This document shows, piece by piece, positions 1 to 64,000 of a DNA stretch of 64,000 bases. The first letter of the stretch is position 1; each line of letters starts with the position of its first letter. The stretch lies in the NCBI RefSeq assembly GCF_041260155.1, contig NC_091930.1:36391763-36455762 (forward strand), written 5' to 3'. A program made the translations under genes and the position numbers. The stretch comes from Ptychodera flava. Its lineage: Eukaryota; Hemichordata; Enteropneusta; Ptychoderidae. The notes below the pieces were generated by a model. That model saw only the letters and a list, made by a program, of their open reading frames with translations, was not told where the DNA came from and searched no databases.

Positions 1-737
1 GTCAAGCTATGCACGATGAACGTCATCAGTTTTAGAGTTTTCCCGAACTACATTAGCAGTTTGTTGGTAAACAACGTAAACAACAAAATGGCTGCCGCTC
101 CCCGCCTGCGAAGCGATGTCGCCGACGTAAAAACTTGAAGGGCTTCGAGGAACACGGGTATTTCTGGTTGCAAAATACGGAAATAGGCCTATCACGTTGA
201 GTCTTGAAATGTTTTCCCATGGTATTTTTTTGGTCAAGTTCTAGCAAACTTCGCACGGCGCCGGCACTGTGCACGGTCTCCACCGAACAGGTAGTGAGCG
301 CGTGGTGTGACTGCGATGTCGCGCGCGTGACGACTGTTGACATGGCAACTCTAAAGGTAAACTAACAAAATGGCGTCCCCTCTCTCCGAGCGAGCTCCGT
401 GCCGTACGACGATCGAAATCAGGATAGATTTAAAGCTGAGCAGTTTTGATCGGTTACAGTTGTAATAGCATATTGCACCTTAAAATGTTCCTTCTGTATG
501 ACGATTTTTGTATCCCGGTGTCTTTCTTCTTGGGTTTCACCGGATATGGACGACTTGCAGCGATGTCGCGCGTGATGTTGACATCTTCGTCGTATACTTT
601 ATGAATGAAGCCTGTTCACATAAACATTCTGATATTTATGCGCAAGGTGTAATAAAGTAAAGCCTCAAAATTGAAGGTTTTTCGTTGTATTAGTAAAATT
701 CCCTAAAATTATGGGCATGGGTAATATATGATAAATC
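1..737. other. Gene-free stretch downstream of the esterase
   Basis: No coding region is supported here. A motif built on GCGATGTCGCGCG followed by TGTTGACAT occurs twice (near 315 and 560), which suggests a repeated element. A poly(A)-signal-like AATAAA lies on the plus strand near 650. The terminal exon expected for the esterase on the minus strand was looked for here and not found. Confidence 0.4.
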
Positions 738-829
738 GGTTATTACCCAATATCGCCTGTTCCTTGTGTCGTATCAGCATTTCACTCTTGCTGATATGAC
801 ACAGGAACAGGCGATATTGGGTAATAACC
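738..829. repeat. Short inverted repeat (hairpin)
   Basis: Arms of about 42 bp (738-779 and 789-829) are inverted copies differing by one indel and one substitution, with a 9-base loop. It lies just past the splice donor of the last recognisable esterase exon. It may be a small foldback element; the family is not recognised. Confidence 0.85.
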
Positions 830-859
830 TCTAACTATCACAGTTTCCTTACAACGTAC

Positions 860-5085
<4,226 letters not shown>

Positions 5086-5217
5086 TTTGTTCTGGGCGGA
5101 GTGCGACAATATTGACGGCATTGGTGGGGACGATTGCACAACAACCGCTTCCGTACTTTGCCCCAAATATTGAAGGAAAACACTGACAGCCCACTTGACA
5201 AATTGCTCATCTATCAT

Positions 5218-7227
5218 GGTGCGATATGGCAGACGACAATTTCAGCCCATAGCGAGATATTCAACGAGTTATATCCTTCATAATTCTTTTTAATATCACT
5301 ATCTGAAGAGAAGCGAATATACAAACACCATTATCTATAAAACCCAGGATTATGAGTTTGCTTTGAAATTCTTTTTCACTGGATGCACGGGTCATCACAA
5401 AACACTGCCCTAACGTGAAGTTCAATATCGTTCCCAAACGTTGCTATATTTAACCTTTACATGTAATTAACGTTAACATATGTATCTGAGACAGATAAAT
5501 TTACAACTAATTAGAGAAATGAGTAAAACAAATAATTAACCGCCGTCGTAAGTCACCGGTAAGTCTATTTTCTTTCGTTTTTTCTTTCTGTCTCATGTTA
5601 ATTTTTTGCTGTTTTTTTTTTATTTTCCCGTCAATGACACAACTGTGAATATCGAATATAGATTTATACCACTGGACACTAGAACGTAGAATAATGCATT
5701 GATATCGTAGGAAAATTGTAATCCTTTGTTGAAGTGAGTGAGCAGATTTATGGTGTTTGAGGTCAGTTTTCTGATAACGAGCAAACAAGTCTAGGCAGGT
5801 TAATTTGATGTACGGCTACCATGCATCGGTTACATTGCATGGAGTAATAGAATCGCATTTTGGATATACATTTATCGTCGGATAAACTACTAAAGTTTCC
5901 ATGTCCGGTTGAATTCCCACACAGGGGCGGTGATGAGGGAGACACTTGCTCCAAACCTCAGTGTTTACTGAAGCTGTGTTTATTCCTCATTTGCTATGTA
6001 TGCTAAGAGATCTCTTCGGGATGTAGGCCGTTCTGGGTCCTCACAGCCCAAATCCGATACGAAAGAATCAATCTCTTTCACCAATGGTATCTCAGTCTCA
6101 TTCATTGTTTTTAACAAACCATAGTTAACGTCGTCTTTCCATAGTCGCAGTTTGTTTCCATGCTGCCAAAAACTCACTACCAGATTATAATATTATAACG
6201 AGTCCACAATGCGTGCATGACTGGAGTGACTACCGAGTTCTGACTGGATCTTGGGGTGAGTTTGCTGCAGTGTATTGGGGTTAACTGTACTTGGCAGTGT
6301 TGGCAACTTGCCGCTTCTACTCGGTAAAACAGCCAGTGTGTTGCATCAGAAAGCAGCAGTGAATTGAATTTTGTAAATATTATTATGAGAATTTAAAAGC
6401 AACGGTAATTATAATAATGACAACTTTGGTTGAAAAAATACGAAAATTCGACACATTTTTTCATTTAGATTAGAATATTTGCTTTTCAAATTTTTTTGTG
6501 TGTTATTGTACGATAAGAATGCAAATGGATATTTCATTCACTGCATAAACTTGAAATGAAATGTTTTATATATTGATTCTGTAAGTGATTTTAGTGAAAA
6601 ACAGTGACTTTTCATCATCGTTGTACGTTTGTAGAAAATCAAGCATGGTGACCCCATCTTCTGTCTTTAATATTTGATTATTCTAATATACCAAATTCAA
6701 AAAAACATAATCCTAATGCAAAAGTATAACAATTGCTACAACTTTCTGATCATATTTCCTTATGCAAACAATCTTAATTACAAACATAAAATTTTGGTAT
6801 TTTCCTGTATTTTTTGCTTTTAGTATCTCGAAAGCTTTTAGCCAAATGGTTGGCTGACACTCATTGTTCTCGTTGATTTTATTTTTCTAAAGACGCCCAT
6901 GGTGTCTCGTTACCATGCCATTCCGTCCTCTTACTTGGGTTTAAAAATCCAAAGTCCGTCCAGATCTGTAGATTTCCTCTACATCTGGCGCATAGCGGCA
7001 ATCCTTCTCTCCTTGTGAAGTACAGTTCTGTACTAGTAACTCGAATCGAATGAGAATAATCTACAGCTATTAGCCAATCAGAAACTAGTTTTACACACAG
7101 ACAAACCCCTACGCAGCTACGCCAATAGCATGCAATTTTGTCTAATCATGAAAACCTAATTGGCATATTAATATCCACACCTTATATAATTTCAATATCG
7201 ATCCTCACACGTGAGCACATTCAGCTG
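5218..7227. other. Intergenic region between esterase and reductase copy 1
   Basis: No gene is supported; the short open frames show no recognisable domain. The part from about 7130 to 7210 (CCTAATTGGCATATT and following) resembles sequence at 33370-33430 and 46190-46240, and so belongs to the duplicated flank on the 3' side of the reductase copies. The esterase promoter should lie just above 5085, but no clear core element is visible. Confidence 0.4.
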
Positions 7228-8025
7228 TCACTTGCATATATCGTAATATTCGACATGGCTACCACTTTCGTAGTTATCTTCTTCAAGTACTTTTGCCAGT
7301 ACTTTGCACGATGTCTCCGCCGTTAAGAAAGTCCCTTTATCTCTCATGTCAGTGTACACTTTCTTGCTATGTGGGTCTCCGATGTTTTCCATCCACTCCT
7401 TATACATTTCTGTGTCTACAGGGCCAGGGCCGTAGTTCAAAGCCCGAACATCTGGCTCTTCGAGGGCCACGACTCTGAACAGCATATCTCTAGCGGCTTT
7501 CCCCGTGGCACATGCTGACACATAGGGCTGCGGCTTACATGCAGTAACCCCTGATATGTTGACGACCGTGCGTCTGAGGCCTGACTGCTTTGGGAATATC
7601 TGCATGAACTTTGAGGTCAAGGTGATCACTGAGGTGATGTTGAAACCGAAATACTCCTGCAGCTCATCGGGATTGTCGAAGTCGCGAACTTTTTTCGTGA
7701 CGTCACCAAGTGACCCTGCATTGTGAAACAGCATGGCATGTGAGAACGTTCCAGACGGTGGAATGTCAGAGAACAGGTCGTGAAGAGTTGTCGACAGGGT
7801 GTCCATATTACCCATATCGCCAGTAACAGTACGCACCTCGATTCCACTTTCACGCCGAGCGGCGACCAGACTCTTGGTCTCTTGTAGTCCTGCTTCAGAC
7901 CGGGCCGTCAATACAAAGAGTGAATTGTCTCCAACCTTCTCTGCGAGCTGGAGAGCAATTCCACGGCCTATACCCCGACTGGCCCCGGTAATCAGACAGA
8001 AACACGGTACTCCGAACACAGCCAT
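7228..8025 (-). CDS. Sepiapterin reductase-like protein, copy 1 (catalytic residues replaced)
   Basis: Short-chain dehydrogenase of the sepiapterin reductase type; family members use NADPH to reduce 6-pyruvoyl-tetrahydropterin or sepiapterin in tetrahydrobiopterin synthesis in the cytosol. The single-exon frame gives 265 residues (human enzyme 261). TGASRGIG (13-20) binds NADP, HNAGSLGD is at 101-108, and AARDMLF and LEEPDVRALNYGPGPVDT are family signatures. Against the human enzyme, the catalytic Ser157 position is Gly159, Tyr170 is Cys172, Lys174 is kept (Lys176) and the substrate Asp257 is Glu259, so normal catalysis is doubtful. The start was chosen at MAVFG, shared by copies 2 and 5 (MTVFG in copy 4); an upstream Met at 8050-8052 lies inside the target duplication of the next element. 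A 4.48-kb element separates the gene from its former upstream DNA. Confidence 0.85.
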   Translation of the reverse strand: MAVFGVPCFCLITGASRGIGRGIALQLAEKVGDNSLFVLTARSEAGLQETKSLVAARRESGIEVRTVTGDMGNMDTLSTTLHDLFSDIPPSGTFSHAMLFHNAGSLGDVTKKVRDFDNPDELQEYFGFNITSVITLTSKFMQIFPKQSGLRRTVVNISGVTACKPQPYVSACATGKAARDMLFRVVALEEPDVRALNYGPGPVDTEMYKEWMENIGDPHSKKVYTDMRDKGTFLTAETSCKVLAKVLEEDNYESGSHVEYYDICK

Positions 8026-8043
8026 TGCATTCATGTTGTTGGT

Positions 8044-8053
8044 GTCAAACATT
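8044..8053. repeat. Target site duplication, left copy
   Basis: GTCAAACATT here is repeated exactly at 12534-12543, on the two outer edges of the 4.48-kb element. Confidence 0.9.
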
Positions 8054-9119
8054 GGGGGTGTACAAAACGAAGACCGAAGATCGAAGACCGAAGATCGAAG
8101 ATCGAAGACCGAAGACCCCTGAATTTAGGTTAAAGGGACAATACACTCTAACCGGCAAGGACGGATCGAACGTTATAGTATTTAGTACGCAGTAATTACG
8201 CTGTTTCAGACATAATACAAGCCAAATTACGATCACATCAGAGTCAAACTGAACACTCGGCTGTGCGACCTGATGATATAACAATGGCCACTAACATTTC
8301 AAACACAATACACGAAGTTAAAGTGAATTTAAGCCAATACGGCGAAATATGGCCCTTAAATACCGGAGATATCACAGGTCTTTGATTTGTACTTTTAACT
8401 TTGACAGATACAGCAAGCCGCTAGAATTGGTTTCGGATTGCAATTCTCAAATAGGCGCAACTAATTTAAGTTTTAATGTTTCATATGGCCATTTTTGATA
8501 AAGTAATGGATGAATAACTCCCTCCTTCACTAATTGGATCAATCCCAACTAACAATGGACGATTATTACAAGAGATATGACAGGGTCTTCGTTTTGTACA
8601 TTTGGACCTGAAAAATGCCCAAAATTTCGTTGAAAAAATCCGGTAATTGAATAGGAAGAAATTTTACACTGTAATTACATCTGAAAATGAAACTGCCACC
8701 AAGTGGTTGTAAATAAAAATCCAGAAAAAGTTTCCATGGTAATTTTGTCTCTGAAATACCATGAAATTCTATTCCCCCTTCTCTGATGTCACCTATTAAT
8801 GAGTTTCTACTGACTCTATCTGGGCCATTCTAAATAAATTTGTGAATAACACGTAATTGTTTTGATATCTGAGAACTTGATAAAAATAAGGTTGAAAATG
8901 TACAGAAATTTTGAGATTATCAATTATTTAACTATCTGGGTTTTACCAATTAAGGTAAGCCATCTGGATCGCCAGTGGCAGAGCAAACGAGAAATAGAAG
9001 CGAATGGACCTTTAATGTTTTCTTTATAAGCAGACACACGGTTACAGGAGAAGAAAATACTAACAATATTAATTGGCGTGTCAGGCCATCTTATACCAAA
9101 GAGTGTAGCCTTTCTATGC

Positions 9120-10320
9120 CTCTATTTACCAAGCCACATAGCTTCCGTTTTGTTAGGATTTATAGAGAGACCAGATGCTAAATGAAAACTATTTAAAAGA
9201 GAAAGAAGATTCACAGCAGATGTTTCGTCTGCCAAAAACATTGTCAAATCATCTGCAAATGCAGCACTCTTGATTTCCTTGTCAAAGATAGCAATACCAT
9301 GAACATTGTCATTTTGTTGCAAGGTAACTAAAAGTACTTCCAATCCAATGATAAAAAGAGCTGGAGATAAAGGGTCTCCCTGACGAACACCACGCTGTAA
9401 TTCAAAATATCCTGTTGAAAGGCCACGATTAAGTACACAACTAGTTGGATGTGAATAAAAAGTACTATCCAATTTATGAGAGAAGGGCAAAAGTTAAATA
9501 CTTCAAGAGCTTTATATAAAATGGCCATTCTAGGCTATCAAAAGCCTTTTCGAAATCTACTGCCATTAGAATACCAGGTAAATTTTCCATTTTTGTGTAC
9601 TCCATAATACTATCTATAATTCTTACACAGTCACCAATTTGACGACCCTTTATAAAAGCAGACTGGGTATCATTTATAATACTATGCAAGATCTTGTCCA
9701 ACGTCTAGAGATGCATTTTGCACCAATCTTGTAATCAACATTTAAGAGTGTTATGGGCCTCCAGTTTCTAACAAAGCGCTTATTCTTTCCTTTTTTTTTA
9801 ATGAGAGTGATAACCCCTTGTTTCTGACTATTTGACAATTCACCATTTTCATACGCTTTGTTTAAGGCATTAACAACATGGCGACCTATAAGAGGCCAAA
9901 ATTTAACATAAAATTCGATAGAGAGGCCATCATTACCTGGAGTTTTATTTAGAAGCATACTAGAGAGGGCCTGTAAAGCTTCATCGAAGGTAATGAGGTC
10001 ATCACAAGAAGCACTGTCTAGATCAGTTAATTTGTGAAGAACTGCATGGCTTTGTCCAGTTCAATGTATTGGGTTTCAACATCTTCCATTCTTTTAGACA
10101 GCTTTCGTTGTTCAGTCATAATTGTTGAAACACGATTCAACTTTCTGCTTCAGGTCCTGCAGACATTCTTTCAACAAGGTTTTCAGCGAGTCGCGAGAGA
10201 AACCACTCTCACCTTCTTTCGCGCCTCGTGCTGTTGTACCACCATTTTTAAAGTACCTAAAATATCTTGGTTGTCCGGACCAGCTTCTTGGCTTTTAGCT
10301 CGGGTTGCGTTTGCCATATC
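9120..10320 (-). mobile_element. Tx1/L1-like LINE fragment with reverse transcriptase, internally deleted
   Basis: From 10320 downward the minus strand first reads an ORF1-like start (MANATRAKSQEAGPDNQD, then a heptad-rich stretch such as LKTLLKECLQDLKQKV). It then passes directly into reverse transcriptase: KTPGNDGLSIEFY, NWRPITLLNVDYKI, IKGRQIGD, DFEKAFDS, GVRQGDPLSPALF and the catalytic FADDLTMF (near 9255). ORF1 and RT are much closer than in an intact LINE, so the endonuclease region is deleted, and several frame breaks are present. The piece sits inside the Mutator-like element. Confidence 0.85.
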
Positions 10321-11130
10321 ACTTCAAGGTCTCCTACAAGTGTTCCAGGTTACTTTAAATCAATACTGGTATGGTCTAATGTTCGACCTGGTGGACTATA
10401 ACCGTGAAATTTTGACCAGCTTTTATCGACGGTGTGACCACACTGTTCACTCCAGCGCCATGACCTGCTTGCGTAAATGTCGCCGGACCCTTCGTCGCAA
10501 TAATCGATGATTTAATTGATTGATTTAGTGGTTGAATATCGTGGTTTACCCCAAAATAAGACGACGTGTCAGTATATGAAAAAGTTCATATTTCATGGCC
10601 TGACATTTTGTTCTTGTTTGATCGTATAATGTATTGTTCAAGATTCACTGTAGCAATGACGTATGCTGGTAGTTGGAGATGGCAAATGGCGTAGCAAGAA
10701 CATGACTGTTCGTATTTCAAGATAGTTCTCACATTTATGTAGCGTTTCAAGTCGTCAGTTACCAGTACTTCTTCGGGGAATCTCAGTTACTTATACGGCA
10801 ATGTGACGATGGCTATTAAAATGCATATCACAAAGTTAGGGTCTATCATACTACCCATGCTGTTACTTATTAAGCAACATGTACACATGTACCTTGTGTT
10901 GAAAATGTTTCAACAGTATCATAAACCGATGACCCTCGCTTTAATTTTTCTAAGCAATTGTTTTCCTTCGTAAGATAATACCGATCACAATACTGTAGTT
11001 ATCTTGAAGTTCGAATTGCTACAAATTTGATGTTTTACCATTACAAATGACTATGTAAGGTCAGCGTAAAGTTGACAGTTCATTTTGTTTTAATTAAATA
11101 AACTTTCAAAGTGCATTAAGCTTGTTATAT

Positions 11131-11184
<54 letters not shown>

Positions 11185-11276
11185 TATATCTATCTATCTA
11201 TCTATCTATCTATATCTCTATCTATGTATGTCTATCTGTATGTATGTATGTATGTATGTATGTATGTATGTATGTT
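11131..11276. repeat. Microsatellites (TA)n, (TATC)n, (GTAT)n
   Basis: Three adjacent simple repeats inside the Mutator-like element. Confidence 0.95.
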
Positions 11277-12533
11277 AATTATTATTAAATAATTTATTGA
11301 ACTCTTTATATTCATTTATGCATTTATTATTATAAATGTAGCAAACCTTGCCTCATAACCAATAAAACACAAATAATTCAGTGAATTTGAGAATCGTAAT
11401 CCGAAATCAATGCTAGATAATGCTTTCGTACCTGTCAACGTCAAAAGTACAAAACGAAGACCTGCGATATCTCAGGTATTTAAGGGCCATATTTCGTCGG
11501 TATTGGTATAATCACAGAAAGTAGAGCCCCCTCTACTGTCTGTGGTTTAATTTGTGAAGGATAGTGGGAGGAAGTCAATTCCGTGCCAAAAACAAAATAT
11601 GGTCGTATATTTTTGGAGTAGTTTAAAAATAACCTATAATTTGGGGCGGTTTTTTTGGTCCAAATGTACAAAACGAAGACCCTGTCATATCTCTTAGAAC
11701 AATCGTCAATATTTCGTCGGGATTAATTCAATTAGTGAAGGAGGGAGTTATTCACCAGCAAGTTTATCAAAAATGACCATATGAAACATCGCAACGAAAA
11801 CCAGCGATTTGCCGTATCTGCCGAGTGTCAAAATGAAAAGTACAAAACGAAGACCCTTGATATCTCCGGTATTTCAGAGCCATATTTCGTCGGTATTGGT
11901 TAAATTTGTGAAGAATAGTGGGAGGAAGTCAATTCCGTGCCAAAAACAAAATTTGGACGTATATTTTTGGAGTAGTTTCAGTATAACCTACTAATTTTGG
12001 GCATTTTCAGGTCCAAATGTACAAAACGAAGACCCTGTCATATCTCTTGTAATAATCGTCCATTCTTAGTTGGGATTGATCCAATTAGTGAAGGAGGGAG
12101 TTATTCATCCATTACTTTATCAAAAATGGCCATATTAAAACTTAAAAATAGTTGCGCCTATTTGAGAATTGCAATCCGAAACCAATACTAGCGGCTTGCC
12201 GTATCTGTCAAAGTCAAAAGTACAAATCAAAGACCTGTGATATCTCCGGTAATTAAGGGCTATATTTCGCCGTATTGGCTTAATTTCATTAACTTCGTGT
12301 ATTCTGTTTGAAATCATAGTGGCCATTGTTATATGACTCCGATGTGATAGTAATTTGGCGTGTATTATGTCTGAAACAGCGTAATTACTGCGTACTAAAT
12401 ACTATAACGTTTGACCCGTCCTTGCCGGTTAGAGTGTATTGTCCCTTTAACCTAAATTCAGGGGTCTTCGGTCTTCGGTCTAAAATCTTCGGTCTTTGGT
12501 CTTCGATCTTCGGTCTTCGTTTTGTACACCCCC

Positions 12534-12720
12534 GTCAAACATTAACCATGACCTGATGACTTCCTGTCCCGACGTGACCGGCATCAGACGTCACGTGACA
12601 TCTTGACAAAAGGCCCGTCAAAGATGCTTGACACAATTGTGTCAGCTTTGTAACTTCCATTGCAGAGTTCGATACTTCTCTTACAACAAGATACCCATAG
12701 TGGGCGCCCTTTAAATAACC
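12534..12720 (-). promoter_or_regulatory. Displaced upstream region of reductase copy 1
   Basis: This stretch aligns with the DNA directly upstream of copy 2 (17654-17775), with its continuation at 28829-28900, and with 43769-43970 upstream of copy 3. It begins with the right target duplication, so before the insertion it adjoined copy 1. It holds GTCACGTGAC at 12590-12599, a perfect E-box of the MITF/TFEB (CLEAR) type, overlapping a CRE-like GACGTCA. CCAAT occurs near 12717. Promoter function is inferred from position and conservation. Confidence 0.55.
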
Positions 12721-13319
12721 AATCACTGAAATTAATAATGGCCGCTCAAACCTGTGTTAACTCTCTGCTTTGACAAAAACATGACGGTTGAACTCTAGCT
12801 TTAACGTGAGGCTAAAACAAACAGCAGACCAAAAAAAGTCGTCTGAAAATTTAAGACTATAAACAACTGTCGTTGAGAGAAAATATTGTATTGCTCATTA
12901 AAAGGTTTGAAAGTTGGCCGTCGATTTTCATTTTTAATACGAAAGAGAGTGGTTTGAAGTTTAGCTGAGGAGGGTTTTTAGCATATAGGTTTAAAACGTT
13001 CATTTTCAAGGCACCTTACAAACTAAATGCCTTCTGTGCTGGCAGCGTCTTCTTTGCGGCGACAAGTGACACTTTAAACTAATGCTTACAAACATCATAA
13101 GAGCGGCGTACAAATTGCAGGGATTCAGTAGACTTAACTTTCAAAACCTCTTCAGAAATTTGACCGGCTTGACCTGGCAATCATTCGATCATTTTGTGTG
13201 AACGCCCTGGCTATTGTGTTACGGATACCATTCTCAGTGTCAGGTATGCCTAGCCTGTCTGTCAGTATGTTGGCAAGAACGAATTGCCGAATTGGATTTT
13301 GGTACGAAGATTCGGTTTT
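12721..13319. other. Stretch without recognised features
   Basis: No gene or clear repeat was recognised; probably the duplicated reductase flank grading into the repeat copy that follows. Confidence 0.3.
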
Positions 13320-14111
13320 GGTATTGCAAAAGCTGATTAGTTTTTGGGGTTGAAACTTTATTTGTTCAGAAATCAGATTTTCCCTGCATGGCAGTATCAT
13401 TTGATCTCCCTAATCTTCTTCCTGACTTTAATCAAGAAACGATTTATAGATTTCAAGGTCATGTAGAAGTTCAGTGGCGATAGCACTGATCATAAACAAC
13501 TTTTTATTTAATGAACTTTCCTTTTTAGGGATAGCTCTTGATTTACTCGACTAAAGTCGATGTAATTTGCTACGTATACTGCAGATACTATAAGTTAAGA
13601 TTAGTGAAAGTCGTTTAGCATTTTAGATCACTCAAGAACGAATTTGCATACTCAAAGAACTTTCCTAATTAGGGATAGAAGACTGGATGGTCATGACAAA
13701 AGCTAATGAAATATGCTATGATGATATAATGATGTGACAGTAGAGTGAGAAACATTAAGCATTTTCACGCCAGCTGTTTCTAATTTTCATTTGAATGACC
13801 TTCACCAATTAGTGAATTATGACTGGAAGGACTTGGCCAAAATTGAGGGAACTTACACTAGGTATGTTGATCAGACAATGCCATTATGATGGTGAAAGAC
13901 ATTTAGCATTTTCATGCCAACTAATTTGAAATTTGCATATTTGATGAGCTTTCATAATTTGGCACAGAAAAAATTCGAGAACCCGACCAACGTCTGCTCA
14001 TGTCGATTTTAACCATTTTAATGAAGTAGCGAATATATAGCAATAATGTCAGAGAAAAGTGTCGATTTGGTGACAACTGCAAAAAATATTCATGTACTGA
14101 AACACGGGAGC
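13320..14111 (+). repeat. 147-bp-unit repeat family, partial copy C
   Basis: Diverged units containing AATTTGCATA, GAACTTTCCTAATTAGGGATA and AAAGTC...AGCATTTT match the larger copy at 17783-21427. The right end AAACACGGGAGC (14100-14111) matches the other copy's AAACACGTGAGC. The left part is missing; the left limit is approximate. Confidence 0.65.
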
Positions 14112-15780
14112 ATTGTTGCTTTGGGGTTTGCTTGTTTGGATTGTCACGCATATTATTTGCAATGTCAAGCCGTGGATGTAATGCGTATGAGTGATACTCG
14201 GTCAGTGCTAGCGCTTGGATCGTGTTGTGAACTGCTCGTCGTTCAAAATGAAGTCAACTGTCCAAACATCAAACAGTGTTGTAATTAAAAGCAAGTAAAC
14301 ATGTTCGGGGAAGATGATCAAATCATAACTTTGCAATCGGATTTCCTACTAGGCTTCCAAAACGTTTTTTGTATTGGTGGGGTTCACGTCGAAAATCACA
14401 TGTTTCGCGTTGCCTTGTGTTAATTGTAAGAGTAATGGCACTGGTTAGCATGAGCTGGTGCCGGCACCAATTGTACAAAGTTATGTATACTTTTGCATAT
14501 CCACAAACACGTTGTCATGGAACCACGATATTTTATTAAAATTATTTCGAAACAGGGCGGTTGCAACGTTACCGTTCGCTCCAAACATCGAAAAATTAGT
14601 TTTAAATGAACATATGGTTGGTAATTAAATTTAGAGGCCACAATACTGGGATAAAAAGGTAAATTTAGGTAAAATTTCGTGTCAAAAGTTGTTATTTTTG
14701 ATGCTGTTTCCACATTTTCGGCCGAGTGTCGATTGTGACCCCTCATTGTAAAGCTTACATACTGTCACCTCCAACTGTGTGACTTTTCATAATGGAACAT
14801 TCCACATCAGCCTTGGGAGAAACGTTGGCAGTTTGTGTTTGGCCCGGCTCATTAGAATGGCGGCCATGCTTATCAGTGGAGCAGTGTGTGGATTTGAGAT
14901 CAGTTTTCAAACGTTGTGAAGTCATTACTCAATCTTTGCAAAATGTGTTGGACTAAACTTTTCACAGGTTATAGTATATTTACTATAGAAAGCCATGGGC
15001 TATTTATTTCTTTATTATTTTGTTTGATCATACTCAAAATGCGGACAAATAAAAATGATGCAACTGTAATCCAGGGTGTTCTGAACACATTTGTCACGTC
15101 TCTGAACAGGCTATTAGTCTCATTCTGAATGTCGGTGTTTAAAAAGGAGGAAACGCTTACATAATTGCCATTGGTCTTTTTATATGGCTGTGCTCACAGA
15201 GAGGAGATCCAGTTAATGAAAGACCGACAGACTGAGTTCTATTGTGGGGTCCGAGTGTATACGGAGAGCCTAGGAGTTGTTCGTGTCAATACCAGATTAT
15301 AATCGACTCGATTACCGCCACCAGTGGTTGGAATACAAAATCCCCAGGGAGGATCGTCTGGAAAAACTCGGCTTTCGGCTTTCCTATCGGATAAACTGTC
15401 ATCGTCATGGCAACAGGACGGACTTTAGACTGCCACCCTGGGCATCAGCCGCTGTACGACAATATGAACGTCAGCTAAGTGAATGGACCCTACGACAAAA
15501 CCATTGCATAATCACCTTGAACTTTAGTATAGTGGATGTGCGCCTGTAAATTTGTTTCCAGTAACACTACTATCAGTCTAATCATTGTAAAACAGTGTTT
15601 TATTTTGTGGTTTATTATTTATCATTATTAGTAGAATGATTAGTTGTAGTGAAATAAACCTGATTATAAACTGCAACGCAAATTGTACGATAATCATTCT
15701 TACCTTTGTTGTTTGGATAATATGTACTAGGGTCCGTATTTAGTCGGCTGGCTAATTTAAAAGACAGTCGAATTATCCGG
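14112..15780. other. Gene-free stretch
   Basis: Several short open frames (for example 14916-15128 and 15277-15549 on plus) have no recognisable domain, splice pattern or codon signal. Nothing else was identified. Confidence 0.35.
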
Positions 15781-15933
<153 letters not shown>

Positions 15934-16797
15934 TACGGCAAAAATTGATGACAAGTAGAAATATGACCTCAGATCGAAGTGTTTACTGATGACACACAGT
16001 CACTAAAGTCAGGTCGAAGATCACACAGAACTTGAGATTTCCATTAAAGCATCGTGATTTGTATCATCAGAGATTCCTCAGTGAAGTCTACCATGTCTCC
16101 CATGTGTACACAACTTCCTAGACTAGTTTTGGAAATTCTGAAAACGTACACACCATTCTCCTCAATTACCATTTTAAATGATTTAGAAAACTACGCTTGA
16201 CTGAGAGAGGAGATAACACTTTCGTAAAATTGTCCGTTGATTGTGGCCTCAGCCATGCAGAATAATCCCTGCTGATGTGCAGCGCCTCGCAATGTTATCT
16301 CTGATTGGTCGATTGTCACTATATTCACAGCAACTTAGGGCGTCTATTTGTATTATTTAATTACAACGTTAAGATTAAGACAAGCAATTGGATAGGGAAG
16401 GTCGGGCGACCAGTGCACCTGTTTTATGAAACAAAAGGATATTGATTTTTTTTCCAAGTACAAAGGAGAACAAAAATAACATGCTGACTTTTCTCAGAGA
16501 AAAACCTTTTCAGAATGTTAGAACTTGCTTTCGAAAGCATGGCATTTGTAGTACATGCAGAATGCGGCTTTTGCAGCTAAGTTTCTTTGAAATTTATACT
16601 GAAATATCTAGACGTGCTTTAATAGATATAATTAATCAATTATCTAGAGGCTTACCATTATTGTTCTCATGCAGAACTGAAAGAGTGATGAGAAAACTAA
16701 TCTCGTTGGTTTTCTCCAGGGTCTATTGTACATAGAACAAATCAAAAAGAATTGATTCTGGAAAAGTTACGTGTTCATTATATCCTCCTTTGGTATG
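15934..16797. other. Gene-free stretch on the 3' side of reductase copy 2
   Basis: No gene is supported. The last ~50 bases (GTGTTCATTATATCCTCCTT and following) match the 3' flanks of copies 3 and 4 (35520 and 46908), so the duplicated unit reaches beyond the coding region. Confidence 0.4.
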
Positions 16798-17594
16798 TCA
16801 CTTGCATATATCGTAATACTCAACATGGCTGCCACTTTTGTAGTTGTCTTCTTCCAGTAACTTTGCCAGTACTTTGCACGTTGATTCCACCGTTAGAAAA
16901 CTCCTCTTTTCTTTCATGTCAGCATACTCTTTCCTGGTATCCGGGTCACCGATGTTTTCCGTCCACTCCGAATACATGTCCGTGTCTACAGGGCCAGGGC
17001 CGTAGTTCAACACGCGAACATCTGGCTCTTCGAGGGCTACGACTCCGAACAGCATATCTCTGGCGGCTTTCGCCGAGGCAAAAGCTGACAAATAGGGCAG
17101 CGGCTTATATGCGTACGCCGATGATATGTTGACGACCGTGAATCTGGGGACTGAATTCTTCGGGAACATTTCCATGAATTTCGAGGTCAAGGTGATCACT
17201 GAGGTGAGGTTGAAACCGAAATACTCCTGCAGCTCGTCGGGGTCGTCAAAGTAGCGAGCCTTTTTCGTGATGTCACCAAGTGACCCTGCATTGTGAAACA
17301 GCATGGCATGTGAGAACGTTCCACACGGTGGAATGTCAGAGAAGAAGCCGGAGAGAGTTGTCGACAGGGTGTCCATATTACCCATATCGCCTGTAACAGT
17401 ACGCACCTCGATTCCACTTCCACGCCGAGCGGCGACCAGCCTTTTCGTCTCCTGTAGTCCAGCTTCAGACCGGCCGTCAATACAAAGAGTGAATTGTCGC
17501 CCACCTTGTCTGCGAGCTGGAGAGCAATTCCACGGCCGATACCCCGACTGGCCCCGGTAATCAGACAGAAACACGGTACTCCGAACACTGCCAT
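16798..17594 (-). pseudogene. Sepiapterin reductase-like copy 2, frameshifted
   Basis: The N-terminal frame (17594 down to about 17475) reads MAVFGVPCFCLITGASRGIG to FVLTA, and the rest continues in another frame to 16798. One G of a GGG run present in copies 1, 3 and 4 (GACCGGGCC) is missing near 17472, which explains the break. The remainder is full length and ends in SGSHVEYYDICK. Apart from the frameshift, the catalytic Tyr is Phe (PYLSAFASAKAARD); the Ser and Lys are kept and the substrate Asp is Glu. An open frame starting upstream (17667) reads the shifted phase and is not a real N-terminus. A sequencing error could mimic the frameshift but not the Tyr-to-Phe change. Confidence 0.85.
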
Positions 17595-17653
17595 TGTAAT
17601 CGTGTTGTGGAGGATAGAGCTGCAATGCGAAACGAGAAGGGACCGGCTGTGAA

Positions 17654-17775
17654 AGAGTCAAGTCCATGACCTGATGACGTAAGCCCCCACGTGACCGCTA
17701 TCAGACGTCATGTGATAGCTTGACAAAAGGCCCGTCAACGCGGCACAAATGCATGGCACGTCACTGTCCTGTCAG
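17654..17775 (-). promoter_or_regulatory. Conserved upstream block of reductase copy 2
   Basis: It matches 12545-12660 and 43769-43890: CCATGACCTGATGA, a CACGTGACC E-box near 17689-17697, CAGACGTCATGTGA and GCTTGACAAAAGGCCCGTCAA. The block stops where the 147-bp repeat family begins and resumes near 28829, so about 11 kb of mobile DNA has been inserted in the former upstream region. Confidence 0.5.
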
Positions 17776-17782
17776 CTTTTTT

Positions 17783-20700
17783 GCTCACGTGTTTACACAC
17801 GTGAGCATATGTCGCAGCGATGTCTGTCTGTCTGCCTGTCCGTCTGTGTGTCTGTGTGTCTGTCTGTCTGTCTGTCTGTCTGTCTTCTGTTGTCCGATAT
17901 CTCAAAAATACCGTCAATGACGCTGTACCTTCTCTAATGTGTGGCAAGGTCAGGTAATTGGTTGTTGGCATGGAGTTGTTGGTAAATAGTTGATGATGTA
18001 GGAGCATGAGGTGGGATATGGACCCAAAGAACCCAAAAGATGATTAATACATCAATCAAAAAAATTCTAAGCTACAGTATAAACTGCCTAAAGATAGTTC
18101 AATGTGGGAAAAAGTTAAATAATTCAGAAATAAGAATTCACAGTCCAAAATAGTAATGACGCACTTCCTTACTGACCTGAGTGCATGTGAAATACACAAC
18201 CTGGCATCTGTAAATTAAATGTATACTAAGTGATCATTTTAAGTCACTTTTAACTGTTTTTAATGGATTTTCCAAAGAGTCCTGTGAAAATGATGAAAAA
18301 CGCTTATCTGGTCTTGTGTTTGTATAACCTCATGGCTGATAATTGTCATAGTATTGAAAAAAAATTGAAAATGAAGAAATTACTGTTTTTAATAGGCATA
18401 TTTTCCTTGAAATACATGACCGTGTAAAGAATATATGCTAAAAGTGTTTAAGAGTAAATTTCTTTTCAAAAAATAATTTAATTTGTGACCAAAGGATTTT
18501 TATTCTTTGAGTTTACAAATTCAAACATTGCAATTTGTTCAATCATCTTGTGCAGTGCAAAATTTATAAAATGACTGAAAAACAAAAAAATTGGCAGAAT
18601 TACAGTCTTTGTGATGTAAAATTATGGTTGACATCACGATAACTGTTAATCTGTTTGAAGTACTAATATACTATAATTTAAAAAAGAAAAGTTCATGCAG
18701 AAACGGTAAAATATATTGTCAGCAATGTAGTGTTAATTTTGACTTTACATCAAAATATGCCTTTGCTGGATACCAAATATATAGGGCGAAATATTAAAAT
18801 CAGCCATGTTCAGCAAAATCCACACAACAGCATTGATCCTTTTCTAATTTGATTTGATTTGCTCATGTTATCCTTGTATGACAGTCAGTACAATATGGAA
18901 CTTGAACACAACACAGTGAATAAGTATGCTGTAAATGAAATGGTGTGGCTACATCCACATGTAGCAATAGGAGTGCCTTTGTCTCTCACCCTCATTTCCA
19001 ACCTGTCCCATCCCTGAAAAATAGTTTGGTCTTATATTTATAATGTTAATAATTTCTGTATTTGTTAAAATGTGCGCATCTCAAAAACTTTTGATCATAA
19101 ACATTTTCATTGTTTTTTATAGCTGACCAGTCAGTTAACCTGTTTACATTGAATATTTGCGCATTTTTCCGCAGTATTTGACATTTTCTGAATACCTTCT
19201 TATTCAGTTTGTCATTTTCTAAAAGTTTAAATGCTCCATTGTGTGGTCAAGCTTTCCACAAGCATCAAATGTGGTACTTCATATAGGAGGGTCTGCCTCT
19301 AGAGGGCGGGCATCATGAATAGTGTTTGTTGGTTAATTCCTCCACTTAAACTTCTGATTGTACTGTAAACATTGAACATGGCCGACGTCCGATTTTCCTG
19401 TCTAAAACTTTCACTCATTTTCGTTCATATGACTCTGAAACTCCAGGAAACGATTGGGAAGAAAGGGTTATCTTGAAATATTGAGGTACTCGCCGATATT
19501 TTGCAAAATTAAATGAGAAAAAATGCAAGGAAAATGCCGACAGGCTTACACAATGACAGTTTTCAGACTCGGAGGCATATATGATCATCTCTGCAGATTA
19601 TGCAACAGGCCAAGATCACGTGAGGCCATGAGGGGATATCCACGCAACTCAGTACCAAACACTAGCGCTCACAGAGTGAGCAAACACAAAGTGAGTACCC
19701 CTAACGTCAGCTCAGTAGTCTGTAATAGATTGTAGTCAACTAAGAAACCTTGGAGAAAGGCTTAACACTGTGGCTATGCCGCTAAGTCCCTTTTGATTTT
19801 TGTCATAGCTCAAAATCGTTCTCCCACACCTCAACCTGAGCCATGAACACCCCCACCAGTTTATGATATGACCCATCACAATGGCATGACGTCAACGGAT
19901 CTTGACAGACGGAAGTCTTGACAGACGGAAGTACTTGACAGCAGCATATTGGTTTTCAACTCTAATACCTTCTCTGTCTATAAATAGACACGAGAAGGTA
20001 AAAACGGCTTATCAGATCAGAATCAAATCTGGTACATATATTCAGTTAGCAAATGGCAAGAACTGATTAGTTTTTGGTGGGTGTAGCTTGCATACTTTTT
20101 GCTCATTTGCATAATTAATGATTTTAGAAAAAAACGGATATATATTAAAAACGACTACACACAATTTGATGAGATTTGCTACAAATGTTGATCACACCAA
20201 GATATATCAGCAGTGGGAACCATTAAGGGGTGACATGAAAGATAAATGCTAATTTGCATATTTAATGAACTTTCCTAACTAGAGATATATGTCTGATTTG
20301 ACTTGATCAAAATTAACCAAACTTGGTATGTATATTAAAGATACTATGATTTAACATTATTGAAAGTCATTAAGCATTTAACTTCAGCCAATTCCTAATT
20401 TGCATATTTCATGAACTTTGTTAATTAGGAATATATATTTGAAATGACTGGACCAAAGTTGATGAAACTTGCTACATGTATTGAAGCCACTATGATACAA
20501 CTTTTTTGAAAGTCATTAAGCATTTTTACTTCAGCCAATTCCGAATTTGCATATTTAATGAACTTTCCCAATTAGGGATATATATCTGAATTAACTTGAT
20601 TGTAGTTGTTGAAACTTGCTATATACATCAAAGATACTGTGATATAACATTATTGAAAGTCAAAAGACATTTTTACTTCAGCCAAAACCTAATTTTAATA

Positions 20701-21427
20701 TTAAATGAATTTTAATAATTAGGGATATTTATCTGAATTGACTTGATCAAAATTGATGAAACTTACTATGTACATTAAAGACACTATAATACAATATTAT
20801 TGAAAGTCATTAAGCATTTTCTCTTCATCAATTCCTAATTTGCATATTTAATGATCTTTTCTAATTACAGATATATGTCTGAATTGACTTGACCAAAGTT
20901 GACAAAATTTGCTACACATATTGCAGATACCATGATACAATATTATTGACAATCATTAAGCATTTTTACTTAAGCCAATTCCTAATTTACATATTTAATG
21001 AACTTTGCTTATTAGGGATATATACTGGGATTTACTTGATCAAAGTTGGCAAAACATGCTATGTACATTGATGATTATACCAGGTACTAGGTCAAAACAA
21101 TATCGAAAGTCATTTCACATTTTTATGTCAGCTAATTTATAATTTGCATATCTAATGAGCTTTCACAGCTCGGCATATATGGCTTGAAGGACTTGGCCAA
21201 CGGTAATTACACTTGCTATATAAAGTGGTGATACAATAAGAGCAGTCAAATAACTTTAATATTTTTATTTCAGCTAATTACATATTTGTATACTTCATGA
21301 CCTTTTAGAATTAATCGGCGGTGATTATTGTTCATTATGTTGATCATAATAATTTCAATGAAGTTGCAAACATGTGGCAAAGCTTCAAATTTACACATAA
21401 CTTCAATATATAATGAAACACGTGAGC
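17783..21427 (+). mobile_element. Repeat element with ~147-bp internal tandem units, copy A
   Basis: The left tip GCTCACGTGT-TTAC-ACACGTGAGC is a perfect hairpin (17783-17806), followed by a (GTCT)n tract (17820-17885). The right tip AAACACGTGAGC (21416-21427) is an inverted match to the left. From about 20100 to 21300 some eight diverged units of ~147 bp repeat, with starts near 20395, 20543, 20690, 20834 and 20981, each carrying CCTAATTTGCATATTTAATG. No protein was found in the 2 kb between. Other copies lie at 13320-14111 and 49015-50518. It is non-autonomous; the class is unknown. Confidence 0.7.
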
Positions 21428-22650
21428 ATTTTCAGTTCATATCTGGTTACCTTACATTTCTATGTGCCCGAATTAAGTAATTTCGATCGCCCTTCTTTTT
21501 TTGAAGCAAAGTAAAATTTATTCACAAATAGTAACTTTGATGGTAGATATGTTTACCATCAACACTAAGCGTCAAGTCTACATAACTGTAAATGAATAAA
21601 GCAAACAAAAAATGTACAAAGGATTGAATAAACAAAGTTCATAGTGCAGTTTAACCGGGGAGGGGGTTGAGGACAAACGCAGTTTGTTTCGTTTACCGTG
21701 CGCATGTTTTAATTATCCAGGACCCCTTTCCACGCTAAAGTCTCACCGACCCGAAGATATACTGTAAATTCAGCTGCATCATGATGATCGTCTTTTTACT
21801 CAATATTACACAATATTAATTGTAAAGGGTGTCTTATCTGTTACGTAGGTGTGTAGTTTTTGAACTTGAATTATCTGTTGCAATTTATTCGTTCACTGTA
21901 TCATCCGACTCTGTCGAAAAAATATCAACTTCATCTTCTCAAAATACTTGATATGAGTTGAATGTCGTATCTCTCCGAAGTTTCCTTTTCTCATCATGTC
22001 TATGACAAATCTTCTTGTTTGATGCGGTAGTTTAAAGATCCATTAGCTGTAACTTTGGTCATTTTTTATTTTGTTTGTCCTGTGTATCATCTGCAGTTTC
22101 TGGTATGAATCCCTGAACCATGAAGAAATTCCTAATATTTAGCTCATAAATATACCCTATGTGAGTATAATCTGCATTGTTATTGTTTAAATTTTGTATT
22201 CAGGTCCGGACTAGAATACATTTATCAACAATAACAATGGTCGTTTCACATATACAGGCCGTGTTGGCAAGCAGGATACCGGGCATTGGTCATGATGATC
22301 GGATTATAGTAAAATTCTGTAGTTGATACATTGAAACAGAGTAGTGAAAAATTTTGTCAAAAGTTACAGCTAATGTCCCTTTAAGTGGCGTCAGTTCTGT
22401 CTGTTCCATTCCAACTTTTCCCCACACAGAAAACTGGGCAGTTTGGATTATTCATACCTATCTTAATCCTACTGTTCGTAATGTTTATGTCGTAAACACA
22501 TCTATCGCACACTTTAAACACATTCCCGGGTTCTTGAACCCGGTTGGTCAAAATTGGCTGTTCTGGCCTTTTTGATCACCCCTCTTAAAATGCTTGGATA
22601 GTTGACTTGGAAATAATTAACATTAAAAGTTTCATTAGCAATTAAGCCAA
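21428..22650. other. Gene-free stretch, possible LINE tail
   Basis: No gene is supported. Around 21500-21600 a T-run followed by AAATTTATTCACAAATAG and CTACATAACTGTAAATG resembles the 3' ends at 28576 and 53517 and may be another diverged LINE tail. Confidence 0.35.
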
Positions 22651-22659
22651 ACACCAGAG

Positions 22660-23600
22660 ACATCATGAGACACGAACAATCGCAACAACACCAATTCAAA
22701 GAAAAGTCAAATTGGACTCCACGAACAGCAAAATACAAAAACCTGAAAGCTATCTGAAGCTGCTAAACTTGCACTTCTAGAGATACCCTTTCAAACAAGG
22801 AAACAAAACATGTCGTGTGCCCAAAGAATCGCGATAAACCAGCTTGCAAACAGTAGACCAATTACCATAAAAACCCTTCGACAAGGGTCGGGTTTTGTCT
22901 TTGTCAAGACAAAAGATTACGTACACGAATGCGAAAGGCAATTACGCAACACTAAGTATATATACACAACTAGCCAGTGACGACACAGAACAAACAGTAA
23001 ACAAAGTAACACGAACTATTAAACAAAATGTACGAGAACAAACACATCGATCATGATACTTGTAAGTATCTTGATCCAGAAAACATAAAATCCGTACCCC
23101 GCAGTGGTACTTATTGCCTAAAAATACACACACCTCGGCAAAATTCTAAAAGACACACTAACAAAACAAAATTTACTGAAGTAAAGAAACATAGAACAAA
23201 CAAACTGAACCACCAAACGGACTCACAACGAGACCCAAACATTAATATACTTGCCTCGCTACTCGAAGAGCAAGACCACTAAAATGCATTAAAATAATTT
23301 TTCACAACACAAACTAAGGAAAGAATCTACACTGCGACTGATGAGAAACCACACTCGGGTTTCGAAACGCAAGCGTCAAAGGGCCACTCTATCAACTCTG
23401 TAACACAATAGGTCCGGCTGCGTCTCGCCATAAGCTTTCCCCACACAAACAAAACATTACCGTACACACTGATCCAAACTTCCCTACAAATATCCGAGGC
23501 GAAACAAACATTTTTGTTAACACAAACAATCGGATAAGAATGTAGGAACATATTTTTGAAACGAATCAAACACAAACTCGACACAAAAACATTTTGGATA
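22660..23600 (+). mobile_element. Broken Penelope-like retroelement remnant (tentative)
   Basis: Plus-strand reading recalls the region before the reverse transcriptase of Penelope-like elements (SGFVFVKTKDYVHECERQL), and further on an ORF end with ILASLLEEQ. The latter resembles ILASLFEQQ near 45430, so the same family occurs there. A hammerhead-like core follows at 23338-23377. The element is old, heavily broken and lacks most of its coding region. Confidence 0.4.
23338..23377 (+). ncRNA. Hammerhead-like core, stem I not evident
   Basis: CUGAUGA (23338-23344), stem II GAAACC/GGUUUC (23345-23350 and 23358-23363), GAAA (23364-23367), stem III CGC-AA-GCG and UC make a near-textbook core. The flanks (GCGA before, AAAGGG after) do not pair as stem I. 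Related sequence at 45536 and 55732 has GCGA before and UCGC a few bases after, suggesting the closing stem exists in the family but with a bulge. Confidence 0.4.
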
Positions 23601-23741
23601 GTTAGGTGGGAGCCTCTTTCACACTTTTTACATTCATTGCTCTTGTGTGGGGGTTGTCAACCTGATGTAATCGCAAATCCTCAGATTTCCATCTGATATA
23701 AGTATGTACGTACACAAGAAAAGTAAACTCATGAATTTTAA

Positions 23742-23797
23742 TAGACGGGGTGGCTGAGACCAATTTCAATCAAGATTGGTCACAGCCACCCCGTCTA
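23742..23797. repeat. Inverted duplication at a LINE break
   Basis: Arms of about 24 bp (23742-23765 and 23774-23797) carry TAGACGGGGTGGCTG and its inverse. The right arm is part of the LINE ORF1 fragment, so the left arm is a small inverted copy of its broken end. Confidence 0.8.
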
Positions 23798-24680
23798 AGT
23801 CTGTGTGGGGAAAAGTTGTCATGCATATCGTCTTTTAATGTCGTCGGAGATACAATTGCTTCTGTTCCCTCGGCCAACATTTTATCAGGGTCGAAATTAT
23901 CTAATGTTATACTAGGATCTTTGATTGGGTCAAGATAATCTGTGTTCTTTGTTGACTCCTCCGCGTTCTTCAAATTGTTTTGTTGAATTTGCTGATATGT
24001 CGCTTTTTTCCTCTTTTCCACTTTTCCCGCCTTTTCGCGGCATCTTTCTTGTCGTTTCCTTTTATAGCTTCTAACCTTTCCACCGAAGTTTGCTTTGGTA
24101 ACTACAGTTTCCTGTCACTTGCTGAGACCGTTGTTTCCATCGTGATTGCGTGGTTTTGTCTGTTTGGCAGCATCATTCGTGATTCTTGCTCGTTGTACAA
24201 ATGTTGTAGGTGTCTCACCATGGTTTCTTTGTCGGCAGTTTTTTCGTAGATGTCCCTTTTGACCGCACGTTAAGCATGTTTTTGCCTTTGGACAGTTTTG
24301 TCCACTATGGCCTGGAATACGACAGATATAACAGATGATTGGCGTATTCACCGTTGTCGGTTGATCCTGGTAACTGACGCTTATACGGTTGAACCTTCAA
24401 GCTGATCGAATCTAACTTGCTTCGGAATATCTCTCCTTATCTGCATCCCTACTACCAATTTACCACTTTCGTCTATTTCATATTGCTTGGTTGCATCTCC
24501 GTCCACTTCTCCGAAGATGGCGAGAATCTTCGAAGATGGTGAGAAATCCGATGATGGGTTATTAAACTTCCATTTCTGTATTCTAGTTACTTAAGACTAC
24601 TTTCTTGGTATCAGAACCCAGATCATCGGGATATAGCTTATCTCCGTTATCAACTGTTATTCCGTTCTCCTACAACGCCT
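23770..24680 (-). mobile_element. LINE ORF1 fragment with CCHC zinc knuckles (Tx1/L1-like)
   Basis: Minus-strand reading has RRDIPKQV upstream, then SVSYQDQPTTVNTPIICYIC and two C-x2-C-x4-H-x4-C knuckles (CYICRIPGHSGQNC and CLTCGQKGHLRKNC) at about 24240-24350. The order (RDIPK, then the SY.QP motif, then knuckles) is that of ORF1 in Tx1-type LINEs and not of a retroviral gag. A Lys/Asn-rich tail continues to 23770. Frame breaks occur before the knuckles. No reverse transcriptase follows. Confidence 0.6.
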
Positions 24681-24775
24681 CCTTTTATCGTGACTGAGTG
24701 ACTCTTTATATTTGCTATGTAACATGTGCATTGACAATACTTGTCGAGCTTGATGCAAAACGCGGATTCTAGAGC

Positions 24776-24843
24776 GGACCAATCACCGTTGAGTTAAATG
24801 GACCAATCAGGTCACATTACGTTAGTCAGTTTAGGACCAATCA
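24776..24843. promoter_or_regulatory. Three GGACCAATCA boxes (CCAAT cluster)
   Basis: Identical GGACCAATCA motifs lie at 24776-24785, 24800-24809 and 24834-24843. CCAAT boxes are NF-Y sites. The cluster lies just upstream of the minus-strand LINE ORF1 fragment, so it may be that LINE's internal promoter; a host promoter is also possible. Confidence 0.45.
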
Positions 24844-27400
24844 GAGTGAAGCTGTAATCTTTGTAGCAATTTTCTGATGTTGATTTGGCTACAATTTTCC
24901 CGCCTGACGGGCACTGTAGTTTTAGAGATTCGAGTTCTACTTTGGGGAGTTCAGAGTACTGGTACCAGTTCTGTTTGTCGTTTTCTATGCAATAAAACCT
25001 CCAAGTGTTTTATATGCTTTACTTCTACTGCCAGTGTCCGAGACTCGTGACTGCCATCAAAGAACCTGCTTCATCACTCCCCACACCTTTTCTTCAAGAC
25101 TTTTCAAAGTAACGAACCATATTCCGGGTTCCCCACCAATTACCCCTCGACAGAGGCCTGCTATTTGTCCGTCTCCTATTCCCTTGCTTACCATTTTTCC
25201 AATACTTGATCTCTTGTCAACTACATGGAGTTTTGAACTTGAACTTAAACTTAACAGTTCTTCTTGGCGAAACGTCGGAGTATCGCCAGATTTTGTATTT
25301 TAGCCACAACTTCATCCAAGTCAGCCCAGTCTGTTGCTTTTTTTCCACTTCTGCTGTTCTCCAGTTTAGTGGTCGTTTTGTCAGTTTCCATCACAGTTTC
25401 CAACACATTCGTCGACATACTGTTAAGGCCCCCAAAAAAGCTGTTCAACGGACGGATGACTTTAAAGTTGGGTAGGTTGGTCGGATTTTTTTTTATTTTT
25501 TTATTTTTTTTGGGGGGGGGGTTCTTAAACAGAACATAATATAAACACTTTTTGTGTGTTTCATGCTTTTTCTTAGTCACATAACATATACTGGATATGT
25601 TGTTTAGTACGTTCATGATTTTTTTCAATTTTTTGTTGACATGGGTTGGTTGTCTCACAACAGCTTCTTTGCCTTCACTTCTACAGTTCAATCTACAGGT
25701 TCCGCCAACTGGTAAATTTCATGATTTTCCCCAAATCATCACAAAACCTGTTTTGAAAGCTGATATACCGATTTTTCTTATTTTTGACCCTGACCTAAAA
25801 TTTGGAGGGGAAAGTGAGAGCTGTTCGTAACTGCCCTCCCACTGGTATACATTGAAAATGTGCCCTCCCACTGAATTTTGATGCCCACTGCCCTCCGGTA
25901 TCTACAGTCTGCCCGCTCCCCACTCCCCACAACAATTCAAGCTCCCCGCTGCCCTCTCCCCACTACTGAAATCCCCCATTGCCAACTAGATGCCCACTAG
26001 GCAACCCAGATCAACACAAAACCATGCAAGCAGTTAGCAGTATACCTTGGAACATTGCTCCCCTCTAAGTTAGGTTCTATTAAAGTTGCAATATGGATCA
26101 GAATTGACCTTCATATTTCGAAGATTTGACTTCATAGAAAAATCCATAACAATTTCATTTGCAGATTCGACCATTAACAGGAACACGGGGATGGCTCTAA
26201 TTTGAGTAAATTGATTTAATTACCGAATAAATTGCTGTTTTGGTACGTACTGTTTGCGAGAGTAAAGCACAAAATTTGAAACGTCATTTTTACTATTTGA
26301 ATATGTACGCATGCGTATTTGGTGCATGGTAACGGTTTGCGAAATTGCAACATCGTGTCAACATGCCTAGCTAGCCTTCCGATCCCACGGGCAAGCGGTC
26401 AGGTGTCTGCCCGCGTCCTGGTCTCTGCTGACTGATTCAGTTTAGTAAAAATGGCAGAAATTAGCCCACAATGTCGGCAAAATAAACCATGTTTGGTCAG
26501 ATCGAAAGATGGAACCAGAAAAAAGAGTGACACGCGACTACTGCACCACGTCGAGGAGGCAGACTGTGTCTACAGTTTCTCGCGAAAGCACCAACGTCGC
26601 CACTGTGTGATGATCAACTTCGCTAGCCAGCGGTGTTTCCTCGGGCAACACCGACCTACCAACACCGTGCGGACCCCACGATTTGTAATGTGAACCGGGC
26701 CGTAGTCCCTCTGCAAGGAAATAACTTAGATCTGTTAGCATTCATTGATAATCTATATCCTTCAGGTCAAATATGCATTTTTCGGAAACAAAGAAAAACT
26801 GCAGTTTCCATCATGGCATGGTCTCATTTACGATGCTACGCGTCGATCGACGCGCTGAAATGGCCATGCAAGACCTGACTGAGGGGCAAGACATTTGCCG
26901 AACTTCTGCAGTGGTGGATAAATATTATATAAATATATAAATAAATATAGCGTGCAGATACCTCGCCTTTTAACATGAAAAATGTAACAACATGCAACGG
27001 GGAGAGGATTGCGGAAACGCTGTCAGGCACGCGGTGAACACAACCAGATCGGTGTACGTGGTCTGGACGCTCGATCGATCGAACGTACACAGTAGGTGCA
27101 CACGGCGCGGCACTGACATACATGTATATGGGTGAGAAAAATCAATCACACGATCTTTTGTAGAGCTGTACTTTATCATATCGATATACTTATATTTCTG
27201 AAACATTGTGATGCTACCAAAGTTAGGCAAACGCAAAATTTACAATGAATTATCATTATATATGTCAAGTTCTGTCATCGTGTCTCCAACGTGCACTCTA
27301 TTGAGACGTCATCACTCTTGGTGGTACTTGTCACGTGCACAGCAGAAAACGCCAATGTTTTTTGTTTTGAAAGTTTGTTTACAAAACAGCTTTTCTAGGC
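24844..27400. other. Unassigned region with CT-rich low-complexity DNA
   Basis: No gene is supported with confidence. A degenerate minisatellite built on TGCCCTCCCACTG runs from about 25830 to 25985. The sequence TGATCCATATTGCAACTTTAA occurs near 27518 and inverted near 26085, so an inverted pair encloses 26126-27500. Open frames at 26451-26693 (plus) and 26538-26741 (minus) overlap and match nothing recognised. Confidence 0.35.
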
Positions 27401-27529
27401 GGCCGAAACGTATCAAAATGAACGTATTTGTGTGCCGGGATTGGAAAGAGGCTTAGCTAAGAAGAGTACTTCAACGTAGTATGGTCTATTTGCTTTAGTT
27501 TTGCGAATATAAAATCGACAATTTTGATC

Positions 27530-28140
27530 CATATTGCAACTTTAAGCACGCCGCTTTCCCCTCCCTTTACGTATTTTCCGGTGCCCACTGTCAAAAATGT
27601 TCTCCCCGCCCGCTGAAAGTAATGAAATTTCTTTCTTCCCCGCCCACAGTAAATATCAATATTTTCTCCCCGCCCGCTGATTAGTTTTGAAATCTGCCCG
27701 CCCGCTGAAAACTTCGCACGAACACCTTTTTGCACGAACAGCTTCGTTGGTGGCACCTGAATCTAACGGAGCTAATTTCTGTGTTGGTGCCACCAGCCAT
27801 ATGAGCACGGTGCATTCCAACCAAACTCGCGACTCAGAAACTGACGGGTCAGCCCTGGGGATGTCCGGGGTGACGTCGTCGAGCGAGGGAGCGAAATTAG
27901 ACCATTCGTCCTGTGTCCAAGTCAAACAAATGTCACAAGGTTGACTCCTTGTGCATTCTCGACAACAGAAACACAAATCATGTCCGTCCTGCAGTGAGAA
28001 CTGCTGCTTACAATCACACGTTCGATAGGGGAAAGCCATGACGAAAATCGGAACAAGTGATACAAAGAACAATAAAGAATTTTCAAGGAACACTGAAAAT
28101 AGGAACACTAGAAAATATAGACTGTACAACCACTCGGACG
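27530..28140 (-). mobile_element. Cys-rich retroelement fragment, possibly DIRS-like (fossil)
   Basis: The minus strand carries a Cys/His-rich stretch (DGHDLCFCCRECTRSQPC, then CLTW) that resembles the N-terminal Cys-rich part of DIRS-type ORF1 proteins. CCGCCCGCTGA-like units repeat downstream of it. It is a short isolated remnant, broken, without recombinase or reverse transcriptase nearby. The family is tentative. Confidence 0.35.
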
Positions 28141-28575
28141 TGAAATAAACGCCGGTGAAACAATACAGTACAGAGTGTCTAAGCTATACGGAACACGTGG
28201 CGTAATAGTTTATTTTCCATGGCGTATTAACCCTGCCCTTCACCTTGACCAAATGTTTGTGATGCGCTTCCACCTTTACTCTTCAAATCATAGCCTGTAT
28301 CAATCTCACTCAAGTCAATGTCATCGAAAATGTGAAGGTCATTCATCTTACAGACAGATGTTCACTGAATAACATCTCCGCGTTTCTTCAGATTCGTAAA
28401 GATTTCGGGGGGGAAAAAAGAAAAATGTGGAGTGGTCCAAATATGGGTCGGTCGGGCCCGTTGAACAGACATTTTTTTTTCTCGCCTAAGGGGCAATTTT
28501 CTTCCCTTTTGTGGAGACGGGCTCGTCAGCGCGACATGCCATGCCTCTCCCACCTGTCACACAGCTCTTCGATTT

Positions 28576-28822
28576 GCCTTTTTTTTTTTAAAAGATAAAT
28601 TTATTTCAACAAAGTCGAAAATGAAACAAATCTACAAAACTGTGAATGTGGCCAAATTACGATGAAATTTTTCTGGAAAAATACCCAAAACAAATCAGTC
28701 ATTTAACTAAAAGATCATCATATAAATGCATTCAGGATGCATTCTTCTCCTTCAAGTCTTACAAGGCTTGAAAACTTTGTCATAAAATCCTTAGCTTTGT
28801 TCATCCTTTTATAAGTGAAATA
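28576..28822 (-). mobile_element. LINE 3' end (same family as 53517-57992)
   Basis: A T-run (the poly(A) tail read from the other strand), then AGATAAATTTATTTCAAC and GCATTCAGGATGCATTCTTC, match 53525-53735 closely. This is a 5'-truncated insertion of about 250 bp, oriented on minus. It marks the right edge of the mobile-DNA nest upstream of reductase copy 2. Confidence 0.8.
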
Positions 28823-29030
28823 TTACGATTGCCCTTCTCTTCCAACAGTACCTATAGTGGGCGCCCTCTTCAGTGTCGACATAATATACGCGTACATGTC
28901 CATTATTTCAGGGCAACGGCCTGGAGGAGGGCCGTTTGAAGCATATATCAAGGAGAGAGGATGAAATCGATAATGGATTTGAAAATACTGCATTGAAAAT
29001 GGAGTTCATATAGAATTGATGCCACAGGGT
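28823..29030 (-). promoter_or_regulatory. Distal upstream block of reductase copy 2
   Basis: CCAACAGTACCTATAGTGGG and the following ~190 bp match 43930-44125 (copy 3), and the beginning matches 12675-12710 (copy 1). It is thus the continuation of the block ending at 17775. Confidence 0.5.
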
Positions 29031-29757
29031 AAACCCCCCCCCCCTCTCATACTATATAGTTTCAAAAAACAGACAATCTAAAGTTTAGTATTGTAGCAAT
29101 AGCTTCCTCGAAGGATGAAGGCGTGTATATTTGGGGTAAAACACCTCAATTTTAGTATTAATGATATAATTTATTCAAGTCAAAAACTTGATGCTATTTT
29201 CTGAAGTGTAATATTTCACTTGAAAAAAGGGTATATGTAGAAAAAAACGACTATTTTATTTTGCATTATCTATCCTCATTCTAAAGTGGCACGGATTGAA
29301 AGACCGACACTTAGCAAAATTAAAATTCCTCTTATTCAAATGTAAGAACTTTATTGCCAAACAAAATAGTCGTTTTCTTATATAGCATTTACAGAACATT
29401 ATATGAAATTTCAGAAAATGTGTCCGGGCCTGTACTGAGTTCATTTTTTTTAATCTTCTAATTTGGAGAAAGAGAAGCCAGGAAGTCGGGTGGTTTGCAT
29501 TCATTTGCATTGATTAACACTTCGTTATAACCCAACGTAGGACTGCTTGACATGCTAAAAGGTGAACCGAACAAAACACTTAAATCTTAGCATATCAAAA
29601 ATAAACGAATATTTGCAAAAATATGATTTTGTGTAGGGTGCAGCGCTAGCGCCCCGTTAAATCGTCGTTTATTAACACACAACTTAATAAAGATAACTGT
29701 GAAATTTATCACAATCCGTCGTACCGTTACGTACATATCACCAAATCAAATGTTTGG
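29031..29757. other. Duplicated flank without genes
   Basis: No gene is supported; open frames are short and unrecognised. A C9 run lies near 29035. Confidence 0.35.
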
Positions 29758-30095
29758 TTAAAGTATCTGTCTAGGGACAGATATTCAGACGCTCCAACTC
29801 TCACAACTGTCTTTTGATCTAGCACTTGTGGGAGTTAAAGCTGTCGGAGAAAGAAAACTTTTTGCCGTCTTTGTTTTTCGAAAATCGAAAATTTTCTTTT
29901 TCTAAATAGAATTAACACAGAGATGGCGGCCATTTTGATTTCCAAATATTATTAAATTTTAGCTTATATTTGTTTCTCTTGTACAAACATTTGCACGTCG
30001 GTCACTGCTCTAGATTCTGTGAGAGAAAAGTGGAAGTGACACTGAGAAAAGTTTGAGCCAAGTTTCTTTCATTTTCGAGGCGCATTTTACCTTAA
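29758..30095. mobile_element. TTAA-flanked MITE, copy a
   Basis: The ends TTAAAGTATCTGTC and CGAGGCGCATTTTACCTTAA are diverged terminal inverted repeats with TTAA at each edge. Internal landmarks such as GAAAGAAAACTTTTTGCCG and TTTGTTTCTCTTGTAC match copies at 46379 and 59875. Length is 338 bp. TTAA edges suggest mobilisation by a piggyBac- or Kolobok-type transposase. Confidence 0.75.
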
Positions 30096-33000
30096 AGCGC
30101 TGCGGATATACACTACGAAATCGGCGCAAAGTTCGATCAGTGAAATAAAGTGTCCGAAGTGTGGAACAGTCTATGTTGAAATAGAAATGTCTCTGCTCTT
30201 TCTTTATTTGGAAATTTAGATGAGGTTCCCACCTAAGTTCATCAGTTTTGGCCGGAAAAAGTCTATGTCATTTTGTTGTTGTAATCTTTATTTCTCCCTC
30301 ACATGATTAGTTTTGGAAGAGGGCGGGAAATCTAAAACGGTGTTAAAATTTTTGAATTTGCATTCCACGTTCGACAGTGGTATATACTTTTTCAGTCATT
30401 CATGTGTCTTATTCAGAGAAGACTCTTGGAAAACTTAGGATATTTTGAGATCGGTTTATTACGCATTCGCAGTTATTGAGGCTTTAAAATATTGTCTCAG
30501 CCGATATAGAATATCTGGTTGTCCCAGAGCTGAAATCTTAGACTGTTGTCAAAGTATCTTGTAAGAAAAAAATATATAAATTATATATAATACTAATTGT
30601 GGTGATGTGTTACACAAGAATATATCTCCTGACACGACAACTGAACAAAAACAAAATATGCTAAAATTATGCATCATTCGTCTATTTCACTGTTACACCA
30701 TGCATTCACCATCGTCATAATAGTCGTCATCATCATCATCATCATCATTATCCATCACTATCGCCACTATCATTGCTCAATGCTATCAATATTCATGCAC
30801 TGCTTATCATATGATGAGTAAAATGCCATACCGATTTACTGCTCACTGACCCAAATTGTGGTTTTCCCTCCTTTTCTAAGAATAACACCCGTTTTACATC
30901 TATATCGTTTAAATTGCTGACGCCATTCGAGTAAATATCTTGATCAAATAACGCTGTTATGATTGTAATATTCCCTCCATTAAACCAATATTCCCCTTTC
31001 CCCGGTAATTTAGCAAGTCTCTTGTTTTGTTTTTTATTTGTTGCTTTTGTCTTTCATCTTGTGAGTAGCAAAATCATGGTATTTTCGAGTTCCTGTCACT
31101 CGACTTTGTTTATGGCTTCTTTATTTATTAATTTTTTAATAGTTTTATTTGTCATAGTTAATTTGTTTACAGCATTGTTATAACCCTTTTATCAAATTGT
31201 TATAATTTGATTGGTTCATAGATAATTTATTCATTCGTGTATTTATTCATTTGGCAAAATGCTTGATATATATACACATATACTGATTCTGTACATGTGT
31301 CAAATACGTTAAGTATACACGTACGTACTTACTAATAAAATGCAAAACTACAGTGTACACTTAGTGTGCAAAGATCTGCATTACGTATACTCATGATCTG
31401 CATAGAAATACGCTACGCATATCAACGTATTGGAATGTTCCATATACAAAGATATACGTTGCGTATGCAATTAATATTGTGTTCCATATACGTCAATATA
31501 CATAAATATGCTAAGCGCATATCAAGCATTTTGTCCAGTGTTATCTATTTATCTATCAATCTATCTCTCTATCTATATATATTTTATTTATATATCTAAC
31601 TATTTATTTACCTATTGATTATATTGATTTTATTGATTTGGTTACTTATAGTTTTTTCTGTAGTTTTTTGCTTATAATTTCATTCGTTTATAGATTATTT
31701 GATTATCTGGTACGTCAATTAAGGGAGGGGTCGTCGAAAATGTGCTGATGTAGACTATATCCAGTGTACGTTAGCGATTTGATGTTGCAGTCATGTTGAC
31801 GTAATGCATGTAGACATCGTGCATGAAATCTATTGGTTGTAAATAAGAAAGTTGCACCGGCGCAGAGGCGACGACCTCCACCCTCGGCAACTTTTGACAT
31901 TATTTTCATGATTTTATATTTAGATTAAAGTTAGTTCATAGACGTGTTCTTACTCAGAGACGTTTACTCAAGTATAATTATCCACTGAGTGGGACTGCAT
32001 GCATTTATGGGAGGTTTCAGTAAGACAAATGATAAACGGGTGCCGCACCCTCTCCATACAACTACATGATAAACAACGTAAATGGTGCATGTACACATTT
32101 AAATCTTTACAAATACAACATGGTGCGACCCATTGAAAGGACGGGAAAGGGATTCACTCCACCGAAAATTCTCCGTTTTTCTGCAAAATTTTGAAAATGG
32201 CGGGAATTGAAAATCAATAATACTGTTAAATTTTTTGCCTATTCTGCCACAAGGAAATGAAGTTCAGGCATAGTTGATGACTGTGTCGTTCAATTTATAG
32301 ATTGCAATGAATATCTGAGGAAGTTCGAGGTACCTTGAAGTTGGACAAATTTGGCAGAGTTACAGGTCGTGGGCCTCTATGGTAAAACATCTAGTATCAA
32401 TTTGCGGGGTACACTGTAAACAGTATTGTTTGTGTACACTGCTGATTGCAATTGTACTCATCTGCCTCAGTCGAAAGAGCAATTTTCCTGCATCCACCCT
32501 TTCGATGATTTTTATCAAACATTTTGCTAATACATAGGAATTTCTTTTGTACGATCTATATCGAATGAAAATTACAGAGGTGTTTTTAATACCTCTGCTC
32601 AAATCAAGCAATGAATCTCCTTGGAGATTCTTCAGATTGCTTACCAGATATTGATACATATGTTACTGGTTTGATAAAAACTTTCTAATTAGCAGGGGAA
32701 ACATGACATGAAGTGTGTAGAGTCTGGATTTAAACAACGTTATTAACCTGGTTGGTTCGACAACAAACGGTGTTTGTGTATAGTAAGTTAAAAGAATTGA
32801 GATAAAGCAAATACACGCATGTCATGGTTTCAATGAACTACATTTCAGTACCGTAACATTTCAGGAAACGTGCTGTAAATTATTGTGCAAATTATCTGGA
32901 AAATGGATGTATATACAAGTGACAGCATGCAATTTTATTTCTCATTACCTGGACAGTAAGAATTACCTCTGGCTATTATGATGAATTCTACAATGACTAA

Positions 33001-33600
33001 TTTTCGAAAGTAGAAGGTATTTTTATCTAAATCATTGGTTTGTCCTCTAAAATATCCGAAACCCAAATACGTGTGCGACTGTTTATTTTAGTCCGTGATG
33101 ACACTACTGTACTGGCAGTACTAGTCATAAAGAAAATGTTTAAAAACAAACATATAGCTCTGAATTTATTTCAGCCGACTAAAACAGCAAAGTGAAATAC
33201 AGCCCGATGCGGGGTTTTCTTTCAATTATGAAAAGCGAGGATCCTCTTATTAAAGCTCCAGTTTGACTTCTGATGACTTGAATTTTTCTATAACATTTGC
33301 AAAGCTAACTTACAATTTAATAACTTACAATACCTGAATTACCTACAATTTCTCTCATAATGGAAACCTAATCGGTATATCTATATCCCTTAACCTATAT
33401 AATTTCAATAGTAATCCTTCAATGCTAGCGCAAACCATTGTCGAAAGAGTGATAGGTTGTTCGCACAAAAAGAGACCACCCGCATGGAATGTCTGTACAT
33501 ATGTCCACCTGACCTATTAAAGGCATGTGTCAAGGCAAAGGTATAAGTGGACAAGGAGAGTACAATAATACAAGAACACACTTAACTAAATAAAAACTAA
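30096..33600. other. Duplicated flank between reductase copies 2 and 3
   Basis: No gene is supported. Short blocks match the region after copy 3's upstream DNA: GAAATGTCTCTGCTCTT at 30188 and 44440, and TTCATAGATAATTTATT at 31215 and 44510. Sequence from about 33260 to 33560 matches 46080-46360. Between 31340 and 31520 several near-palindromic ATACGTA/ACGTAT motifs occur, and a short TATC/TCTA repeat lies at 31545-31600. Confidence 0.45.
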
Positions 33601-33619
33601 AGCAATGACGATTACACAT

Positions 33620-33800
<181 letters not shown>

Positions 33801-33889
33801 TAATCTATATATGATATATCCCTCTTTCATATATATATATATATATATATATAAGTGTAGTGTTAACGGGAACTAAGGCAGTTTCAAGG

Positions 33890-33954
33890 TAGGCGTTGTA
33901 TTACTGGTCAGTTTCGTGTAGGTAGAACCTACACTCATCAGATACCGTAGCCTA
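33890..33954 (-). ncRNA. Hammerhead ribozyme, left arm
   Basis: This is the exact inverse of 34406-34470; read on the minus strand it has the same stem I, CUGAUGA core, stem II hairpin, GAAA, short stem III and GUA cleavage triplet. See the right-arm entry for base pairing. Confidence 0.8.
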
Positions 33955-34405
33955 TTGAACAAGAACGCAGTGCTCAACAGAAATTATGCGTTGTACTGGA
34001 CTGAATATGCAAATGAGCCTGAAGTTGAATGGCAGTGGAAAAAAGAATGGGGAGTGACAGATGGTGATGATTGGTCTGTCTCATGAATAACAGTCAGGTA
34101 ACAAAATTCTTGAGGAGAAATTTGCTGGAGTGGCGACATGTGTTAACGAGTTCATTGCGTTTGTTAAGGGTGGCCAATTGGGGTTTGCATATTATAAAGT
34201 ATTTCTCCCAAAGACATAATTGCATCTGTTGCTGATGGGGCTGTAGGGTTTGGCTTGTTTGAGGATTTTCCATGTGATGTTGTAATTGATGTTTTTTTCC
34301 TTTAATGTCCATATGTATTTACTGAGTTCTGTGCTATACTTTTTGGCTGGGTTTTGAAGGATGCTACAACGCATAATTTCTGTTGAGCACTGCGTTCTTG
34401 TTCAA

Positions 34406-34470
34406 TAGGCTACGGTATCTGATGAGTGTAGGTTCTACCTACACGAAACTGACCAGTAATACAACGCCTA
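34406..34470 (+). ncRNA. Hammerhead ribozyme, right arm (type I)
   Basis: Stem I forms UAGGC/GCCUA (34406-34410 and 34466-34470) plus GUAU/AUAC (34415-34418 and 34459-34462) across an internal loop. The core is CUGAUGA (34419-34425). Stem II is GUGUAGG/CCUACAC (34426-34432 and 34438-34444) with a UUCUA loop. GAAA (34445-34448) follows, then a 3-bp stem III CUG/CAG with a two-base loop, then UA. Cleavage is predicted after A34458. All conserved core bases are present. Its place in a Penelope-like arm fits the known use of such ribozymes in these elements. Confidence 0.85.
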
Positions 34471-34566
34471 CCTTGAAACTGCCTTAGTTCCCGTTAACAC
34501 TACACTAATTTTGCTCTGGATTCGCACCATCGAGCACTCTGCCAGCAATACTTGCAATGAACTTTC

Positions 34567-34567
<1 letters not shown>

Positions 34568-34603
<36 letters not shown>

Positions 34604-34714
34604 ATATATATTAATATATATATATATATATATTATGAACAAAGTTTTTAACTTCGTTATGAAATAAGGAAGACCCTTCTCTTCTGACAACATACTCAAG
34701 TATATATGTGTGTG

Positions 34715-34780
<66 letters not shown>

Positions 34781-34785
34781 CGATA
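34568..34785. repeat. (TA)n microsatellites
   Basis: Two TA-rich blocks (34568-34634 and 34718-34785) separated by unique sequence. Confidence 0.95.
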
Positions 34786-34998
34786 TCATATTACAATATA
34801 TTATATCATGCCTGTATATTGCTGGTGCAATGACAGCGAACTGATTGGTCGAGACGCGAAAAGAACTGTCGTATATTGGCGATATACCACAGCTGGCATA
34901 CGCGCGAGCTCTATTTTTTGAGCAAAAATCATTTTTTGATGTACAACGCCAGAATTTCAATATACTGTTATGATATAATAGCAATATGAATAATTCAT

Positions 34999-35415
34999 TA
35001 TTATATTATATTATATTATATTATATTATATTATATTATATTATATTATATTATATTATATTATATTATATTATATTATATTATATTATATCATATCATA
35101 TCATATCATATTATATTATATTATATTATATTATATTATATTATATTATATTATATTATATTATATTATATTATATTATATTATATTATATTATATTATA
35201 TTATTTTATATTATATTATATTATATTATATTATATTATATTATATTATATTATATTATATTATATTATATTATATTATATTATATTACATTATATTATA
35301 TTATATTATATTATATTATATTATATATATTATATTATATTATATTATATTATATATATTATATTATATTATATTATATTATATTATATTATATTATATT
35401 ATATTATATTATATA
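34999..35415. repeat. (TATAT)n-type pentanucleotide satellite
   Basis: About 410 bp of TTATA units with a few variant units (TCATA near 35090-35110). The long frame through it is an artefact. A (TA)n block lies in the same relative place next to copy 4 (46759). Confidence 0.98.
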
Positions 35416-35546
35416 TGCATTCTAACTTTAAAACGATAAGTTCACTGATGAAGCTCATGACAAAATGACATACAGTGATAATGTCAGGTCGAATATCTGA
35501 AACTTTATGGAACAGTCACGTGTTCACTATTTCCTCCTTTGATATC

Positions 35547-36354
35547 TCACTTGCCACTATCGTAATACTCAACATGGCTACCACTTTTGTAGTTATCTTC
35601 TTCTAGTAACTTTGCCAGGTCTTTGCACGTTGATTCCACCGTTAAAATACTCCCGGTTTCTCTCATGTCAGTGTGCTTTTTCCTGGTTAGTGGGTCAACA
35701 ATATTTTCCGTCCACTCCGAGTAAATGTCCGTGTCTACGGCGCCGGGTGCGTAATTCAACACGCGAACATCTTGCTCTTCGAGGGTCACGACTCCGAACA
35801 GCATATCTCTAGCGGCTTTCGCCGTGGCATATGCTGACACATAGGGCTGCGGCTTACATGCGTACGTCGAGGATACGTTGACGACCGTACGTCTGAGGCC
35901 TGAACTTGAATTTTGAGGTCAAGGTGATCACTGAGGTGATGTTGAAACCAAAATACTCCTGCAGCTCATTAGGATCATCGAAGTCGCAAACTTTTTTCGT
36001 GATGTCACCAAGTGACCCTGCATTGTGAAACAGCATAGCATGTGAGAACGTTCCAGATGGTGGAATGTCAGAGAACAGGTCGTGGAGGGTTGTCGATAGG
36101 GCAGCTATGTTACCCATATCACCTGTAACAGTGCGCACCTCGGTTCCACTTCCACGCCGAGCAGCGACTAGACTCTTGGTCCCCTGTAGTCCTGCTTCAG
36201 ACCGGGCCGTCAATACAAAGAGCGAATTGTCTCCCACCTTCTCTGCGAGCTGTAGAGCAATACCACGGCCTATACCCCGACTGGCCCCGGTAATCAGACA
36301 GAAACACGGTAACCCAAACACTGGCACTGCGTACGAGTTGTGGGTATCAACCAT
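35547..36354 (-). pseudogene. Sepiapterin reductase-like copy 3, frameshifted by a deletion
   Basis: The N-terminal part (36354 down to about 35925) reads TGASRGIG, HNAGSLGD and NITSVITLTSKF. Then 17 bp, compared with copy 4, are missing near 35905-35915 (the segment coding MQMFSKKSGL), shifting the frame. The C-terminal part (35840 down to 35547) keeps YATAKAARDMLF, with the catalytic Tyr and Lys, and ends SGSHVEYYDSGK. The shared start Met is Val (AVPVFG), so the only upstream Met is at 36352-36354. From about 35760 to 35904 the sequence is essentially identical to copy 4, pointing to recent duplication or conversion. Confidence 0.87.
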
Positions 36355-36524
36355 GGCTCAGTTTAAGGATAGAATAGAGCAAAAATGTGGGAAAGTTTGC
36401 GTTCTTCGAAAATGGTGTCGATTATCAGCGCTATAGTGTGAGTCGTTCTCTTCACCCTTTAGCGTCGTTGTGCTGAATGGGGTGTTAACATTTTTAATAG
36501 ACATAACAAAGTTTAATGTACCAT

Positions 36525-39500
36525 CACAGGTCCAGTAGGCAAAATTTGTGATGATTTTTTCCTATTATTATCATAAAAAATAATTATGAATATTAATAAT
36601 TATTAATATGAATGTTACAGAATATTAAAACTTTTTTACACACAATGTCGTCTAGTTTGTGTAGATGCCATCTGGAAACTCCATTGTTTTGATAATTATG
36701 ATTATGAATAAATTATGATTATGATTAATAAAGTCATATTTTACACATTGTAATGTGCTTATGTGAACAACCCTCTGGAAACCCTCATAAAGTTTCACAA
36801 TCTATGCCAAAATATACAAGTGACACCATCGCCCAGGTTTAGTCTACGGCGAGAGTTACCATTGCCCAGGTTCAGTCTACGGCGAGAGTTACTACACAGT
36901 GTATATAATGAGAAGGTAGCCAGCTCCACTCGACAGTAAACTGACATACCCATGAATTACCTCCGTTTTCTTCACTTCTGCATGTTGACTCTCAAAATTT
37001 CTCCCGGTGTTGGCAAGTCCATAAATCAGCCATCAAATCTACCTAGTTTTGGCCACTTAGACGGAAAATTTGTGAAGTTTGAGGCTGCGAGAAGGTATAT
37101 ATCGCCAATGAAATGATGCTGCCTTAGCGGAATCGACAGCATCCGGGATCTTTTAGGGCCGTTTGCGAAATTTGAATGTAGCCGCCAAGCGGGCCGAGGG
37201 CGGAGCCATGATTTAACGTTATTAGATATGCTGACATAATTGATCGTACGGCCAATGAACGCTCGTGACCTTTTTTACACATGAAAGTTACACTTACACT
37301 GTACGATTACTTCATGGTCTGTCCATGGATGTAAAAAATAGACATCCATGGTCTGTCCAAGGATGGAGGTGTCTCAAGTCAACGGTCCAAGCTATGTATG
37401 TGTGATTACAAACGGATGACGGGTTGCAGATGCGTTTGTTTATGATAGATACCCGTTTGACATTGTGAAAATATGTCAAGTTCAGCGCGACTTGGCGAGG
37501 AGACCTCAAAACAGCGTACGTACGTACAAACACGCAGTCACCTTCCAATTGAACTTGTGATTTTCAGAGATTTACAATGAAAATACAGGCAGCGTTGACT
37601 GTCGTCTATTTTGCTGCCCAACAAAATATTAAAAACACAGTCACGGACGTGTTTTACAGACAAAGCACAGACAATGTACCTTGAAATCGATATCTTTTTT
37701 GAAAAGGCGTTACGAGGACCTGTTACTTTTTTATGAATATGTTAGACAAATATATTCATGTCTTGCAAAAATACTGAGAAAAAGTAAAATTTTAATAATA
37801 TTATCAATAGTTTTATTACAGAGCTTCCGTTAACGCAAAATCCTGCGTATTTCAAGCATGTTATTACTTTGAAGTACGCAAAGTAAAATGACGTCTGCGT
37901 AATCCGATACGCATTAAAAAGCGCAGTCTCTGTAACAAAGACATGAGCACACGTAGTTTCCCTTCAATGTGAAGTTTATCCAGGACTAAAAATAAATTGT
38001 TTGCTGATAAAAATGTTCATAATTTAGCAATATTTTGTCCTACATCCTGTCAATCACGTTTTCCTTCAAGTCTGTACCAATAAAAATGTAACAAGTTCAA
38101 TAGAGTTCGTCGTTATTGCAAAAAAAAATGTTTTTTTTTCCGCTGCGCCCAATGCATACTTGTAAACCCTGAAGATCTCCTATTCGAATATCAAGTTTAA
38201 GTTAATGCTACGCAAACTTAAAAATAATAGTTTTATGCCGGTCTGCAAACTTATTCCAGATTATTGCAAAATTGGCCATAATTGCAGCCGTGATTCCAGT
38301 CTCATCTGTCCTGTGTGAGCGCGTGGGTTCAGTACCCAAAACAGGATTACAAAATCGAAACGTAGCTGTCTAAGTGACTATGCCTGATCTAAATGATCTG
38401 ATGGTGATAACCATGGAAGGCCCGAGCCTAAGTGAATTTGACTTCAGAGCAGCGATGATAGGTCAAGCAGCGAAGGCAATAGTGGGAAGTTGTAGTCTAA
38501 ATAATTAGGCCTAGTAAGAAATGAAAATCGTCGACAGAAAATAGAACAGAACAAATTGTGAAACTAATATCAAAGAAAAAACATTGTCACTGATGTTGTT
38601 TATTGAACACTTTATTCATTGACTTTTGAACCGGTTTTCGATATCGCGTAGACAGCTGTTATATATAGGTACGTACTTACATGTAGTCATGTTGTACGCA
38701 TTTTTGGTACATTTTACGCAAATAGAAAAACAATTTGCGGACAGCCTTACGCAGATTTGGAAATCCTAACCGAAGCTCTGCAGTTTTATCACACTCAGAA
38801 ACTGAAGCGAGGACTTTCTGTCTTCGGGAAAAAACAATTGACGCTACATACGGATGCAGCAGGGTCTATGGAAAAAACACTAAAATTTTGAAACGAGAAC
38901 GGGCAAGAAAATGTCAGCACGTTTGTAAGCCTGGAAGTGTTAGTCGTGTTCCTTGCTATTCAAGGTATTTGTGGGTACGATGTGCACATGGCGGAGGTTC
39001 TTCGGGAATAGGTGGATACCGTGGAAACCTAGCTGTGATATCGCAGCGGCGAACGTGCGGAGGAGGGGCAGAGGAGTCGGTCACAGTTGATGACGGTGTG
39101 CTCACTATCGTCGGAAGTTCATCTGGACGTTTGTAATGGACGTACGTGATGACGGTGTCATCAAATAATATGGATAAGGTGTATATATTAAAATGCTGGC
39201 AAACACGATCGCAGCAATCTATATTGAGCTGCCTGCTGCGGTGTTTGTTCAGTTGATGCTGTCCCCGTTTCGCTGAAGCTACCACCTCCATTGATCGCAT
39301 ACCCAGTAAGCTGCTTTGGAGCAACCTTACGACTGCTATAAAGTTCGAAAAATACACCGTCCGACTAGAGAAATGAAACTCATTCCACGTTTTGATGTTG
39401 ATCAGACACATGTACATTCGGGTCAACTGATGAGAGGTCTAATCAAAGGTCACGAGCGTTCATTGGCCGTACGATCAATTATGTCAGCATATCTAATAAC

Positions 39501-40195
39501 GTTAAATCATGGCTCCGCCCTCGGCCCCGCTTGGCGGCTACATTCAAATTTCGCAAACGGCCCTAAAAGATCCCGGATGCTGTCGATTCCGCTAAGGCAG
39601 CATCATTTCATTGGCGATATATACCTTCTCGCAGCCTCAAACTTCACAAATTTTCCGTCTAAGTGGCCAAGACTAGGTAGATTTGATGGCTGATTTATGG
39701 ACTTGCCAACACCGGGAGAAATTTTGAGAATCAACATGCAGAAGTGAAGAAAACGGAGGTAATTCATGGGTATGTCAGTTTACTGTCGAGTGGAGCTGGC
39801 TACCTTCTCATTATATACACTGTGTAGTAACTCTCGCCGTAGACTGAACCTGGGGAATGGTAACTCTCGCCGTAGACTAAACCTGGGCGATGGTGTCACT
39901 TGTATATTTTGGCATAGATTGTGAAACTTTATGAGGGTTTCCAGAGGGTTGTTCACATAAGCACATTACAATGTGTAAAATATGACTTTATTAATCATAA
40001 TCATAATTTATTCATAATCATAATTATCAAAACAATGGAGTTTCCAGATGGAATCTACACAAACTAGACGACATTGTGTGTAAAAAAGTTTTAATATTCT
40101 GTAACATTCATATTAATAATTTATTAATATTCATAATTATTTTTTATGATAATAATAGGAAAAAATCATCACAAATTATGCCTACTGGACCTGTG
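36525..40195. mobile_element. DNA element with ~750-bp terminal inverted repeats
   Basis: The ends begin CACAGGTCCAGTAGGC. The left arm is about 36525-37275 and the right about 39440-40195; they match almost perfectly inverted, including an internal doubled motif CAGTCTACGGCGAGAG. A 7-bp direct repeat, GTACCAT, lies at 36518-36524 and 40196-40202. The interior holds a nested hAT-like MITE and an unassigned open frame (38956-39426, minus, 156 aa, Pro-rich end). No transposase motif was recognised, so the superfamily is open: long arms with a 7-8-bp duplication fit Mutator-, hAT- or P-related elements. Confidence 0.85.
37817..38782. mobile_element. hAT-like MITE nested in the long-TIR element
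   Basis: Ends TACAGAGCTTC and GAAGCTCTGCA are inverted with one mismatch, flanked by GTTTTAT at 37810-37816 and 38783-38789 (a 7-8-bp duplication). Subterminal TGCGTA/TACGCA motifs recur on both sides (for example 37843, 37875, 37897, 38695, 38753), typical of hAT transposase sites. At 966 bp without a transposase it is non-autonomous. It is younger than its host element, since it interrupts it. Confidence 0.75.
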
Positions 40196-40244
40196 GTACC
40201 ATGATGCAATTCCGTTCTCCCAACCGTGGAGAGGATCGATGCAA

Positions 40245-43200
40245 AGGGCCATAAGGCGCTGTGAGTCATAGCATGAGAGTAAAAAACTAATACATCTATA
40301 CAGTCGATAAAAATTGAATATGTCTATCATTATTATCATTATTGATACACCTACAAATTTAGTACCCTACTACACTCGAATATTGAATGATGACCAGTTT
40401 TCATCAAAAAAATCGCGCAGTTGTAGTACAGACCCTGTTGTTAATGAATTTATTATTACGAGTATTCTTGGTAAAAATCGATATTTCTGTCATCGTTGTG
40501 GACTCATAAGAGTACCCTACAGCACACGAATCCTAAATGATGATCAGTATTTATGCCAAATTCACGCAGTTGTATCGCACACCCTCAGAAATATGGAATA
40601 TAGTTACATTGCATCAGCATTGCTCAGTATAATTTGATGGGCGGTCGCAGTACTGCCACGGCAGACACTTGTAACAGTAAATAATAGGAATGGGGCCGAC
40701 TCTGATCCTCCCAAGCAGTGCACAGGCCTTCAAATAACTCATGTTTTCTTCACTGCTACTTGTTGCCTTCCGAAATTTCTACGCACAGGGGCAAGTCCAT
40801 CGGCCAGACTTCGAACTGGTCTGGATTTAGACCCTCGGCCGTGCGACATGTAAAGCCTTGGTCATCGAGAAATGATGCGTCATTGAGGATTCAGGCCATT
40901 TGCACTGCAATACCACTCAACAGGCAACGTATCTGATTTGCATAGATTCAAAACTGGCGCATCACACTTGCATGACGTCGGTGAGGGGTGGATCGATCAT
41001 TAGCATTTAGGTATGCCGATATCATCGATAGAACAGCCAATAACTGCCGCTGAATCGTGTGGCCAACTTTTGTAAGTATACAATAATGACAGAAATATTA
41101 ATTTTATCAAGGATATTAATAGTCACAAAATTAATATTATACAGGGCTCAGCCCTTGGTGTCGCGCCAGGGGTTAAGATTGGCAATGTTATTTGTATTGA
41201 TTCATGATAAAATAGAATTAATTGTTACTTCTTATACATTGTATGACCACTCAGTCTGAAAGGAGCTATGAAATTGCATAAAAGTTCGTGTTAGAGAGCC
41301 TCGTTTTCGTTACGCTGACCGCCACTGCAGTGAGGGATAAAATACGGCGAAAGGGTGGTCTTTAAATATCGACGTGCAGCAAAACGTACAATAGCTAGAA
41401 CTATAATTTTGCTTTCAGTTGTAGCATACATACTAATGATCTGTTTTGCTTGGGTAAACTCACAAAAGTTGAGAAGATTTTATTTAAATCGCTACAAAGT
41501 GGGTGGCGAGGTCGACCCGCCAAATGCGGAAGTAAACTTCACCTTTTTCGTAAAACAGCTCGATAATGACCTTAGAGGTCTTAAGCCAAGCCGAAAATTT
41601 CAGAAAATATTCATTTAACTATTATCAACATTTGGTGAAATTTTCATGACCGTGCGACCATGGACATGTATTTGCGGCAGTGTTGAATGTTGGCATGCAG
41701 TTACCATATCGCTGTATACGTAGATCTCGAGGGTCTATGAGTAAACGAACACCCGTTACGCTACGTACACTCCACGCTGTTTACCGCGACCAAACCACTT
41801 GTAGTCACACGGCGCGGGTGTTACACGATTAATCTTTCATTTTTTTCAAAGTTTACTCCTATAATCTCGGGTCACTGATGTTATATATAAATTAAGTATT
41901 TAATTAATGTCACATTATGACCATCAATACTTAAAAAAGTTTTTTGCTAGTTACATGAGTTATAAAATGTGCCAGTCTAGTTCGAGCACGCACGGTAATG
42001 CTAGCAGGGATGGCCGCAACGCGCAGCTGTTTACCGGCTATCATTCTAGCCGCATCTATATTTACGTACTCGTGTGCGGGATACAGAGTAGCCGTATATA
42101 TCCACGGAGAGTTTTTGCAGTCGATGTTATTTCCTACAGTTTTTGTATGCTTGCTAGCTACTAGAATGCGAAAACGGAAAAATCACTCATAAACGAAACA
42201 GCACTGCTAGTACGACGGGTGTCTACCACTATACTACGTGTACGGCCGCAGACAGCACTTGATAAACGTAGCCCTTCTGTCACCGTAGTGTTTTTTTTCC
42301 CATTTGCACTGTCCACGACTTTACCGAGAAGCCAGCCAGGCAGATTGTGTTGGCTAGTGAGGTAACACAAGCTTGCAGTCTTGCTTCCTCGTCACAATCA
42401 TTGAAAACATAAACAGAACCGAAAAATCTGCCAAGTTAGCCGGTGAGGACCGAGAAAGAGCTGAAAGAGTTTACGTGTACACTCACGCTGCGCTGTAGGT
42501 CGCCATGTTAGATTTAACACATGAACGTCGCTGCATAGTCAACTTCAACGAGACTTATTTCAAAAACGGAGGCTTAAGCCACTGAGATTTTTTCAGATCG
42601 TATGGACCTACTCAAGATACGTCCCCTCCCTACTTCTCATGGAAATTTGACTTTGGATATGCTTTTGCGGCAGTGTTTAGTGAACGGCATTTTCGGTCGC
42701 TCGAAAACCATGAAAATAAGGCTAACGCAAAAACGAATCGATAAAACCCCATAAAAAATCATCGGCGAACACTAACTAAGAGTACAATTCAGCCGCTAAC
42801 TGGAAACAGGACGGATGCTAAACGAAGGCTGAGATATCTGCGGATAAAATTCCGGCGAAAAATGCCATAACCGTCACTCACTGGCTAGAGGGCGCTGTTC
42901 GAATTTGAACTAAATCCCTAATTATGCATGCAAATGAAGTACCCTCCTTTCAGACTGACTATGCCCAGTTTCCCTCTGATTAAAGCAGTTCACGTACGTA
43001 GGTGACGACGTCAAACCCTGTAGCAGTGCAGGTATAGATTTTCTGTAATGTGTAAAAGTGTTGGACAAAATGGGCAATTTTACCATGATAACAGCCTATT
43101 GTGTCAAACAAGGGACGAATTATGCAACCATTATCATTGCAAAATTGACCGCACTGCCCACCTTGCACTTGCAAGCTGAAAACGCGTTCCGTCTAAAAAC

Positions 43201-43759
43201 TGGCAATTTGTGTATCTAATTATTGACACAGGGGCGCTTTTCTAAAATTCCATCCCAGCATTCTTTGCGCATGCCTCCGTTCATATGCACGACAGTTTTC
43301 TCCCTTTTTCTATTTTTTATGCGTGATATTAACGATATTTTGTATCAGCGACAAGGTGGATAATAACACTTACTGGCTAATAAAAGAGATATATTTTATA
43401 AATGGCATGTTATAAAATAATAATTTGCACGTTTCGTATTTGTTTATTTTCGAGTACTCAAAAAACATGGCGGCGCCCATGAAAGTAGGGTACACTTCCG
43501 GTTACTCGCATAGTATATTATGAATCTGCGCATGCGTAGTCAGTAAGCCGCTGGCGCGACTATTTATAACAGGGTCTGTACTACATCTGCGTGAATTTTT
43601 CATGGAAAGTGATCATCATTCAAGGTTCGAGTGCAGTAGGGTACTTTTGTCAGTATACAACAATGACAGAAATATTTACTTTTCAATCAAAAGTATTCAT
43701 AATCATGAATTGATTCATTTTTTACGCTCTTGCTATGACTGATAATGCCTTATGGCCCT
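40245..43759. mobile_element. Second long inverted-repeat element, composite
   Basis: The left end AGGGCCATAAGGC is matched inverted by GCCTTATGGCCCT ending at 43759. Similarity continues inward to about 40440 and 43570 (AGTCATAGCA, GTACCCTACTNCACTCGAA, GTAGTACAGACCCTGTT). Part of the arm is repeated in tandem at 40490-40600, and again inverted near 41070-41160. The stretch 40720-41060 is a diverged relative of the inner arms of the 36525-40195 element. A separate element is nested at 41252-42957. Target duplications were not found for the outer ends. Confidence 0.6.
41252..42957. mobile_element. Nested DNA element with CAGTCTGAAAGGAG ends
   Basis: Short terminal inverted repeats of 14 bp, CAGTCTGAAAGGAG, at 41252-41265 and 42944-42957, with ACT directly outside both ends (possible 3-bp duplication). 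Length 1,706 bp. It contains an 87-codon open frame (41355-41618, plus) with a basic N-terminus and one hydrophobic segment (IILLSVVAYILMICFAW). No transposase was recognised. Confidence 0.6.
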
Positions 43760-44125
43760 ATGGTCCGTGACCTGATTATGATCTGCCCTCATGTGACCGC
43801 CATCACACTTATCACGTCATAGCTCGACTGAGACCCGTGAACGCACTGATGCATGACGCTATCATGCCAGGTTATAAGTACCTTCCATTTCTAGGTAGCC
43901 AAATTAAAAAGCAGTTTCGATTACCCTACTGTTCCTACAGTACCCATGGTAGGCGTCCCTCAGAGTGTGAACGCAATATACGGAGTTCCAACATTTCAGA
44001 GCACCCATCTGGAGGAGGGCTATTTCGTTTGAAACATTCACCAGGGAGAGTTGATGAAAACGATATAATAAATTTGAAAATACTGCATTGAAAATTGAAT
44101 TCATAGAAGGGATGCCATAAGAGTG
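43760..44125 (-). promoter_or_regulatory. Displaced upstream region of reductase copy 3
   Basis: CCGTGACCTGAT, CTCATGTGACCGCCATCA, TTATCACGTCATAGCTCGAC and the following 230 bp align to the upstream blocks of copies 1 and 2. About 7.2 kb of inserted DNA (36525-43759) now separates it from copy 3. Confidence 0.5.
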
Positions 44126-45230
44126 TTTGAGATCATAATTTCTTCAAGAACGTACAAACAGGACACGCTTTTTGACGTGTATGGCAAAAATATTCCATAT
44201 TTAAATGTAATCCGTTGTTTATTAACAACATGGGACTGGAAAGGGAATATGAATTATGGGGATGTACGTCCAGGTCTGACAAAGCAGCAGTCGGGAAATA
44301 ATTACTTTATCACTAGTGCTAAAAATAGACTCGCTTCAAATTTATATTATTACACTAAGGAAAGATACACAACAATATCGGCTAGGAGTCCAGTGAAATG
44401 CACTTTCCGAAAGGTGAAACAGTCTCTGTTGACGATAGAAATGTCTCTGCTCTTCCTGATTTTCGAAGGCGAGATTGCCCCGTTAGTTGATTTGTTTACA
44501 GTTTGATTTGTTTATAGATAATTTATTATTCATTAGTGTATTTATTTGTACAATTATATCTATTTATTTTATTGATTTATTGGTTTATTTGCTAATTGTC
44601 ATGGCGACTTTTGTGCAATATGGTATGTTAGCTGCCTTGCCAAGGCAGTCTGACCGATATTTATTGAAATTTTCACGAAGTTTTCACCGTTATTGCTCAC
44701 TGGCATTTTTAGTAACGTTGACTTCATTTGAATTAATACTAATTTACAGGTGACATGTATCTTCCAGAAATATACAGGAAATGTTTCATTTTTTTCCGAT
44801 TGGACCAGGGATTGGCATTTAAAAAAGACAAGCAAAACGTGGTCACAATTTCTAGATCTAAACCCTAAAACTTGTTTTAAACACAACATATAGATAATTT
44901 TTTTGTAAAACAGTATGTCAACTGCACTGGTTAAACATTAACAATAAAATACTTATGTCTTGCAATTGGCTCATATTTATCCAAATTTCATCAATATTTC
45001 GACATATGGTAATATCTTAGGAACTTCAAATTTGATGCCTGGTATCTGACATGTGATTCCTGAAAACAAGACATTTGACCAACAATCGGGAGAAAAAAAA
45101 TCAAAAATACATACATACCATTTTTTTTTCTTTTTAACCTAAATGTCGCATACATTGTCCCCCTAATATAATAAAGTAATAACGACTCTCTTGACAAGAT
45201 ATCAATTGCAGATTATCAAAATCATATATT
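44126..45230. other. Duplicated flank without genes
   Basis: It corresponds in part to 29031-31260 (GAAATGTCTCTGCTCTT, GATAATTTATT). Open frames at 44123-44506 and 44599-44889 have no recognised domain. Confidence 0.4.
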
Positions 45231-45329
45231 TCTAATTGTTACCTATCTACCTACAATCTACCTACCTACACACCTAGACACCTACCTACACACATACATA
45301 TAAATTAGATGCTCAAGATAAGCTCTCTT

Positions 45330-45900
45330 TGATTTACCAAATGAGAGCTTAAAACAAAAAATAACATCGCCGTCAATACTTTAGTCTTTATAACAAAATA
45401 CAATCCATAAACCGAACCGAAGACATTCTAGCTTCCCTTTTTGAACAACAAACTTCAGTGGAACAACATGTTAACACAATCAATCAATCAATCAATCATT
45501 CAACACATTTCACCAATCAAAAATTAATTTTTAGAAGCGACTGATAAAGAAAAGTCTGTTTTCGAAAGATCGCAGTGTCACATTAGTCTCTCCGCTCCAG
45601 TGCAGGTCAACATCAAGACACGTAGATTACGGGTACATCTCACCATGGCTAATCAACATTTTACATAAAACACCCTAACATAATATACGCTTATAATCTA
45701 CACAATAGCATACACAGAACGCAAACAACTCACATATGAACGATGTGTTGAGTTGATTTCCCTTTTTTTTACATCCAGACAATTGAATACGCACATACGC
45801 ACATGTACTGCTTCAAAATTATATGATAATCTGCAACTTTCCATACAGAACAAGTAGATCTGATCGTCGGTGATTTTTTTTGTCAACAGTGTTTTAGTGC
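45330..45900 (+). mobile_element. Penelope-like 3'-end fragment (tentative)
   Basis: An ORF end with EDILASLFEQQ (near 45430) resembles ILASLLEEQ near 23255, followed by the GCGACTGATNNAGAAA motif (45538) shared with 23333 and 55733. Broken; it covers only the end of the element. Confidence 0.35.
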
Positions 45901-46079
45901 AACTCTAATTTTAGCTTAGAAAAGTGAAGTATCGTACAAACTGAAACGTCGGTGGTTTGACTTCACTTCTCTTACGTCATTCAGAGTGTGCACCTAAAAT
46001 ATAGTTGACCATTATTTTGTGTTTTCTACATAGATTTTAGTGGTTTTCAGTACTTGAAAAATTCCAGTTTTTATACTTC

Positions 46080-46378
46080 CATTTGGTTTTTGATTAAAGT
46101 TGACTTTTTATATAATATTTGTAGATGCAACTTACAATTTAACTTACAATAACTGAATAACTGACAATTTTCACTCATTATGTAAACCTAATCGCTGTAT
46201 ACCAGTATTATTTCAAAGTAATCCTTCCACGTTAGTGCAAACAAGTGTCAAAGGATTGATGAGTTACTAAGTAACACACAGAGACGAGCTGGCATTGAGG
46301 CCACCTACATGGAATGGTAAAGGCATTTGTCAAGGCACAGGCGTTCAAAGGCACTACAATAAAACAATTAACATTCAC
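46080..46378. repeat. Segmental duplication block, partner of 33260-33560
   Basis: Shared landmarks in the same order: ACTTACAATTTAA, AACCTAATCG, AGTAATCCTTC, GTGCAAAC, CATGGAATG, AGGCATNTGTCAAGGCA. It lies in the same position relative to reductase copies 3 and 4. Confidence 0.7.
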
Positions 46379-46717
46379 TTAAGGTAGAACGCACCTCGGG
46401 GACAGACATTCGGACTCTCAAACTTTTACAATTCTCTTCTGATATACCACATGTAGGGATTCATTTTAAAGCTCTTGGTGAAAGAAAACTTTTCACCGGC
46501 TTAGTTTTTCGAAATTCGAAAATTTGTATTTTTCTCCATAGAGTTAACAAAGGGATATATCGGTAAATCTTGGGTAATTTGTTTCTCTAGTACCAAAATT
46601 TGCACGGTGACCCCCTATTTTTATTCTTGATTTTGAAAGAGAATGATTGAAAGATTCCTTGAGGAAAGTTAGAACAAAAGTTTAAGTCTTTCACTTTCGA
46701 GGTGCATATTACCTTAA
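46379..46717. mobile_element. TTAA-flanked MITE, copy b
   Basis: Best-preserved copy: TTAAGGTAGAACGCACCTCG at the left and its inverse-like CGAGGTGCATATTACCTTAA at the right, with TTAA at 46379-46382 and 46714-46717. Length 339 bp, non-coding. Confidence 0.85.
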
Positions 46718-46753
46718 CTATTCCAAAACAAAGACAATTACATATCAACAATA

Positions 46754-46758
<5 letters not shown>

Positions 46759-46841
<83 letters not shown>
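46759..46841. repeat. (TA)n microsatellite
   Basis: About 80 bp of TA on the 3' side of reductase copy 4. Confidence 0.97.
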
Positions 46842-46843
<2 letters not shown>

Positions 46844-46941
46844 ACGCTGATAAAGCTGTTGACAGTCGCAATGTCAGGTCGAGATTCAGGGACTTATGGA
46901 ACAGTCACGTGTTCACTATCTCCTCCTTTGGCTTTGGTATC

Positions 46942-47739
46942 TCACTTGCAAATATCGTAATAATTAATATGGCTACCACTTTTGTAGTTATCTTCTTCAA
47001 GTAATGTTGTCAGTACTTTGCATGTGGATTCCACCGTTAAAAATATCCCTTTTTCTCTCATAACGGTGAGCCTTTTCCTCGTTAGTGGGTCACCAATATT
47101 TTCCATCCACTGCGAAGACATTTCGGTGTCTACTGAGCCGGGTGCGTAATTCAACACGCGAACATCTTGCTCTTCGAGGGTCACGACTCCGAACAGCATA
47201 TCTCTAGCGGCTTTCGCCGTGGCATATGCTGACACATAGGGCTGCGGCTTACATGCGTACGTCGAGGATACGTTGACGACCGTACGTCTGAGGCCTGACT
47301 TCTTCGAGAACATTTGCATGAACTTTGAGGTCAAGGTGATCACTGAGGTGATGTTGAAACCAAAATACTCCTGCAGCTCATTAGGATCATCGAAGTCGCA
47401 AACTTTTTTCGTGATGTCACCAAGTGACCCTGCATTGTGAAACAGCATAGCATGTGAGAACGTTCCAGATGGTGGAATGTTAGAGAACAAACTGGTGAGG
47501 GCTGTCGACAGCGCGGCAATGTTACCCATATCGCCTGTAACAGCACGCACATCGATTCCACTTCCATGCCGAGCCGCGACCAGCCTTTTCGTCTCCTGTA
47601 GTCCTGCTTCAGACCGGGCCGTCAATACAAAGCGTGAATTGTCTCCCACCTTCTCTGCGAGCTGGATAGCAATTCCACGGCCTATACCCCGACTGGCCCC
47701 GGTAATCAGACAGAAAGACGGTACTCCGAACACTGTCAT
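46942..47739 (-). CDS. Sepiapterin reductase-like protein, copy 4 (catalytic triad intact)
   Basis: Open single-exon frame of 265 residues starting MTVFGVPSFC at 47739. NADP motif TGASRGIG (13-20), HNAGSLGD (101-108), NVSS with catalytic Ser159, Tyr172 and Lys176 (SAYATAKAARD), and the family signature LEEQDVRVLNYAPGSVDT. The substrate-anchoring Asp257 of the human enzyme is Asn259 (SGSHINYYD), which may alter pterin binding. Expected role: NADPH-dependent reduction of a pterin or a related carbonyl in the cytosol. Its 5' flank for about 90 bp matches copy 3; beyond 47861 another repeat begins. Together with copy 5 it is the best candidate for an active enzyme. Confidence 0.9.
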   Translation of the reverse strand: MTVFGVPSFCLITGASRGIGRGIAIQLAEKVGDNSRFVLTARSEAGLQETKRLVAARHGSGIDVRAVTGDMGNIAALSTALTSLFSNIPPSGTFSHAMLFHNAGSLGDITKKVCDFDDPNELQEYFGFNITSVITLTSKFMQMFSKKSGLRRTVVNVSSTYACKPQPYVSAYATAKAARDMLFGVVTLEEQDVRVLNYAPGSVDTEMSSQWMENIGDPLTRKRLTVMREKGIFLTVESTCKVLTTLLEEDNYKSGSHINYYDICK

Positions 47740-47860
47740 TGCATTCGAGCTGTGGATGTCAACGATGGTTCAGTTTAAGAATAGAATAGCCCAAAAAAGT
47801 GTGGGACAGTTTGTGTTCTTCAAAAATGGCGTCGATCAGCACCATTACAATGTGATTGAA

Positions 47861-48340
47861 CTCACTCCCCGGGGGGAACTCCCATAGATGGCTATACGGG
47901 GAGGGTCCGCGCGAAAGGGGTCGTTTTTTGCACTGTTTGGTATCAGAAAGGGTATACTTTTCACGAGGTGTTGGTATGAGAAAGGGTCCGGTTTTAAACA
48001 CAAACTGACATTTGTTAAAAAATCATGCTGTCTACACTGGAAACCCATGTATCTACATCCCAGATCTACCATCAAATTTCCGATCTGTCGGTTTGACTGT
48101 TGGTACCCCTGGTACGCAAGGCGAGTGATTCGTATCTGTGTACGTAAGATAAACGTTCCATTTGTAAGCAGAGGAAAACGCCCTCAAGTAGTCTCGCGGT
48201 ATTCTGTGAGATTTTACATGTCAGATTTGACCAATTGCAGTAATGATGAGTCACAGATTTTAAATGATACATCGAAAATGTTTGACGGACTTAGCAGCAT
48301 TGAAGATCCGGATGATGTACCTGTAGAAATGTGAATACAA
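47861..48340 (+). repeat. Interspersed repeat upstream of reductase copy 4
   Basis: It starts with a GC-rich CTCCCCGGGGGGAACTCCCA and continues with AAAGGGTCGTTTTT- and GAAAGGGT-like steps. This style is seen in interspersed repeats of marine invertebrates, but no family can be named. The plus-strand open frame (47888-48334, 148 aa) shows no domain. The right limit is approximate. Confidence 0.4.
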
Positions 48341-49014
48341 TACATATTTTAAACTGTGTAACAGTCCAACAAATTTCTATCAAACCACATGATTGTTTGA
48401 ATCTGATGATTCTCAGTTCAGATATTTTTAGCAGACTGGGTACTCCTCTATTAAATTTTCAATGAGGTAACTTTTATTAAGGCAAACTTTCCAAATGACT
48501 TTCTGTTAAAGTGATACACATGAGAAGGTTCAGTCTCCTTAAAGTAGCTGAGAGAAATTTGATTCCCAGATTCATTATGTGGCTGTTTGATTCGCTCGAG
48601 TGTTAATATAACAATACCAACATTAATAAGATCCATGTTAACATCAATATGTTTATGGTACCTACATTGATAAAAGATGCAGACTGCCATAAAAAGCCAC
48701 CTTCTTTTCCATGTTTTATCAGGTCATTTTTCGATGACGCCTCATGTCAGTACTCTTGCCACTGGTCTTTACTATTGGCACTGTCAATTAATGAACAGTA
48801 TTTCCGAAATACTTACACGTTTCTGTAGTTGTGGAAGTATACTATTTTTTTATTCCATTTTTGAGAACAAATGTGTGCAAAGCTGTGTTTTTGTTACAGT
48901 GACACTGAAATTCTTTGTTCTGAGTACCATCACTTTTCCAGTCTTTGAACTTTGAGGACTTTCCACACTAAACAGTCTGTCTCTTTTGTCTTTCGTATTT
49001 CAGCCCTGACTGCT
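48341..49014. other. Gene-free stretch
   Basis: Nothing recognised on either strand. Confidence 0.35.
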
Positions 49015-50518
49015 GTCATTGTATCACCACTTTATATAGCAAGTGTAATTGCCTCAGGTCAAGTCCTTCAAGCTGTGTCTGCCAAACTGTGAAAGCTCAT
49101 TAGATATACACATCAAAGATTAGCTGACATGAAAATGCGAAATGACTTTCAATATTGCTTTTTAGCCTAATATCATCACTGTACATAGCATGTTTCACCA
49201 ACTTTGATCAAGTTAATCCGGGTATATATCCCTAATTTGAAAAGATCATTAAATATGCAAATTAGGAATCGGCTGAAGTAATGATGCTTAATGATTTTCA
49301 ATTATGTTATATCATAGTATCATCAATGTACATAGCAAGTTTCATCAACTTTGGTCAGTCAATTCAAGTAAATACAAAAGTTCATTACATATGCAAATTT
49401 AGAATTGGCTGAAGTAAAAATACTTATGACTTCATAAAAATACAAATGATAGAAGTAAACAAGCAAGAACATTATAGTAATGACCAATTGACATCAAAGA
49501 CTTGTTGACATTTTGCATTCAACTATCTTCGAAGGCAATATTGATCTAAATAATGTAAAACGAAATACACAATGCCAGACAAGGACAGCGGTTAACCAGT
49601 GCTTTATTGCAAATATACTTGCTGAAGCAAAAATGCCCAATGACTTTCAATAATGTTAAATCATAGTATCTTCAACATAAAGTTTTGTCAACTTTGGTTC
49701 AGTGAAATAAGATTATATCCCTAATTTGGAAAGTTCATTAAATATGCAAATTAGGAATTGGCTAAAGTATTGATGCTTATTGACTTTCAACAATGTTAAA
49801 TCATAGTCTCTCCAATGTACATAGCATGTTTCGTCAACTTTGGTCGAGTCAGTTCAGATATATATCCCTAATTTGGAAAGTTCATTAAATATGCAAACTG
49901 AGAATTGGCTGAAGTAAAGATGCCTTATAACTTTCAATAACGTTAAATTATAGTATCTCCATGTACACACACATAGTAAGTTTCGTCAATTTTGGTTGAG
50001 TCAATTCAGACATATCCCAAATTAGGAAAGCTCATTAAAAATGAAAATTAAGCATTGGCTGAAGTAAAAATGTTTAATGACTTTCAACAATGTCAGATCT
50101 TCAATATACATACCAAGTTTCGTCAACTTTGATTCAGTCAATCAGCATATATACCCTAATTAGGAAGTTCATTAAATATACAAATTAGCAGTTATCTTTC
50201 ATGTCATCCCTTAATACCTTTCCAGCTTATATATCTTGGTGTGGTCAGCATTTGTAGCATATTAAATCAATTGTGTGCAGTCGTTCTTAATGTATACCCG
50301 TTTTTTCTAAAATCATTAACTATGCAAATGGGCGAAAATATGCACGCGACACCCACGAAAAACTAATCAGTTCTTGCCATTTGTAAACTGAATCGATGTA
50401 GCAGATTTGATTCTGATCTGATATGCCATTTTTGAGATACAGGCCAACAGACACACAGACACACAGACACACAGACACAGACAGATATCGCAGCGACATT
50501 GTGTGTGAGCACGTGAGC
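49015..50518 (-). mobile_element. 147-bp-unit repeat family, copy B
   Basis: Read on minus, it starts GCTCACGTGCTCACAC (50518 down), then a (GTCT)n tract and CTGATTAGTTTTTCG, followed by about eight ~147-bp units with GGAAAGTTCATTAAATATGC seen on plus. It matches copy A unit by unit but lacks the right tip. The ~2-kb spacer between the CTG tract and the units in copy A is nearly absent here, so copy A carries extra DNA or B a deletion. Confidence 0.7.
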
Positions 50519-51289
50519 TAAATACGTGCTTTTTACCAATAGCCTAGAGAGTCACTCAGCCAGCGCACTTCTCCGCCGTCATACATGTATCACAGGGGAA
50601 CACACACCTTCGTTACAGTACATGTACACGGGTGTGCCAATTTAACGTTATACGAAGCATTATGTTGCTGCAAACTACTCTCAAATTATTTAATTAATTA
50701 TCTTTTTAATTCTTGTTCTTCTCCAGCCTTGCTCACTGAAGTTGAGATAGCTGGATAGCATGCAGGTGCTTCTTGATCATCCATATTTTATTTGCTATGT
50801 TGACTCACTTCATGATGACAAACTTTTCTGCCACCCCTTGAAAATGATTGCTAGTTTCCTAGGAAACTAATAATAGAATATTAAATGAGGACTATTTGTT
50901 TCTTGAATTCTTAATAGTATACAAATCTACTTGTTCCTGTCATTTTAAGGCAGAAAGCGCCAGAGGACAGATATCCTGACTGACGCACTTTTTATATTAT
51001 CTTTTTGGATAATATAGAAATGCTATCACGGCAAAAACATTCCAGAGTATTGAAAGCTGTGTCTTCAGATTATATTTTTGTCAACTTTAAACTCCTGCAT
51101 GAACCGCAGACGCATAATGCAAATAGCGTTAGTTTAAATGAAAGGTAAGAATATTAGAGCATTGTGGTGATAACGAGACTGGTGAAAACAAATCGTACAT
51201 ATACCGTCAAAGAGTGATAAACTACGTCACCCATCAGTATGCAAGACAATGATGATTTGAATAAGAGTGTTACGAATGCCAGGAAATCT
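50519..51289. other. Gene-free stretch
   Basis: Nothing recognised; no open frame with a domain. Confidence 0.35.
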
Positions 51290-53420
51290 AATTTGAGTTC
51301 GAAAAGATTAAAATCATGTAAATCACCAGCTGTCGAAGGTATACCTGGTGATGTTTTTTTATTTTATTTTGGGAGATGTTATTATCCCCATTCCACATGA
51401 GTTAATTGATTCTATTTTTGAATCCTGTTATTTTCCGGAATGGGCAATTGGCGTTATTGTCCCTTTATCTAAAAAGGTAACGCGAATGATGTCAGTAACT
51501 ATATGGAAATTCCTCTTTTAAACATTTTTGGTAAGATTTTAACTTTAATTTCAGGAGATGTTATTATCCCCTTTCTACATGCGTTGATTGATTCTATTTT
51601 TGAATCCTGTAATTTTCCTTAATGGGCTTTTGGCGTTATTGTGCCATCTAAAAAAGGTACCGCGAATGATGACAGTAACTATATGGAAATTCCCCTTTTA
51701 AACATCTTTGGTAAGATTTTAATTTTAATTCTGGATGGGCGTTTGACTGCATGGGTTGAATATTTGAGATAGACTTGTCGAGAAGGGTTCCGAAAAAATA
51801 AGGTACGGTATTAACATTGCTTATATACAAAAATGTTTGAGCGTGAGGAAGGTATTTTTATTGCCTTTGTGTGCATTTTTCAAAAGCATTTAACAAAGTA
51901 AAAATCATTCTTTACTACTTTATAACAAACTTCCCGTCCTTGGTGTTTCAAGTAAAATGTGTAAAATCCGTGTCAAAACTTTTGAACTATTTCGTTTTGT
52001 CTTTCCGGTTGGCCTAAGACTAGGTTGCAAGCTACAAAGTCCTGTACAATTTATTACTTTCTCCATTAAAGAGTTTAATGACATGTTAATTAATTCTGCC
52101 AAAAAAATAATAGAATTCAGCTTACTCAGGCAATTATAATGTATTTGCATTGTTGTATGTTTATGGTGTCAAAGTTTTTGCTGACTCAGTTTTGATCAAC
52201 GTTTTAGTGGAATTCTGTGGAAAAAAAAACGTGGGAAATGAGTGTAAATGTTGATAAGACAAAAGCAATGGCATTCCGGAACGGAGGTCATGGAGTATGA
52301 TCAGTAAATAGGGTGTAAATGGTGGAAATATATATAGACGTTGATGTTTATTGTAAATATCAGGGCCTTGTGTAGTCATCAGGAAAACGGTTGGGTAGAG
52401 TGGTATCCACATTTCCAGAGCAAAGTAATAAAGCTTAAGCGGTTTTATCCGCTGCCAGTAACACGGTTAAGGGTTTTGCATTTTTAATACAACAAGCTTG
52501 CCAATAATGTCTTACGCTTTTGTAGTTTGGGCTACCAGCCGAATTTGAAAAATTGAAATAATTTGAAAGAAAATGGTGCAGGTTTTTTTAGGTTTACCAT
52601 CAAGTCCGACAAACGAAACAATAATAAGAGCATGGGACAGACTGTCAATATTTGTATTTTCTTTGAAATAGTGTGGGTAGACAACATACTACACTACCGC
52701 GTCAAGCGTATATCCGGCTTTGTCAACTTGATTTATTAGGTAAACAACTGCGATACATCGGTTAAGTGCATATCTTGTACTCGTTATGGTTATGGTTTTG
52801 TGTTGGCTGGCGCAGGAAGTTGGAAATAAGGAAAGATATCTGATTGAACGTGAGCTCGAGTAAGCAATGTTAGCGAACAACAATGGCGGGGGACTCTCTA
52901 AAAGACCGAAATGCGAAAGTGTATTGGCTTTAAAAGTCGTTTTTAACCAGAAAATTATTTGAATTTTAATTTAAAGTTTAAATATTTTCCAGCGGTTGCT
53001 TGTTTTAGCTCTTCAAGCCTTTTATTGAATATAGAAAAAGACAGACATGATGGGATTGTGTTAAATGAAAAATTTTGCCAACTGTGTAAGTCTCACAAAG
53101 TTGAAGATTTATTTCATTTCCTCCGGGAATGCCCTGCGTACTTTGAGCTGAGATAAATATACATATCTAAAGATATCTACTTTTCATCTAAATCTATGTA
53201 AATTTCTGCATCTATTACGTTCTCCTGATGAGTGTACTATACGTAAATTGTGCACATTTCTTTTTAAGGCTTGTCAGATTCGAAAAGAAATCATTTACAT
53301 CAAAATGTCACCATTCCTGTGCTTTTTCTTCCTTACAATTATTGTGTTAATTTTCTGACGTGAATCTTTTTTACGCATATGGGCCAGAGGCCTTGAAATG
53401 CAATGAACCAATTTGTCAAC
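51290..53420 (+). mobile_element. Degenerate CR1/L2-like LINE ORF2
   Basis: In several plus frames: KSCKSPAVEGIPGDV, FPEWAIG-VIVPLSKKG, NYMEIPLLNIFGKIL, then a palm-like FPVGLRLGC with FITFSIKEFNDML, RKWCRFFLGLPSSPTNETIIRAWDRL and a final zinc-finger-like CQLCKSHKVEDLFHFLRECPAY. The order is that of CR1/L2-group LINEs. Many frame breaks show it is old. About 180 bp (51372-51553) is tandemly duplicated as 51554-51740. The end near 53400 (GGGCCAGAGGCCTTGAAATG) is typical of such 3' ends. Confidence 0.7.
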
Positions 53421-54078
53421 GCATCCTGAATGTTGAAGCCAGCAAAATTATGATTGACACCAGGTCTTCTCAGAGCCCTTCGTTCGCTTCCGTGGCTCCA
53501 CGATAGTAGTTTATCTTTTTTTTTGAAAAAGATAAATTTATTTCAACATAGTCACAAATAAAACAAATCTACATAACTGTGAATGCGTAAAATTACAATG
53601 CGTCTTGTGTGAAAAAAATTAGCTGTTTGATTACAAAGATCATCATATGAATGCATTCAGGATGCATTCTTCTCCTTCCAGTCTTACAAGGCTTGAAAAC
53701 TTTGTGATAAAATCCTCAGTTTTGTTCATCATCTTATAAATGAAATACAATGTATTATCCATGAGGAGAGATAACATTTCAATTGCATGACATAGGATTG
53801 AAGGGAAAATTTAATCCCATCAAGTGTAACCGAATTTCGAATATTCCAAACTGTATATTTTACAAAGAAAGTAATACAGTAAATAATGTCAGATGTTGCA
53901 TTATTATCATTTTCGATTCCTGCAATTGCTAATCTTTTGATACTGATGTTATTATCAAAGTTGTGGTTTCTGACAAAGAAAGAAATACATTTCTGCCAGA
54001 TTTCTTTAACATATTTACACTCAAATAAGATGTGGTCCAGTGTTTCTTCTTGACCACAAATATGGCATTTCCCATCAC

Positions 54079-56252
54079 TTAAAGGGAAACCTAAGTCCAG
54101 CGACATTGACCGTTTATCCCTTCCAAAATCACCCTTGAATAAAATGCAGCTCAAATTTGCAACATAATTGCACGCGCCCACGACTACGGAGCGACGAAAA
54201 GAGATATTGAAGTAGACGACATTTATGGAAATTAGCTCGGAATCCCATGGGCGCGAAAGGGCTCATGGGAGGAGCGTGCGTGACGTCATCGGCGATACAC
54301 GAACGTGTGTGACAGCCTACTAAAGCATTGGAGTCTATGACTGCAGGAGTGCAGTTCTGCACGTTACGACTCTTTAATGCTCAGTAGCATAAAAAATAGT
54401 TAACTGTTGTTCAATTGAGTGCAAAAATCACTCAGGGAAGAACAAACGGAGTCAGCTTTTACCGTCTTCCCACAGAACAGCTTTTCGAAGACAGTGGCTA
54501 AAGAAAGTCGGGCGAGTTTAAAAATCTGTAAAAGATACAACGTTATGTTCTAATTCTTTCAGGATGATTGTTTTATAAGGGATTTCGGGATTCTGATACC
54601 GATACAAGACGATACTACACAATGCGGTTCGTATCTTGACATGCTGAGTCAGCCTACTATCGCCGGTTTTAACCAGATAAATATTAATATTGGCGATTTC
54701 GGGACTCTAAAAATAGTAAAATCCGAAGACGAAACTACACAAAGCGTCTCTTATCTTGACATCCCGGGTCTGCCACATCTCCGATATATAACCAATAAAT
54801 ATAGGCAATTTCGGGACTATACCTTGTAATATTGATATTACAAGATATTGGAATGACTTTTTGCCTACTGTGTCTCGGCACGCCGGGTGTGAGAAATCGC
54901 CGATATTATATTTACCCGATTGCGCCGGAACTCCTAGGCTAATATCGATACCAGACGATCCTAGATTTATTTGCACTGTGTGGTGTTGGCATGCCGGGTC
55001 TACGAAATCACGGATATTTATCCGATAAATATCGGCGACTTAGGACTTTAACTCTGATACTAGACGATACTTTGTCAAATCGTGGGTAAATATCCGATGT
55101 ATATCAGAGATTTCACCACCTAACAGATCTGACCACCCGAATACCTCTGTCCGACTCTTAGTTCAAAAATAGCATCTATGGCCGGAAGTCAAGAATACTG
55201 TATGTTTTACATTATTAGATTTATTAATGCACGAAATACATTTTTTACATGTAAAGCATTTTTTTTCATTAAATGTCCACACGGGACTTCGTCGAGAGGG
55301 CCGATCGGATATCATCGGGACTCGGGAGGCCCTTGCACAAATTACATTCTTTACATGTAAACATTTTTACTTGGCGATCGGGACTTGAACAGAGGACATA
55401 TCGGAAATCATCGGGAGTTTGGGCTGGTCTTGTATGAAACACATTCCTTACAACAAGCTTTAAGACGATACTATTTTTTTAAATAGCGGGCAAATATTCA
55501 TTATATCGGCGATTTCATCACTTTGTAGATCTGAGTAAGTCCGACTTCCTAAGTTCGACACCAGCTTCGAAAAACAGACGACACTATAATAGATTTGTCA
55601 AATCGAATAAAAATTTTCTGATACATATCGGAGATTTCGCAACCTTAAAGATCTGGCCAAGCTCGACTTACACGGTAACACATACAATCAGTCAATCATT
55701 CCGTATCATTCACGAACCAAAAATTAATTTTAAGCGACTGATACAGAAACTCTGTTTTAGAAACGTAGCGTTGAAGGATCGCAGGGTCACTCAGTCTCTC
55801 CAATAGCACAGTGACTCCCTCCGCTGAATCATACACAAAACGCAAGCAACCAAGATATGAACGATGTTTTGAGATGCTTTCTAATTATTACATATCTTGG
55901 ACAGGTTCAAATTAGTATGGTTTGATTTTAGTCAGGGAAAAGTAATACTCGATGTCAGAAATATCGCTGTCCGAACTCTCCATAGTCGTCTTACGAACGC
56001 GCTGAACAGCGGCAAGCTACAATCGTCTGTACCGCCGATGACGTCACGCACGCTTCTCCCATGAGCCCTTTCGCGCCCATGGAATTCCGGGCTCATTTCC
56101 ATAAATGTCGTCTACTTCAAGTTCTCTTTTCGTCGTGCCGTAGTCGTCAGCGCGTGCAATTATGTCGCAAATTTGAGCTGCATTTTACTCAAGGGTGATT
56201 TTGGAAGGGATAAACTGTCAAAGTCGCTGGACTTAGTTTCCCTTAAATTGAA
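54079..56252. mobile_element. Foldback structure with ~220-bp inverted arms inside the LINE
   Basis: Arms 54079-54297 and 56032-56252 are inverted copies at roughly 90% identity. The outer ~85 bp of each arm is LINE coding sequence (DFGRDK region), so the right arm repeats a piece of LINE in the wrong orientation; the inner part (GACGACATTTATGGAAAT, CCATGGGCGCGAAAGGGCTC, GTGACGTCATCGGCG) is not LINE. The interior carries diverged ~115-bp tandem units and a Penelope-like hammerhead-like fragment near 55733. No protein was found. Confidence 0.7.
54560..55670. repeat. Diverged ~115-bp tandem repeats
   Basis: Units share GATTTCGGGACT, ATACNAGACGATACTACACAA, CTTGACATGCCGGGTCT and CCGATAAATAT. About eight to ten units are discernible, decaying toward the right. 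They make up most of the foldback interior. Confidence 0.65.
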
Positions 56253-57992
56253 AGTTTTGGCCAAGCTTCCTGTGACTAGGCCTCGATGGAAAATCTTCCA
56301 ATTTAAATCATTTACTGAATTGCTGACAATTTCTGTTGAATTAAGACGGCTGAATAGAGTAGATTTGTAACTGTCAGTAAGACTTAGATTCTCAGCCCAT
56401 TTTTGACCAATCTGACCTCTGACTGCATGCCATTTCTTATCAACTAATTTCCAATAAAGTGGCTTGGTTTTGACCTCACTTTTTGTCAGACCATAATTCT
56501 CTAAGTCTAAAATATCATAGTTTTCTTCATTTTGGGTGTTTGAAGAGATGGTTTGTTTCCAGGAATCTGGAATAGCATTGAGGAGTGTTTCATACTCTGT
56601 TTTGATTTCCTCTTGTACATGTCTATTTGTACCTCCTCTAATTTTTGCAATTATTTCCCATCGTTGAAGCCAGTCATTTCTGTCATCATTCCAAATGTCC
56701 CTAAGCCTTAAAATTCCACTCTTTGACCATTTGTCATAAAAAGGACACTTCCTTCATTCTTAATATTGTCATTATACCACAGAACTTCTCTAAGAAGATT
56801 CTGGTTTTTAACCTCTTCAATATCGCTTGCGGATTGATCTGATGTCATCATATTGTGCAGTCTTTTTTCCAATAGATTACGATGTTTCTTATTACTTCTG
56901 TTTTTCTGTAAACTATACTTAATGGCCAATCTCAAAGTTTATCCTTGCCTTTGTCCCACCAAACTGAAATGTCATCAAAAAGAGGCTTTTGACTTTGCCA
57001 AAATTTCCAGAGGTTTTCTACTTGGTTTTTGAAATGAGTACATGACAGGTGACTGTTATTGAATTTCCATGTCCCTTTCCCACGTTTTACACCTTCTAAA
57101 GATTCCATATCAACTACAACTGGTTGATGATCTGAAATAACACAAGATAAAATTTCACACTTTTTAACCTCAGTAAACAAGTCACTCGTGAAGAGCCACC
57201 GGTCCAGTCTGACTTTTGTCTGATAGTTTTTTTTGTCTTTGCAAAGTCTGTGCCACGTGTATTGGAGAAGATGTGGGTGTAATCTTCTCCAAACATCAGT
57301 CAGATTGAACTGATTCATCATAGCTTTAATCTCCTGTACACTACTATCATGCACAACTTAGCTGAGGATATCTTATCTTTGGATGTATCTACAACGCAGT
57401 TGAAATCAACACCACATATTATGGAATCTGATTCATGATCTCGTGAGGCTTTTTCAATTTCCTCACTGAGTAAATTGAAATAGTTTTTTCGTTCTTTAAC
57501 AGAGTTTGGAGCATAGATGTTCAGAAGTAAAATATTAACATTGTCATATTTTAACATAGCAATAATAGTTCGTCCTTCGTGAGCCATTTTAATTACCTTA
57601 ATGTCAAGTTCGCGATCTTTCTTCCAGAGTATGTTTTTATAGTTGTTCCATATTCCCTCACCACCCCATTCTTTTGTCCATGCGTCAGCTTCAATCTGTG
57701 ATGCACAGTGTGTTTCCTGTAGAAATATGTCTGCTCTCTGTCTTTTTATGAATTCAAAGCATTGCTTCCTTTTTGTTGGGTTTCTTAACCCATTTGTGTT
57801 AAGATAGTAGTTTATCAGTTCTGCCCTACGGTGACGCGCCCTCAACGGCCAACCCACCAAGTTGGTTGCCCGTCTAGAACCGGCGGGGGCTTTCAGTCGA
57901 TGAAAACGTGAACTGAGGTATCGACAGCAACACTGCCCATTGAATATACCGTACAGGCTGTCCTGACAATATGACAAAAAAAGGAATTTCAC

Positions 57993-59008
57993 TAGGGAAC
58001 ATGGAAAGAATACTGCTTCATTGTCATTACCAAGGTTACAGGAAGTTCAGCAATATATGTGCAAGCAGTCAGAAGAGGGTTAAGGCAGTCAGTTTATGAA
58101 AACAACCCCAAGATCACCCCTACACCCTTACTGCACTTCACTGCGCGTGGTCACCAGGTGGCCTATATGCGCTGACGTCATGACCGACGCGTATTACCTG
58201 GCACACAGTAACCTTCAAAGGTGCACTGTATTCCTAAACAGTTTGAAGTTCGTCCTACAATGAAAAAAAGTAATCTAAAAATGTTCAAAACGTTCATATA
58301 TACGATACTTTAATACAAGGCAGAATCTAGGTGTGTGGACCAAGATCATACATTTATTTTGCTCTCTCCGTTAAATATCGACTATGGTGACTCAGCAACT
58401 AAAAATGAACTACACCAGCCCAAAATAGATGAACCGGCTCTAAAATAGATTCGAATTGGAATGTTTCTATTGTCATGATACATATATACTTACAAACGTA
58501 CATACCTACAACTATCGACTCAAGAAGAAGACTCCTTGGTCTATGAACAAACTGGACGGTTTGCTTTTGCTAGTAGGCAAGCATCCACTGTGTAGAGAAG
58601 TCAGTCGGTAGAAATGTGAACCTTGTCATAGTTTGAAGTAAAGAAGGAGCAGAGGGGCCGGAGGAGAAAATCGGCGGGGGTGGGGGTGGGGCAACGAAAA
58701 AACCTGGGTGTTCAAGAGGGCCATGAAATTCCAGAGTACGATAAGGGGCTCGGGCCCCCATCTCTTCACTTTATGCAAATCATAGCGATAAATCACACAC
58801 TCTGAACAGGGGAGAAAACAACTCCTTTACAGACCAGTTTTTTGACGTTATCCAATGAAAAAGCTGTGTTTCAATTCTTACAAAGGTCATTGACTTTTGA
58901 CGTATATCCTGCATAAAGGTCAATAATCAGGTTCAGACGTTAATCATGTGCGATGGCGATAGGTACTGTGAGAATCTAGCAAGTACATATTGTTCTGGTG
59001 TCTATGGT
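57993..59008. other. Gene-free stretch with a G-rich tract
   Basis: No gene is supported. At 58674-58692 the runs GG, GGGGG, GGGGG, GGGG separated by single bases could form a two-tier G-quadruplex. Confidence 0.4.
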
Positions 59009-59338
59009 CTAGGCCATTGATACATAGTTACCTTGGCAACAATTACGAGAGACACTCATGACGAGGTTGCATTTCATTTGCATGTCAATAGGGATTGTAC
59101 AGGGGATTGAATTGTATATAGAAGGTGTCTTTACAAACACCAGCTCAGACAAAGGGACAACATCTTGAGAGAAGGAACCATCTGGCAATATGTAGCATCC
59201 ATTTATAAGCAATCTTTGAAGATTTGGAGTCTCTACGCTGTTTCTGTATCCCGACATCCTCTCGCATGGCGATTCACCGAGGGAGATAAATGTATCTGCT
59301 GATGAGCATTTACAGTTTGTGCTTGTGAACACTGTCAT
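59009..59338 (-). CDS. Unrecognised 109-codon open frame
   Basis: The frame starts MTVFTSTNCKCSS and is Cys- and Ser-rich (eight Cys). No domain, signal peptide or membrane segment is clear, and no conserved neighbour supports it. It could be an exon of a longer gene or chance. Kept as a weak candidate only. Confidence 0.15.
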   Translation of the reverse strand: MTVFTSTNCKCSSADTFISLGESPCERMSGYRNSVETPNLQRLLINGCYILPDGSFSQDVVPLSELVFVKTPSIYNSIPCTIPIDMQMKCNLVMSVSRNCCQGNYVSMA

Positions 59339-59454
59339 TCTGACTGTAAAAGTGTGGGAATGAGAAATGAGAGCAACAGTTGACTATCATGCGGGTACTA
59401 AAGAGGTAGGCAAAGGGCTGGAAAAAAGACATCAGGCAAATAAATCAATTTTGA

Positions 59455-60815
59455 TAGATATAGCTAGTTTTATATTGATTTTTTCATAGTTTCCTGTAGA
59501 GTCATATGCATAACATGCTGATATCTTGTAAAATTTCAATAGTATCTTTGTTGCACACTTCTTATCACCTTATTCCAGATGACTAAATTGAAGTCAATTG
59601 TCATGTGAATGCACTACAAGAAACAAATTTTCTACAGTTTGTACCGTAGAATACAGTGTAAAGTGAAATGACACTTTCGGGCCAGATTCAGCAACAAATT
59701 TCTTGATTGCAAACGCCCTAATCACTATATCTTATAGAAGTTCTGTAAAACAGGTCTTTTTAGCTACCATCCCTTTTAACGAATTTAACTAGGTCTGTCA
59801 ATTCACTTATTTAAGGTGCCGCTGATGTAATCTTTTCCCATATTTACCATGCTTTGGATGTTGTTTTAGATAAATTAAGGTCACATGCGCTTCTGGCCCG
59901 GATGTTCGGACTCTCAAACTTTTACAGTTCTTTTCTGATTTACCACTTGTGGGGGGCTCATTATAATGCTCTTCGTGTGAGAAAATCTTTCACCGTCTTG
60001 ATTTTTCGAATATCCAAAAAAAATTTCAAGTTCTCCATAGAGTTAATACGGGGTCGGTGGCCATTTTGAATTTCAATATCGACAAATCTTGGTCAATTTG
60101 TTTCTCAAGTGCCAAGATATGCACAGTGACACCCGGTTTTTATTATTGAATTTGAAAGAGAACAGTGGGGGTTAAATTTGAGCGACAATTTAAGTCTTTC
60201 ACTTTCGAGGCGCATACTTCCTTAAAAACCTGCTATGAGAATCCGAAAACACTCAAGACACCGTAATGCAGCTGATTCAAAGTGGTTTACTGTCAGTACA
60301 TTCATATCAGTTTCCAAAGTTACATACCATCACAGATATTGCTTGTTTTTCTATAGGAAAAATGTTCACAGTTTGCACCATAGACAACCATGTATATTGA
60401 AATTACACTTTTGGATGACATTACAAAATCAAATTTCTTGTTCACATACGCATTCTAATCACCCTATCCTAATGAAACTTGAAGTACATTCGTATCAGTT
60501 TCAAAGACACATAAATGCACAGATATAACCAGTTTTGTATTTGAAAAACATGTCTATGGTTTGGGCCATAGACAACCATGTATATTGAAATGACATTTTG
60601 GGTGGCTTTCGAAATGAAATGTCTTGTACACAGTTGCCATCTTAATAACCATATTCTAATAAAGAATGTTCATATCAGTTTTCCAAGATATATAAATGCA
60701 CACATATTGCCAGTTTCGTACCAAAATAAATGTTCACAGTTTGCGTCATAGACAACCATCTATTTTGAAATGGCATTTTTGGGTGAAATTCCAAAACCAA
60801 TTACCCTCTTAATCA
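59455..60815. repeat. ~183-bp tandem repeats, split by a MITE
   Basis: A landmark like CAGTTTGCACCATAGACAACC recurs near 60374, 60557 and 60739 (spacing about 183), and a more diverged copy at 59636. Each unit also carries TTTCTTGTTCACATACGC-like and TCTAATCACCATAT-like segments. The 351-bp MITE at 59875 sits between the first unit and the rest. Confidence 0.75.
59875..60225. mobile_element. TTAA-flanked MITE, copy c
   Basis: TTAA at 59875-59878 and 60222-60225; ends TTAAGGTCACATGCGC and CGAGGCGCATACTTCCTTAA. Internal sequence matches copies a and b. Confidence 0.8.
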
Positions 60816-60988
60816 TGGACTCTAAAAACGGGTCCGTTTTTAGGGTCTATGTCTTAATCAACATATTCTCGTGAAGTACGCTTACAACCCACTACCTCCG
60901 ATCAGCTACGAGAAAGGAGGGGGCAGGTCGACGTCCTATTTCATAACCATGATAGTTCAAGGTTGGGGTAGACAAGCCGTTGAGGTTC

Positions 60989-61618
60989 CCAGACACTTCG
61001 CACCAAAACCACTTCGCACCATACCATCTCGTCCCATGCCATTTCGCACCAAAACCACTTCGCACCAAAACAACCTCGTACCAAAACCATTTCGCCCCGA
61101 AACTCGTTGCCCCGTACCATTTCGCCCTAAAACAATGCCACTTTGCCTCAAACTTACCGCCAACCGGTAAAGCTGGAAATATTATCGCCACTACCATTGA
61201 AGTTTTCATCACCTTTCTATCATTCCAGGACTGAAATCTTGAAATTGTACACATTTCGAGAAAATGACATCGTGCAATTCCGTGCACGGCACCTGAGTTG
61301 TAGCACTGAGTAGTTTGCTCTGCATGTTTATTTTTTTTCTAATTCTACCCTTTATGGTTTCATGCAACAATAAATTGTTCGTGGTAGCCAAAATGTCCTG
61401 ACACATTCATGCTCCAAGTCGCAGGTGAAAACAATGTTATTGTTTTAGGACGAGTTGACGGTACTATACTTTGGGCGAAGTGCAGGTTTTAGTACGAGGT
61501 GGTATTTGGGGCGAAGTGGTGTTGGACGAGGTAGTACTTGGGACGAGGTGGTTTTGGTGCAAAATGGTTTTGGGACGAAGTTGTGTGGGGCGAACTGGTT
61601 TTGGTGCGAAGTGTCTGG
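60989..61618. mobile_element. Foldback element with minisatellite arms
   Basis: The tips are CCAGACACTTCGCACC and its exact inverse. Each arm (about 60989-61165 and 61480-61618) consists of 16-17-bp tandem units like CACTTCGCACCAAAAC, inverted relative to each other, around ~310 bp of unique spacer. This architecture is that of Drosophila FB elements (arms made of short tandem repeats). Open frames across it are artefacts of the repeats. Target duplication not identified. Confidence 0.75.
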
Positions 61619-62086
61619 ACCCCGCCGTGGACTGTGCATCAACTGTACACTGACGAGAGCTGTATGCAAACATAGACCCTTAAAAAAGGATGCAACGTGG
61701 TATAAGTTACAATGCCGCCAGCGCAACGGCTTTACTATCGGCAAACTCCTACGCTCGTGGCTGTATCCCCGACAAGTTCGGCGCCGTACCGAGATCTAAA
61801 TTTATCACTTTTGGAGAGGCGGGGTTTCTCAAAAACTCCCTCACGCTCAGCAAGAAGTCACCGTGTTGTACGCTACAAATGCGACCTCAGACTTTGTACC
61901 GAGGCCTGCGCGTGACCTGCTATCTATTGTTTTGATTCTAGTCTTTGTGCTCTTGTCACAGATCAGAGTAAACCGTTCAGTCATGCATGTCACGTGACCC
62001 TGCCACTTTACAATACAGGAAAACAGAAATTGTCCGTGTGACGTAATATCCGCAATCGTTCACATAATTTCAACATCACCGTGATT
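61619..62086. other. 3' flank of reductase copy 5
   Basis: No gene is supported. A GTCACGTGAC E-box identical to that upstream of copy 1 occurs at about 61989-61998. Confidence 0.4.
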
Positions 62087-62881
62087 CTACTTGCAGACAT
62101 CGTAATAATCAACATGACTACCGCTCTTGTAGGTGTCTTCCTCGAGTATCTTGACCAGTACTTTACAGGTTGCCTCGACAGATAGAAGTTTCCCCTGTGC
62201 TTTCATGTCGTTGTACATTTTCCTCATTTCCGGGTCACCCAAGTTCGCCCTCAAGTCTGCCTGCATGTCAGTGTCTATAGGGCCAGGCGCGTAGCTCAAT
62301 ACCCGTACGTCTGGTTCTTCTAGGGCCATAACTTGAAACAGCATATTTCTTGCTGCCTTCGACGTGCAGTACACTGAATTGTACGGGAACGGCTGAATTC
62401 CACACAACGTCGTGATGTTGACCACGGTACGTCTGCGGCCGGCTACCTCGGGGAACCTTTGAATGAATTGCGCGGTCAAACATATCGCGGAGGTCACATT
62501 GAGGCCGAAGTAGTCCTGAAGCACGGAAGGGTCGGTCAGGTCGCGCACAGCTTGGCTGGTGTCGCCAAGTGACCCTGCATTGTTAACAAGGATCGCGTGC
62601 TTGAATTTCGTCGGATCGACGCCGTCAAATAGGTCAGATACGGTAGTCGACAAGGCGTCCATATTACCCATATCGCCGGTAACAGTACGCACCTCGATTC
62701 CACTTCCACGCCGAGCGGCGACCAGCCTTTTCGTCTCCTGTAGTCCTGCTTCAGACCGAGCCGTCAATACAAAGAGTGAATTGTCGCCCACCTTGTCTGC
62801 GAGCTGGAGAGCAATTCCACGGCCTATACCCTTACTAGCCCCGGTAATCAGACAGAAAGACGGTACTCCGAACACTGCCAT
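62087..62881 (-). CDS. Sepiapterin reductase-like protein, copy 5 (most ancestral active site)
   Basis: Open single-exon frame; MAVFG start gives 264 residues (human 261). In-frame Mets at 62911, 62929 and 62983 could add 10-34 residues; MAVFG fits the family length best. TGASKGIG (13-20), NNAGSLGD (100-107) with the canonical NNAG, Tyr171 and Lys175 (SVYCTSKAARNMLF), and LEEPDVRVLSYAPGPIDTDM close to the human protein. The Ser position is Thr158 (NITTLC). The C-terminal substrate Asp is kept (Asp258, SGSHVDYYD). Expected role: final NADPH-dependent reduction in tetrahydrobiopterin synthesis. The first ~80 codons are almost identical to copies 2 and 4, while the rest is much more diverged, suggesting gene conversion. 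Confidence 0.92.
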   Translation of the reverse strand: MAVFGVPSFCLITGASKGIGRGIALQLADKVGDNSLFVLTARSEAGLQETKRLVAARRGSGIEVRTVTGDMGNMDALSTTVSDLFDGVDPTKFKHAILVNNAGSLGDTSQAVRDLTDPSVLQDYFGLNVTSAICLTAQFIQRFPEVAGRRRTVVNITTLCGIQPFPYNSVYCTSKAARNMLFQVMALEEPDVRVLSYAPGPIDTDMQADLRANLGDPEMRKMYNDMKAQGKLLSVEATCKVLVKILEEDTYKSGSHVDYYDVCK

Positions 62882-64000
62882 CGTACACGTACTTACACTC
62901 GCGTCCGCCATAATCAGTAGAGCGTTCATGTGGGCGTAATTAATGGGTCTTTGAGGGGCCGTCCATAACAAATACAAGTGCATGGCAAGCGAAACTCGCA
63001 GAGTTCAGCGGCCTAGCACGAGGTTAAACTCTACTTATTTTGATTACCGTGCACAAATTCAGCAAATCCTTAAGATTTTGTTCTACGACTACGCAATAGA
63101 AATGATATACTATGTGTGATACTCCACTATCACCGTTAAGATTTTTTTTTGAATCGCTTGTTCAAAATTCGCCTGATCAGCAACTTAAAGTTCCTACATT
63201 CTAGACCGTCTATTTATCGTGTTTAGGGGAAAATCAGGTTATACGTTTGTTGTGGAATTTTCGCTCTTCGAAACCTTAGTCGGGAGTGGGGGGAATTGGA
63301 ATTTGTGGTGAGACGTATCGGGTGTCGGTTTTTTGTATGTTTTAATTATGCACGGTCCCTGATCAACCCCCTAACTTACAATACATTCATACTTCCGAAT
63401 GAGCCAGCCGCCGCACGATTACGTCTGCCCATATGCTGTGAAAGGTCACTACACTGACATGACATGGCATGCAATGTTGATCAGAAATTGAATGATTAGC
63501 ATATAAATTAATATATAAATTAATAAATAAATAAATATGTGACTAACAGGTAGATAAATAAATTTTTGAATTGTTAAAAACTGAGTGCAAATGTTTGTTC
63601 AATAGAACCATCTTTACTTTAGAGTTACAGGCAACAATATTGTTTGACTTGATAACGTGGGCTGACTCGCGCTTAACGGCACTTTGGCAGGACTTTGGCC
63701 GGGGCAAGGGTGAGTGCGGTGTAAATATACCGGGGACAATAAGTTACACTCCCAACATGGCATAGGTTCATCTTGTTATGATTGAACCGAATTCTTCGAA
63801 GCTTACGGAAGTCTTTGTTGAAAAGAGCTATATGGGCAGAAATATTCTAATACTTGTAAGAAAACAAGAAAATGGCCTTTTGATATATTCCTTAAAATAA
63901 ACCAAGATTGCTCGTTTATCCACCAAACTGTTGATTTAATCTTCCAACATTCTGTTCAATTCCATCAGTTTTATTTTGTCTAGCAGTCGAGATGGTTTCA
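62882..64000. other. Upstream of reductase copy 5, no gene seen
   Basis: No coding region is supported and the conserved upstream block of copies 1-3 is not present, so copy 5 lies outside the recently duplicated unit. A short AAATTAATATATAAATTAATAAATA run lies near 63505-63540. Confidence 0.4.

Follow-up and report, generated by a model that had tools for sequence, protein, structure and literature searches.

A likely 5'-truncated Penelope-like element with a small type I hammerhead in each of its inverted ends

The segment extending from position 33854 to 34561 of the window, the 64-kb stretch of DNA analyzed in this study, is likely a defective Penelope-like element (PLE) copy, truncated at its 5' end, which was inserted by PLE reverse transcription and whose ribozymes are idle. 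The copy resides in an (AT)n tract and is bounded by two inverted pseudo-LTRs (pLTRs), each containing a small type I hammerhead. Directly observed are the anatomy of the locus, the hammerhead architecture, the homology of the encoded protein, the telomerase-like fold of one of its relatives and a pair of flanks resembling a duplication. Hammerheads in PLE pseudo-LTRs and inverted pseudo-LTRs around truncated PLEs are each already in print and their combination is expected for this class, with the element at 33854–34561 being an ordinary though clean example of a known arrangement. Within the open-access literature, covered as parts of papers, we found no account in which paired hammerheads within inverted pLTRs are described as such. 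The features of the locus are listed below, where R1 denotes a model described further on.

33824–33832, plus strand: left copy of a likely target-site duplication, CTTTCATAT; (AT)n follows to 33853
33854–33995, minus strand: left inverted arm, the 3' pseudo-LTR in PLE sense orientation; 142 of 142 positions complementary to 34365–34506
33890–33954, minus strand: type I hammerhead in minus-strand sense, predicted cut after 33902; descriptor match, R1 match at 33896–33947
33996–34093, minus strand: 3' untranslated stretch from the PLE stop codon to the pseudo-LTR, from translation and ORF list
34094–34364, minus strand: frame-broken C-terminal coding end of the PLE protein, stop codon at 34094–34096; from homologues and alignment A2
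34365–34506, plus strand: right inverted arm, the same pseudo-LTR in opposite orientation, from the inverted repeat
34406–34470, plus strand: type I hammerhead, predicted cut after A34458; R1 match at 34413–34464
34507–34561, plus strand: 55-nt extension of the right arm that the left arm does not have, likely a PLE 'tail', between the arm and the second CTTTCATAT
34562–34570, plus strand: right copy of the likely target-site duplication, CTTTCATAT; (TA)n follows

The architecture of the hammerheads is best described for the copy on the plus strand. Its core comprises CUGAUGA (34419–34425), GAAA (34445–34448) and the cut-site residue A17 at 34458, where a GUA ends, in keeping with the NUH triplet that precedes the cut in a type I hammerhead. 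Stem II (34426–34433/34437–34444) can be drawn either with 8 bp and a triloop or with 7 bp and a 5-nt loop, stem III (34448–34450/34455–34457) contains 3 bp closed by the loop GACC, and stem I is divided into parts at 34415–34418/34459–34462 and 34406–34410/34466–34470, with a further part at 34401–34405/34473–34477 that is paired in the fold of a 106-nt piece. The arrangement conforms to the type I layout of three helices, with stems II and III closed and an open stem I of 4+5(+5) bp, and the span from UAGGC to GCCUA encompasses 65 nt. Since the plus-strand hammerhead is located in the right arm and the minus-strand hammerhead in the left, their 5' sides face each other and both are read outwards. 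The 65-nt type I hammerhead that the first-pass annotation had placed in both arms is thus recovered with its core, spans and stems, in agreement between descriptor and R1, and the cut that it had predicted after A34458 is correct for a hammerhead fold, the mirror cut falling after 33902. Its reading of the sequence was accurate: both sections of the two-part stem I were found, only the third having gone unnamed, and a stem II of 7 bp is one of two possibilities.

The specificity of this assignment is reflected in the behavior of a strict type I descriptor, which demands the core, minimum lengths of 4 bp for stem II and 3 bp for stem III, and a flush stem I with no fewer than 4 bp. Throughout the window it matches only these two positions, and 200 simulated windows (first-order Markov, 64 kb each, both strands) contain no match. 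The earlier hammerhead call is further corroborated by R1, which was built without sequence from the window and which scores each of the two copies with 30.9 bits (E = 3.8e-7, the E-values of the tool being rough). R1 was trained on 45 of the 54 distinct descriptor matches among the viral-contig matches listed, none of them from the window. The nine omissions were made by hand with no written rule and concern one match each in L011, L035, L090, L103 and L120 and two each in L045 and L056. The training loci had been retrieved with CTGATGAG...CGAAAC patterns before a filter for pairing was applied; selection thus fixed the core letters, and the independent part of the score resides in pairing and spacing. 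In the underlying alignment, MAFFT misplaced the 3' end of row L092, which was retained.

Rfam 15 returned no hammerhead match at any of the thresholds used, including E-values of up to 10 on 34360–34520. The covariance scan that had been proposed as a check thus formally turned out against the hammerheads, but a control on 11 viral-contig loci fetched by hammerhead pattern (L001–L011) deprives this outcome of its weight. In these loci the descriptor identifies 14 complete hammerheads, 10 of them distinct, whereas the Rfam gathering threshold calls three and misses 11, which amounts to one out of 10 if identical sequences are counted once, the three called hammerheads being a single distinct sequence. 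Since 11 of 14 complete shapes were missed, the lack of an Rfam match at the window copies is uninformative; architecturally complete hammerheads can escape the gathering threshold, and an absent match is unsuited as a refutation. As a separate observation, single viral contigs can carry several spaced complete type I hammerheads, with five in L003, of which four score below the Rfam gathering score, five in L045 and three in L090.

The arms harboring the hammerheads (33854–33995 and 34365–34506) form an exact inverted repeat over 142 of 142 nt, as had been described, and enclose a spacer of 369 nt. Both arms terminate in ...GTTAACACTACACT. A BLAST search of arm and spacer against the 64-kb window revealed no further copy, and a hammerhead-pattern search for sibling copies in viral_contigs and genome_contigs found none, as expected for a eukaryotic element. 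In the window, CTTTCATAT is confined to two plus-strand sites, 33824 and 34562, each at an edge of the element and adjoining an AT run. By chance it would be expected 1.26 times, and at least two occurrences were found in 35 of 100 shuffles; in this 9-bp and partly simple-repeat sequence it is the placement alone that argues for a likely target-site duplication. If the pair is such a duplication, then the right arm has 55 extra nucleotides (34507–34561) that are absent from the left. These likely resemble the optional tail of PLEs, and the insertion probably extends to 34561, the first-pass annotation having missed both tail and duplication. The pseudo-LTR boundary, the tail and the sites at which reverse transcription (RT) started are inferred from this one insertion.

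The relationship to PLEs is evident in the spacer, whose minus strand encodes, in a broken frame, the last approximately 90 residues of a PLE protein. Among 111 candidates, 74 proteins (P0001–P0074) are homologous at E ≤ 1, with a best E of 5.9e-35. The best-scoring protein, P0001, shows 71% identity over 98% of the query, and identities across the 74 homologues range from 44% to 74%. Two of them carry organism names, Acropora digitifera and Paramuricea clavata. What they have in common with the spacer is the C-terminal stretch of about 90 residues, whereas the longer relatives extend over about 700 amino acids. The PLE identity of the 74 proteins rests on the telomerase-like reverse transcriptase of the 713-residue relative P0010 and on sequence motifs. 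For P0010, Foldseek returned six telomerase rows, although with low TM-scores of 0.31–0.37 by query length, and with retron, group II intron and viral polymerases following close behind. In the alignment of the relatives, inspection by eye reveals the motifs TYVGL...FKxR...NHK...STEL, with the GIY-YIG domain being judged by motif alone, and the copy in the window starts after the YVG motif. These homologues and the fold of P0010 bear out the earlier description of the locus as a PLE remnant. Many of the 74 homologues are annotated with PF26215 and PF28514 in the protein database. Our Pfam searches with three window ORFs, four relatives and 24 members of A3 yielded nothing significant or relevant, and NCBIfam searches with three relatives yielded nothing relevant. 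A 69-residue ORF of the window found no homologue in a search whose length filter excludes the full-length relatives of short pieces, a viral-contig search gave no relative for a peptide query that was out of frame in part, and a sequence search of the PDB with 43 window residues gave one weak match (E = 1.6). The frame of the coding end changes at least once, and may do so again near the junction, while the arms are identical at all 142 positions. This combination is most simply explained by an RNA template that was defective before its mobilization in trans, or else by maintenance of the identity between the arms.

The described anatomy closely resembles that of Pen2 and Pen2a from Adineta vaga, which, in the excerpts of the source considered, share with our locus the inverted pseudo-LTRs and the 5' truncation and which have, as is likely for our locus, a short duplication, an optional tail at one end and AT-rich targets, with arms of 181–218 bp compared to 142 nt in the window (PMC3846280). 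The same excerpts describe duplications of 8, 9 and 10 bp in rotifer Penelopes and an optional 31-bp tail at one inverted pLTR, besides 5'-truncated Penelopes flanked by inverted pLTRs that are without a duplication (PMC3846280); the word hammerhead does not appear in the main text of this paper. A second likeness concerns the Poseidon element PAc of Anolis, where, according to parts of its description, a hammerhead is located near the 5' end of the RNA with an internal RT start downstream, and where two internal RT start sites delimit the tail, with an AC-rich start region (PMC11167929). In the same parts, the target of PAc is AT-rich, as is likely for our locus, and both of its strands are cut and extended (PMC11167929).

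We tentatively propose, at somewhat less than even odds, that the locus is the footprint of PLE reverse transcription on both strands, in which cDNAs from each internal start site were joined and in which a frame-broken RNA template was mobilized in trans. In such a process, a PLE enzyme supplied in trans would have nicked both strands of the AT-rich target, with reverse transcription on PLE RNA being primed from each nick. One cDNA would have crossed the pseudo-LTR and entered the end of the ORF, and the other would have stopped after 142 nt in addition to the 55-nt tail, which it would have gained because, of two internal start sites, it used the more distal. The two cDNAs would then have been joined in the middle, leaving the RT-start end at both outer ends and the ribozymes facing outwards. 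Extension on both strands would explain the two RT-start outer ends, the one-sided tail and the meeting of a long and a short cDNA without a palindrome. Among the ways to generate inverted ends, we favor this dual-strand step, taken by itself, at roughly even odds.

Alternatively, and with a lower probability that makes it possible but rather unlikely, the same PLE remnant could have acquired its inverted arm by self-priming or by template jumping on an antisense template. Self-priming has been proposed for bdelloid Penelopes from palindromes at inverted junctions, as stated in excerpts of PMC3846280, but here the arms are 369 nt apart and not joined at a palindrome. A jump could have been guided by the 8-mer TACAACGC, which forms the inner boundary of the arm (33988–33995 on the minus strand, mirrored at 34365–34372 on the plus strand) and recurs 1 nt past the ribozyme cut (33893–33900 on the minus strand, mirrored at 34460–34467 on the plus strand). 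However, this echo is weak, with some repeated 8-mer being present in 1066 of 10000 shuffled arms and a repeat of the first 8-mer in 49 of 20000. It was considered, but not adopted, as the mark of a template switch. If the proposed both-strand reverse transcription is true and siblings follow the same rule, then dual-strand priming rather than self-priming would explain the inverted ends of PLEs, and the inversion would simultaneously disable a dimeric ribozyme in cis. The value of this copy, on its own one more PLE remnant, lies in its clean features, which include perfect arms, readable outer ends, a one-sided tail-like extension, a likely duplication and a palindrome-free inner junction. 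The two ideas on the origin of inverted ends could be told apart by comparing such copies across a genome.

The consequences of the inversion for the activity of the ribozymes concern primarily stem III. As a monomer hairpin this stem has a calculated energy of +1.5 kcal/mol, which makes self-cleavage of a single copy doubtful, whereas its energy as a self-duplex is −6.8 kcal/mol, a difference that, in terms of calculated stability, fits cleavage as a dimer. The term 'complete' in the first-pass annotation thus applies to the architecture of the hammerheads but overstates their activity. Small PLE hammerhead variants reportedly cleave as dimers, as is said to have been found by Lunse et al. 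in 2017. In its very short stem III, which is stable only as a self-duplex, the window hammerhead can be set beside these variants, but its two copies are inverted and a single transcript would thus be unable to form the dimer in cis. Normally, the ribozyme may serve to cut PLE transcripts arranged in tandem, acting probably as a dimer joined by stem III. Available PLE sequences all carry hammerheads, according to parts of PMC6155905, and most of these are minimal and without helix III.

The exact hammerhead fold is not the one of minimum energy (−16.9 compared to −19.1 kcal/mol, weight 0.003). The isolated 142-nt arm is not unusually stable, with a z-score of −0.80 and 37 of 200 shuffles folding as well, its best structure does not contain the full hammerhead, and the z-score of the 106-nt piece is −1.15. 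When the plus-strand transcript is folded, none of the 142 left-arm bases stays unpaired and the hammerhead region is captured in its entirety, which supports for this transcript the earlier suggestion that the whole arm could fold instead of the ribozyme. Given how the parts are arranged, the antisense arm comes first in either possible transcript and neither holds two sense copies, so that little or no cleavage is expected and the ribozymes are, on these predictions, probably inactive in place. By eye, the frame that opens with the ATG of CUGAUGA runs for 21 codons before a stop and the arm is thus probably untranslated, in contrast to PAc, whose hammerhead and ORF start overlap in the described parts of PMC11167929. 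The same parts report that the PAc hammerhead needed protein to cleave and that its loss left insertion in vitro unaffected (PMC11167929).

It appears improbable, though conceivable, that the locus also serves as source of a hairpin RNA, whose perfect 142-bp duplex would feed small-RNA silencing of the PLE family; this would be in line with the pairing of every left-arm base in the folded plus-strand transcript and with the mostly antisense small RNAs that rotifer PLE copies yield in excerpts of PMC3846280. Very improbable is a retrozyme, meaning a small hammerhead repeat that is non-autonomous, gives RNAs of about 170–400 nt and is unrelated to PLE coding sequence. The type I hammerhead in an animal-like genome would suit it, and retrozymes and PLEs coexist in animals (PMC7229834, in part), but animal retrozymes are, in the same parts, direct tandem repeats of a non-coding unit (PMC7229834). 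The inverted orientation of the repeats in our locus and the coding sequence that they flank led us to reject membership in this class, and the PLE coding spacer with its 74 homologues contradicts it. The least probable reading, in which a chance likeness to hammerheads occurs in the arms of a DNA transposon (TIR element or MITE) or fold-back, would account for perfect 142-nt terminal inverted repeats and the short duplication-like flank, but it is at odds with the absence of descriptor matches in the simulated windows and with the PLE coding sequence between the arms.

Elsewhere in the window, a hammerhead-like core, CUGAUGAG...CGAAACGCAAGCGUC, is found at 23338–23377 on the plus strand, with stems II and III but without stem I (R1 16.8 bits, E = 0.012). 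As a ribozyme it was rejected, with stem I missing and 163 of 200 shuffles folding at least as well. It starts 55 nt after an ORF (23010–23282) that by eye resembles a PLE fragment; among 26 candidates, the ORFs neighboring this core have no homologue at E ≤ 1. At 23742–23797, an inverted repeat, TAGACGGGGTGGCTG...CAGCCACCCCGTCTA, surrounds a short loop, as judged by eye. Near the element, on the minus strand at 35857–36357, and in keeping with a eukaryotic, animal-like source, a coding piece of a sepiapterin reductase (PDB sequence match, E = 1.1e-20) marks a host gene.
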